Part shown: positions 1 to 64,000 of the stretch, piece by piece | Position numbering within the stretch: position 1 is the stretch's first letter | How the letters are laid out: each line of letters opens with the position of its first letter | From: Adineta ricciae | Lineage: Eukaryota; Rotifera; Eurotatoria; Adinetida; Adinetidae | Reading direction: 5' to 3' | Assembly (NCBI GenBank): GCA_905250025.1 | Contig: CAJNOJ010000075.1 | Span: 1 to 64,000, forward strand | DNA: 64,000 bases | Notes under the pieces: generated by a model | What the model was told of the DNA's origin: nothing | Databases searched by the model: none | The model's input: the letters and a program-made list of their open reading frames with translations, nothing else | Position numbers and translations under genes: made by a program

Positions 1-5
1 AAGAA

Positions 6-1072
6 ATGCCACGATCAAGAAGCGCATCATCCTCTGCCTCGCGACGCTCTCGTTCGCCTCGCTCCGACCGTGAAAATAGTAGTGAACGACCGAACGAATT
101 TCGTGTACATGTTGCCGAACTAGCTCCTGGTGTCGATGTCAGTGAAATACGTAAACTATTTCAACGATTTGGTACGATTCTCGACGTCTGGGTCGCTAGT
201 GCATCATGCTTCGCATTTGTGGTTTTTAAATATAAAGAAGACGCACAGAAAGCTATCGATCAAACGGATGGAAGGTATGACATATACGTAGATGTGAATG
301 AAATAGAATAATTATTGGATTCAGATTATTTGGGGATAGTCGATTAAAAGTTACATGGGCACGACCAAGAGCTCGACATCGTTCGAACCGACACGATCCA
401 AACATGCGATGTTATCAGTGTGGACAACGCGGACATTTCAGGTAAAGAATGATCGGAGACGTCCGTTTCGTCGCATGAAGTTTGAATTTAGTCGCGAATG
501 CGATGGTCAAATGACAGAAGCACGTTCATCACGTCGCCGAACTGATGATCGTAGTCGGCATTCAGCATCAAGCTATGATCGCCGTCCGAGGTATGGTTGG
601 ATACTAATATTGAAAGACAATAAATTTGGGTCATTGGTTATACGTATGTTTGTATCTTTCTGGATGTATAACAAATTTTGGGAGATATTGAAAGCTAAGA
701 TAGAGAAGAAAGTCGTACATGAACTGAAAAGTAGCATTTGTAAAGATAAAAAAATTTCATTCTTCTGGGACTTGGTTGTTTGGAGCACAATTTTATGTTG
801 TGGAAATGAGACGTAGAGATATAAACGACGATTTCGGATTCATATGGAACTTTAGGTCACGTTCACCACTACCACCACCGTCGTCATTACAACCGCCGAG
901 CTATTTTCGATATGGATTTCCAATGCATCCATCGTTGTCGCGACGATACGATCCATACTTTGATGGATATTTCCCACCGATGGATCGATTGAATGGTCAT
1001 GAACATCGCTATAGAGATCGTGGTGCACGAATTACACCGCCGTCGACTAGCACCAGATACCATCGTCGGTAA
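6..1072 (+). CDS. SR-type splicing factor with RRM, CCHC zinc knuckle and RS segments
   Basis: Likely nuclear pre-mRNA splicing regulator of the SRSF7/RSZ kind. Model: exons 6-274, 325-441, 492-590, 856-1072 (233 aa); the two first introns are 50 nt each. The N-terminus (about 1-25) is Arg/Ser-rich, followed by an RRM (about 30-110, with an RNP1-like SCFAFVVF) and a CCHC knuckle of spacing C-x2-C-x4-H-x4-C (CYQCGQRGHFSREC). The knuckle forms only after the 442-491 intron is removed, which validates that splice. A basic RS-like stretch and a Pro/Tyr-rich tail follow. Having an RS segment before the RRM is unusual, because SRSF7 starts with the RRM. The ATG at 6 is very close to the window edge, so an upstream exon cannot be excluded. 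The family call is firm; the orthologue is not. Confidence 0.8.
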
Positions 1073-1555
1073 AAATGAAATCTTCGTCACGTTTCCTTTT
1101 ATATAATCTTACTTCAATTCTTAGGTAATCAAATCTAGCAGACCTATATTCTTTTCTTTTCTTCTTATTCAAAAAGACTTTTTGTACGTGTTTTGCACGA
1201 ACACTAAACTTCTTATCTGTGCTTTTTCTTTCTATTCATAATGACGAATTTAGAAGACAAATCCTATTGATGAACGTGATATTTGGTGTTTTCTCTCAGC
1301 TCGTTCAAATTCGACTATTGTATTGTATTCTCGTATGTTGCTGTTGTTTTGCTTTTAAATTCATTTTATCTTTGAATCTCAGCCGTTTAAACAATCTTGT
1401 ATGTTGATGTCTTTCATGCATTGTGATCGATTTCTGATGCTATTATTATCAAGGAAGAAAACAAAATATTGATCAATGATCGCTCGTTGTTTTGTGTATA
1501 CGTAGAAGAATTGCTTTTGTTGTACTTTGACTTCTTGTATTACATTTCGCTATAA
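1073..1555. other. Intergenic region between SR gene and FAR
   Basis: T-rich 3' UTR-like and 5' flanking sequence between two collinear genes. No convincing coding potential, RNA gene or repeat was seen. Confidence 0.5.
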
Positions 1556-3795
1556 ATGTTCTCCTTTATTGAATATTCAGATAGACATAGCATGTCAGCA
1601 AGCACAGAAACAAGTGAGATTGCTGATTTTTACAAAAACAAATCAGTGTTTATCACTGGTGCAACTGGCTTCATTGGAAAACAATTGGTCGAAAAACTAG
1701 TTCGATCATGTCCAGGTGAGAATTATTTGTATTCGCTTTGTCATTGAATATTTCGGCCAATTAAGATGTCGAACATATTTACCTTCTCATAAGACCAAAG
1801 CGAGGCCACGATGTCGCTGATCGTCTCAGAGAATTACTGTCGAGCACGGTAAGCAAACCAGTACCATCAATCTTTGTCGCACTTATACGATTATCTGTAG
1901 TTATTTGATCTTGTGCGATCGACAAATCCGAATTTCGAACAAAAAATTATCGCTGTGCAGGGTGATATACTCGATCCAAATTTTGGTTTAAATGCATCGG
2001 ACGAAAGTACACTGATTGAAAATTGTCATATTGTCTTCCATTCAGCTGCAACTGTCCGTTTTCATGAACCGCTTCGGTATTGTATACACCAACATTTATT
2101 ATTGATGAGCCACATTACTTTCGATTCATTTAGTCTGGCGATTCAGATGAATGTTGCATCAGTGAAGAAATTGCTTGTTTTATGTCATAAAATGAAAAAA
2201 CTACAAGTAAACTTTCGATGTATGCTTGAGGAAAAGACTTCATTTCGTCTTGTTTAGTCTGTTGTTCACGTATCGACAGCTTATGCTAATTGCAACCGTA
2301 ATGATATAGCCGAAATGGTATACCCACCACCGATTCAACCATCGAAACTATTAGATGCTAGTGAATGGATGGATGATCAAGTGTTCGATGTTCTAACTAC
2401 GAAGCTCATTAATGATCGACCGAATACATATACATTCACGAAAGCACTTGCTGAATATGTCATATCTCAAGAAGGTAACGATTTACCATTGGCTATTATA
2501 CGTCCATCAATTGTTGGATCATCATGGCGCGAACCGATGCCGGTAGAATTCTGTTAAAGAGTTTTCTGAATAGTAAACGTTGTGTTGGTTATTTCCAGGG
2601 TTGGATTGATAATTATAACGGTCCAAGTGGAATGATTGTTGCAGTATGTACCAAACTATCCAGAATGAATCAAACTATATTTGATTTTGCATTTAGACTG
2701 GCAAAGGTATGCTTCGAACAATGTTAGGAAGTTTGTCATCTATAGCAGATATCGTTCCTGTCGATGTTTGTGTAAACATGATGATAGCTGTCGGTTGGTA
2801 TAGAGCAATAAAAAAGTAAATACGGATTGCTTGTGCACCGAATCCTACTTCACATTTAATACGTGTGTTATTAACCAACAACATTTGGGATTTTATCGGA
2901 CGACTTTGATTAAAATCTTATTTTTGTTAGTTCGAAAACTATTCCAGTGTATCATTGCTGTACTGGTCATTTGGGTTCATTAACATGGGGTAACATAACG
3001 CAAATCGGTCTACGCCATCTTGATACCATATGTATGGAGAATGCAATTACATTTCCACATTTAACATTTACTCCTAATCGGTACGAAGAACTTCTGTCGG
3101 ACTGAACAACTTATTACTTTTCTTCTCATAGATTTCGTTATCATTATCAACGCTTTTTACAAGAAGTATTCCCAGCGTTTTTACTCGATTGTTACATGCG
3201 ATTAATTGGTCGAAAACCAATGTAAGAGACTACATGATATTCTTTCTGTTGGAATTTCGTCTTTTAGTTTCTTGAGATTATGCGATAAAATCTATAAAAG
3301 CGTACGAACGTTGAATTTCTTTACAATGCGATCGTGGACATTTCCATTAGATAATAGCATTAGTCTCCGGAATGAAATGACTGAAACTGATCAAAAAGTA
3401 AGCAAACTGTTTGAAGTAAAAGAATAATCATCAATGGATGGCTTTCGTATAGACTTTCAATTTTGATGTGAAAGATCTCGATTGGACTCAGTATTGGTAC
3501 AACTATTGTCTAGGCGCGAAACAATACCTGCTTCGAGAAGATCTGGCTCATATGTCGAAATGTCGTCAACGCAACCAACGGTAGACGATCGCAGTATGTG
3601 AATTTTGCCGATTTATTTGATGTATTTAGATTGAAACGTATACAAAATTTATTATGGTATACGGCTGTTGGTTTAATCATCAAACTGGTCTTTTTTCGAT
3701 CCGTTCGAATTCACCGAATGATTTTGATTCCACTTCGTTTTATCTTTTCAATACTTTCAATTATTGCCAAGAAGTTTTCAATGAATACAAAATAA
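1556..3795 (+). CDS. FAR: Fatty acyl-CoA reductase (alcohol-forming)
   Basis: Reduces long-chain fatty acyl-CoA to fatty alcohol with NADPH, feeding wax-ester and ether-lipid synthesis; the family acts at peroxisome or ER membranes. Twelve exons: 1556-1715, 1766-1848, 1901-2076, 2134-2206, 2258-2542, 2599-2643, 2697-2815, 2931-3080, 3132-3221, 3268-3397, 3453-3580, 3630-3795. They sum to 534 aa, close to the usual 500-550. The Rossmann motif TGATGFIGK is near residue 35. HSAATVRF and HVSTAYAN follow, then the catalytic Y-x3-K (YTFTK) and the diagnostic [15 protein letters not shown] junction across the 2543-2598 intron. The C-terminal sterile domain ends in a hydrophobic stretch ([15 protein letters not shown]) likely to anchor the protein. 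The alternative ATG at 1592 is possible. The orthologue among animal FAR1/FAR2-like copies is not resolved. Confidence 0.95.
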
Positions 3796-3949
3796 TGCAT
3801 GACTGTAATGAAAGAATTTTTTGCCTTTTCTTTTTATAGAAATATAAACATGACAAAAAAAAAGAAGTGACAAATCTAATAGAACAACAAACGCACACAT
3901 GCAGAAAATCAACTAGGAGATATCTACCATAAGAAATCATAATAATCAC

Positions 3950-4659
3950 TTAGTTCTTTTGTAATAAAAACTTGAATTTTTGTTTCATCATCGTTTCCGA
4001 GATCGAAAATGAGTTCTCTTGCTCTGTTTTAAAACAATTAGCTATTAAGTAATTGAAATTCGGACGTGGATGAACGATTTTGAATGATGACAATGATGGT
4101 GATGCCATTGACGAAGATAATGGAACCATACAATCATCATGTATACTAGGATACGTTGGAGATAACTCGCAAGTTTGACTATCGAATAAGTCCGGCAGGA
4201 TTTCAGGCACATTAAGATTTCGTTCTAATGGTACGAGACAATCAGTTTTCCGAATAAGATGATATCGACGTTTCCTGTTCGCGATATGAATCGGTGGAAA
4301 GCGTCGTTTCAGTTCAGCGCTTGTTAAAAGTTTGGGTTGATGAAAAAGTTGAGAAAGACAAGGACTAGCTGATGTACGCCGATCATAGGTCGCTGCTCGA
4401 GGTGGTGTTGAATAGCCAGCGTTCGATGGCGTGACTACAATAGAGGTTAGATGAACGATTCAGCAGTTTTAGGGTGAAATACGAACTGTGAATAGACGAT
4501 TGCTCGATCTCGGATGATGATCGAGATAACGATTCCATTTACCAAGATGTTCAAAACACTTTATCTGATTCTTCTCGTCCAAATTTTCATATAGAAACGT
4601 TAGCTGTTAGTTCTTTTTTTTCGTTGTGTTTCCACGTGTTCAGTTTGGTGATGATTCAT
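3950..4659 (-). CDS. Unrecognised basic/Ser-rich protein
   Basis: Not recognised. The best model on the minus strand is exons 4659-4636, 4603-4483 and 4434-3950 (209 aa). The intron 4482-4435 is a good 48-nt GT-AG intron, but 4635-4604 is only 32 nt, so the first exon is uncertain. The N-terminal part contains a motif-like stretch KCFEHLGKWNRYLDHHP. The middle has proline-directed sites (STPPR, SASP) followed by a basic patch (ELKRRFPPIHIANRKRRYHL). The C-terminus is Ser-rich and low in complexity. No membrane segment or enzyme motif is visible. The TPPR and basic patches suggest a phosphorylated nuclear or cell-cycle protein, but that is only inference. It is convergent with FAR, whose stop lies 155 nt away. 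Confidence 0.5.
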
Positions 4660-5276
4660 ATCGTGTTCTAGCAAGATAGACACACAGAAGGATGATAAGA
4701 TGAAGATCGCATCAAATAACGAGCATGATTTGTTCAATTTTCGACTCATTCAATGAACTGTTCAGGTGAAACAGATCCAAAATGTCTATGAACTGCTCTC
4801 TACTTTTCAGTCTCATTCTTATAGCTTGTTTTATAAATATTTCCTTGGCAAAGATGAATAGAAAATGTTCATTCTATTACGATTGATTTCGATGTCGAAT
4901 GAGACAAATGGACTTCCGAAAAAACAAAAGCAACTAAGAATTTTGTTATGCCATCAACTACAAAATGATCGATGATGTTCACACCATTTTTCCATGTTAG
5001 TACTAGCATCGGATTAGGAGCAAACGTAATGTTTAGTTAGCCAAAGATCGAAACGTAGACTATAACCTTATTCTGTTTCCTATAGATAAACGCCATCTGC
5101 AGGAAGCTGTTGATTTGCTCTTCTCAACGGATGACTGTCGATGGATAGATGAAAAACTTATTCAACCATCCAAAGTTTTCGTTGTCCTCGTGAAGGAACA
5201 GGAAAATAGTAGTAGTATTCGATTGAAATCAATTCGGTACATTTTGAAGACTTTGTTCCTGGAATATAATTCATTG
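4660..5276. other. Upstream region of Luc7 gene
   Basis: Mostly AT-rich sequence between the divergent unrecognised gene and the Luc7-like gene. A polypyrimidine-AG acceptor ends at 5085 and is followed by an open frame that runs from about 5115 into the Luc7 ATG at 5277. That frame could be an N-terminal extension or simply a spliced-leader-trimmed 5' UTR; the encoded residues do not resemble Luc7 proteins. Confidence 0.4.
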
Positions 5277-6749
5277 ATGGCTTTAGCTGCACAGCAATCA
5301 TTATTAGACGAATTGATGGGTAAAGGACGAAACGCAGGAAAAGGCGAGCACATTCAAAGAAGTCGCTTTGATGACCCCGATGTACCCATTTCTTGTTTGT
5401 TTCCTTTCCTCTCGCAAGCGTATGTATTCTTTCAGGTTTGTAAACTGATGCTTGTTGATTACTGTCCACATGAATTATTTATTAATACTCGACAAAATCT
5501 CGGTAACTATCGACTAAACTATTGATAAGTCAATACTCATCACAATTTTATTTTCTAGGCTTCTGTGATAAAAGTCATGAATCTCATCTTCAGAAAGAGT
5601 ATTAATTAAAACGTGGTGTACTCTATAAAACATTGGCAGGAGTTATGTTTTCTAGATATCAGTCAAGTTCACGTTATCGGAAACTTGGCTATGAAGAAGA
5701 ATTTGGTATTAAAAGAAAAGATCGTGTTCGACTTCTTCAATATCACGTTGTCTTTTCAGAACACTATCTTCAATCGTTGATTGCTGATGTGGAACGACGT
5801 ATCAAACGAGGACAAGAACGTTTACGTTTAACTCAAGGCGAACCAAATAGTGAGAACGATCCATTCCGTTTCCGAGTGAATAACAAAAGAAAATCTTTTC
5901 GTTTGCATGTTTACCAATAATCTATTTTCATATCTAGAACGAGCTGATTAGTAAAATCAAAGAAATCAGCGATGAAATCACATCTTACGTGTTAAAATCC
6001 GAAGAACTTGGTAATGCTTGTCAGATCGATGAAGCACAACACGTGCTGAGTCAATGCGAAGAACTACGAGAACAAAAGAACAACTTAGAATTGGTGGATT
6101 GAGATAAATGAATTTGTTCTAAAGCAAACTAAAGATTTGACTTTCTTCTAGCAATTAAACGAAGAAATTGTCAGAACAGAATCAAACAAATCGATGGAAG
6201 TCTGTAGTGTTTGTGGTTCATTTCTGGTTATTGGAGATATCCAAAGCCGTGTAGATGAGCACAACAGTGGCAAACAGCATGCTGGCTACGCAAAAATTAG
6301 AGCAACACTTGAAGCAATCGCTGTGAGTTAATCTTTAATATATACATTTTATCAAGTTTATCAATATCATTGAAATATGATACGAATCTAAGGTTACATG
6401 TTTCATTTCATTGTAGAAACGTAAGTCTGAAGCGCTTGAAAAAGAGCGAACTGAAAGTTCACAAAAGCAAGAGACTTCTAGTCGAAAACGAGTAATGATG
6501 TGTTTATCTCCAGGTAATCGTAGTCGAATTCTTTTACAATAGAATCGATTGAAATCGCAAGATATAAAGTCGAATCGACGTCACTCACCCTCGCCGCCAT
6601 CTCATCGTCATCATTCTTCGCGGTTGGTTGACTGACTAGCTTTGAATTGTACGTTAAGAGCTGACTTTTCTAGTGAAAAACCTGCTCATCATTATCATCA
6701 TAAACATCGGCGTTCTTCGCCGACTGATCATCGTCGTCATCGACAATAA
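5277..6749 (+). CDS. LUC7L: Luc7-like U1 snRNP-associated splicing factor
   Basis: U1 snRNP-associated protein that helps choose 5' splice sites. Exons: 5277-5381, 5436-5502, 5559-5598, 5656-5875, 5938-6093, 6152-6322, 6417-6491, 6543-6622, 6674-6749 (329 aa). The N-terminus (ALAAQQSLLDELMGKGRN) matches the family start, so the ATG at 5277 was chosen over an in-frame upstream one. The first zinc-binding region is VCKLMLVDYCPHELF then GFCDKSHESH. A helical region follows, then the second C2H2-type finger (CSVCGSFLVIGD ... DEHNSGKQHAGY). The C-terminus is His/Arg/Ser-rich, a short RS-like tail. The next gene starts 119 nt downstream on the same strand. Confidence 0.93.
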
Positions 6750-6860
6750 AGCTTCGCAAATACTTTCCGTTTTCTTGTTATCGAGCCAATAATTGACATA
6801 CATGTCTTCCTATAAGCATTTCTGTGTATTATAAGATTTGACGAGGAAAATATTCAATTG

Positions 6861-6866
6861 TTTCAG
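6861..6866 (+). promoter_or_regulatory. Putative spliced-leader trans-splice acceptor before PKA-R
   Basis: TTGTTTCAG ends 2 nt before the ATG at 6869, and the upstream gene stops only 119 nt earlier. No in-frame upstream donor is needed. The arrangement fits trans-splicing of a downstream cistron; inferred, not proven. Confidence 0.5.
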
Positions 6867-6868
6867 AT

Positions 6869-8298
6869 ATGACTTCATCGTCGACAGATGTCGAATTGTT
6901 ATTACGACAATGTGAAGATTACATGAATGATAATGATATTATGAATTTAGTCAAACAATGTTTACATAGTTTGTGTATTCATCAACCAGAGAATCCTGTT
7001 CATTTTTTAAAACAATATTTTTCTGGCGAACAGTATGATCAGGTTAGGCATGCGTACGTGATTCTTGCTGTAGTCATGACATGAACTTGTAAATTCTAGG
7101 ATCCATCGACGATCGATGGCAACCAAATTCAATATCCGTTACTAGTGAAAAAACGTCGTGGAGCTGTTTCATCGAAATCTTCATCGGGTATACATGGTGC
7201 GATTTCATTTGTTCGAGAAGTTGTGCAAAAAGATTACGCTACGATGTGTGCTCTATCGGAAGCAATTAAAAAGAATATCCTATTCAGGTATCCGTGTGAT
7301 CAGTGGAAAAACAGTAGCTTATTCTGTATGTTTGTATTCGTTAGTCATCTAGATGAAAATGAACGTGCACAAATATTCGACGCCATGTTTCCAGAAATTC
7401 ATCTCGCTGGTGACACGATCATTCAACAGGGTGAAAAAGGTGAAAATTTCTACATTATTGATAAAGGTGAAGTCAATGTAAGTGAATATTTCTCTCGTCA
7501 ATGGTTATGACCTATTTTTACCATTTTAGGTTTATATCAATGACGAATTAGTGACGAGTATTGGAGAATGTTCAAGTTTTGGTGAACTCGCTCTTATCTA
7601 TGGTACACCGCGCGCCGCAACAGTGAAAGCCAAAACAGATGTTAAACTTTGGTCTCTACTGGGAGAAACTTATCGAAGGATATTGATGGATTCCACTATC
7701 AAAAAACGGAAGATGTACGAAGAATTTCTCAGTAAAGTTTCAATATTGGGTAAGATGACTTTCGAATAAGATATCGACGCTATTATAACATTCATTAGAA
7801 ACATTGGACGAATGGGAACGTTTAACTGTAGCTGACTCACTCGAACCCATTCAGTTTGAAGATGGCGACATCGTGGTCAAACAGGGTGATCCTGGTGATG
7901 ACTTTTTTATCATCGTTGAAGTAAATTTTTCCTCCTGAGTACTATTAAAAATGCGTTCATTCCAGGGAAATGGTATTGTCTATCAAAAAACATCAGAATC
8001 ACCTCAAGCTGTTGAGGTTGACACACTTGGTCCTGGGAATTATTTTGGTGAAATAGCATTGCTTTGCAATCGTCCGCGTGTTGCTACAGTAGTTGCTAAG
8101 GGTACTCTAAAATGTGTGAAAATGGATCGCGCGCGATTCGAACGCGTTCTCGGTCCAATCCAAGATATTTTGAAACGAAATATTCCACGTTATAATTCAG
8201 TTATACGTCTTGATCAGTTACGAGCAGCAGCAGCAGCAACTACCGCTACTCCAGCAATCTCAGATAATAATCCCAATAATGACGAATCTTCTCAATAA
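6869..8298 (+). CDS. PRKAR1: cAMP-dependent protein kinase type I regulatory subunit
   Basis: Holds the PKA catalytic subunit inactive until cAMP binds. Exons: 6869-7042, 7100-7287, 7345-7477, 7530-7749, 7799-7920, 7966-8298 (389 aa, near the family's roughly 380). The N-terminal dimerisation/docking helix region is followed by the pseudosubstrate RRGAVS; alanine in place of serine marks type I. Two tandem cyclic-nucleotide-binding domains follow, each with the phosphate-binding cassette: [16 protein letters not shown] in domain A and [16 protein letters not shown] in domain B. Both key Arg residues are present, so both sites should bind cAMP. A short Ala/Thr-rich tail ends the protein. It is the middle gene of a three-gene collinear cluster. 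Confidence 0.95.
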
Positions 8299-8600
8299 CT
8301 TGAATCATGTCAGAATATTTGTTTATTTCTATTGTTTTAATCGTATTCGTTCGATGTACTCTTTTTGCAAAAATAATAAATCCAGTGTGAATTGTATTTC
8401 AGATCCTCCGAAGAATTGGTAAGTCATATTCATTCTGTCAATTGTATAACCATTTTTGTTCTTTATTTTCTAGCTTTTGTACATAATAACACAGAGCCGA
8501 CAGATACGAATTTCTTATTTTTATTTATTTTTTCTTATCCATCTAAATAAAATTTTCTTTGTGTTTACTTTTTCATTGATTCAATATGAATCTATGTTTG

Positions 8601-8609
8601 TACTTTTAG
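8601..8609 (+). promoter_or_regulatory. Putative trans-splice acceptor before PCCB
   Basis: A T-rich tract ending in TTTTAG at 8609 lies 5 nt before the ATG at 8615. The gene upstream ends 316 nt away on the same strand. Inferred spliced-leader addition site. Confidence 0.45.
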
Positions 8610-8614
8610 AAGAA

Positions 8615-10748
8615 ATGCTTCGCAGTTTATCAGCTCTACGCGTGCTCACTAATGGCTATAACCAAGTTCGACTGTTAACAACGGGTAGTTCGAATACATT
8701 GAAAGTCAAAGAAGAAGTTAAGCGTGTCGGACAATTAGCTTTACTCGGTGGAGGAAAAAAACGTATTGATTCTCAACATAAAAAAGGTAAAAGGATTTCA
8801 GTGGTGAAAATTCTTCCAACTATCTTGGTTTGATTTCAGGCAAATTAACTGCACGTGAAAGAATCGAAGTTTTATTGGATGAAGATTCATTCCGCGAGTA
8901 TGATATGTTTATGCAACATCGTTGCTCAGACTTCGGCATGGAAAAGGAGAAATATTATGGTGATTCTGTCATAACCGGTTCTGGTTTGATCAATGGTCGA
9001 CCAGTTTACATCTTTTCACAAGATTTTACTGTTTTCGGTGGAAGTTTATCCAGTGTTCATGCAGCTAAAATATGCAAAATTATGGATCAAGCTATGCTGG
9101 TTGGCGCGCCAGTGATTGGCTTGAATGATAGTGGCGGTGCTCGAATTCAAGAAGGTGTCGAGTCACTTGCAGGTTATGCAGATATTTTTCAACGAAATGT
9201 CATGGCCAGTGGTGTTATTCCACAACTTTCACTAATCATGGTAAGATAAACCAAAAAATACTTGATTCAATCATACTCGTCAAATAGTTGATTATAAGGT
9301 CGCGAGTGCAGTCGAACTCGCTTTTGTTTTGAGCTTGATCTTATTAGCATGATATTACAGATAAAAACAACTCCTTCGATTCCTTCGGCTTGATCCCCTG
9401 GATATAATACCATATTGAATTTCTTTTAATCTATGCTATTCACATAATGTATCATGTTTTTTTTGCTCGTCTGTAGGGGCCTTGCGCAGGCGGTGCTGTT
9501 TACTCTCCTGCCTTGACCGATTTTATTTTTATGGTGCGTCAAACATCGTACCTATTTATCACTGGTCCTGATGTCGTACAATCTGTAACCAACGAGACTG
9601 TAACACAGGATGAATTAGGTGGAGCTGGTCCCCATATGGCGAAAAGTGGAGTAGCGCATGGTGCCTACGACAACGATATCGATACCTTATTACGTACACG
9701 GGAACTGTTCAATTTCTTGCCTCTATCGAATCGAGACCATGCACCTGTCATTCGTCGATCGGATGATAGTCCAAATCGAATCGCTTATTCATTAGACACA
9801 GTTGTACCATTGGAAACAACAGCTGCCTACGATATGAAAGAAGTTGTAAGTAACCATGCGTAGAAAAATATACGACGATCTACTTTTGATTGTCCTCCTT
9901 CTTTCGCAACAGATTAATGCTGTTATTGACGAAGAAGATTTCTTTGAAATCATGCCTGAATTTGCCAAGAACATTATCATTGGTAAGCGCGAGACAAATC
10001 GGCTTAAATATGCTCTTTTTGTCCATTCAAGGATTTGCACGCATGAATGGTCAAACTGTTGGTATTGTTGCTAATCAACCTAAGGTAGCAGCCGGTTGCT
10101 TAGATATCAACTCCTCGGTCAAAGGAGCTCGTTTTGTTCGATTCTGCGATGCGTTCCATATTCCAATCATAACTTTTGTTGACGTACCGGGTAAGTCTGT
10201 TTGCAGAACAGAATTCATTGACAACTCAACAGAACAAATCGTTTCCAGGATTTTTACCGGGTACTGCTCAAGAACATAACGGAATCATTCGACACGGAGC
10301 TAAACTTTTGTTTGCTTACGCCGAAGCAACTGTACCTAAGATCACTGTCATTACTCGTAAAGCGTATGGTGGAGCGTATGACGTCATGTCATCAAAGCAC
10401 CTTCGCGGTGATATGAATTATGCGTGGCCAACTGCTGAAGTATAATTGAGAAGAAGAATTTTGGACTAGTTCTCATATTCTTGCTCTGCCTTTCTCTAGG
10501 TTGCCGTCATGGGTGCTCAAGGTGCAGTAAAAATCATATTCCGTGGAAACCATGGCGATGATGTTAAGCAACGTGAAGCTGAATATATTGATAAATTCGC
10601 CAATCCATTCCCGGCTGCCGTTCGAGGTTTCGTCGACGACATTATTGAGCCAAACACAACTCGTCAACGTATTTGCCGCGATTTAGCACTCTTAGCTAAC
10701 AAAAAGTTGAAAAACCCCAAGAAGAAACATGCAAATATTCCGCTCTAA
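8615..10748 (+). CDS. PCCB: Propionyl-CoA carboxylase beta chain, mitochondrial
   Basis: Carboxyltransferase half of propionyl-CoA carboxylase, which converts propionyl-CoA to methylmalonyl-CoA in mitochondria during odd-chain fatty acid and branched amino-acid breakdown. Exons: 8615-8786, 8840-9240, 9477-9845, 9913-9982, 10032-10190, 10249-10439, 10500-10748 (536 aa; human about 539). The N-terminus ([19 protein letters not shown]) is Arg-rich and lacks acids, as in a mitochondrial presequence. The carboxyltransferase N-half has [20 protein letters not shown] and [16 protein letters not shown]; the C-half has [23 protein letters not shown] and [14 protein letters not shown]. The biotin-bearing alpha subunit is not in this window. 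Confidence 0.97.
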
Positions 10749-11164
10749 AATCTCTCAACAGTAGACTAGCTTGAAGATGACGATGAAGAACAATGAGAAC
10801 ATACTCCCATGATTGATGATCTTTTTTGCGCTTTTGTAGTTTCCTTCTGTAGTAGTCTTAATAAATTACAGAAAAAAACAAACAAACAGGCTTATAAACA
10901 TTGACAAACATGAACAAAACGCAGATGAAATAAAAAACAATTCTATTCGCAATGTGGAGATTAATTAATAGGAAGGAAATCATACAAAGGATGGATTACA
11001 TCCGACATGTTAAAACAATTCGTTTTAACTACGCTATGAAAAGACTCGTCATGTTGACAAAGACAAGACACACGCAATCAGCAGATACTATACATTTACT
11101 ATATCTGTCATAATGCCAAAAAAGTATAAGTAAGTACAAATAAAAGTCTTGAAAGTTTGCTTAA
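10749..11164. other. Convergent 3' flank between PCCB and EF-hand gene
   Basis: AT-rich sequence separating two convergent genes. It contains polyadenylation-like AATAAA-type hexamers on both strands (for example AATAAATT near 10860). No coding signal was seen. Confidence 0.4.
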
Positions 11165-11830
11165 TTAAAACGCACTGCATAAAAGTGCAAATTCACTTTT
11201 ATCTAAGAGTCCATCCCCGTTTCTGTCAGCAACGCTGATCATTTCCTCGATGTCGCGTTTGGATAACTTCTCTCCAGTTAATCGTTTCATAACTTTGCGT
11301 AACTCTTTCGGTTCGATGAACCCATTCTTATCCAAATCATAACAATTGAATAAGGTTTCCACATCGAATTCCATCTTCGGTACTGATAAAACATCGAAAT
11401 CTTCGGTTAGTGTTAGATGATCATTGGTGTTGACTGCTAATTTTGATTCAAGAAATTGAACAAAGTCATTATAACTCAAGACATGTGAGTTGCCACTTCG
11501 GTTCGCTTCGGCGAACATCTGCCGGATGAAACGTTTGTCAACAGCTTTATAGCCTAAATCATGCATAACAGATTGAAATTCTTTGATGCTCAATTTTCCA
11601 TCACGGTTCTTGTCAAAATAAGTAAATGCTTTGCGAGCATTGACTTGAGAGATTCGTCGTGAATGACTTGGTGACAAACGTAAATGGAAGTTGTTTGATG
11701 AACTTGTCGAGGACACTGATGACGCCAATCGACTACGAGCAAGTTTCGGCGATGGACTTTCGGGAATATCTTCAGTGACGCCGTGAACAGCGGCGGCGAG
11801 TTCAGGAACGATTTGACATTTGAACGCCAT
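11165..11830 (-). CDS. EF-hand calcium-binding protein (calmodulin-like)
   Basis: Single-exon gene of 221 aa. A Ser-rich N-terminal extension (about 1-60) precedes four EF-hand positions arranged as in calmodulin. EF1 (DKNRDGKLSIKE), EF3 (DLDKNGFIEPKE) and EF4 (DRNGDGLLDKSE) have canonical 12-residue loops with acidic positions 1, 3, 5 and 12. EF2 (around ANRSGNSHVLSYND) is degenerate and probably does not bind Ca2+. It is likely a cytosolic Ca2+ sensor, target unknown. The extension before EF1 and the weak second hand distinguish it from true calmodulin. Its upstream side faces about 3 kb of non-coding DNA with repeated CRE-type sites, so it may be under complex control. Confidence 0.88.
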   Translation of the reverse strand: MAFKCQIVPELAAAVHGVTEDIPESPSPKLARSRLASSVSSTSSSNNFHLRLSPSHSRRISQVNARKAFTYFDKNRDGKLSIKEFQSVMHDLGYKAVDKRFIRQMFAEANRSGNSHVLSYNDFVQFLESKLAVNTNDHLTLTEDFDVLSVPKMEFDVETLFNCYDLDKNGFIEPKELRKVMKRLTGEKLSKRDIEEMISVADRNGDGLLDKSEFALLCSAF

Positions 11831-12086
11831 TCGTATAAAAAACGAAAGATTTGTTTTTCTAATCTAAAATTACTAAGACATGTTATGATCCTCTCTTTCT
11901 TCTCCTCGGGAAGACATGTGTCAACCAAGATAGCGATGAAACGACGTGAGAAAGAGTTCTGTAAATATTCATCGACAAAAGTGTCGGGCACGTTCTTTGC
12001 CATATATACCTCAAACGCTGGAGGAGAAACTGAAATCTTTATGCAGAATAGAAGAAAAATATTAATCTATTCATAAAGTCGTTTGC

Positions 12087-12094
12087 TGACGTCA
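12087..12094. promoter_or_regulatory. CRE-type site TGACGTCA
   Basis: Perfect palindromic octamer, 257 nt upstream of the EF-hand ATG. It is the first of a cluster; a CREB/ATF-family binding site by consensus. Confidence 0.45.
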
Positions 12095-12321
12095 ATTTCA
12101 CCTTTGAAAAAAAAAGTAAAAAGAAGGGAAAAAAACAGCAAGCGTAGAAAACATCAAGCATCGAACTATTTATATTCAGCTAAGGTCCATAATATTACTC
12201 ATTAATAGAAGACATCTAATTCACATTTATATTGTAATTGTTAGCTGTTTCGTCAGTACGAAAACGAAATGAATCAGTGTGAGGAGAAAGAAGGAAGGAA
12301 GGAGACATTTCAATGTATATT

Positions 12322-12329
12322 TGACGTCA
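12322..12329. promoter_or_regulatory. CRE-type site TGACGTCA
   Basis: Second perfect octamer of the cluster upstream of the EF-hand gene. Confidence 0.45.
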
Positions 12330-12541
12330 CTACCTTCTGTTTGACTAATTCAACAAAAGTGAACAACGACTTCTTGATCTTTTTCTGCGATAAAGGAAAT
12401 TTCATGATACGATCTATGTGAATGAAATCTTTTCTTTCTAAGATGTTAATGAGTACTCCGGGACGATATGCATTGAGAGAAATGTTTGCATGGATATCTT
12501 GCGGATTGCCTTACATGTCACTGTGTTATATCGAAGGTTTA

Positions 12542-12549
12542 TGACGTCA
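12542..12549. promoter_or_regulatory. CRE-type site TGACGTCA
   Basis: Third perfect octamer; the spacings between the first three sites are 235 and 220 nt. Confidence 0.45.
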
Positions 12550-13536
12550 GTCGTGTTAAGCGCGTGTCGTTTCAAGAGATTTTATTATTATTATTAGTAG
12601 TAGCAGTAGAATATTTTCTCTCTCGTTTCTTGTTAATAACTAATATTGATATACGAATATTCGTATGGAATTGAAAATTATGCAAGAAAAGGAAACGGCG
12701 ATTGTTTCCTTGAGCTGTTTCCTCTGACAGAAAAAGAAATTATCAATAATTTATGAAGATTTTCTAATTTTGTCGCTTATTTTTACGACGTATATTATTA
12801 TTTACTTAGCTGACTTTTTTTTCGTCTTACCTCTCATTTTCTCGATATTTGTGTCTAATGGAGAGGTTGGAGAGTTGTTCGATGTGATAGATCACAGTAA
12901 GAGAGAGGGAAAAAAAGAAATATTTGAACTTGCTCATGTGTATATGCGCACATTTATATTCATCTATGAGACAAAAACTTTGTCGTATACTTTACCTGAC
13001 TGACATTTTGAACTGAAGAGAAAGCAAACTAAACAAATCGATTAATTACGTTCATCTGCAGTATAGTGTTCTCGAGAGGAGAAAAATCTGGAAAGCTCTC
13101 AAATTTTTCTCTGGAAAACGAAGAATTTCTATGCTTCAATAGACACCAGGAAATCAGAAAGTGTACGGAGAAGATGAATAAAAAAATCTGCTCGGTGTCA
13201 GTTTTAACAGCTGAATCTACTAATTGTTTTCCGAGAACTACGAAGAAAATACGAAAATATCTCGTTAGCTGTCTTGTGCAAAGATGCTTTCCTCAAGAAA
13301 ATATGTGATTATCAACGCCGCGTATACATATATATATATAGATAGACATATCCGCTGAAAATGAAAAGTACGTGATCGGCTTAGACGCACAAAACATAAT
13401 CAACAAATTAATCGTGTAAATAATCAAAACATTTTCATGCAATCTCAACGAATATTTTGTACTGAATAGAAATGTCGACTCATTGAAAGCACAGTAACAA
13501 CAAAAAAGAAACACAAAGAAATTAGTCAATACTCAT

Positions 13537-13544
13537 TGACGTCA
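13537..13544. promoter_or_regulatory. CRE-type site TGACGTCA
   Basis: Fourth perfect octamer, followed 50 nt later by a one-mismatch copy (CGACGTCA, 13587-13594). Confidence 0.4.
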
Positions 13545-14797
13545 TTACAATTACTTTATTGTCAATTGTTCAGAAAACATAACTATCGACGTCAAAATGG
13601 TCTTTGGTAATAGCTCTCACCTCGAGCTGATAACCGTATGTTGCTCGACGATTCGATGAAAAAAAAAACAGAGTGTCTACAGTTCTCCTTTGAAATACTT
13701 AGCGCAGATGGTCGTAATGATAATGTTTATGTCAAAGATGTGTCTATTGGTAAGAGTAAAAAAACGATGTACAAATAAACAAAATGCCAAAAGGAAAATT
13801 TCATTTATCAGGCAGTGTAATCAACGTGAAAAGCCTACTTGTGGTTGTCAACATACGATTAGTGAAGTATACTTACTCATCGCTGAGATGTTGGGAATTT
13901 CTAATGACAAGTGACGAGATGAGTAGAGTTATTTTTCTAAAGAAAAAGTCTGGTACGCTCGTCGTTCTCAGCACTAAGAGTCATGATATATGTGACGTGT
14001 TTCTCATGAGGGTTTCTTCCCCTTGCTTCTCCTCGCGCTTTTATACAGAGAAGACGTTGAAATGAAAATCAATTCCTAATGTGTAACAAGACCAAGTTTT
14101 GTTTTTTTCCTCCTTCTGCGCAACGATGTGAGCTTTAATAATATTGTCGCGTATAATTAATATTGCTCGAAAAAGCTTCTAATAACAAGTTTTCATTTTT
14201 CCTATTTTTCTTCTGTTAAATTACCATAATTACCATTCTCAACAACACTATTTGTTATTAATACAAAGATCTTCAATTAAAAATGCATTCAGGAGCTGGA
14301 AAGATTTCAATCTGTGAATAATATTTTGTTTCCTCTACCCTGATCTTTATCATATTTTCCTCGTTCGATCACAAAAACAAAAAACAACAAATCACTGGTT
14401 TTCTTTTTTTCATCATACTTATTTTCTCGAATCAATGAATGCAAAAATAACAACCCTATTGATTCTTATGAATAGATTAGGTGATAGTTGTAATGTTTCG
14501 CTTATGAATAGAAGACCAAAACAAAAAAATAACATATCGGTTGAATGATACGGGCTGACAAAAGCAATTATTTTAACAAATGAAATGTACGCTTGATCGT
14601 ATAAGCGTTGCCTATTACTTTGTAAACGAAAGTTTATTCACGATTCGAAATTGTTATTGTCATTGATATGACAGAGAAGATTTGGGGAGAAAGAGAAAAA
14701 AAAGCAGAGCTACAACATTAACGTTAAAATTCTTGTTTATTCACAGTTTGTTTTTCTCTTTCGACAAGGTAAAAAAAAGGAACTTTGCAAATGTCAA

Positions 14798-16094
14798 TTA
14801 AATGTTGATGACTCGACTTAACTTTTGCACTCGATTGAGTAACAAATCGCCCTTTTTGATCACTTCTTGATACAGGAAATTCTTTGAATCGGGTCTGGTC
14901 GTTTCGATAATACCCCGAACTTTATCAATTTTACAATTGAGCCGACCGCTGGCGATAAATCGGGATAATTCTTTGTCGAGAAAACTTTCCGAACAGCCAA
15001 ACGCTTGCGCCATACCTTTTAAGGTTAACGACGAATACGATTGTAACAATTGATTATAAGCAATGATACGCATTTCTCGAACATAGTACGACGCATGCGG
15101 AGCAAAGTAACGATCTTTGCTTAATAAGTTTTCTTCGATGGTCGCTAAGCAACGGAAGAAATCCGCATAGCGGCATTCGTAAAGTGAAAATAAATATTCT
15201 TTAATTAACGGTAAACCATGGAGGATTTCTAATATTTCACTTCCACGAATAACTAAAATAGAAAACAAAGACGTCATCCCGCGGTTGAGTTCGCTTAATG
15301 AGAATGTTCTCATGCAAAAATGATTATTGATCTTTTATTCGTCTGCGATTCTCTAATTCTTTGAACTAGATGCGCTCCATACCTTTCTCGCGTAATTTTG
15401 GCCTTTCTAAAGCGACAAGAGCGCAGATGACCGTATAAGTAACAAACGCCTGATAATCCATTAATTCATAGGATGTGAATGTCGCCACGGTATCCAAAAA
15501 TAATTCAGCCGCAGATTTGAAATCGCGGATGGACATCGCGCGTAAACCTTGGTAAACTTTCATTCGGTTACGTCGATCCCAGTCACCACCTTCATCAACT
15601 AATGTTTTGGCTTTCTCTAAATTTCTTTCGATTAAATCTTGATCCATGTAAAATAAACCTAAACGTAATTGATAAAAGATTAAATCCAAACGATGACCTA
15701 AAGTAACCGTTTTGTCGTAAGTTTTTCTCAACCATGTTAATGCTTGTTCATGATCGGCAATCGAGCATAAATATTGAGATTTAGCAAGAAAACTTTCCCG
15801 AATTTCACTATCACCGAACGCTTTTTCGTTCTCTTCAATTTTACTATCTAATTCCTTGAATTTCTCGTCATTGGCTTGGCGCATTGTTTGAATTAACTTT
15901 TCATCTGAAGATAATTGACCATCTTTGACGCATTCGAGGTAGAATGGTGTCATATTATTTGCTTTAATTTCGCTTAACAGCTTTTCCTTCAAGGATTTAT
16001 CATTGGGCTGAAGTGTAATCAAAAATTTCAATTGAGCCAAATCGAGATTTGGCACTTTAGGAAGACCTTCGTCAGATAAATCTTCGACAGGCAT
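14798..16094 (-). CDS. PSMD6: 26S proteasome non-ATPase regulatory subunit 6 (Rpn7)
   Basis: Lid component of the 19S regulatory particle, acting in ubiquitin-dependent proteolysis. Two exons on the minus strand, 16094-15383 and 15252-14798, give 388 aa, matching the family (about 389). The N-terminal part has helical TPR-like repeats ([26 protein letters not shown] is typical of Rpn7). The C-terminal PCI domain includes [20 protein letters not shown] and the winged-helix segment after it. The intron joins KLREK to VIRGSEIL in frame. It is transcribed away from PCYT2, so the two may share promoter sequence in the 0.9 kb between them. Confidence 0.96.
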
Positions 16095-16986
16095 GATCTG
16101 AAACGAAATACACTCGAATAATGTATGTTTTTCTTCAAAGAAAAATGCTTTTGTCGAAACTGCACTAACTCGAAAAATATGTAAATAAATTTCAAGTTCA
16201 TCAACAGTTTAACATTCCTATTTCCCAGGAAGAAATCGAACAAGAATCATGGGTGAAGGATTCTGTCGTCAAATATCTGGGAAAAATCACTTTTTTGCTT
16301 TGTTTCTCGAGATCAAATTTCGAATCGAACATACTGAAATCTAAGTTCATCTTTTCCTATTGTAATTTATTTATCGTGATACGTATGTGAATCATCGACC
16401 AATCGTTTCTTAGTCTCTATTCATCTCATGAAAACATTCTTTAGAGAACTGATAATTTCCTACACGATTGAAAAAGTTTTGTTTTTGTGAAAAATATCGA
16501 TTGAATATCGAATATTTGTTTATACTCACCACATGTGTCACAGCGCCACCTTTCGGATGAAAATTTCAAATGGCAATAACTATTGATAATTAGAATTAGA
16601 CTTGTCATGAAAAAACACCGACGACTTTTCGAATCCGATATCAGTCGGAAAAGGTATATTTCTGTCTTCAACTCGATTGACAAGATAAATCTCGATTGGT
16701 TATCGAATGACTCACACAAGATTCTATAATCACATTATTATTATTCGTTTTTAGTCGTTGGCTATGAGCTATGATATGCATAAGTAATGAGAAAAATGTG
16801 TGATATCTATTTTTTCATCAAAATCATTCATTAAGATTGATGTGGACATTACGATTTTATTTGAAAAGAGAATGACGGATCAATAATTGATCGATGTTAT
16901 GTACCATTTCATCTTGTCTTGTTTGTTTCTCATTATAGTGTTAGCTTTGCATTTTCTAAATTTTTACACATACGAACGACACAAAT
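16095..16986. other. Divergent intergenic region PSMD6 / PCYT2
   Basis: About 0.9 kb between two divergently transcribed genes. AT-rich with no supported gene; probable bidirectional promoter region. Confidence 0.5.
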
Positions 16987-18591
<1,605 letters not shown>

Positions 18592-18800
18592 TTGGCAAAG
18601 AAAGACTAGATTTACACTTTTCTTACAAGAGATAATGACTATTTTTTGGTAGAACTTTATGTATTCGTCGTATGTGATTTTGTTCTATTCTGGCTTTCGT
18701 TTTTAAAAAAAAACTCATATCTTTCTGGTCGATTTGTCTTAATCTTCGGACGCATTTGTCTATACGTATATATATGCATAAATATGTCATGGATATTGTT

Positions 18801-18805
18801 TTTAG
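18801..18805 (+). promoter_or_regulatory. Putative trans-splice acceptor before GRWD1
   Basis: A TTGTTTTTAG tract ends at 18805, 14 nt before the ATG at 18820 and 214 nt after the PCYT2 stop. Inferred spliced-leader acceptor. Confidence 0.4.
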
Positions 18806-18819
18806 ATCATAAGAGAAAA

Positions 18820-20583
18820 ATGGTTAAAACCAAGGGAAAAAATAAGAAAAAGAAACTAGAAAAAAAGGTCAAAGACGTAAAACATGAGGATGATGACTAT
18901 GAAGATATGGATGCTGACGATCAAACCGATCAACCATCACAGCAAGTCTATTTACCGGGTGATCCATTAGATGAAGACGAAGAACTTGTTCGAGAAGAAA
19001 GCGCATATGAAATGTTTCATGAAGCACAAACAGGCAAGTATGTGTATGAAAAGAATACGAGGAAGTTTATCAAGTTTATTCTTGCAGGAGATCCATGTTT
19101 AAGCTTTGATATCTTACCCGATAACTTGGGTATAGATAGAAATCAATATCCACATACAGTATTTATTGTTTGCGGAACACAAGCAGAGAAGTCTGATCGA
19201 AATAGTGTTATGGTTGTTAAAATGTCGAATTTAACCAAAACTTTGAAAGTATGTTGATGATATTGCACAGCAATTACAAGAATGAATTTGATTTTCAGGA
19301 AACATCGTCTGACGCTGAATCAGATGAAGATGATGATGATGATGATGAAGAAGATGCTAAACCAGAGTTTGAATCAGTTTCATTGAAACATTTTGGTGGC
19401 GTTAATCGAATACGAGTAAATAGATCGTTCAGAAATCTCTCGTTCTATCTCTTTACTTGCTGTTTTAGTCAACAATGATCAATGATCGTAAAATAGCAGC
19501 GACATGGTCTGATACCGGTAAAGTTCATATTTGGGACTTAAGTCGATTGGTACATGCTGTGAATGATTCATCTGTGATGGCTGCGTATACCCGAAATCAA
19601 GAATCACCAAATGCTCTATTTACATTTAATGGACATATGGCAGAAGGTAAACGAAAACGCTCCTCTTTAACGTTGAAGTTGATGATTATTTTCTCATATT
19701 CGTAGGTTTTGCTATGGATTGGTCACCAATAGCACCAGGTACTCAATATCAGAAGTTGTATAGAGTATGAGAAAGAGAAACGAACTTGTGTTATTCTTAG
19801 GAGTACTGGCAACCGGTGATTGTTCAAAAAATATCCACGTTTGGAAACCGACTGAAACCGAATGGGCTGTTGATCAAAGACCATACATCGGTCATACGTC
19901 ATCCGTAGAAGATATTCAATGGTCGCCTAATGAACAGAGTGTATGAAAACATTGTTTTCAATCTTGATTAACAATAACATTTGCATTTCGTAGGTTTTTA
20001 CTTCGTGTGGTGTTGATCGAAGTATACGCATATGGGATATTCGTGCGATACCATCGAAAGCTTGCATGTTAACAGAACTCGATGCACATACATCCGATGT
20101 TAATGTGATTAGCTGGAATAAACATGAACCATTTTTGATCTCTGGTGGTGATGATGGATATATCAAAGTTTGGGATTTACGACAATTCTCCGTAAATATG
20201 ACGAACGACAACTTTGAATTGAAAATTTAATCTCGTTTTCTTTCTTTTCCAAGAAACAAACACCGGTTGCTTCGTTTAAACACCATCGTTCAGCTATTAC
20301 CAGTGTCGAATGGCATCATACTGACTCAAGTGTGTTTGCCGCAGGTGGTGCTGATAATCAAATAACACTATGGGACTTAGCAGTTGAAAAAGATAACGAA
20401 GAAAAGAAAGAGCAAGCAGCTGCTAATGATAATAATCATATTGAAAACTTGCCTGATCAGTTACTTTTTATTCATATGGGACAAACAGATATCAAAGAAG
20501 TACACTGGCATAAACAAATACCTGGATTATTACTCAGTACTGCACTATCCGGTTTTAATGTCTTTAAAACAATCAGTGCTTAA
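18820..20583 (+). CDS. GRWD1: Glutamate-rich WD repeat-containing protein 1 (Rrb1-like)
   Basis: WD40 chaperone-like protein of ribosome biogenesis (yeast Rrb1 binds Rpl3) and histone binding. Exons: 18820-19033, 19088-19248, 19299-19415, 19469-19646, 19706-19738, 19801-19940, 19994-20191, 20254-20583 (456 aa). The N-terminus is Lys-rich then acidic. A CAF1C/RBBP4-type N-terminal helix motif ([13 protein letters not shown]) and CLSFDILPD follow. A second acidic run (about 20 Asp/Glu) precedes the WD repeats, which carry IHVWKP, IRIWDI, IKVWDL and ITLWDL blade ends. The first intron (19034-19087) uses a GC donor and is 54 nt with no stop, so reading through it would insert 18 residues. The ATG at 18820 is preferred to upstream in-frame codons because residues before it do not match the family. 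Confidence 0.94.
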
Positions 20584-20659
20584 TAATTCAGTTTATTGTT
20601 GTTTCTTCTCTGTTTTCGAAATAAAAAAATAACTGGGTTTTTCTTCAACATTTATTCTT

Positions 20660-20880
20660 TTAAACATGCAATCTTGAAGATTGTGATGGAAGAATACTTA
20701 CTAATTTTTCATCACGAATAGGAACGAAACAATGATCTGCACCGTCAACGTTGATTCTACTGTTTATCTCACCTTTTACTGCTTCTCGATTACCATGTAG
20801 TTCTCTTCAAGGTAATACATCACCCAGAATTCTTGGCACTATAATTTAGCAGAAGGATAATCTGCATACAGTAACGGCGT
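20660..20880 (-). pseudogene. Possible decayed gene fragment
   Basis: On the minus strand a coding-like stretch reads ELHGNREAVKGEINSR, then VDGADHCFVPIRDEKLV. An in-frame TGA just upstream separates it from RILGDVLP. No start, no supported exon partners and no recognised family. It may be a relic of a larger gene or chance; low confidence. Confidence 0.25.
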
Positions 20881-21086
20881 AATATGATACTTCACACACG
20901 AATTGATTTCTTCTTTTTTTAATAGATGTCGTGAAGTAGGTTCTATTACTCAAATGATTGTTACGCTCATTTACCAATCAATAGAATGCATTATATCATC
21001 TTGTACACTTGTGTATGAGGTAAATGAGTTTATTTCTCAAAACACAATTGATAAGCGTTATTTAAAGCTCGTACTCCTGTCTGCTT

Positions 21087-21593
21087 ATGTCTCAGCAAAC
21101 AATGCTTGATGATTTTAGTGTTCGTTTAGTTAATGATCAACCTATTCGTCTTCTTCTATTTGCTGAAGCAGTGTCAAATCTAAGCTTGATATTGTTTGTG
21201 TACTTCTATCCAGCAACATTTCTTGCATTTTTACTTCGACCTGTCGATGAAATAACGCCGTTGACTACGTATATTCTTTCCTGGTGGAATTCGTGGCTTT
21301 TCGTTATCACTGGTTTGATGTTTGCTGCAATTCCATCGAAGTACAATACACCAACGTTGACAGTTGGCTTAATTCATGTTCGTCGTTTCATTTATTGGGG
21401 TCTATTAGCCAGTGAAATACTTCTGATTTACCATCTGTTATTCGCGCGTTATCGAACGGTGTTATCTATCGCATTCTGTATTTTCCTCGCCGCTGTTTGT
21501 ATCGGTCGACTGATCGTACTGTTTCCTAGGCAAGCCTGGTTCGGTACTGTTCTTATTGAATTTTCAAGTGACAAAATGAATAAACAGCGATAG
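21087..21593 (+). CDS. Orphan four-helix membrane protein
   Basis: Not recognised. Single-exon 168-aa protein with about four hydrophobic segments: LSLILFVYFYPATFLAFLL, WLFVITGLMFAAI, FIYWGLLASEILLIYHLLF and VLSIAFCIFLAAVCIGRLIVLF. The N-terminus is short and soluble and the C-terminus (VLIEFSSDKMNKQR) polar. No catalytic motif or charged pore pattern was seen. Its stop lies only about 75 nt from the stop of the convergent carotene ketolase. An integral membrane role is clear; function is unknown. The upstream acceptor-like TTTTTTAATAG at about 20925 could be a spliced-leader site. Confidence 0.65.
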   Translation: MSQQTMLDDFSVRLVNDQPIRLLLFAEAVSNLSLILFVYFYPATFLAFLLRPVDEITPLTTYILSWWNSWLFVITGLMFAAIPSKYNTPTLTVGLIHVRRFIYWGLLASEILLIYHLLFARYRTVLSIAFCIFLAAVCIGRLIVLFPRQAWFGTVLIEFSSDKMNKQR

Positions 21594-21667
21594 ATATCAA
21601 TTAAAAATATTTTTCTTTTATTTTTATTTAAATAAAATAATAATCGAACAGAATGACCAAGATTGTT

Positions 21668-22581
21668 TTATGAAACCGTCTTTTTTCTCATTTCTTTGTA
21701 TTCCCATAACTCCCACCATGGTACAGCTGGCCATCGATGATGTTCCCAATGATAGTCGAAATGATAGCAACACAGGAAGCTAATCCATCGACTTACATTT
21801 GCCGATTTCGACTTTTCCCATGGCATGATTTGTTCGAACTTTCCATTGATTACTGTTGGCCTATGTGGAACATACGTACCGAAATAGAATAAACGTACCG
21901 AACTACATAGTCCACAGACTAACATATACACTATCATGTTCTCCATCGGAACCGAAAATACGAACATGAGTATTATCGTCCATACGATCATTTTCATCGT
22001 CTGTCGTACACTCATATATTCTAACATGAAATTCAAATACCATGAAAAGAATCCGATTGATCGGCCATTGTGAAAGTCAGGATCTTTATTGGGAACACCT
22101 GTGTTCTTATGATGCCGCCAATGTTGTTCATGCATAAATCGAAAATCAAACCAAGCATAAGCAGAAAGACAGATATAGCCAATGGCATTGTTCAATCGAC
22201 GATACTAGAGTAAAATCAGAAAATTAATTCCCTTACTGACAAATAGTATTCGCAGTTTCATGTTTGTTGACCTCTTTGAAATGTCATACAAACTTTATCA
22301 AAACTTTTTATCTTTTCAAAGAAAATGTTCTTGTATTTTCAGCAGTCCTTATATAATCGGACTTAACTTACGCGAGTGCTAACTGTGCCATGCATAGCAT
22401 CATGACTGGTAATAAATAATCCCGTATATAAAAATTCCAAACAACAGAATGTACCGACAATATCAAACCATGTTGCTTTTCTCAAATCGATTTGAAACAA
22501 TGCATGGTACCAAACCAAGATAAATAAAACAATGATACTACCAGCAACTTTCAAACCTTTCAACTCGCTCTTTTTTGACAT
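21668..22581 (-). CDS. BKT: Beta-carotene ketolase (CrtW/BKT type)
   Basis: Membrane di-iron oxygenase predicted to add 4-keto groups to beta-ionone rings, giving echinenone, canthaxanthin or, with hydroxylation, astaxanthin. Exons 22581-22372 and 22204-21668 (248 aa) are joined by a 167-nt phase-0 intron. The histidine clusters are complete: HDAMH (60-64), HEQHWRHH (95-102) and HFDYHWEHH (218-226). Family signatures GLFITSHDAMHGTV, KDPDFH, RLFYFGTYVPHRP and RWPAVPWWELW are present, and they resemble algal BKT and cyanobacterial CrtW more than Paracoccus CrtW. Three to four hydrophobic segments separate the boxes. Animals normally lack this family, so horizontal acquisition is inferred. It is divergent from MFAP1 with 289 nt between the two ATGs. 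Confidence 0.93.
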
Positions 22582-22870
22582 TTTCTTTCGTCAAACGCCT
22601 CTCCTTCTTTAAATATGTGGAAGTCTCATGTGAACTTAGTACACTAACATTCATATCTTATCTTATCACAATGTGTTTCAACAAACGCGAAAACATAAAT
22701 GACAATAAGCCAAGTTGTCTCCGCGCGATATATAACGCCATCTACATGTCATTATATTTGATTCGATCATCGTCAATGACCGTAGAATGTAATGTAATAT
22801 AATAATTTTCTTTATTTTGTTCGATCATCCATTTTGCGCAAGAACAGATTCTTAATTCAAATCAACTCAA
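22582..22870. promoter_or_regulatory. Head-to-head promoter region BKT / MFAP1
   Basis: 289 nt separate the divergent start codons of the ketolase (-) and MFAP1 (+). The interval must hold both promoters. An acceptor-like AGAACAG lies about 20 nt upstream of the MFAP1 ATG. No TATA element is certain. Confidence 0.45.
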
Positions 22871-24746
22871 ATGAGTATGATTGATATTGACGAAGGCTTT
22901 TTCAAAGCACCATCGCTTTCAACGGCTGGTGCTATTACTGTTCGAAATGCCAAAGGACAATTGGTTACACAAAAAGTCAAAGTACGTCGACATGTCGCCG
23001 GAAAACGGTAAGAGTCTATGGGAATTCGAAAAACAGATGATAGAAGAATCTTTGCATTTAGACCTGACTGCGCCGGAGCACTATACGCAAGTGACGATGA
23101 CGATGATGACGAGCAATTTCAACAACAAGTTAAAGCTCCATCAGGTACATGAACACGCTGATTGAGATGACCACTAATTTTTAATGTTTATTTTTCTAGT
23201 TACTCGAATCGAGCAAGAAGATCGTCGCTTGCGTCGTTTGCAAGAACGTGAAACTCAAGAAGATGATGATGATGACGACGATCGTGAACGGTATATTGAG
23301 AGATGCGTTCTGTTTGAAAATATTCTTGTGTATTTGTTTTAGAATCCATCGACGTCGTCGAATTGTTGAACCAGAAATTCTTGAACAAAGTTCAGACGAA
23401 GAAGAAGAAGAGGAGGAGGCGGAAAATGAAGAAGACAAAGAACAAAATGATCGACTTGAAGAAATTGACAATGATGAAATGGATATCGAAAATCAAACTG
23501 TTAGTAATCGTGTTAAAATGGATATCGAGTCATCTGATGATGATGAAGAAGGTGACGACGACGAATACGAACGAAATCGACAGCGTCGTCTTCTTCGAGC
23601 GAAAGAGAAGGCCAAAGAAGAGGTAGAGTATGATTATTAAATTAATAATTGATGTTTTTCTAAATGATTATTGTTCTAAAGGAATTGCTACAAGTTGAAG
23701 ATGAAAAAGAAGTCGAACAGGAAGAAGAGGAATCGTCGGAAGAATCTGAAAGTGACGAAGAAGATGAAGAGGAAGAAGACGATGACGGTATGCCCAGATT
23801 GAAGCCGGTATTTGTCCGAAAGTGAGTCTTTTTAAACAAAAAACTGATTGTTCAATATCAAAGCTATTCTTCATTTCAGAGATGATCGTCGAACAGTCGC
23901 AGAACGTGAGGAAGAAGAAAAACATCAACTAGAACTTGAACGCGAAAAAAAGCGTGTTGCTCATCAACGAAAAATGCAAACTAAACGAGTACGTTATTGA
24001 ACACGTTTTGATTCTTCGAGTTTCTTTTGTCTGTTTAGATAGTCGAAGAGGCAATTAAGGAAGAACAAATACAAAAAGCTGAAGAAGAGGGTGGTATTCA
24101 ATGTGATTTCAATACTGACGATGAAGATGAAGAAGCCGTATATAATGCGTGGAAATTGCGTGAACTCGAACGCTTAAAACGTGATCGAAAAGAACGCGAC
24201 GAGTAAGTTCAATTGTCACATTGTGTTCTATGTACAAAAGGAATTTCTTTAGACGAGAGCGTGAACAACAAGAACTTGAACGTCGACGTAATATGACTGA
24301 AGAAGAACTCCAAGCTGAATTGCGGAATCAATCGAAAGTCGTCACAAACGAAGCACCGAAAGCGAAATACAAATTTTTGCAGAAGTATTACCATCGTGGT
24401 GCATTCTTTCTGGTTTGTCAAGTTTTCTTCGATTTTCTTTATATCAAAACATTCTATTTCCATTTAGGATAAAGAAGATGAGATTTATAAACGAGATTAC
24501 AGTGCTCCAACACTTGAAGATCATTTTGATAAGACTGTACTGCCGAAAGTAATGCAGGTGAAAAACTTTGGTATGGCTGGCCGAACGAAATACACTCATT
24601 TGGTTGATCAAGATACAAGTTCGAAGCAATCGCCGTGGGGGTCAGATAAACAATCGAATCCCAAGTTTCGCCAGGAATTTGCTGGCGGCATGAAACAAGT
24701 TTTTGAAAGACCAAAACTGAAAAATACTTCGAAAAAGACTCATTGA
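22871..24746 (+). CDS. MFAP1: Microfibrillar-associated protein 1 (spliceosomal)
   Basis: Despite its name, a spliceosomal B-complex protein (Spp381 relative) needed for pre-mRNA splicing. Nine exons: 22871-23007, 23062-23144, 23200-23290, 23343-23622, 23682-23821, 23880-23988, 24039-24202, 24253-24412, 24468-24746 (480 aa; human 439). Long Asp/Glu runs and Arg/Glu helical stretches fill residues about 45-330. The conserved C-terminal MFAP1 domain is clear: [15 protein letters not shown], then [20 protein letters not shown] and [20 protein letters not shown]. It is the first of five same-strand genes packed head to tail. Confidence 0.96.
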
Positions 24747-24811
24747 ATAAATTTTCGATGATTTTGTGATTTTTTTCGTCGGGTGTATAAAATATATCTT
24801 TGTTTTCTTGT

Positions 24812-24823
24812 CTGCTATTTCAG
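24812..24823 (+). promoter_or_regulatory. Putative trans-splice acceptor at FTSJ1 start
   Basis: A TTCTTGTCTGCTATTTCAG tract ends immediately before the ATG at 24824. The MFAP1 stop is just 77 nt upstream, leaving almost no room for an independent promoter. This is the clearest spliced-leader candidate in the window. Confidence 0.55.
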
Positions 24824-25990
24824 ATGGGTAAATCAACGAAAGACAAGCGCGATATTTATTATCGACTAGCAAAGGAACAAGGTCTTCGAGCGAGATCTGC
24901 TTTTAAACTTCTGCAAATCAACAGTGAATTTAATATTCTCAATGACAATGTCAAACGAGTCGTTGATCTGTGTGCAGCGCCTGGTAAGTCATGACATTTT
25001 TCTGAGCGAACATATTCCCGCAAACTTCCTTTAACTCAATTCTATTAATCAACAAACAAAGTCATAGAAATTAAATTACTAATGAAATCATTCAGTCCTT
25101 GAACTTTTACATGCTTCATTTGATACGCATTAGTAGTCAAAGAGAAGAAAAATGTCTACACAAATTGACGTATAGTCACAGACATCAATACGAAACAAAC
25201 AAAATATTCATGTTCCATCTGCAGTTTGTCTGATTTTGTTACGGAGAAAGTGATTTTTTTTTTCGTAGGAAGTTGGTCACAGGTACTTTCTCGTACTTTA
25301 TACAAAACAGATGCGGTTGACAATCAAGTGAAAATCGTTGCCGTCGACTTGCAAACCATGGCTCCGTTGCCTGGTGTTGAACAAATCAAAGGTGATATCA
25401 CGAAACGGTCAACAATTGAAGAAATTCTCAACCGATTCAAAACATCCGATGAGAAGATTAATAAAGCTGATCTTGTCATCTGTGATGGCGCACCTGATGT
25501 AACCGGTCTACACGATATCGATGAGTTCGTTCAAGGCAATCTCGTCCTAGCAGCTTTGAATATCTGTTTGCATGTCTTATGTGAAAATGGCAATTTTGTA
25601 TCGAAGATTTTCCGCACGAAAAATATCGATCTACTCTATCAACAATTAAAACTATTTTTCGACGATGTGGTTATTGCGAAACCCCGGTCATCGAGAAATT
25701 CATCTGTCGAATCTTTTATTGTTTGCCGACAGTTTCATCTACCAGATAATTTCATTCCAAACATCGATGAACCGTTTACTTATACCTACGAGCGAACATT
25801 GACAAATCAAGAGAAATCTTCGTTCGTTATTCCATTTATCGCTTGTGGAAGTCTCGATGGATTCGATTCGGATAAGACATATCCCTTAGAACAAGAATAT
25901 ATCGAACCGATTCAACCGCCGATTCATCCCGCTTACGAAGAAGCTTGTGCTTTGAAGAAAACGAAAAAATTACCGATTTCTTCGTCATGA
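24824..25990 (+). CDS. FTSJ1: tRNA 2'-O-ribose methyltransferase (Trm7 family)
   Basis: Methylates ribose 2'-OH at anticodon-loop positions 32/34 of certain tRNAs, using SAM. Exons 24824-24983 and 25269-25990 give 293 aa, near the family size. The start [20 protein letters not shown] and the SAM-binding [15 protein letters not shown] are diagnostic. The catalytic K-D-K-E set is visible: K in RARSAFKL, D in [12 protein letters not shown] in FVSKIFR and E in SSVESF. The 285-nt intron is long for this genome. Second gene of the five-gene cluster; the ATG101 start lies 75 nt after its stop. Confidence 0.97.
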
Positions 25991-26065
25991 AATATTCATC
26001 CTCTGCTTTTCTTCCAGTGAATGAGAGAAAAATTTTGTTAGTTTGTTTTTTGCTTTCAGATTAAC

Positions 26066-27075
26066 ATGAATGCTCGATCCCAAACTTTCGAATTCTCAGT
26101 CGAAGGGCGACAAATCGATGAAGTCGTATCCTGTATGTTTCATACCATACTGTTTCATCGTTGTGTTGGAAAGGTTTGTTCAATAAGATCTCTCGCAATT
26201 AACTATCAATTCGTTTTAGTATCATACCAAAGGAGAAGATAGTTATTCAGTTGGAACACTGGGTTACACAGATGTTGATTGTGATTACATTGATTTCACT
26301 TATGTAAGTATTCGTATGAATCATGACTTGCGGAGATAAAATCGTTTCATTGGTATTCAAAACAACGTCTCATTACCGTGACTTGTGTTTTCTGTTTAGC
26401 TTCAAGTAACTAGTCAAGAACTACAACGCGCAGTGGCTGAGAAAATCAACCAATTTCATGATAAACTTCGTTCATCCGAAGCGAATCGTTGTGGTCAAGT
26501 AATGAAATAGAAAAAACAAACTCTTCGACAAGAGTTCCTATTTACGTTCGTTTATTAGATTACATTGGAATTTTATCAGAAGAAAAAATCTCGTTGGATG
26601 TTTAAACCTGAAGAAATTCCGTGGGAAATTTGGACGATAAAAATTGAACAAATGCAACTATCTAGCGAGAATGGTAAGTGAACTTTTCGAACGATTCAAT
26701 GGTTATATTCACTTTCTTTTAGAACGACAATTTGTGCGTGAAAAACTTTCGGATACATTGACTGAACGTATTTTTCAAATAACCGAAATAATGTAAGCTA
26801 AAATCATTCTTCATATACTCAAAACATGTCTTTTGATTAGTAACAAACCAGATTACGTTCCAAAACCACCACATCTGTCTGAATTAGACTTAGTCTTCGA
26901 CACATCTTACACCGACATCCAACCCTATTTATTCAAAGTAATTTCTTTCGAAAAAAACCGAACATTCATCATTTAATAAACATCGTTTCTTTTCCAGATT
27001 CACTTTAGTGATACACCAACTATTGTTAATCACGTCAAAACGATGATTAAAGAAGCTTTTAATACATCGCTTTAA
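26066..27075 (+). CDS. ATG101: Autophagy-related protein 101
   Basis: HORMA-fold subunit of the ULK1/ATG13/FIP200 autophagy initiation complex. Seven exons: 26066-26173, 26220-26303, 26400-26498, 26559-26673, 26723-26792, 26841-26937, 26998-27075 (216 aa; human 218). Recognisable stretches are MFHTILFHRCVGKYHTK, YSVGTLGYTDVDCDYIDFTY and FYQKKKSRWMFKPEEIPWEIW. The last includes the WF-finger pair (W-x-F) that recruits downstream factors. VFDTSYTDIQPYLFKIHF follows near the C-terminus. An acceptor (TTGCTTTCAG) ends 6 nt before the ATG. Third gene of the cluster. Confidence 0.97.
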
Positions 27076-27236
27076 GTGCTATATGATTGGAAAACACCGC
27101 CATGATCATTACTTTTTTAAAAATATATCTAACAACTTTCTTTTCTACATGTCGCCATTGTATATATAAAATATATATATATATTATTCCAAATATCTTT
27201 CCAGTGTTAACTTATCTTCTGTGTTTTTAGATAAAC

Positions 27237-27909
27237 ATGTTTCATTGTCATCGGCTTAGCCGGCGATCAACTCAACTAGTCATCACATCAAAACGTGTGC
27301 GTATGTTGTACATGAATATTGTTTTCCGAAACAAATCTATCTTTTACAGAGTATTCGAATACCATTTTGGGAATTTTTGAAATCATCATTTCAAGCACGT
27401 TCGAACCCTGAAGCTAGTATTCATCGAAAACGTATTGGTGGCTTTCAACCAATAAAAACAGAATTATATCCGAATAAAACCTATCTGTGGTGTTCATGTG
27501 GTTACGCACAGCGTCAGGTAAACTGGCCATTGACTGAAAATGCTCTTGTAAACATTTATTCTAGGCGTTTTGTGACAAATCGTGTCTGCATTTAAACGGT
27601 GACTTTCAACCAATGAAATTCACATCGTCGAAGTTTCAAATGGCAGATTTGTGTATGTGTAAAATGACGCAGAAGGCGCCGTATTGCGATCAGTCGTGTC
27701 GAACACGTTTTTCTGGCATGCAAACGAACATGGGCAATGCTGTTACGGGAACTTATTCGAATATGAAAGACTTTCTAAATACGATACCGAAAGGTGTTGA
27801 AGGTTTTCGTCAGTTTGCTGCCGAACGGCAAGCAAAGCTTGAAGAAACTGAACGTTTGAAAAAGAAAGTCGATGAATTGAAGAAGAAAAAGTTTTCCGAA
27901 GAGAAATAA
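27237..27909 (+). CDS. CISD3: CISD3-like twin CDGSH iron-sulfur protein with Cys-for-His ligands
   Basis: Mitochondrial [2Fe-2S] protein family. Exons 27237-27296, 27350-27517, 27565-27909 give 190 aa. The N-terminus (MFHCHRLSRRSTQLVITSKR) is basic, fitting a matrix presequence. Two CDGSH units follow with the exact C-x-C-x8-C-x3-ligand spacing: C68, C70, C79, C83 and C106, C108, C117, C121. In this family the fourth ligand is His (CDGSH); here both are Cys (CDKSC and CDQSC). A Lys/Glu-rich coiled-coil tail (about 125-190) is extra compared with human CISD3, which ends soon after the second unit. An acceptor (TGTTTTTAG) ends 6 nt before the ATG. Fourth gene of the cluster. Confidence 0.9.
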
Positions 27910-28002
27910 TGGGCCGAAAATGATTTGCTTTTTCGTATTTTGTAGATTAAGACTCAACTTTTCATTTCGCTTGTATTATATGAATCGTCGACGTGGAAAA
28001 TC

Positions 28003-29116
28003 ATGACAGATCGAAAGTATGCGAGAATAATATGTTCACCATTCGATTCTTTATTGTTTAACATTCAGAGCAAAACGATCGCGTGTAGTGATTAACGATG
28101 GAACATGGGATTGCTCATTATGTACATATAAAAATCCATGCGTGGCATTTCGATGCGAAATGTGTGATTCGAGAAAGGGAACTGCAACTCGGTAAGCCAA
28201 TTGATCATAAGTTGGTAATTATAAATGAAAAATATTCATCGATTTAGAAAGCCAAAACTCGTTGTGAATGATCATATCGAACAATTGCCGCGATCGAAAC
28301 GTAAAACGAATGAAGATTACTCGTCTGATGCTTCAACAACTGAAGATAGCGATGGACAAGATGACGACGATGATGATGATGACGACGAAGAGTTTCATCA
28401 TGAGCAACGAAAAAGTACTCAATCGCAACCGAATCACACACGACGCTCATTTCCAACCGATCATTTCAATGAGAGCATATCTTCTCCGGCATCGTCCACT
28501 ACAACAAATCAATCGTATCGCTCAGCTTCTCCGTCTTCATCTTCGAAATTGAATGATCATGCGAGAGCGTCAACGACTAAGAAACGTGCAACATTCAATT
28601 CTCTATCGCGTTCCACTAAATCAGCATCGTCACTGATTGTCAATCGAAAAAGTACAAACAATGATAATGAGCAAAAGAAGTCTTCGAAGCACACATCGAC
28701 GAAATCGAAAGACACAAAACAACGACAATCAAACGATCATAATCAGAAGTCCAGAGCAACAACAGCAGGAGCAGCAGCAGCGAATGATCAAAACAAATCG
28801 AAAAATCATGCGCAGCAGAAAAAGTAAGAAATCCAATTAGCCTTTTTTTAAATCTCCGATTGAATTCTTTAGAAAAAAGACCAAATTATCCTCTCTTTCA
28901 TCCATGTCGTCCTCATCATCGACATCGTCGAATTCATCTTCAACTCACACAACCACAACCATCACTGTCGACGGCGTTTCGGTTCGAATTACTGAATTCA
29001 CCAATAACGATCATAATTCGATCGCGACCAACGACAATCTCACAAACGGAAATAATCCTTCGAGAGCATCGTCATCCTCACCTACACATCGAACTAATAG
29101 TCATTTAGAAAAATAG
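28003..29116 (+). CDS. RYBP: RYBP/YAF2-like Polycomb (variant PRC1) protein
   Basis: Adaptor of non-canonical PRC1 that binds RING1 and ubiquitylated H2A. Exons 28003-28016, 28069-28191, 28248-28823, 28873-29116 give 318 aa. The RanBP2-type zinc finger at about 17-46 has the form WDCSLC..FRCEMC and ends DSRKGTATRKPKL, like RYBP/YAF2. A long Ser/Thr/Asp-rich, low-complexity linker follows. The C-terminal RING1/CBX-binding beta-hairpin is recognisable as ITVDGVSVRITEFTNN, then another Ser/Asn-rich tail. The first coding exon is only 14 nt. An acceptor-like TATTTTGTAG ends at 27945, 57 nt before the ATG and 36 nt after the CISD3 stop. Last gene of the cluster. Confidence 0.9.
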
Positions 29117-29514
29117 ACGTCTTCTCTTTCTCCTCCTCCTCCTCCTCCTATTTTCTCTCTTTCTCTGTACAAAATATGACAATGATCAAATATCTTTGTA
29201 TATGTTCGACAACGTTTGTTTGTTTGTTTTCTCTCTGCTAGGCTAGTTTGTTTTTGCGTGCAACAAGCAAATGACATACTTCTTAAAGAATACTATTAAA
29301 ATTTGTTACTTGATGAAGTCTTCAGATCTTTTGTTAATAGTCATTCGAGAATACAAAGTCATATACGTCACGGATGCGAAAACTTGCTTATATTCGGTAT
29401 TTGACAAAAAAAAAGATGAAAAGAAAAAAAATCGTTCAGTTGATAATTACAAACGAGAAGGAAAAAAAGTAAAGGTGTCGTTCAGAAACTTGAAAAAAAA
29501 AAGATTTTCTATGC
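29117..29514. other. Convergent 3' flank RYBP / GspS
   Basis: About 400 nt between convergent stops, with a (CTC)n/T-rich tract just after the RYBP stop. No gene seen. Confidence 0.4.
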
Positions 29515-31368
29515 TTATTTCCAAACTATACAACAAGCAGTCACTGGACTTTCAGCATCGGTGATCAATTTTTTATCTTCGCGTATACCAAATCCACCAA
29601 ATAAACCATGAATAATCCAACTTCCAATAATTGGATAATATCCATCGAAATTTGTTAACGAAAATAGTTCTTGATATATACAATTTCGATCGATGAATAT
29701 TCCTTGAGTTTCGTGGATAACTGCTTCACCGTTAACATCAAACAGAGTGACATTATGACCACAACGGCCAACGATGGGTTTCTTGACAAATGGAACTTGT
29801 TTTAATTCATCGGTTAAAATATATTCACTACGTAAAAGGTTTGGATGATTTGGATATAGTAACCATAGGGCAGGTAAGATGGCTTTATTGCTTGGAATCA
29901 CTTTCCACAATGGTTCGATCACCTTAATGTGTTCATTTAAGAGAACCTGATGTAGATATGGATGTTCACCATTGTTTTGTCGATTTAAAGTTCCTTCCTT
30001 TTCACATTGAAGATAATTACTAAAAACTGTTTCCCACATCCATAATTTCCATACTAATTCAACTTCATAACCGTCACCATCGACTATCTTCGAATCCTTC
30101 CAATACAGATCATTAGTTATGATGCATATTTTCGAATCAATACCCGCATCTTTCAAAACATTCTGCATATAATAAGCAGTTAATAATTCTTCTTGATCGG
30201 TATCGATTAGAATATGTACACGTTTAATCGACAAGAATTTCTTCCAGTTCTTCACCAGAATGTTGTGCAGTTGAAATGCCGACATGAATGTTCGTTCGAA
30301 ATTAATCGTTTGCGCCCATTTCTCTTGGATGACAGCCATTTCAAATAGAGCGGAAGCACTGTCAGCATTGTATTCAAAAACTTTGATTTCTTTTCCGTTG
30401 AAAGCTAAATCAAATCGTCCTGTCATCGTTAACTGTTTTTCATTCAACCACGATTGACGAATTTTCGGCCAGAACACTTCCGGAATGCAGAAATGTCTCA
30501 AAACATCATCATTTTCTAAAACATATTCAGTTGCATGAAGAAACATTTCATGTAGTTCATTCGATACACCGCCAATATTCAACAGTAAATCTTGATTCGC
30601 TTTGTAAAAAGGTAGAGTATTGGTGTCTGTACGTATCAAATCTGTTCCATATAGTTGCATAAACAATTGCTCAGCTTTATCATTCTCATTCAACCATGCA
30701 AATGATAACGTGGACGTTTTGCTTGGTATTACACATCGTTCTAATGTGCCCATCGAATTGGTTTGTTGATATTGCTTCAAGATCAAATCAAGTTTAGTCT
30801 CGTCCAATGGTTCTAAATTTTCAATATCATCAATTTCCATCCATCCGTAAACTTCATGTTGATCTTCGATGTAATAACAATTATTTTCGAATCTCAATGG
30901 AATTTCCCGAGAATAATCGTCCGACCAATTGTAATATTCATAATTTTGTTCAGCAATACGAATGTAACCGGGTACAACATCACATATAATCGCAACATGA
31001 CCAAATGGTAACGCTGGACTACGTGGATAGATAAGTAAGGAATCTCGTTTAGGTTTATCTGATGTGCCATTTAGATGTGCGATGAGGGGAATTTGTTTGC
31101 CATCGGTAACACGTTCGAGTGCTTGCAATTTAGTCCATATATCAGCAGCAGCGTAGGGTATGCCAGAAAAAATGCAGCTTTTACGCATTAAAAGCCATCG
31201 ACGGGCGAATTCGATACATTCCCATTTGAAGCCCAAAAAGATGCCATGATAATAATGACGTTCAACCGAGAAAAAATGATCATCACCATTGGAGTAGGCA
31301 CAAACATTTGTCGAAGTGACACCCTGGATTTCATTGAATGGTACGACCTCACGTCTACGATGCAACAT
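29515..31368 (-). CDS. gspS: Bifunctional glutathionylspermidine synthetase/amidase
   Basis: Ligates glutathione to spermidine with ATP and can hydrolyse the product; related trypanothione synthetases make the bis-adduct. Intronless, 617 aa (E. coli GspS 619). An ATG at 31368 was chosen; the frame opens slightly upstream with only a GTG. The N-terminal CHAP/amidase domain has the triad C51 (GFKWECIEFARR), H124 (FGHVAII) and E140, with spacing matching E. coli C59/H131/E147. The ATP-grasp synthetase half has GRFDLAF and VFEYNAD, placing R, D, E and N exactly as the E. coli active site does. KKPIVGRCGHNV and GIRED follow near the C-terminus. Absence of introns among intron-rich neighbours and a bacterial/protist family point to horizontal acquisition. 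Confidence 0.96.
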   Translation of the reverse strand: MLHRRREVVPFNEIQGVTSTNVCAYSNGDDHFFSVERHYYHGIFLGFKWECIEFARRWLLMRKSCIFSGIPYAAADIWTKLQALERVTDGKQIPLIAHLNGTSDKPKRDSLLIYPRSPALPFGHVAIICDVVPGYIRIAEQNYEYYNWSDDYSREIPLRFENNCYYIEDQHEVYGWMEIDDIENLEPLDETKLDLILKQYQQTNSMGTLERCVIPSKTSTLSFAWLNENDKAEQLFMQLYGTDLIRTDTNTLPFYKANQDLLLNIGGVSNELHEMFLHATEYVLENDDVLRHFCIPEVFWPKIRQSWLNEKQLTMTGRFDLAFNGKEIKVFEYNADSASALFEMAVIQEKWAQTINFERTFMSAFQLHNILVKNWKKFLSIKRVHILIDTDQEELLTAYYMQNVLKDAGIDSKICIITNDLYWKDSKIVDGDGYEVELVWKLWMWETVFSNYLQCEKEGTLNRQNNGEHPYLHQVLLNEHIKVIEPLWKVIPSNKAILPALWLLYPNHPNLLRSEYILTDELKQVPFVKKPIVGRCGHNVTLFDVNGEAVIHETQGIFIDRNCIYQELFSLTNFDGYYPIIGSWIIHGLFGGFGIREDKKLITDAESPVTACCIVWK

Positions 31369-32813
31369 GATCACTATTCTAAAAGTAAAATCGCCTATAT
31401 GATGCTATTAATACTAATAATCACAACAGCAGTTCATCGAATTATACAAATATTCTTTTATGTAGAAAGAGCGAGAAAACATGACGTATGGCGGTTTCTA
31501 TTCTGTTCTAGAATTTGAATCATGACAAAAAAGTACGAGTAGAAACAGGAACCTTTTCGAACGAATGCGTACTAGTCAACATGTATTTATACTTTTGACA
31601 AACAAGGAGAAGAAATCGTTATCTACAGCTCCCCTCCGTCATCACCCCCAGATACTTTACACTCTCCAGAGGGTTGTTTTTGAGTATAACTGAAATCACT
31701 AAGTTTCCTAGTTCAAAAGGGAATCGGGTTGTTCATGTCTTATCGAAAACGTTAGCTGCTTATCGCTTACCGATTTAATGCTTGCCTTCGTTGTTTTCAA
31801 TGTTCGTTTTACTTGATGTCCTTTCACTTTTTATTATGTCAATTCAGAAAAGAAAAGGAAGAGTTATATAAGCATGTTCGTAGGTTGGATGAATAATATG
31901 CGAGAGAAATAAAGCTGACGATGACGACGCATTTGTCATGAAAATTTTTGCGGACGCATACAATCGATTTCGTTAAACTCGAATCAAACATCCTACATCT
32001 CAATCTCTTTCTTTCTTTCTTTATATGTTGCTCTTGTCATGGAGAACAACACATAAAAAAATGCTTTGTCATATTTCACAGTGCAAAAAAATTCCATTGC
32101 CGCTGACATTCATCTTCTCCTACAGATGATTCATTTCAACGTGAAGTTTAGTCCTTAGATGTAATATATTTTTTTCATTTGAAGTGATCATTTGGAAATA
32201 ATGAAGAACCTCAATAATTGGCGATGATTAATGTCTCGTAATATGTCGCTAGAAGACGGAGAGATTCTCGTTCTCTCGTTCCTATCATTTGCGTCACTAC
32301 TATAGCCGTTTCGGTTCTACCCCCGAACTCGAGCGGAATTGACTCATCCTCGATGAGTCTATGTGATATACTACGTAAACAACAAATATTTCTATCGTTT
32401 TTTTTTCACATAACGCGTCATTTCTAACTCGTGACACCGTGCTTGTGTTCCCAACGACTTCCTATCAATATTTTATGCTTCCTAGATAATAGAATGTGAA
32501 ATAACTGAAGCAGTTTGATTTTATCTTCGTTTTATCAGCTATTATTAAGCTAAAAAGAATAACTAGATTCGATTCTACTGAAATGAATGATTTATTTGGA
32601 AACTTTATTTGTTCTTATTTTTTCAACGCTTGTTCGCTCATGTAAACATGAATATTAGCTTCTAACTAACGAAAAATGACAATGAACGTTCATGTTTAGA
32701 TACAAAACAAATCGGAAGATCGGAAGGTTACATATTCACGAAAGGAAAAAAGACGTTTATAAAAGATTCTTCTACTAGAATATAAAAAATAAACAGCTGT
32801 AAGCTGAACAGAT
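31369..32813. other. Intergenic region upstream of gspS
   Basis: About 1.4 kb between the gspS start and the 3' end of the aminotransferase. No supported gene. It contains a TATATAA-like element near 31865 and a perfect short inverted repeat at 32341-32359. Confidence 0.45.
32341..32359. repeat. Short perfect inverted repeat with AP-1-like half sites
   Basis: GACTCATC-CTC-GATGAGTC: 8-bp arms and a 3-nt loop. The left arm with the preceding T gives TGACTCA, the AP-1/TRE consensus. About 0.97 kb upstream of the gspS ATG; function unknown. Confidence 0.4.
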
Positions 32814-35677
32814 CTATTTCCATTCTCGTAGAAATGACATATGAAATGTGCGAAAACGCTCAACCATATCTTTCATTTGATCAACCGGTGGCAAAATCGT
32901 TGTGCGAAGATGATGTGTTCCAGGTCGTTGTTTAAAACCACTACCGGGTACAACACAAATGCCGGTCTTTTCAAGTAATTGAAAACAATAAAATGCATCA
33001 GGTGCCATTTTCTTCGATTTTGCATATTCGATGGCTTTCTTCGGAATTTCGATACGAGGAAATGCATACATTGCTCTGAAATAGCCGAGAATTCGGTTGA
33101 TGATCGAAAGTAATAATCTTCGTGGTACTCACCCCATAACAGCATTGCAGCGTACACCTTCAACTGAATTGAACAGTTGGCTGACAAGATCAGCTTTTTC
33201 CTTCAATCGATTAACAACCATCGTTCGTTCTTTCTTATACAGTTCATACGATTCTTCACCTTCTCTTGGTGGACTTATGATCGCTCCCATGACAGCTTGA
33301 CCCCACGATGTCGAACATAGACATGCTGAGATTAGTTTATTTACTTGCATTCGAACATCTTTGTCAAGATTGATTAACTCGTAGTAACCACCACGAGAGC
33401 CACATCTATATTTATAGATAGAATTAGATTGTTGTCTACGCGCGAATATCGGTTTCGACTTACTCGCCATGCCAACCTTTCGATGCCGAATGAAATGAGG
33501 CTGAGATGGAAAAGAAAAGAAACAAATCATGATGAATTTCTTCAAGGAAACGCGTTCGCTTAACATACCCATTTCCATTTGATTGTAAGGTGCACCGAGA
33601 TCCATGAGAACTTTTTTGAATGAGAAGAATTTCGAACCTGGTAGATAAACATTTTCTTGATAGACTTCATCAGCCATGACAAATAATTGATGTTTATGTG
33701 CTAAATGAAANATGAAATGAGGCTGAGATGGAAAAGAAAAGAAACAAATCATGATGAATTTCTTCAAGGAAACGCGTTCGCTTAACATACCCATTTCCAT
33801 TTGATTGTAAGGTGCACCGAGATCCATGAGAACTTTTTTGAATGAGAAGAATTTCGAACCTGGTAGATAAACATTTTCTTGATAGACTTCATCAGCCATG
33901 ACAAATAATTGATGTTTATGTGCTAAATGAAAGTATTCATAAACGAAGAAATCGATTTCGACCGTTGTCCTTACCAAATCGAATTACATTTTCAATATTA
34001 TCACGTGCAAGTACTTGGCCTAATCAAGATATAGAACAGACATTTCTTTCTGGAAAACAAACTCTCATATTTCATATTTACCGGTGGGATTTCCCGGATT
34101 GATAACTACGATACCGCGCGGAACACATTTACTCTTCGCTTCATTCAACGAACGCTCCAATTCATCAATATTTAGAGCCCAATTGTTATCTTCGTCGAGA
34201 TAATATTCAATTTGATGTGCGCCATATTCAGATAAAGTTGCACTGTAGAGTGGATATTGTGGTACAGGAATCATCTAGTCAATCGAAATCAGACATACAC
34301 ATAAGACTTGGAATAAACCGTCACTTACAATTCCTGATGGTTTGGCTGGATCGTTATTCATTAAAAGCTTGATGACAGTTTTAATACCATCGGAAGCTCC
34401 ATTACAGAGATAAATGTTACCTGCATCAGCTGGATAGCCATCCCGCTGTTGAATATAGGCTGCAACATCTTCTCGTATAGTGATTATGCCTTGACTCTCC
34501 GTATATGAACCAAGACTTTTACCGCCACATGCTGATAGTAAACGTTCTACTCGTTGTTTAACATCTCGTGGAAAGTCAGGCGAATTCATTACCTCGGGAT
34601 AAGTACATCCGGCTACAAACTATCGTCAGCAATTTGGATTGGATTCATCGAAAAGGAAAAATTAATTGATATACGAACCTGTCGAATATATGTAATTGGT
34701 GCTTGATTACCGCTAGCATGGCAATCACCGATATTAGCTCGAATAACTCGATCGAAAGGGTAATCGTGCTTGCCCTGAAAATGAACAATGTTGAAGTGTG
34801 AGTAACAAATATAACAATACCGATTTCATTTCGTTTTCAATCTCCTTCGCACGGGTAAGAATTGGGCCTCGAACAGCATACTCGACACTTATAATATGTG
34901 GATTCAAATTTTCAATCGATAGACTTTTATTCATAGCCATAGCGATTCTTTTACGCGAGCGACTCAACTGTTTTCTTTATCAAACGAAAGATTTGCAATC
35001 AAGGAAGTATTTGCATTGACCTTAGGTTCGACTCTATTCATATAGAAAATACCAACAAACGTTCGCACGTGTTAAAGTCAAGTGCACAAATATATCTTTT
35101 TCTCTCCATTCTCAAAAGGGTATGTTTCTTTTCTTTTCAATAACGTTATAGGTATGATGTTCTTTTTTTTCAATCACAAGATACGATAACAGATATGGTT
35201 ACCTTTAATTGACGTTCGATTTCTCCTGCACGAATAACAATCGGACCTTATGAATTAAACAAACATAGAGACATCATGATGAAAATCAACAGTCGAGCTT
35301 TTTACCTCGAACAGCGTATTCGACCTCTTTGACAAGAGGATTTAGTGTTTGCATATTTAAAGTTGCATATCGTTTCTGTTCTTTTCTATAATTGATACCG
35401 GCAGCGAGAACTTGTCGAGCTGAATTTAGCGATAATCGATATTTTACTGCAAGCATGTCTAATTCTTATTTCTGAAAAATAAAANNNNNNNNNNNNNNNN
35501 NNNNNNNNNNNNNNNNNNNNNNNNNNNNNNNNNNNNNNNNNNNNNNNNNNNNNNNNNNGGATTTAGTGTTTGCATATTTAAAGTTGCATATCGTTTCTGT
35601 TCTTTTCTATAATTGATACCGGCAGCGAGAACTTGTCGAGCTGAATTTAGCGATAATCGATATTTTACTGCAAGCAT
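32814..35677 (-). CDS. GPT: Alanine aminotransferase with alternative mitochondrial and cytosolic 5' exons
   Basis: PLP enzyme interconverting alanine/2-oxoglutarate and pyruvate/glutamate. Shared exons: 34774-34679, 34619-34329, 34274-34082, 34019-33975, 33922-33791, 33500-33464, 33405-33133, 33075-32814. The PLP lysine lies in [25 protein letters not shown] and DEVYQENVY are present. Two 5' ends fit in phase 0. A proximal exon (34940-34821, [16 protein letters not shown]) gives 482 aa. A distal pair (35456-35306 plus 35246-35203) starts [20 protein letters not shown], an Arg-rich presequence, and gives 507 aa. Both encode the same VEYAVRGPI segment, so they are mutually exclusive. The distal exon also appears beyond the N gap (ATG at 35677), and exon 33922-33791 recurs at 33700-33569; both look like assembly duplications. 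Confidence 0.93.
33490..33932. repeat. 221-bp direct duplication joined by a single N (assembly artefact likely)
   Basis: Bases 33490-33710 and 33712-33932 appear identical and flank one N at 33711. The unit carries one aminotransferase exon and its intron edges. Using the exon twice would break the protein, so only one copy is expected in the genome. Confidence 0.85.
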
Positions 35678-35705
35678 GTCTAATTCTTATTTCTGAAAAA
35701 TAAAA
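35338..35705. repeat. 147-bp direct duplication flanking a 74-N gap
   Basis: Bases 35338-35484 recur at 35559-35705 on the other side of Ns at 35485-35558. The unit holds most of the mitochondrial first exon of the aminotransferase. The pattern is typical of a scaffold gap whose contig ends overlap but were not merged. Confidence 0.85.
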
Positions 35706-35984
35706 CAGTACACTTTTCAATGTATACGTGTACATAAAACTGATAAGAAAAACAAACAAACAACTATATACGTACAAAAAAATGGGTGTGTACTTCTTTC
35801 GCATGTTAGTTAATATAAGGATATTCCACTCTTTCCAACCAATGATTTCGTGTATATAGAGGTCGTAACTTCTCATAGATTCTACTGGATATTTACTGTT
35901 TCCATAGTACCAGTCTCGCTGATGGGAAACAGTGGCATTTGACCTACATATTTTCAAAAGTCAATTCTTTTCTTCTGTTCGAAT
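35706..35984. promoter_or_regulatory. Divergent promoter region GPT (mitochondrial start) / IQCE
   Basis: About 280 nt separate the distal aminotransferase exon (-) and the IQCE start (+). No gene seen. Confidence 0.35.
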
Positions 35985-38900
35985 ATGTCCAAAGTAACGA
36001 TACGAACTAAACCACCGCGAGATGTTTACCATCGACAATCACCGTACAAGACAAATCGAAAGCGAGCATCATCCGGAAGTTTGTATTCTTATGATGATAG
36101 TGATATAGCATATCGAAGTGCTCCGGAGCACTTGAAACGATTATTGGACACGTCCAATGGGTCCTCAGCAAGAAAATTAACACGAACAAATAGTGCAAGT
36201 GAAATGTTGACACAGAATGCGCGTAAGAAGAAGAATATTTCATAGTCGAATGAACCTTTTCTTTACGTAGTTAACCGACCGACGAATATAGGAAATCCGA
36301 AATACAAAGCACAGGAAGACTATTATGATGAAATTCAATTACTGAAGAAGGTTCCATTAAAATATGTACCTTGTTTACCTGTAAAGAGATATCTGTTCAC
36401 TTTTAGGAATTAAGATACGCGAAAGAGGATAAAAATAATTTACGAGCTAAAATCCGACGTTTAGAAGAAGATAATTCACGAAAATGCAAAGAAATGGATA
36501 ATCTTTGTGATCCAAACAAAGTACGATTACCTTTCTGTCTTGGAAACGAATATAAATTGCATATGTTTTATCTTAGAATGGAGATCTACGTCGGACTTTA
36601 GTTAATTCCTCGACTCCCACTGTGGTAATTTTCTTTCGATCAGTAAGACTTCTATGTTGTTCGCTTGTACTCTATTTTAGAATGTTGTAATGAACTTAAA
36701 GCAACGTGTATTTAAATTAGAAGCACAACTAAAACAGCGGGAAACAATCGTTGAGTATGTGACGATGAGATTGATGAACTTTGAGGAGCTTTTTTTTAAA
36801 TTTCGTCTAGTGAAATGAGAAATGATCTGCGATGGACACGCGGTACAGAATTGGAGATTCAAAATCGTGCTTTATTCAACGAACTCGAGAAGTTCAAATT
36901 AGAGCGATTGACATTCACCCAAGAGTAAGCAGAAAATAAACATTGTCTTGTCTAGAAATCAGTTCGGTTCTATCTTTAGTAATTACATGGCAACATTGAA
37001 TGAAGAGACAAAGAATGCTATACGAAAACTCGAAACTGATAAAAGAGAACTGAAGATAGAAAATGAATATTTGAAGAAACGAGTGGATGAATTAGAGCAA
37101 CTTGGTAAGATATCGAGAAGGAACACGAAATAGTAATATTCTTTTGAATTTACAGATAATAGTGAACACTTCTCGCCAAGAAAACGTGTAAGTACACGTG
37201 AACTTTATTTGATACGATGTGACTTTGTATATATTAGCTAGACATAAGGTTTCTAATCAATACTTGACGAGTATTACATGTAACTATTTCAATAGCTAAG
37301 CTTCATGCTTATTTTTCATAATAATTTCCTTGTGCGAGTAACATTCGATTGAATACATGTGCTGCTGGATATGAGTTTGAATTCAATTTTGACTTTCTTT
37401 TTACGATTAGAACGGAAATAAGCATAGAAAGATCGAAGATTTGAAAGATTTATGTGAACATTATGAAAATGAACTTGAACAATTGAAAGATGATTTGAAA
37501 CGTATGCGACGTGAACGTGATAGATATCGCGACAAAATTGACAGTAACAATGAAGATCTTGAAGAAATGAAACGCGAACGAAATCAGTATTATCGACAAA
37601 CAAGTTTTTCACCCAATTCTGGTACACGCCGACAAAATTCAAGTTCATCGGAAGATCGAAGTAGACACGATCTGCAGTAAGTGACAAAAGATTAGATTCA
37701 CTTCTATCAAAGGCGTCTGTACTAATTTAGTAGATCAAATGAAAAGCTGGGTTCACGTTCGTCGTTAAATAAATGGAATCATAAGAAATCATCTGCATCG
37801 TTAGTATCATTTCGTCATTCGCGTCGGTATGAATGGACTATGTAAGATGAGATTAGAAAAGATTTATTTCGCCATATGAAAGTGTTTGTTAGTGACGATG
37901 AAAATCGTGTACAAAATTTTCGAGAAAATCGAGCAGCGAAAGTCATTCAACAAGGTTGGCACAAATATAGACGATCACGAAAACATTCGCTGATGAATCA
38001 ATCGAAAGAGGATATTTTCAATCGAGTAAATTCCTTTGCCATCTTTCGTATTTAATCGTGTTTTTTTTTCTCTTCCATTCTGTATAGCGCAATTCCAAGA
38101 TCAACGGAATGGTAAGTCACATCTTCCTTGAGAACGAAACATCCTTACATTTCGTCAAGTGAAATCCTATATTCTCTGATTGATCAATACATTCTGTCAT
38201 AGATTCAGAAGTACTTCAATCTCGAGTAAATAATTGCATGTGTTTGCGATTGAAATGATATGAATAACACTGCATATGTTTTTCTCATGATATTCACCCA
38301 GGAGATGGATTTGACTTGAAAAATGCCAGATTTTTTTGTATTAAACTAGAATGATGAACTAATTCGTACAAATATGCATGATACAATGAATGTCTAGTTT
38401 GCACTGAAGTTTTACTTTTTATCATTGTTACTATCTATCATAATGAAATTCTTTGCGAATAGAGATCATCGGTTATACATTCGCCACGCACTAGTCAACA
38501 AAGATTGGGTTCAAAAATTGATAACTTTGGCAGTAGTATTAGCCGCAATCGATCCTCTCCGATCAATCTCGCAAGTGACGTGAGGAATTTTTTGTAAAAA
38601 ACTATGCATTCTTATAAGCGAAGCTTTAGACGGCGTTGAAAATTGTTCAAGCATCATTACGTGGATATATAGATCGAGTTGAAATCGATCGATCTTCTCA
38701 CAAAAAATCACCGCATCGTACTGAAAATGACGACGATGATATCTTTGCAACATCATCTTATGACAGGTTTGTTACACATAAGTTTTGTCTCATTGAATAA
38801 GATTGTCTTGCAATAGTAGAAAACGTGAAAGCTTTCACAATAATTCAAGAAGTAATTTCGAAGATTTTCATGGTAAACAGCTACTTGCTCTTGTTGAATA

Positions 38901-39771
38901 TTTTACAATGAAACGTTCTGTATAGATAAATCCAGTTCTATCAATCGACGCTCATCATCCGATGCAGTAAAGCATAGTGATAACTCATACAAAAAACATA
39001 TCTTTTTCAATCATTTAGCATCGTTCTTCAGTAATTCGAGCTGATAATAACAATGGATCCAAACAATTTCTAACGAATAGTCAATGTTAGTCTTGTCATC
39101 TTATCTACGAGATTTCTATTTACATGATTTAGATAAATACGATTCGGCAAGTCGATTTTCACCCAATGATGAACATAGTTCAGTCAATAGAGTGAGTTTT
39201 TCATATCGTCGGATTCATTGTTTGATGAATGTATTTATTAGCATCATTTATCATCACCACACGGTCGTCAGATCAATGGCTCCAAGCAATCATTAATTGA
39301 TGGTAGAGGTGAGATCTCTTTGTAAGATGAGTCAGATCTAAAGATTTTACGCGAAATCAAATATGTTCGAACGCGAATTACGCACAAATATTTTTTCTCG
39401 TGGTTTTCATTTAACTAAACACGCAAGACTGTTTTTTGCATGTTGAGAGATTATTTCGTGATGAACGTCACGCAATTTCTGTATATGTAACTATTTAGAT
39501 AAACTCAATTCGAGCACTCATATTGACCGTGATTCGTCTCTCAAAATGGTAAGAATCATTTGATGTTACATATTCCGTCAATATTAGTAAGAATTCTTAC
39601 TAGCAGCGATCACTTTCGCCTTCAAATGACCGCCGATTGTCCCATGACCACACACGACCAATGTCCCGTCAAAGCAATTCGTCAATGCACAAAAGTCCCA
39701 GAAGCTCGAAAAAGTCTTTGATAAATGTTCATCACAAGCATGACGATGATGACGACGTACTAGACTTTTAA
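35985..39771 (+). CDS. IQCE: IQ motif-containing protein E (ciliary, Hedgehog-linked)
   Basis: Coiled-coil protein that in vertebrates ties the EvC complex to the ciliary base for Hedgehog signalling. Many small exons separated by roughly 50-nt introns; the first is 35985-36219 and the last ends HKHDDDDDVLDF at 39771. Family signatures: QEDYYDEIQLLKK, then LRAKIRRLEEDNSRKCKEM..LCDP, matching the vertebrate EDMYDEI..LRRLEEENSRK..LLDPS block, and NLKQRVFKLEAQLKQRE. Coiled coil follows (about 37440-37600). The first IQ motif is AAKVIQQGWHKYRRSRKH; a second IQ-like repeat is ALKIVQASLRGYIDRVE near 38633. The 3' half is Ser-rich with many tiny exons that I could not all fix, so internal boundaries are approximate. 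Exon 36218-39000 order is clear. Confidence 0.85.
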
Positions 39772-40289
39772 TCTGTTAGCTTATGTAGATACAATTATGA
39801 AAAGCATAATAATGTTGAAAATGTATCTGTGATATCGAAATAAATATATGTATGATTGTGACTATAATGAAAATTATCGTAATGTTTGAGACTCATTGTT
39901 GAAATTTTTCTTTTAAAATACAAACGATTTGGCTAAGAGACAAAGATGGACCTTCAATTATTTAGATATGATCACTTTTGTCAATTTTCGCGTGTTTGTG
40001 TTCAGTACAAGAATCGATCTAGAAGAAATAAGTCAGGATCGTTCAGTGTGGACTAGCAATCATACTAATCTAATCTAGACGATGTACGAAAGCTGCTTAT
40101 AATAACAGCTTCAAAGGGATTCTCACATTAAATATTACTCAACAGTATGCTAGTGTGCGTTTTGTGGCTCGAAGATCAATAGTCTATTATTCCTAAAGTT
40201 TCGTGTGCAAGTGTTAATCGTTCTGGAATGTATTATTTATATGAATATCATTAACTTGAACATGTGAGTACTTTGGCCAAAACATTCAA
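39772..40289. other. Intergenic region between IQCE and decayed kelch gene
   Basis: AT-rich convergent interval with an AATAAATATA poly(A)-like signal near 39840. No gene seen. Confidence 0.4.
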
Positions 40290-42529
40290 GATAACTTTTA
40301 CCATCAGGTTCAGCAGCACTTTCATCACTAGTTTCACCAGGATGTCCGTTACTAAGTCCATCAACAACTAGTTACCTACCATCTGCTAACAAAGTTGCTT
40401 TGTGAAATATTCTTGCAACATTCATCGAGTCAACAATCGTCCAATTTTCAATTACTGGATCATATAATTCAGCTTTAGCTGCAACAAGAAACCCAAAATC
40501 TTGTTGTGATCCGCCAGTAACTAATACATTTCCATTTAGTAGTAACGTTGCTATGTGAAACAGTTGCCCGACATTCATCTTGCCAGACATTATCCAATCT
40601 AAACAAGAAATTGAAGTGCACAAGTGGTATTCCATGAAAAGTTCTTCAAGTTTAGTTCCTATATAAATGATTGGTACTAATCACATTGGATGTTCAAGGT
40701 ACACGCGAAATGCAAATTTCCGTGAATGATTATCCTTTAGGCTCAAAAGAATATTAAATATTCTTCGGCGCAATTACCATGATCGACTTTTGTTGTTAGT
40801 GTGAAGAGATACTTCAAAGAATTAAATTTTTTCCAAACATTCTTTTCTATTGCTAGAAGATTTTCTACATGTTCGATAATGCTACAAACTAGTTAAATAG
40901 TCAATATCATCAATTTATATATCGATAACTAATTTTACTTTGAAATATATTTTAAAACTATTAGTTGCAAGATAATGACAGTAGTCAATCATTGGTGGTT
41001 TTCAATAATTGTCATTAATATATCTGTCTAGCGGCAGAGTCTCTCCTAACGTTTACGATCGATATTATTCGATGCATATGGAAAATGTACGAAATTCCAA
41101 ATAGAAGCTAAATGGGAAGATCTAATTTTAAAAGCACAAATAGTTTTTCACGCTAAAAATCCATAACTAGTTCTAATTTCCTTGGACTTCAAATTCGCTT
41201 GTCATGACAAAATATTATAATTTGCGGTACTTCTTCAGTTCATATATCATTTGATAAAAACTATGTAACTGAGAAAAAAAAATGTAAAAAGCTATTTACT
41301 TTTACAGATATGCAACGATAGATCACATGTCATGTTCATACAATCTGTGCTTGATATATATTTCTGGTTGCGATCGCATCCTGCTGGACAAGTAGGACCA
41401 CCACAATCCACATCAGATTCATCGACGTTCCAGTGTTTATCTGAGCAATATGATGCTGTAGAGGAAAGGACAAGAGATGTACATTTTGATCAAAAACATT
41501 TACATATACCCCCTCAGTCAGACATCTTGATTTCAAAAGTTCACAATGTATGTAATACTCACAATGGTAGTATGCTTGGTAAAACTAACAGATGAACTGA
41601 TGCCAGAACTAGAGAATGATTAACTTGATAAGCTACATAAGATAATGTCCAATTGCTAATATATGTTTCATTGAGATTCATCACAGAGATGACGTTGCAA
41701 TCTTCAAAGGTAATTTCGTTATCTAGTAACCATTTACAAGTATATTTCGATGAACAACCATCCGAAACATGATAGGTTTGATTTATTGAATCAATTGAAA
41801 ATGAAGTTTCACCCGAAATTACTCTTTTGACATTGATTAAAATAACTCTTGAAATATATTATTTGCAGATGTGTTTTTTTCTGTTATTCTTACATCTTGA
41901 TGTTCACAGTGAAAGAAGAGCTTGTGTGGTTTGAAGTCAGCATTCGATTTCAATTTCAAATAAGCGAAACCGTATCCACGATGTGTGATATCCAGGAGGT
42001 TCCCGAAGTCATGTGAACTTCACGTGCATCGTATGGGTTTGCCAAAATTATCTAAAATATTATTTCCAGCACTATCACAAAGAATAAGTTCTACACTGAT
42101 GATATTTTTTATTTCGATCAGCTCTCCAATTAATAACCGACCATCATAATAATCGCTAAGTTGAGGACCCAATCGGAATTCATAGCTATCGTCTCTGATG
42201 GTACCATCAAGTATCATGTCAAGCGAATCAGAGCGTAAGAATGTATCACCATTGTACAAATCATCTTAATTTTCTTCCCAAGTTCCTGAATAGACAAAAA
42301 CAAAATGACTGAAAACAGAAATGATTCTATTAACGTAACTAACGTCTCGCCCTTTCATCCATGAATTCTAGACTTAGATCCGGATTGACGTTATCGGCGT
42401 AACCACCATTGTATTCATTACCGTACAACACGATAATCTATAACATTCAACTTGACGACATGCATAACACGATGTCAGTATACTTACCATATAGATTGAT
42501 ATGAGTACGATTGAAATTCGATATTTCAT
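40290..42529 (-). pseudogene. Decayed secreted protein with kelch-like repeats and Cys-rich motif
   Basis: Minus-strand relic of a secreted multidomain gene. The first exon (42529-42488) plus the start of the next encode a clear signal peptide, MKYRISIVLISIYM-IIVLYG. A middle part includes YNGDTFLRSDSLDMILDG and LILCDSAGNNILDNFGKPI. An Ig/PKD-like piece follows (INQTYHVSDGCSSKYTCKWL, about 41740-41830), then a CSDKHWNVDESDVDCGGPTC motif near 41390-41450. The 3' part has kelch-type repeats (ATLLLNGNVLVTGG, KAELYDPVIENWTIVDSMN). In-frame stops occur near 42270 (TAA), 42018 (TGA) and 40373 (TAA) at places where the reading frame continues sensibly on either side, so the gene is probably broken. 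Some of these could be unrecognised introns. Confidence 0.6.
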
Positions 42530-43124
42530 ATTAATCTATTGATTGGAAGCGACAGTTAGTTTAAGAGAAGATATTCTTTAGAACAAAAAGAAACAATTGC
42601 TGATCATCCGAACTTTATTTATTGAAAAAATTCTGATCTTAATTGTATGAAATGCATCGCCTTTTATACTGTGATTTTCTGAATGTTATTTTTGTTTTTA
42701 ATTAAGAAATCATTTCGAACGATCGCAAATCTAACCAGCCCATTCTCGGTATCTAGTTCAAAAACGAACCACATTTTTTTGTTTGTTGTTCATCTACTTC
42801 GATTTTTCTTGTGCAATGAATGTGTTCTGAGTCCAGTTAACCCAAATACTCGATTCTTTTGTTTAATGTAATCACCCGCGTACTATTCTTTATAGAATAG
42901 ATGTATCGTTCGTTTCGGCGGAGAAAGTAAAGCACACCGCTGACAATTTTTCTTTTTCTTACAATATCAAATGATTATATTCATTGACATTTTATTTTAT
43001 GAAATCAACGGTTTACAATATGAACAACAATGAAGATACGCGTAGTCTCTCCACTCCGTGTAAGCGCACGTCTTTTTTTTTAAACAAATCAATACAGAAA
43101 ATAGATAGCCGAATGATGATGAAT
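42530..43124. other. Intergenic region
   Basis: AT-rich interval between the decayed gene start and the Pax 3' end. No gene or repeat supported. Confidence 0.4.
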
Positions 43125-44942
43125 TCAGAATTTATAACGCCAATCTGATGCGTAAGGGTACGATGAGTAATAATCTAAATAGAATGGTATTTGATATTTA
43201 TCTTTTTTTTCGAAGAGTTGCATCTACCTGCTGGTGGAACTGGTATAGAAAAGTTGGCAGATGGATAAGATGCTGATGGACAGAAGATTTCATTGGAATC
43301 TAGAAAGAAACGTTTACTACATTCGAAATGAACTCCTGTTTTCATTTACGTGTTGTCGACGTCGCATCGAAATCATTTTTAATTGAGATAAATTCATTCG
43401 TATTGTAATTTGTATAGTTATTCGAAGGACAAATCGTATTCCATTTCGCACGGCGTTGATCTAAATATGTCTAGAAGAGACAAAAATTCGTTTCATCATT
43501 CGATTGGTTGATGAATTTTGCCATACTTTGACGACTGATTCGGCGAGACCAGTTTGTTTAACGATCGACTCCATTTGTGCATGATCAGCCCATGGATTGT
43601 CTTTGAAGAACTTATCCAGGAACTTGATTTGTTCATTCGGAAAATATTTCTCGTCTAATGGTTCTAAAACAAAACCAGTGTCATTATTCAATTCATTTGA
43701 GAATTCAACTAAACTTTTGACAGTAAGACTAATGGTCTGTCTGAATAGAAGAAGAAAAAAAAACTCTCATACCATTAGAATGATTTGTACGAGATAATGA
43801 GCGTGGCTTTATTGTTGAATATTCATATTGAGAATGATTAAGTAAACTATGAATACTATAAACATTTGGTGGCGAAGACACATTCGTTTGTTGATGGTGA
43901 GTGCGACTATCATCTTCGGCGGTCGTCGCTGTCGGTGATGAAGCATCAGTTGATCCATTTCGATTGCGAACGATTCTGAAACGAAGATGAACTTGTTTTT
44001 TTTGCATTTCCATATTAATTTCTCCTAATGAACTTTGACACGTAGATCATGTTACTTCTTTTAAGATTTAATTGAGTAGAAAATTTAGTTTTGATTTAAC
44101 ACAAATAGAACAGATTGTCTTGTGGGATTGGGAGATAGAACAACATACGATCAGAAACAATCAATCGGAGCGTTTTTAATTGGACGAGACAAAATTTCTC
44201 TCAGATTGTCACCTGTCTTTTCAATATCTAGGAAGAAAATTCTCTGTTTTTTCTTTGCAATTAAACATCGTTGCGATTCATTAGTTGCTTGACAATCGAA
44301 AATGAAATTTTGTTTTGATGGAAGATTTATGAAGTACAATCAAATATGAATCGATATTTGACAACAAAACGTTTCTTACCTATTTATTGAGCTAACACTT
44401 GGAACTTTATCAGCTTCACATATGCCATCAGCAATGAGACGTTCGCGAATTTCCCATGCGAACATTGTTGGAGCTTGATTCTTGTAATTATTGATCGCAT
44501 CGACAACTTTAGGTGTGGCAACCTTTGGTTTACTTCCACCGATAATGCCTGGACGTATCGACCCTGTTTCATGATATCTAAACAGAAACAAATCGCTCTA
44601 AACTTTAGAAACAAGATTCTTTTTTCTCTCTGTCTTTACCTGCCCAAAATCTTACTCACACATCCATGCGACACTCGTAACTGACGACTGATGTCACATG
44701 GCCTTACGCCCTGTTTAGCTAATTCGACAATCGATTGCCGAATGTTATCTGGTAAAGGTCGTCCATTGACGAAAACTCCTCCGAGTTGATTGATTCCTCC
44801 ATGTCCTATATATGCAAAGCAAATCGAATAAATGATGACTCTTAGTAATCATCGATGCACAAAGAGGGAAATATTGATAGAAATACCTACCGAACTTCGA
44901 ATATCGGTATTGAGCTGCAACGAGCTGGTTGAACGGAAACAT
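43125..44942 (-). CDS. PAX: Pax transcription factor (Pax2/5/8-type paired domain plus divergent homeodomain)
   Basis: Developmental DNA-binding regulator. Eight exons on the minus strand: 44942-44891, 44805-44640, 44577-44380, 43975-43773, 43708-43527, 43470-43350, 43299-43228, 43174-43125 (347 aa). The paired domain starts at about residue 18 ([20 protein letters not shown]). It includes [33 protein letters not shown] and [12 protein letters not shown], closest to Pax2/5/8. An octapeptide-like [10 protein letters not shown] follows. The homeodomain has helix 1-2 [20 protein letters not shown] and [19 protein letters not shown], but helix 3 is [10 protein letters not shown]. The invariant W48 and N51 are thus Tyr and Gln. 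The 56-nt intron before helix 3 is the only one that keeps frame. The tail is Tyr/Ser/Pro-rich. Confidence 0.93.
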
Positions 44943-46344
44943 GGTTTTTACACAGTAACAAGCCTCTTGTGCACAACTGAGAGACAGTCTTGCAAATTCA
45001 ATGAAGAGAGGAGAGACTGCACTAGAGCGTTACTACTCGGAATGTATGATGATCGATTGAGTAGTTGTCAAATGTATATAGTGTCGAATGGAGAGAGAAA
45101 AAGAAGAAGCCAATGATTCGTTGCGAGTCTCTTTTCTTCCTGCTGTTTGAAGGAAAAATGACAGAGAGAGAGAAACGACTTGATTAAAAGCGACGACAAT
45201 GATCATTGTAGCGAATCGATGTGCACCAGTGATGCTTGAGAAAAAAAAAGCGTAGGCTCATTTTCTCTTCTTGTCTTTTTTTTCGTCTCTAAGGAATTGA
45301 ATATAGACTTCGTTTGTTGTTATTCATTTAATAGATTAACTAACGACTTCTGTCGATTACTTTGAAATCAAAGAATGAGCAGGCGTTCGATTTTGTCTTT
45401 TGTTTTTCATGTTGCACTGACCAATGAGAATTTGCTTGTTCTCTTCTTAGCCAATCCTATTGCAATTAAGCTCATCGTTTCCAACTTTACTCGTTAATCA
45501 TCCAGCATCATTTAATATGAATGGAAAACGAAGATGTATATATATTGTCGACAATTGCACATCGTGTCTCAAGAGACCAACTTGTTGCGAGACATTTTAA
45601 CACTTGTCAAGAAAAAGTAAATGAAAAAGTAAATCATTCGAGTTCATTTTCTCTCGACTTGCTGTTTTCGGTACATTTCCATTACATCCACATCTATACA
45701 TTTATAATTTATAGAAAATTTCTTCCCTCCGCTCGACTAGTAATTCCAATAAAAGTTCGCTGATATGCTCCTATGATTTCTTTTGTCTGCTGTACATCTG
45801 TGCAGTCATTTTTTTTTCTAATGGAATTAAAAATGTTAAACAATATGTGCGAAATCATTATTTCAAACATGAAAGATGCGATATCAAATCACAGGAGACT
45901 GTCTTCATTTTTGTTTTAAAGAGTACACCTTGTTTATTTTGAAAAAAAAAGTGGCAAATTCAAGCTAAATGAAATGGAAATAGAAATAGCTAAATATGAT
46001 CATAAATGAATCAAATTTGAAAGAGAAAGGGTCAAGACATGATGGTAGAAGAATGTTTGAATAACATAAATATGAATAGAGAGAAAAAAAAACATTGACA
46101 ACAGATTTTCGAAGGAGCCAAAAATGACGGAGAAAAAAAAATATATTCGGCACATTCACAAGGCCATGTAAAGAAAAAGAAAAGATAATCGAGAGAGGGA
46201 GAGATTAGTCAGAGAGATATTTGATTGAAAAAATAGTTTCTATTCTAAAAAGAGAAGAAAAAAAAACGTCACTGTGAATATATGATGGTACTGTTCTTGG
46301 CTTGTTTCACAACGCTTGATCACATTGTAAGAGAGAGAATGAGT
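44943..46344. other. Pax upstream region
   Basis: About 1.4 kb between the Pax start and the rootletin stop (both minus). It has several CCAAT-like pentamers around 45420-45460 and purine-rich runs toward 46250. No gene was supported; likely Pax regulatory DNA plus rootletin 3' flank. Confidence 0.4.
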
Positions 46345-49300
46345 TTAAAAACGTGGTCGTGAGGAGCGCGGGCGAACGCTTGGTGATGAGGTACCGAGTT
46401 GAGGTGTTGCCGTCGTTGAGGCTGCGACGGCAGCTGCAGCTCGCATTGAACGTAAGGCGATTGATGGTGAAATCGTGCGGCGATTTGGTGAACGAAGACG
46501 TACGGGTTGTTCATTGATTTCGCCTAAGCGTTTGACTTCGTGATCTAGAAGAAGAGGATCAAGACCGAGTGGATCTCGAGAAACATATGTCAACGGATCG
46601 GTGATTTCTCGACGAAGAGCAGTTAGATCGTCACTAGTGCGGTTGAGATGAGATTGACGTTGACGAATTTCCGAGTGGAGTTGTTCTCGAAGTGTTTGAA
46701 CCTAGGAAGTCGACTTGTGAGGAAATTTTAGACTAAAAGATAGTTCCTACTTGTTCTTCGAGACTTTTGACGCGAGAACGATGTGATTTTTCTCGAGTTT
46801 CTAAAGCACGTTCAGCGGCTGATTGAGATGTTCGAAGACGTTCAGTTTCAGCTTCAGTTTCACGTCGGTTACGCGTTGTAAAATCGATCATACTATAGAA
46901 GAATCAAACTGATTTGTAATTTCGGTTATTATTCGAGGAAAATTTTACCGCTGAGCATGTTGATGTTCGGATTTGTTAAGAACGTTTTGTAATTGTTCGA
47001 TTTGTCGTTGTAAAGCTTGGTTTTCGTCTTCAACTCGACGGAATTGTCGATCGATTTCTGTTCGGTCCCATGAACGAATAATATCTTCAGTAATGACACG
47101 ATCACGTTCGACCTAGAAAGGATTAACTCGTCAGAAAACGCTCCCTTGTCCATCCATATACAAACTTTATCTAGTGTTCGTTTCAAGACATTTTTATCCT
47201 TTTCTAAACGTAATTTCGATAATTCAGCATCACGTTTTTCAATATCGAGATTGCCTAATTGACGTTGTAAAAGAGACAATTTTTCCTGTAAAGTTTGTTT
47301 ATCAGCAGTTAAGAGAGAGATCTTCTGAATTGCTTCTTGTTCGCTTTCTTGACGTTGAACGAGGAACTGAAATATTTCAATGAAGTCAGCATTTCATTCG
47401 TCCTTATTGGTTTCACTTACGGTATTTGCATTACGTAGTTGATTTTCTAATTCATGTCGTCGCATTTCGGAATCAGCAAGTTCGTTTTGAACATGACCAA
47501 CACGTTCGAGTAATTCATGATTTTGTTTCTTAAGTTCGCTGATTTGTGTTCTAAATGACAAGAATGTCTCCGATTGATTTTGCTAATCAGTGTCGATTAC
47601 CGTGATTGTTCGAGTTTTTCTTGTGAAATACGACGTTCAGCTTCACTACTTTGTAAAGCATTTTGAATACCGCCGAGTTTTTGTTGCAAATCAGCTGCTT
47701 GATAAGTTGATTGAGAAATCGTTTGGTTCAATGATTGTACACGAGTCTTCAGACTTGATTCACCTTCTTCGGCTTTAGCCAATGTTAATGAAAGACGATC
47801 GACACTTAATTGTAAAGATTGGCATTTTTCATCCCGATCCTATGAAAATCAATGGAAATGATTTCTGAACAAACAGAAAGACATTGCTCTCACTTGAATT
47901 TGTCGAATTAATGATTCACATCGTTCTTGATAGACTTGAATTTCGGTATCTTTGTCAGTTAAGATCATGCTTAAACGTTGAATGTCACCTTCCAATGCTC
48001 GTTTGCTCATTTCGAGTTCAGTAGCACGATTTTCACTGTCGTCCAAGGCGCGTTTCAATTCTCGTTTTTCTTCATTCGAACGTGTTTCACCTGTTTTGGA
48101 TAAATCTAATTTTTCCTATTCGAAACAAAAGATGCAGATCAAGTGATTTCATCTGAAGTACGCAATTGAAACATACGAGAAATTGTTTCTTCTCGTTATC
48201 TAACGCGGCAATTTGTCGTTCGAGTCCGCTTATTTGATCCAACATTGTTTTACGTTCACGTTCACTCTTGCGAATGGTTTCTTCTTGTAATAATAAAGTG
48301 CTTTGAGCACTTTGTAAACGAGTGTCGACGCCTTTCTTGTCTGAAAAGAAAAACAATGAACGAATGGTTGAAATGAGAGAAAATTCATTTCGTAACGCAC
48401 CTTCTTCCGACGATGAGAGTGTCTTTTGTAATTGATTGAATCGTTGTTCAGTTCGAAGAAGATTTTCTTCGAGTTCTTTCGTGGTTCGTCGAAGTTGTGT
48501 AACTTCCGCTACAGAATAAACTTCGATTTAATCTTGTTCTATCGAGTCAACTCTCTTACCAATACAATCATCTCGTTCACGTTCGGTTTGCAGAGAGTTT
48601 TGAACATAGTCTCTTAATGAATCACGAATTTGTTCTGGATCGACTTCAGCAACATCAACGTAGGTTGAATTAGCCGAACGATCATCGTCATAAGCTGGCG
48701 AGTGTGATCGTTGTGGGCTTCGTGATGAGTGACGTAGGATTGGCGAAGCGCGATTTTCGTTCGTATCCATACCTTTGGTTGGTGAGATCGGTCGACGACG
48801 AGAATTTCGTGGACTTGGTGAACGACTACGAAGTCGTGAACGACTGCTACTACGCGGTCCATAGCCAATTGAACGACGTAGACTAGATACAATGCTACCT
48901 AGTTTGTATTCAGCATCACGTTTAGCTCCTTCGACTCTAGAAAAAACGAAATCGTTTGTATATGTAGAAAAATATCGGTATATTTACCGTGCTAATTGCG
49001 TGTCAAGTGCACTTGTTCGTCCCTCTGCACCCGATAATGCGATACGTAACTCTGAAACCATTTGATTGGCTCCTTCAAGTGCTAATTCAACATTTCGTCG
49101 TTCATCGATTGCTTTACGTTCTACAAGGAAACAAACAAACCGCAATTCAGCTTTAATTGAGAATTGAACAAAACCTACCGAGACGTCGTGCATCTTCAAT
49201 AGCTAATTTATGGTCGCGTTCTTTCAATCGTTGTTCTTCTTCTAATTCAGCATAGTGTCGTTGAAGACTGGCTAATTCTTTGCGTAGAACGTCTCGCGAT

Positions 49301-52300
49301 GCTTCCGATTCGACAAAGCGTTGTTTTTGTCCGAACACTTCTCGGCGCATTTCCTCTTCCCGATGTTCATCTTGTCGAACTCGGTCACCTAATTCTTCTA
49401 ATTCTTTGGATTTCTTCTTTGTTTCACCGTCGAGTAGTTTCACGTGACGACGTAATTCTTGTAATTCTCGTCGTGCTTCCAATCGCGAACGTTCGACATC
49501 ACGTAAATTGTAACGCAATTCGTTAGAATCCTTTTGTCCTTGAGTTTTTTGCTCTTCGAGAACTAGACACAACAAAAGGTATTCGATATTATGTTATCTA
49601 CTGAAATGCTTACTAATAAGTCGTTGTTTAGCTTCTTCCAAGATTTGTTTCAAATCGATCTTTTCATTTTCGACGTTCTTCAGTTTACTACGTAGATCTT
49701 CGCTGGAATGTAATGATAGTTCTTTATCGCGCTGTTCGTCTTGTAAATATCGTTTCAAGTCCTGGATTTCTTTTCGTTGCAAAGCAATATTTTCTTCGAA
49801 TTCTCGAATGCGTCGGTTCGCATCGATCAAATCGCGCTTCAATTGATCGCGATTGTCTTCGGTGACTTTCAATTGTGTCTTCAATTCAAAGTTTTCATGA
49901 TTCTGCGACTGAATCTTTTGTCGTAGTTGATCAAGATCGTCATTCAAGGTTTTCACATCACGTTCATTGACTGTAATTACATCTTCGAATTTGTTTTGGA
50001 ATTTCTTCAATTCATCTTGCAAAGCTAAAATGACTTGCCGTTCTTGTTCACGATGTAATGCTGCATCACGACGAGTTTTGTCGTATTCAACTTGTAAACG
50101 TAACAAGTCATCTTTTGTCAACGATAATTTTTCAGCCAGAGCATTACGTTCCGATTGAGCCATCGAAAGAAGCTAAAATACAAAATCAAATACAATCGAA
50201 ATGACGCAAGTTCGCTTCGAAAGAGATGAATTTACAAAGTCAATTGAAATAGACATATTCCGCGCCCGAGTTTGAATTTCTCACATGAAAACGTCAATAT
50301 GTGTTCTGTTACGTTAAAATCTTATATATGGCAGGAAAAAAGAGAACTGCCATGTCTTTCAAATCAAAGCTAGGTTCTCTCGGAAGAAAAGGAAGAGAAT
50401 TTTATTTACTTTTTGTTTTTCATTTTCTGCTTCAATCAAAGCATGATCGCGTTCAGACATAATGTTTGCTAGCTCGCGATGTAAATCATCGCGTTCTTGA
50501 CCGAAACGTTGGCTGGAATCATCTTTATCTTTGGTGTGTTGTCGAATGATTTCTTCACGTGATGTTTCTAATTCTTGACGAATCTTTTCTCTTTCCCGTG
50601 TCATACGATCAACATCATCGTCATGAGCTTGTTTGTGCTGACGAAGAGATGTGTCGTGATCTTGTTCTAATTTGGTCAAACGTTCTTGCAATTGATCACG
50701 TGTGCGCGCTGATTTCTCAATTTCAACATTCAATTCAGCATGAAGACGTTGAATTTCATTTTGAAGTTGTTCTTTACGCAATAATAATTCTTGATTTTCA
50801 CCTTCTAATTGTTCGCGTTTAACATCGAGTTGACCGGCGAGGGCTTGAGCTTCGTAGAGAGCTGATTCTAGAGCTTCTTTGCTACAGAAAAAAAGGCAAC
50901 AGTAACAAGATTGATGTTGGAAACGAAGAGAAAAACTGAAACATACTCTGAACGTAATGCACTGATGGTCTAAAATATACGAGAAACAAAGCAGATAAGA
51001 ATGAGAGAGAAAGAGAAATGACATTTTGTGCATACCGAATTCAAAGTTTGATTGTCGCGTTCAGAGCCAGTTAAATCTATGACAAGATTACCACGTTCTT
51101 TAGTTAGGTCTTCTTTTTCTTTGTTCAAACGAATATTGTGATCACTTAACCGTTCGATATCTTTTCGGGCAGCAATCAAATCTTCTGCCAATGTGTTTTT
51201 CAATCGAGTCATCTAATAAGAAAGAAAAGATACAAATGTTTGCAATCTTTTCAAAATAGATCGATCAAGTTTTACTTGTTGAAATTGTTCGACAACATCA
51301 GCTCGTTCTTTATTGGCTGCGCTGAGTTCTTCTTCGATTTGTTGACGACTAACTTCAGTTAGTTGGAGACGGTGAAGAAGCGCTAGAAGAAACAGATATT
51401 AACAAATTGGTCTCTCACACATGCATTGGAAAATTCATTTCGATGGAGAACAACCCATTTGAATTACTTACTATCTCGTTCATTCTCAACATCGATCTTT
51501 TCTTGTTCGACTTTGACTAATTCCTAAACATAACAGTTTCTAACGATTGATATATGTCAAGAATTTCAATTACTTGTCGAAGTGTTGATTTGTCTTGTTC
51601 AGCATCAGATTTTTCATTAAGAATAGCATTCTTTTCTTGTTCGATCTAGCAAATAGGAGACAAAAATGACAATAATTCTCCAATTGATATTTTACATACC
51701 AAGAGAATAATTTTATTCAGTTCGATCTTATCTTGAGCAAGACCTTCGTTGAGTGCTTGAACTTTACAGAGAAGATCTCGTAGAGCTGCACCTTCACTGC
51801 GTTCTTTGCTTAGGTCAAGTTCGACTTCTGCACGATAGAGTTCCGATCGTGACAATGCATCAGCTAAATGAACAAAACTTTGCATGCCGATCAGTCTGAC
51901 AACACTTCGACTTACATAGAACAAGTTTTTCTTGTGATAAGACATCCTTCGCTAGTTTTTCTGCTTGGTAATGTTCGCGTAAATCGGAGACATCTTTCTT
52001 CAATTTTGAAAGTTGACTTTCAAGATTTTCGATCACTTTGATACAACGTTCGTTTTCTTTGACTTGACGAATACGATCTTTTTGCAGATCTTCTTTTTCT
52101 TCTTCGAGTATGTCGCGTTGACGTTGCAGTTCCGTATTTGCTTGATGTAAGCGTTCACAATCCGAACGCAAAGTTTCAATTTGAGAGTTCAATGTCTAAA
52201 TCCAAACAGATACCGATACTCTATGAAGGCGGAAGTATACAAAGCTTACAATGCGAATCTTCTCCATATTCGATCGTTCGTGATTTGATGTTTCAAGAGC

Positions 52301-55300
52301 TGTTTTCGAACGATCACGATCTTGAGCAGTCGAATCAAATTGCCGACGTAAATCTTCGATTTGTGCTTTGTAACTCGCAGATTGTTGTTCGAAGAGACGT
52401 CGTTCAGTTTCGCTTTGATTCAATTGATCTTTCAACAATTGAACTGCATCACGTGTGCTTGATAATTTCGTTTGTAAATCATGCACCTTTAAATACACAA
52501 CATCAGACCAGTTTCGAAATGCAAACTGCTAAATAAAAGTGTCCTACCTGAACTTGACGTTTACTTAACGCAGCATGAACAGCACTGAAGGTACTATCAG
52601 CAAATGATGGTGAAAGACTTCGAGAATGTACCAATGCTGTTTGAGTTAACCGTTGAGGTGAATGAGATCGAGGTGAACGAAGACTGAAACGAAAAGAATA
52701 TCCAAATTAGATCGAGTGGAACTTTTCAAGTCCATCATATGTAACCTTGACTTATCTTTCACTCTTATTAGATAAACATTTTGAAAAGTAAGATGCATAA
52801 TTGCCTCTAGCACCTATTCTTTGAAATAGATTGTTACCTAATTCGCTTCCTTGATTACATAAAGACTTGTCAAGTCTTTTGATTGAAAAGACAACTAAGA
52901 TTGTTCTACATAAAATTTCATTTTCTTTTTCTCAAGTACTTTTATTCATCGTACGATGATTTCTGGAGCACAAAAAAAGAAAACTGTCAATGATTGATAA
53001 AAAACTAAATGTTTGTGTATTTATCTGATGTTAAAATCGATTGCATTGTTTTTTCAACATAATGGAAAATAAATATTGTCTTGCCAAGAGCAGACGTTTG
53101 AACAAAACAAAATAAATCAATTCGACAAGAGCACTCGAACATATTTTCGACTTAGACGGTTTTTAAATCTACCTTATTTTCAACATTCTTTCAAGGTTAT
53201 GCCGGCTCAATTTGTAGAAAGCCTTGAAAATGCTAGCTAACCTTTTAGGACATCACAAATCTGGATTTTTTTTCAAACATATTTTGTTCTTCTCATTTAT
53301 GTTAACTAAAAGAAACCATTGCGGCTAATAGGAAAATATATTTTGTTATTGAGAACACAAAAATGTAAGTGTTCTTGCTGATTAAACTGGTATAATACAA
53401 AAACGCACTTCTCTCTCTTCGATTTCATGATGTTTGTTTTCTAGTTATGATGAAAAAGAAATTCGTAATAACATACCGAGTATAGCTTCGTTCAGGTGAT
53501 TCGAATCGATCGGCACCTCTTAATGGTGATAATTGGCGTGGTGATGTTCGTCCAGTGACATCTCCGTCGTATTGATGTTCTTCATCATTGATGACCGCTT
53601 GAGCAATGTCTCGTAGACGTTGATGAAGACGCTCGGTATCAGCATTGATCTCCCGAGTACGTATGTCCAAATTAGAAGAAGAGCTTTCCTGGAACAAAAA
53701 ACCATTATTGACATTGTCCTTCACGCGACTATTTGAGCGAACCTCATTACTATTAAAGGACGTTCTCAAAAGAAGAAAGTGAAAAGTAACTGATGATCTT
53801 GTGCAAGTGACTGCTCCAATGATCTCTTTTCTAGCAATTGACTAACGATTTCCGTCATATGCATAGTTACGGATGATGAATCGCATCTGATTTAATTATT
53901 CTGATTGAGTTTCTATAAATGATTTTCGTACCTGTGTTCGTCGATACATTCAGACGATGGTCAGACAAGAACCGCAAACCGAAGAAAACGATGTTGATGA
54001 ATGAATGAAAACGAAATGCGAGAAAAAGAAAAGCGAAGAGAGGAGAAGAGAGAAGCGGAGAAGAATTCAAGCTGAAGGCGGTAAGTACTTATGCTTACCA
54101 CACGGCGACGAGAAAGAGACTTTTTTCTTGCGCTGTCTCTCTCTCTCTCTCTCTCTTTGCTTCTCTTTTATAAAATATTTTCAAACAAAAAAAAAAGAAG
54201 AAAGAATGCTAAACAGCAACAGCCGTTGCATCTTATTTCATTTCTGAATTCTTTTCATGCTTCGAGCTATAATTCTCGAGGGCTTCAGCGAAATCAAACA
54301 AGCAAGAGTTGTCAAGTCAGAAATTTGAGCAAATTTCGTAAACAACTTCTTGTGCACATATTTACTTTTATTTGTTAGAAAAGCTACGCAAGTGGTAGAC
54401 TATTGTCTCGCTCTCAAATTTGCTTTTCATTTTATCTCGACAAATCGATTACGAGCAACTGACAGATCGAATGACGATTTCTGTTGTTTTCGTCAGTCGA
54501 AATGCTTAATTAATGAGGAAAATATTTTCTCCGACTCTTAGAAGATCGGCCAGCACATAAGTGAAACGAGAGAAAAGTATGAAAGCTTTCTAAATGGAAA
54601 ATATGCCTTCGAGCTCACCTGCGCAACCGCAGCAGCTTGTGCCATTTTGGTGAGAGTATACCGCAAACAACAGGTAAGCAGCAACGACTGCAAATGCTAG
54701 TAGCGGTTGTTGTTTAATCTTTCTATCCAACTATCGGTACGAATACCACGACAATTGCAGTAAAGTAAACAATTGCGGCCTCCACTATGTAATTTATTAA
54801 CGGGCTTCTTTTATCAAAATACGTCTTTTTTCTCAACCAAAATTTCTTTCCTCTCGCCGATTTTTTTTCTTCTCATTTAGAATTTTTTTGATGACAGAAT
54901 AGAATTGTGTCAATAAACATCAGAAGTAGAAACAAAGGAAAACGAAAGTAAGCGATTGCGAACACAAGTGATTGTACTTTCCAGCCAAGCACTTCGTTTG
55001 AAAAAACATGAGAAATACGAAATAGATCGAGCGAGAGAGAGAGACTTGAAAAAGCAAACTTTCTCATACAACAAAATGACATTAGTATGTTTAATACTTT
55101 CAAATGTTTTTCTTTCGAATGATACATATACATGCATGACGAGAAACGAATAAGTAGAAAGACAAGCCGATCAGTTCGATGAATTGATTATAAAATCAAA
55201 ACGAAAAGTTTGTTTTTTCAACTGTCTATCTGTCGGACGCAATGAAACTCTAGATATTAAATTTCCTCTTCAAGTATCGAAGGACGACAAGTTCATACAA

Positions 55301-57281
55301 TAACAAGAGTATCTATTAGTAAATGTCTTGTTCAAAAAAAAAAGAATCCAACTAACGCGAACGTTTTGAAGGTTGAATTATCTGAAGAAGACGAGAAACT
55401 CACCATGGTTTGATTAGTACGTGTCAGATTGGTAATCGTACTGTCTTTGTCGGTCAATTGATTGCGTAGTTTATCATTGAGTGAAGTCAATTCTTGCAGT
55501 CTAGAACAGCAGAAGAAATGAATGGTTTGACGAAGAAGATATTCGACATACTTTTGTTGTAAATCAGTAATTTCACGTGTTTTCTCTCGGATTTGACTTT
55601 CTAAATTAGTACGATCATTGCGCTCACGTTCGGCTGCAGCCTAAAAGGAAATGTCGTAGATTAGAAAACAACTTCGGAAGCATTTTTCAATATACTTGTC
55701 CTTGAGATTCTGCGGTTTTAGCGGATGTTAGAAAGCTAAAACAAGCACTTGTTAATGATCGACCTGTTTGAGCAAGATCATTTCGAACGCGTGTTAAATC
55801 ACGTTCAGTGGTGCCTTTCAATTCGGTGAATTGTTGACGAAATGAAACGATTTCTCGCCATAGTTCATACATCATGTTGTGTTCTTTATCATAGTATTTA
55901 TTGAATGCCTAATACATATCAGAAAGGAGATGGTTTCGATTGAGAATAAGTCGGTACAAACCCGTGTTTCTTCTTTGAAATCATGTTTTTTCTTTGCTAA
56001 TTCTTCACGAACTTGTTGAAGTTCTTTGGTAAGATGACGAACGTCGTCGCTCAATTGTCGATTAGCTAAATGAGCTTGATCGAGTTGTTCACGGAGAAGA
56101 ATGTTCAATTGGCCTAGATTTGCTGATCTAAACGAGACTTCTTTACCTCATACTCATGAACATGACACTCATACTTTTGTTTTTCTTCTTCAAGAATGAT
56201 AGTACTGGCATCTTGTTCTTCACTATTTTCCGGAATACGAGATTTGTAGGTCAAGCTTGATGGCGTTGGATTACTCGTCGACTAGACCGACTGTTAAAGG
56301 ATGTTTAATAGTGAAAAAGTCGACTTACTGAAACTCGAATACGATCCATGTCGGCTCGTTGTTGATCAGTTAATGATTCCAATTCAGCACATCGTTTTTT
56401 ATATTGTAAAACCTTTAAGTACACAAGAAAACATTCGTTGACTTCGCTTCTTTTTAAAGGAAAGCCCGAACTTTTTCTTGTAGTTTTTGTACGAGTTGTG
56501 CTTGTTTTTGTTGGCCTTCTTGGTAATTAGACAATTTACGTTTGTACGATTGATGTTCTTCTTCTAATCTTCGTCTTAAATCGATATTTTGTTGAACAAG
56601 AACGCGTCGCTCCGGTTCACCATCGCCAGCCTCCGATGCGACATCAATACCATGAGCACGTAAAGATTGCTCGAGCTAAAGAATGGAAACGGAAATATTT
56701 GCTGATTGCATATATTCGCTGACAAAAGTAAAAGCAAACTCTGTTATTTCCCTATGTTTATTAATCATTAGGATTGAAAAATATCATCAAGAATTCTAAA
56801 TATGTTTTTATAAAGTCTTCAATGACAAACCAAGACATAACAAGGTAGTTGATTGAAAAAAAAATGCTTACTCGATCCGATAAGGCGTTGTACCGTATGC
56901 TTAATTCATCTTTCTCTGCGCGAGTTAGATTCAAGACTGTTTCCACCCGATTGAGTTCATCGTTGAGAAAACGATTTTCATCAAGAAGCTGAACTGCACT
57001 TGATGTGCCCATGAGATTCCGAACAGATGATTGACTTGAAACTGTATGCTGAGATCGAGATCGTGTTATTGGTGGCGTACGAATACGATTTACGAATATG
57101 TCTTGCGTTCGACCACGGATCGTCGTACTACGATTTTCATCTTCATCCGAAAGTACTTCTTCTAGATGCTAGAAATACGAAATGTGTACAGGTTTCAGAT
57201 CAACGATCACACCGATGTACAATGCGAGAAAGAAGTTAATACATACAAACGAATTTTCAAGAGGATTGTCATCTCCCATAA
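46345..57281 (-). CDS. CROCC: Rootletin (ciliary rootlet coiled-coil protein)
   Basis: Main structural protein of the ciliary rootlet, also linking centrioles. Largest gene here: about 10.9 kb, likely more than 25 exons. Proposed ATG at 57281 (MGDDNPLENSF). Diagnostic matches, N to C: LQYKKRCAELE; NILLREQLDQAHLANRQLSDD; HNMMYELWREIVSFRQQF with TERDLTRVRNDLAQT; DPEQIRDSLRDYVQN..ERERDD; LQEETIRKSERERKTMLDQ; and RLEKDKNVLKRTLDKV. Most of the rest is heptad-patterned coiled coil. Arg/Ser/Pro-rich non-coil patches occur near 48680-48860 and at the C-terminus. Two introns are unusually long (about 52690-53475 and roughly 53.9-55.4 kb), and exon joins between 53.4 and 55.4 kb are uncertain. Rotifers are heavily ciliated, which fits. 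Confidence 0.92.
54124..54160. repeat. (CT)n simple repeat
   Basis: A short pyrimidine (TC) microsatellite in a long rootletin intron, at about 54137-54157. Confidence 0.6.
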
Positions 57282-59624
57282 TGCCGATGATGAGCGAGAT
57301 TTGCTGATCTTTCACCTGGCAACTAGCTGAACTCGTGTGTTTATAAAATCGAAGCAATTGCTCGAACGTTCTGCTCTTGGTGATGTGACACCACAGGAGT
57401 AACGAAAATGTCTTAACTGCTGACGATAATTACACAGCTATCGAAATAGACGAGAATGAAAAAAGTCGAAGAGAAAAAAACAACTAAGAAAAGAGAAACT
57501 TTTTGATTTTTTGTTTGTTTATTGCCAACGACGAAACGGCATATTTTTTTTTGGTCATTTTCTCAAGAATTTTAACGTGTTTCGAATGTATAAGATGAAT
57601 CTGACCAAATGTTCGGTTGATTGAAATGCATGTAAAATAAAAAACAAACGCTCGCGTTTTCTTCGTCTTCTTCTCAGTTGAAACATTTTCGGTTGTGTGA
57701 AGTTCCATTGCGGTTTTGTGGTTATTCAAAAGGAAAGGAAACCACTAAACAATTATGAAGAAGGAAAAAAGTGAACATCAATATTTAATCATTTCGTGCA
57801 ATCAATTGAGTGCTTGTCCGGCAGTTTCATCATGTCATTCATGTCAATCGTATGATTGTCCAAGGCAATGTTTTATTATTCATAGCAATTCATATTGAAT
57901 ATATGATCGATTAAGACTAACCAAAAGAATCCGTAGGAATCGCTCTAACACATTCTTAAATAGTCAATCGTATGCTTTCAAATATATTGGTCTATGTCTT
58001 GTTCTTGAAACGAAGTGCTTCTGTTTGAAAGTTTGAACACAAAGGAGAGAACGAAAACGCAATGGCATGGAAGAAATCTAATCTCATCAAAGTCAGTGTC
58101 ACTTCAATGATAAAATAAAGAAAAAACTCTGAACTTTTGTTGTACAACGACGTCATACAGTCAAAAATGCGTTGATTATTTATTCGAGTCTGATTCTTTA
58201 CTTCTGTTGTTTCAAGGTTTTAGAATCTCAGGCAGCGAACGTTCTTCTCCTATCAATTCAATGTTGCTTGAGAAAAGAGAGCGCAAGACAAACAAGACAT
58301 AGTTTAATTGAGTATTCTCGTTCGCTACGAATTTTTTATTTGTCTTCGAATGTACATTAGAAGAGATGTGTTTTGCTCTGCGGTTGTTTATTTCAATATT
58401 TCGAAGTTAAAATGCTTGTGTTGTTTGACTTCAAGGCATGAAAAAATCAGTTTAGATTTGGTTACAAATCGTACCGTATCAACAAAGTTTCCATTACTTA
58501 AAATGAAAATCTAATCTAGAGAATAGAAAAAAAAGGAGAACGCGAATGACGAAATTAAGACATTATATTTATGTAAAAAAAATATCTCTTTTTTCCTAAG
58601 GTTTCCTTTTACAAGATTAAATAGACTTGTATGCTTCTTTTGCATCGAATATCAAGGACATGCACAAATTTGTTCTTTCATTCTACTTACACTCGAAAAG
58701 ATGTGGATATAAAGATTTGATTACCAAATATGTAGAATATTAATTAAAATCTAAAACAATATTGAAAAGAAAAGCGAAGAAGACGAACGGTTAATATAAT
58801 CAAATCATTCGTGGTGTTAATGAAACGAAAGAAACGTTGAGACTGAACAAGTATTTAACGTTTTTCTTTTCTCTTATAACACTCGACGAACGTCAACATT
58901 CAATAGGGGATTAATAGCAACCCGAAAAAAATCACCATGAACATTTTGTTCCAATCCAGTCGTTGCCAAGTGATTAACTTCTACTCAAGGTTAAAAGTCA
59001 ATTGAATGATTGAGAAAAATCTGAAACATTACAGAATGACTCACGAATAAGATCAGCGTTTTCTTTCGCAAACTACACTGTGTGATTCTGTGATATAATC
59101 AGGATTCAGTAGATAATGTCTAGGTATCTTACACCGTCAAATTTCAGTTATTCGAAGATAGTTATTGTAATATGGCCGTAAAAATCTATCGGATCCAAGG
59201 GTGGGATTGATGAATTTACGACTAGTATTGAACTATCGAATAACTTTGTCCTATGTAGATATGAGCAAACATGGATTTTAATAGACCCGCTCATCATTTA
59301 ACTTTGAGGCGATATATTCGAACAGAGTCCAACGATTTTTCGTGTAGACTAGCGCCATCTTTACTAAAAACTTGAATATTTTTTCATAACTGAGAATCGA
59401 TTTTTTTCTAAAAGATACTAGAATATAGATTCTATTAGAATTCTATATTTTTCCATCGAAATCAAATACTTGAAATTCTTTCGAAAAAACAAACCATTCA
59501 GTGTATTTTCAGTTCTTCGTCAGTTCGGTTAACTAAACGTCGGAATTACCTAAGAACAATACATGTGTACATTTTCAAATTTTCTTCTAGATTTCGATTA
59601 ATATCTTGCAGAAATCTTTAGAAC
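57282..59624. other. Divergent intergenic region rootletin / NOG1
   Basis: About 2.3 kb between divergent genes. Mostly AT-rich; its right part holds a possible gene relic on the minus strand (listed separately). Confidence 0.45.
58870..59330 (-). pseudogene. Possible decayed or partial gene
   Basis: On the minus strand three coding-like pieces occur in order. The first (about 59270-59170) reads KLFDSSILVVNSSIPPLDPI then FYGHITITIFE and runs into a stop. A 28-nt candidate exon with good splice sites follows (about 59075-59048, FAKENADLI). It joins in frame to VNHLATTGLEQNVHGDFFRV, ending VDVRRVL-stop near 58880. No start codon or family was recognised. Either a relic or an incompletely modelled small gene. 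Confidence 0.3.
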
Positions 59625-62035
59625 ATGGCATCACAATATAATTTTAAGAAAATAGTGACAATTCCAACTGCTCAGGATTTCATCGATATCATCCTCTCGA
59701 AGACTCAACGCAAAACACCAACGGTCGTTCATAAACAATACAAAATCGCTCGTATTCGTAATTTTTACTTACGAAAAATCAAATTTACTCAACAAAGTTT
59801 TCATGATAAACTTCAATTAATTCTTACAGAATTTCCGAAACTTGAAGTCAGTCTTCTATCTTCTACATATCAAAACTTACTGTTTTCAATTGCAGGAAGT
59901 TCATCCATTCTATGCTGATTTAATGAATGTTTTATATGATAAAAATCATTACAAACTCGCTCTTGGTCAATTGAGTATTGCAAAGAATCTAATTGATAAG
60001 TAAGAAAATGCCCGCGTGCATCATTTGTTCATTAGTGTTGCTCTAACTAGCGTGGCTAAAGATTATGGACGAATGATGAAATTTGCTGATTCACTCTATC
60101 GATGTAAATGCTTGAAACGAGCAGCACTAGGAAGGTTTGTATTTTTTACTTCATGTTGATATTTGAGTTTGATTACGATTGCAACTTTAGAATGGCAACT
60201 ATCATTAAACGACAAACTCAAAGTTTACAATATCTGGAACAAGTCCGTCAACATTTGTCGCGTTTACCATCGATCGACCCAAATACACGAACGTTATTAG
60301 TATGCGGTTATCCTAATGTTGGTAAATCAAGTTTTCTTAATAAAATTACTCGTGCTGATGTCGAAGTTCAACCATACGCATTCACAACCAAATCACTCTA
60401 TGTCGGCCACACGGATTATAAATATCTACGTTGGCAAGTTGTGGATACACCGGGTATTCTCGATCATTCGTTAGGTAAACTTGAATTTAACTTTAGTTGG
60501 TCGATTTTGTGTACATATGTTTCTTCTCCTTTCGTAGAGGATCGAAACACAATCGAAATGCAGGCAATTACAGCATTAGCGCATCTTCGTGCTGCGATTC
60601 TTTACGTTATGGATGTTTCTGAAACATGTGGTTATACATTGGAAGAACAAGTAAACAACTGACATTCGTACAGTGTTCATCATTATTTTATTTGATTTTA
60701 GCTCAATCTTTTTAACAATATCAAAGTATTGTTTACAAATAAACCGTTATTGATCGTTGTTAACAAAACTGATATCAAACGACTTGACGAATTGTCCGAA
60801 GAAAAAAAGGTACTTCTTCGAAAGACTTCGCTTTTTTTTCTGAACGCTGTTCGTTTCTAGGCGGTATTCGAACAATTTCGTAAAGATGATATTCGCATCC
60901 TGGAAATGAGCACTTTCTCCGAAGAAGGTGTTATCGAAGTTCGAAATGAAGTAAATTTCAATATGATCAATAACTTTTGCTAATCAGTTTCAACTTCTAG
61001 GCATGCGATCGTTTATTAGCACATCGTGTTGATATCAAATTAAAGAGCCGTAAAGTAAACGATGTTCTCAATCGTTTGCATGTCGTTCAACCACAAAAAC
61101 GAGACGAACGTGTTCGTGCACCATTTATTCCGGAAGGTGTTATTCAACGTTTAGAATCAATGCAAGTGACACCAACGGAATCTACTAAGAAGAAGACCGA
61201 ACGCGATTTAGAAGTTGAACTAGAAGAAGACTATCATTTGGATTTACGTAAAACATGGTCGTTGAAAAATGACAATGAACGTTATGATGTCCTACCGGAA
61301 ATTCATGGCAATAAGAATATTGCTGATTTCATTGATCCGGATATCATGGCGAAATTGGAAGAATTAGAACGGGAGGAAGAGGCACGCGATCAAGCCGGTT
61401 TCTACGATATCGACGAAAGCGAAGACGACGAAGAGACAACAGCTATTCGAAAATTAGCGAAGAAGATTCGTTATAAACGACACGTTATCATCGGTGAAGC
61501 AAGATCCAAGAAACAGGCACGACGAACACCTTCCGTACCACGACCAAAACTACCGGTAGCAAGAGAACGTTTAGAAAGTACCATGAGCGAATTAGGCATT
61601 GATATGGATAACAAAGAAGATGTAAGGAGAAAAAAAAGACAAAGAATAACTCTCATGCACATTGGTTTGTCTCCTTTTTGTAGTCTCATTACGTGGCGAA
61701 GATGCACGAAACACGTAGTCGATCATTGAGTCGACCGGAAACAAAACGCAAACGTGAAGATTCAGAAGGTAACGTTAGAAGTAGCTCGAAACGACCTCGT
61801 GATCAATCTGGCGTCCGAGATGTGACTATGGCTAAACAGGCGAGAAAAATCAACAAGGTTAGTCAACGTAAAATCAATCTTGATGCTCGTACTGGTGAAT
61901 CCGACAGAAGAATATTCGTTAAAAAACCAAAACACTTATGTAAGTCGTCTTCGTCTTTGTTTACACTTGTGTTAATCGTTCTATTCGACTTTAGTTTCCG
62001 GCAAACGATCAACTGGCAAGACAGATCGACGTTAG
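59625..62035 (+). CDS. GTPBP4: Nucleolar GTP-binding protein 1 (NOG1)
   Basis: GTPase required for 60S ribosomal subunit maturation in the nucleolus. Ten exons: 59625-59846, 59896-59999, 60051-60134, 60191-60474, 60538-60650, 60702-60809, 60861-60950, 61001-61621, 61684-61939, 61995-62035 (640 aa; human 634). The N-terminal helical domain includes [23 protein letters not shown] and [16 protein letters not shown]. GTPase motifs are G1 [13 protein letters not shown] and NKTD. The C-terminal half is charged, with [11 protein letters not shown] and a nuclear tail ending [20 protein letters not shown]. Acceptor-like TTCTTCTAG and CTTGCAG lie 34 and 13 nt upstream of the ATG. UNG follows 143 nt downstream. 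Confidence 0.97.
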
Positions 62036-62152
62036 TCTTTGTTTTGTGTTGTTTATTGTTATGTTTCTCGGAATAAATAAAATCAAGGATAAACTATCGA
62101 ACGTCCTTTTGTTTTTATAGCACGAAAGCGATGTTGTTTTCTTATACTGAAT

Positions 62153-62160
62153 TCTTCTAG
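62153..62160 (+). promoter_or_regulatory. Putative trans-splice acceptor before UNG
   Basis: GAATTCTTCTAG ends 18 nt before the UNG ATG at 62179 and about 125 nt after the NOG1 stop. Inferred spliced-leader acceptor in a two-gene cluster. Confidence 0.45.
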
Positions 62161-62178
62161 ATCGAAATAAAGAAGAAT

Positions 62179-63510
62179 ATGGCTCAACAAAAGTCAATAA
62201 CATTTTTCTTCAGAAAGAAACGCGAGCATTCGGATGTTGATGAAAATGAAGAGGTCAAAGAGGTAAACAAACCTACCTAACAAACTTATGAATCGAATAA
62301 GAATTGGAGATAATTCTTTCGTATTCAAGGTTGTTTCAACAACTCCCAAACGCGTCAAAACAGCATCGAATACACCGGTAGCATCGCCTCTGCGAATGTC
62401 TCAACCAAATTCCAATGTCAATTCACCAAATGTGCCAAAAAGTGACGAGGAAAAACGTTTAGCTGAACGGATTGAAAACAATCGTATTGGAGCTAAGATG
62501 AAACTTGAGGCGAAAGCTACACGTGGATTAGTTGTCGATATGGGCATATCGTGGTATAAGGCTTTTGAAAAAGAATTTTCGAAAGAATATTTTCAAAAAG
62601 TATGTGTATACACCTGCCGTGTATGGATCAATGCTAGTTTTGAATGTTTTTAACCAATTAGTTAGCCAGTTTTGTTGCGGATGAACGTGAAAAAGGCGTG
62701 ACAGTCTATCCACCTCCTCATCATGTATTTACATTTACACGTATGTGTGAACTGAACGAAGTCAAAGTGGTTATTCTCGGACAGGATCCATATCATGGTC
62801 CAAATCAAGCACATGGTCTCTGTTTTTCAGTACGAAAGAATGTTCCACCACCACCAAGGTGAGTTGAAGTACAAATTCTTATTCTCGTATTTACATTTAT
62901 ATTCTAGTCTTTTAAATATGTACAAAGAACTGAAAGCTGATATACCCGATTTCGTCATTCCAAACCATGGCACACTATCAGGATGGGCTCGGCAAGGTGT
63001 TCTGTTGCTCAATGCCTGTTTAACTGTTGAGAAGGGTAAAGCTAATTCACATAAGGGAAAAGGATGGGAAAAATTTACAGTAAGACATTCCTCCGCGTAT
63101 CATCTATCATCATTTGCTTAACTTCTTTCTAATATTAAGGATGCAATTGTGCAATATTTGAACGATCGTTCAGCAAATATCGTATTTCTACTCTGGGGAA
63201 GAGATGCTCAAAACAAAGGAGCTCGAATAAATAAAGTTTGTATTCCTTTTTTATTTAAAACATTGTTTAATTTCATTCATGATACATGTAGAGTCGACAT
63301 CATGTTCTCACAGCTGCACATCCATCGCCACTTTCAGCTTATAATGGCTTCATGGGTTGCAAGGTATATTCGAATATGAATGTGAAGCCTTAATTTTCTG
63401 TTGATTTTTTTAAGCATTTTTCAAAAGCAAATGAGTATTTGAAGAGCGCTGGTCTTGCTGAAATCAACTGGTCAAATTTGCCATCAGAAGATGAAATGCC
63501 CTTTGATTAA
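62179..63510 (+). CDS. UNG: Uracil-DNA glycosylase
   Basis: Removes uracil from DNA to begin base-excision repair. Seven exons: 62179-62262, 62330-62599, 62662-62858, 62908-63079, 63140-63235, 63292-63363, 63415-63510 (328 aa). A PCNA-interacting (PIP) box sits at the very N-terminus, Q4-x2-I7-x2-F10-F11 (QKSITFFF), so this form should be nuclear and replication-linked. The water-activating loop [18 protein letters not shown] and the minor-groove loop [14 protein letters not shown] are intact, with [14 protein letters not shown] between. All catalytic features of family 1 UNG are present. No mitochondrial presequence is visible on this start. Confidence 0.97.
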
Positions 63511-64000
63511 ATAAGCTACAAGGATGTGCTATTTCATGTCAACAATGAGAATTTGAATTTATTATTTTTGTATATTTTTGTCTCTTTTGGGGTCGTTTTT
63601 GTTTATTCTTCATGCGTGAGTAATTATACTTGTCTAGTCTTTCTTCTTTATGAAACTTATGTCAGATCTTTTGATTTTTTTTTCTTTTTACACGTAAACT
63701 TATGTCAGATTTCTCGGGTAAATTTTCAATAAAAAAAAACTAAGAATTTCTTTGTGATCACTAAACTCTAAAACTTATTCGTGAAAATCAATTTTGCAGA
63801 TGTTGAACTATATTGTCCGATATCGGAATTTGTCATGTCCGGAGTAATAAGCAAGTGACATCTCTCCTGACGACACGAACCATTCTCAAACCAGTGATAA
63901 TGCTTGTAAATTTTTGTACAGCGAAATTTCAACCCATATTCGAATGTTCTCAAATGCAACTCGATGGTTATCATGCCGAAAATCTTGCCAAAGATTTCTC
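63511..64000. other. 3' flank of UNG to window end
   Basis: T-rich sequence with an AATAAAAA-like poly(A) signal near 63730. No supported gene before the window ends. Confidence 0.4.

What the first reader, a model, noticed from the sequence alone, without database searches (positions are those of the whole stretch)
21668..22581. Algal/cyanobacterial-type beta-carotene ketolase in an animal genome
The sequence shows a complete CrtW/BKT ketolase: all three histidine clusters and the FGT..PHRP and RWPAVPWW signatures, with motif wording close to Haematococcus/Chlamydomonas-type BKT. It sits between ordinary animal genes and carries one spliceosomal-type intron, so it looks integrated rather than a contaminant. 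Animals generally lack this family. A working enzyme would let the host make ketocarotenoids (canthaxanthin, astaxanthin) from dietary carotenes, which could explain red pigmentation or add antioxidant protection. The origin is inference; the family is seen directly.
Basis: partly seen in the sequence, partly recalled or inferred. Interest (0 to 1): 0.88.

Follow-up and report, generated by a model that had tools for sequence, protein, structure and literature searches.

The report
Algal-type carotenoid ketolase in an animal
An animal, most likely a bdelloid rotifer, carries a complete foreign gene, apparently most like those of green algae, for the enzyme type that turns yellow carotenes into red ketocarotenoids; it could explain a pigment conversion already reported in these animals, but its activity has not been tested.

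Summary
On the minus strand, exon 22581-22372, a 167-nt GTAAGT...CTCTAG intron and exon 22204-21668 encode an intact 248-aa CrtW/BKT-type beta-carotene ketolase (CrtW profile E=9.5e-64, 215 bits, under that model's 350-bit cutoff). It keeps 41 of 47 columns that are at least 95% conserved in 90 bacterial rows, including every histidine among them. The closest bacterial proteins found are about 41-43% identical. The contig carries a paired-box gene, so the host is an animal; GC, short introns and a linked trypanothione-synthetase-like gene suggest a bdelloid rotifer near Adineta ricciae. Bdelloids are reported to contain echinenone not detected in their food, and to express foreign carotenoid-pathway transcripts (PMC3779155, PMC3499245); this gene is a named candidate for that step. 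Family and integration are well supported, algal source probable, activity inferred. A new member of a known enzyme family in an unusual host.

The parts
21668..22581 (-). BKT/CrtW-type beta-carotene ketolase gene, 248 aa, two exons
22372..22581 (-). exon 1 (70 codons; hydrophobic segments at residues 5-34 and 39-59; histidine box 1 HDAMH)
22205..22371 (-). spliceosomal-type intron, 167 nt, GTAAGT...CTCTAG, GC 28.7%
21668..22204 (-). exon 2 with stop (histidine boxes 2 and 3, FGTYVPHRP, HWEHHRWPAVPWW)
21594..21667 (.). 74 bp between the convergent stops, with poly(A)-signal-like hexamers on both strands (plus AATAAA at 21631 and ATTAAA at 21600; minus AATAAA beginning at 21628 and 21622)
   Evidence: consensus match only
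22582..22870 (.). 289-bp divergent intergenic region shared with MFAP1; presumed promoter region
   Evidence: read by eye; inference
22871..24746 (+). MFAP1, ordinary eukaryotic neighbour; contains a clear 55-nt intron 24413-24467
21087..21593 (+). 168-aa hydrophobic ORF, no Pfam family above threshold (weak DUF4345, E=0.055)
18610..20583 (+). WD40 gene with CAF1C_H4-bd domain (GRWD1-like, name recalled), several exons; outer limits are those of the ORFs scanned

Best explanation
The gene is a horizontally acquired beta-carotene 4-ketolase of the membrane di-iron CrtW/BKT family, probably of the type found in green algae, fixed in the nuclear genome of an animal (most likely a bdelloid rotifer close to Adineta ricciae). 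Proposed mechanism: a membrane protein with two hydrophobic N-terminal segments and a further hydrophobic stretch at about residues 138-179 binds two irons through the conserved histidine clusters and uses O2 and reducing equivalents to oxidise C4 of the beta-rings of dietary carotenoids: beta-carotene to echinenone to canthaxanthin and, from zeaxanthin, towards astaxanthin. It lacks the 49 and 76 residues that precede its start in the two recalled algal proteins (presumably plastid targeting), so it probably works in the animal's ER membrane or lipid stores. Shown: family, intact frame, intron, linkage to animal genes, conservation of the histidines. Probable: algal-type origin, bdelloid host. 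Inferred: activity, products, location, pigment or photoprotective role.
For: Gene model and intact frame. CrtW profile E=9.5e-64 versus CrtR hydroxylase profile 2.4e-6. Gap between strong and weak matches in 194 genomes (35 places at 2.4e-31 or better, next 1.8e-7). 41 of 47 columns at least 95% conserved in 90 bacterial rows are kept, including H60, H64, H98, H101, H102, H184, H222, H225, H226. Tree of 56 rows: window plus the two recalled algal BKTs 100/99, stem 0.98, CrtR far outside. Scores: Haematococcus anchor 236 bits, Chlamydomonas 215, best bacterium 193; searched the other way, the anchors give the window protein 236 and 233 bits and their best bacterium 174 and 180. 17 residues shared with both anchors but in at most 10% of bacteria; maximum 5 in 1748 bacterial pairs of like identity. 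Animal host: paired box and homeodomain, RPN7 closest to chains that I recall as mammalian. Bdelloid-like GC and introns and a linked TryS-like gene (class reported in A. ricciae). Phenotype: echinenone in bdelloids, not detected in their biofilm food (PMC3779155); carotenoid biosynthesis 10 of 10 EC numbers foreign in A. ricciae transcripts (PMC3499245).
Against: The algal anchors are recalled from memory; without them the window row is a long branch (1.77) with odd letter make-up and no supported place, and with them the AU test does not reject at 0.05 a clade with Ignavibacteria/Kapaibacteria (p=0.055). The bootstrap of the main tree had not settled. The NCBIfam score (215) is below the equivalog cutoff of 350, though only 6 of 14 bacterial genomes that I picked exceed it. 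Six near-invariant columns differ; at F20, Y163 and C167 the window differs from both the bacterial consensus and the anchors. GC3 is slightly above all nine neighbouring stretches measured. The exon-2 model (pLDDT 87) had no PDB match at E<=0.001, so there is no fold support. PMC3779155 itself notes echinenone in many invertebrates, and known animal ketolases are P450s (recalled; CYP2J19 in the listing), so the pigment does not require this gene. No expression data. PMC12559811 reports red pigment fading over generations in culture and thinks it dietary, which fits conversion of dietary carotene but also plain uptake.
Confidence: 0.75

Rival explanations
1. Direct acquisition from a bacterium (Poribacteria, Ignavibacteria/Kapaibacteria or cyanobacteria), with the resemblance to algal BKT due to convergence or to an uncertain recall of the algal sequences.
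For: Best held matches are Poribacteria at 40-43% and Ignavibacteria/Kapaibacteria at 37-40% identity; AU p=0.055 for the Ignavibacteria/Kapaibacteria clade; long unplaced branch without the anchors. Most foreign transcripts in A. ricciae appear prokaryotic (59% eubacterial, 6% algae or plants; PMC3499245).
Against: 17 diagnostic residues shared with the algal anchors against at most 5 in bacterial control pairs; AU p=0.018 (one Poribacteria row) and 0.027 (24 cyanobacterial rows); no bacterial match above about 43% identity.
Confidence: 0.13
2. Same family and origin, but the enzyme has changed reaction or substrate (for example a carotenoid hydroxylase or another lipid oxidase), or is silent.
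For: Three near-invariant columns carry residues unlike both the bacterial consensus and the anchors (F20, Y163, C167); membrane di-iron oxygenases switch reactions readily (recalled); no expression evidence.
Against: All nine histidines among the near-invariant columns and 41 of 47 such columns are kept; intact frame and normal splice sites; reported echinenone in bdelloids fits ketolation.
Confidence: 0.15
3. Assembly artefact: an algal or bacterial contaminant joined to an animal contig.
For: The scaffold does contain N (33711; 35485-35558) and a likely assembly duplication at 33489-33932.
Against: No N before 33711; GC and codon usage like the neighbours', with only a slightly higher GC3; at most 45% identity to any relative compared, so none of those is a recent source.
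Confidence: 0.02
4. Vertically inherited ancient eukaryotic gene lost from nearly all other animals.
For: The window row branches beside the algal pair, not inside it; only two algal anchors, from closely related algae (recalled), were available.
Against: Would need many losses across animals. In the passages I saw of a 2023 astaxanthin review (less than half of its text is held) the transferred carotenoid genes named for animals are fungal CrtYB and CrtI only (PMC10608541).
Confidence: 0.04

Closest known systems
Green-algal BKT (Haematococcus and Chlamydomonas beta-carotene ketolases; sequences recalled)
   Same: 43-44% identity over 249-255 columns, same histidine boxes, same HDAMHGT, YAWFD, CYHFDxHWEHHRWP and PWW wording
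   Different: No N-terminal extension of 49 or 76 residues; animal host; window row sits beside, not inside, the algal pair. Algal intron positions not compared
Bacterial CrtW (NCBIfam NF045690), e.g. Poribacteria, Ignavibacteria, cyanobacteria
   Same: Full-length alignment, 41 of 47 near-invariant columns, similar size
   Different: At most about 43% identity; M164, R174, D220, R227, W228 occur in at most about 1% of 90 bacterial rows; score under the equivalog cutoff
CrtR beta-carotene hydroxylase (NF045688)
   Same: Same membrane di-iron superfamily; moderate homology of CrtR to CrtW is stated in PMC10608541 (passage)
   Different: 24-26% identity, E 1.4e-8 to 6.6e-7 for four cyanobacterial rows, far outside in the tree
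Animal carotenoid ketolases (cytochrome P450 CYP2J19 and kin; recalled, seen in the listing)
   Same: Same proposed reaction
   Different: Unrelated protein family (recalled)
Fungal carotenoid genes (CrtYB, CrtI) acquired by aphids and mites (passages)
   Same: Carotenoid enzymes gained by an animal through gene transfer
   Different: Different enzymes (synthesis of carotenes, not ketolation) and a fungal source

Membership tests
CrtW/BKT beta-carotene ketolase | Significant match to the CrtW profile over the full length | tested here: met
   NF045690 E=9.5e-64, residues 3-244 to profile 20-254 of 257
CrtW/BKT beta-carotene ketolase | Conserved histidine clusters of the membrane di-iron centre | tested here: met
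   H60, H64, H98, H101, H102, H184, H222, H225, H226 identical to columns at least 95% conserved in 90 bacterial rows
CrtW/BKT beta-carotene ketolase | Groups with ketolases and not with CrtR hydroxylases | tested here: met
   Branch 100/100 between two CrtR rows and the 54 others
CrtW/BKT beta-carotene ketolase | Membrane di-iron fold by comparison with solved structures | tested here: inconclusive
   Exon-2 model only, pLDDT 87; no PDB match at E<=0.001
CrtW/BKT beta-carotene ketolase | Converts beta-carotene to echinenone and canthaxanthin | not testable with these tools
   Needs expression and HPLC
NF045690 equivalog in NCBI's strict sense (curated cutoff) | Score of at least 350 bits | tested here: not met
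   215 bits, so it is not filed as that equivalog; 8 of 14 bacterial genomes that I picked among those of fetched relatives also have no match over the cutoff
Algal-type BKT | Closer to algal BKT than to any bacterial CrtW | tested here: inconclusive
CrtR-type hydroxylase | Best match to the hydroxylase profile | tested here: not met
   NF045688 E=2.4e-6, 26.9 bits against 215 for CrtW
Bdelloid horizontally acquired gene | Linked to metazoan genes on the same contig, with host-like composition | tested here: met
Bdelloid horizontally acquired gene | Host is a bdelloid rotifer | tested here: inconclusive
   GC, intron length and a TryS-like gene agree with reports on A. ricciae; no rotifer sequence was available to compare

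The most novel reading that the evidence does not exclude
Bdelloid rotifers use a non-P450, di-iron, algal-type ketolase, stripped of its plastid-targeting extension and moved to an animal membrane, to turn dietary beta-carotene into echinenone and red ketocarotenoids; it would be the first such ketolase in an animal and the enzyme behind pigment conversion reported in rotifers since 1962.
Probability: 0.5. Interest if true: 0.66.

Novelty: new member of a known kind. Interest (0 to 1): 0.55.

Why it matters
Bdelloids are reported to contain echinenone that was not detected in their food, and the authors proposed conversion of ingested beta-carotene, pointing to transferred carotenoid genes in general but, in the passages I saw, to no particular enzyme (PMC3779155). 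Carotenoid conversion to astaxanthin in rotifers, Philodina included, was reported in 1962 (Gilchrist and Green, as cited there; the citing authors suspect it may have been echinenone). This gene is a specific, cloneable candidate for that step, so the question can be tested directly. It would also show an animal using an algal-type membrane oxygenase where other animals use P450s (recalled), with possible roles in UV and oxidative protection of desiccation-tolerant animals. It is not a new kind of system: transfer into bdelloids is common, and foreign carotenoid-pathway transcripts in A. ricciae were already tabulated (PMC3499245). My searches of the held papers (rotifer + ketolase + horizontal gene transfer; beta-carotene ketolase + rotifer; CrtW + bdelloid; rotifer + ketocarotenoid + enzyme; bdelloid + astaxanthin; Adineta + carotenoid) listed no title, and no passage I opened, that reports this gene; supplementary tables could not be read, so it may be listed there.

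Tried and rejected
Whole-genome search of the host: none held, so copy number and homeologues could not be examined. Phage and viral collections: no relative. PDB by sequence: no related solved structure (two hits, best E=0.1). Structure: exon 2 only was modelled, with 31 locus proteins as alignment; Foldseek gave nothing at E<=0.001, which I treat as uninformative because histidine box 1 and the first two hydrophobic segments are missing from the model. Rfam and tRNA scans: nothing. A search of paper texts for a recalled algal motif, meant to verify the recalled sequences, found nothing. Considered and rejected: contamination (composition, intron, no N nearby), a CrtR-type hydroxylase, cyanobacterial origin (AU p=0.027). 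The first bacterial control for shared residues used random pairs (maximum 5 in 2000 draws); it was repeated with pairs of like identity because random pairs are seldom sisters (maximum 5 in 1748). Codon-usage correlations of host genes with the pool that contains them are inflated; only BKT, the TryS-like gene and the 168-aa ORF are outside the pool. Rows dropped before the trees: rows over 72% identical to one already kept, and three short unnamed rows (L111, L114, L115); they remain in the 90-row conservation count. Proteobacterial CrtW is represented by three plasmid rows only. In the window survey, 31 different open frames were sent to Pfam as DNA references, not all frames of the window. 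One notebook entry calls the 222-bp duplication perfect; one search says 99%.

Full report
Observation. On the minus strand of 21668-22581, an ATG at 22581 opens a 70-codon exon that ends at a GTAAGT donor; a 167-nt intron ends in CTCTAG, and a second exon runs to a stop at 21668. The 248-aa product is intact. The splice falls inside a stretch that aligns to three bacterial proteins without a gap, which supports the intron boundaries. The CrtW profile of NCBIfam matches nearly its full length at E=9.5e-64, while the CrtR hydroxylase profile gives 2.4e-6. In 194 genomes of a cyanobacterium's phylum the window protein finds 35 places, in 33 genomes, at E 2.4e-31 or better and then nothing until 1.8e-7, so it belongs with the ketolases and not merely with the wider desaturase superfamily. 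Its score of 215 bits is under the curated cutoff of 350, but only 6 of 14 bacterial genomes that I picked among those of fetched relatives pass that cutoff.

Catalytic residues. Against 90 bacterial rows (83 loci plus 7 unnamed loci), 47 columns are at least 95% conserved; the window protein keeps 41, including H60, H64, H98, H101, H102, H184, H222, H225 and H226. Of the six departures, M164, R174 and D220 agree with the recalled algal anchors; F20, Y163 and C167 do not.

Host. No genome of the host is held. The same contig carries a paired-box domain closest to Pax5 and Pax8 with a nearby homeodomain, RPN7 whose best solved relatives (E 6e-93 to 1e-86) I recall as mammalian, the next being at 1e-60, an FTSJ1-like methyltransferase, MFAP1 and a WD40 gene. 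The host is therefore an animal. It is probably a bdelloid rotifer: window GC is 36.06% against 35.6% reported for A. ricciae, whose median intron is 55 bp (PMC5916493, passages); a 55-nt intron is plain at 24413-24467. A 629-aa trypanothione-synthetase-like gene lies in one open frame at 29518-31404 (452 bits to trypanothione synthetase of Leishmania, 329 to glutathionylspermidine synthetase/amidase of E. coli, organisms recalled), and foreign glutathionylspermidine and trypanothione synthetase transcripts are reported from A. ricciae (PMC3499245, passages). Bdelloid identity remains an inference; no rotifer sequence was available to compare.

Integration. The first N of the window is at 33711. 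The gene sits 74 bp from the convergent 168-aa ORF and 289 bp from the divergent MFAP1 start. Its GC (37.9%) lies within the range of nine neighbouring coding stretches (35.8-45.6%), its GC3 (0.386) slightly above theirs (0.248-0.357), and its codon-usage correlation with pooled host genes is 0.70.

Origin. With them, the window protein scores 236 and 215 bits against 193 for the best bacterium, and the tree of 56 rows joins it to the two algae at 100/99 with a stem of 0.98, although the bootstrap had not fully settled. Seventeen residues are shared with both algal rows and occur in at most 10% of bacteria; the most seen in 1748 bacterial pairs of like identity is 5. On a quick tree, forcing the window with 24 cyanobacterial rows or with the Poribacteria row is rejected (AU p=0.027 and 0.018); with Ignavibacteria/Kapaibacteria it is not quite (p=0.055). 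Without the recalled rows the window protein is a long, unplaced branch. The algal type is thus probable, but verified algal sequences are needed. The protein starts 49 and 76 residues later than the two recalled algal proteins, as expected if a plastid-targeting part was lost.

Function and literature. A review passage states that this enzyme type oxidises beta-carotene to echinenone and then to the diketone (PMC7463686). Field bdelloids contained echinenone (0.53-0.72 ug per mg dry weight) that was not detected in their biofilm food, and the authors suggested that rotifers convert beta-carotene (PMC3779155, passages); they cite foreign carotenoid genes in bdelloids, meaning PMC3499245, whose Table 2 lists 10 of 10 carotenoid-pathway EC numbers as foreign and whose main text does not contain the word ketolase. 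An orange acanthocephalan (a relative of rotifers, recalled) had no carotenoid synthesis gene among its transfer candidates (PMC7310846, passages). Against a unique role, echinenone is found in many invertebrates, and known animal ketolases are P450s (recalled; listing).

Tests that gave nothing. An AlphaFold model of exon 2 (pLDDT 87) had no significant match in the PDB. The phage and viral collections gave no relative.

Verdict. A real, intact, integrated foreign ketolase gene of the CrtW/BKT family in an animal, probably algal in type and probably in a bdelloid. As an enzyme it is a new member of a known family; its interest lies in the host and in giving a testable cause for a reported pigment conversion.

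Noticed in passing
window 29518-31404 minus: 629-aa trypanothione-synthetase / glutathionylspermidine-synthetase-like gene in one open frame, with a CHAP domain; best solved match is a trypanothione synthetase. Probably a second foreign gene, about 7 kb from BKT, of a class already reported in Adineta ricciae.
   Followed up: partly
window 33489-33932: A 222-bp tandem duplication (99% matches) with a single N (33711) at its centre inside an aminotransferase-like frame; probably an assembly join, not biology.
   Followed up: partly
window 21087-21593 plus: 168-aa hydrophobic single-exon ORF between the WD40 gene and BKT with no Pfam family above threshold (weak DUF4345, E=0.055); origin unknown.
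   Followed up: no
window 43464-44848 minus: Paired-box gene (paired domain closest to Pax5/Pax8 among solved structures) with a homeodomain nearby; marks the contig as metazoan.
   Followed up: partly
window 35485-35558: Scaffold gap of 74 N.
   Followed up: no
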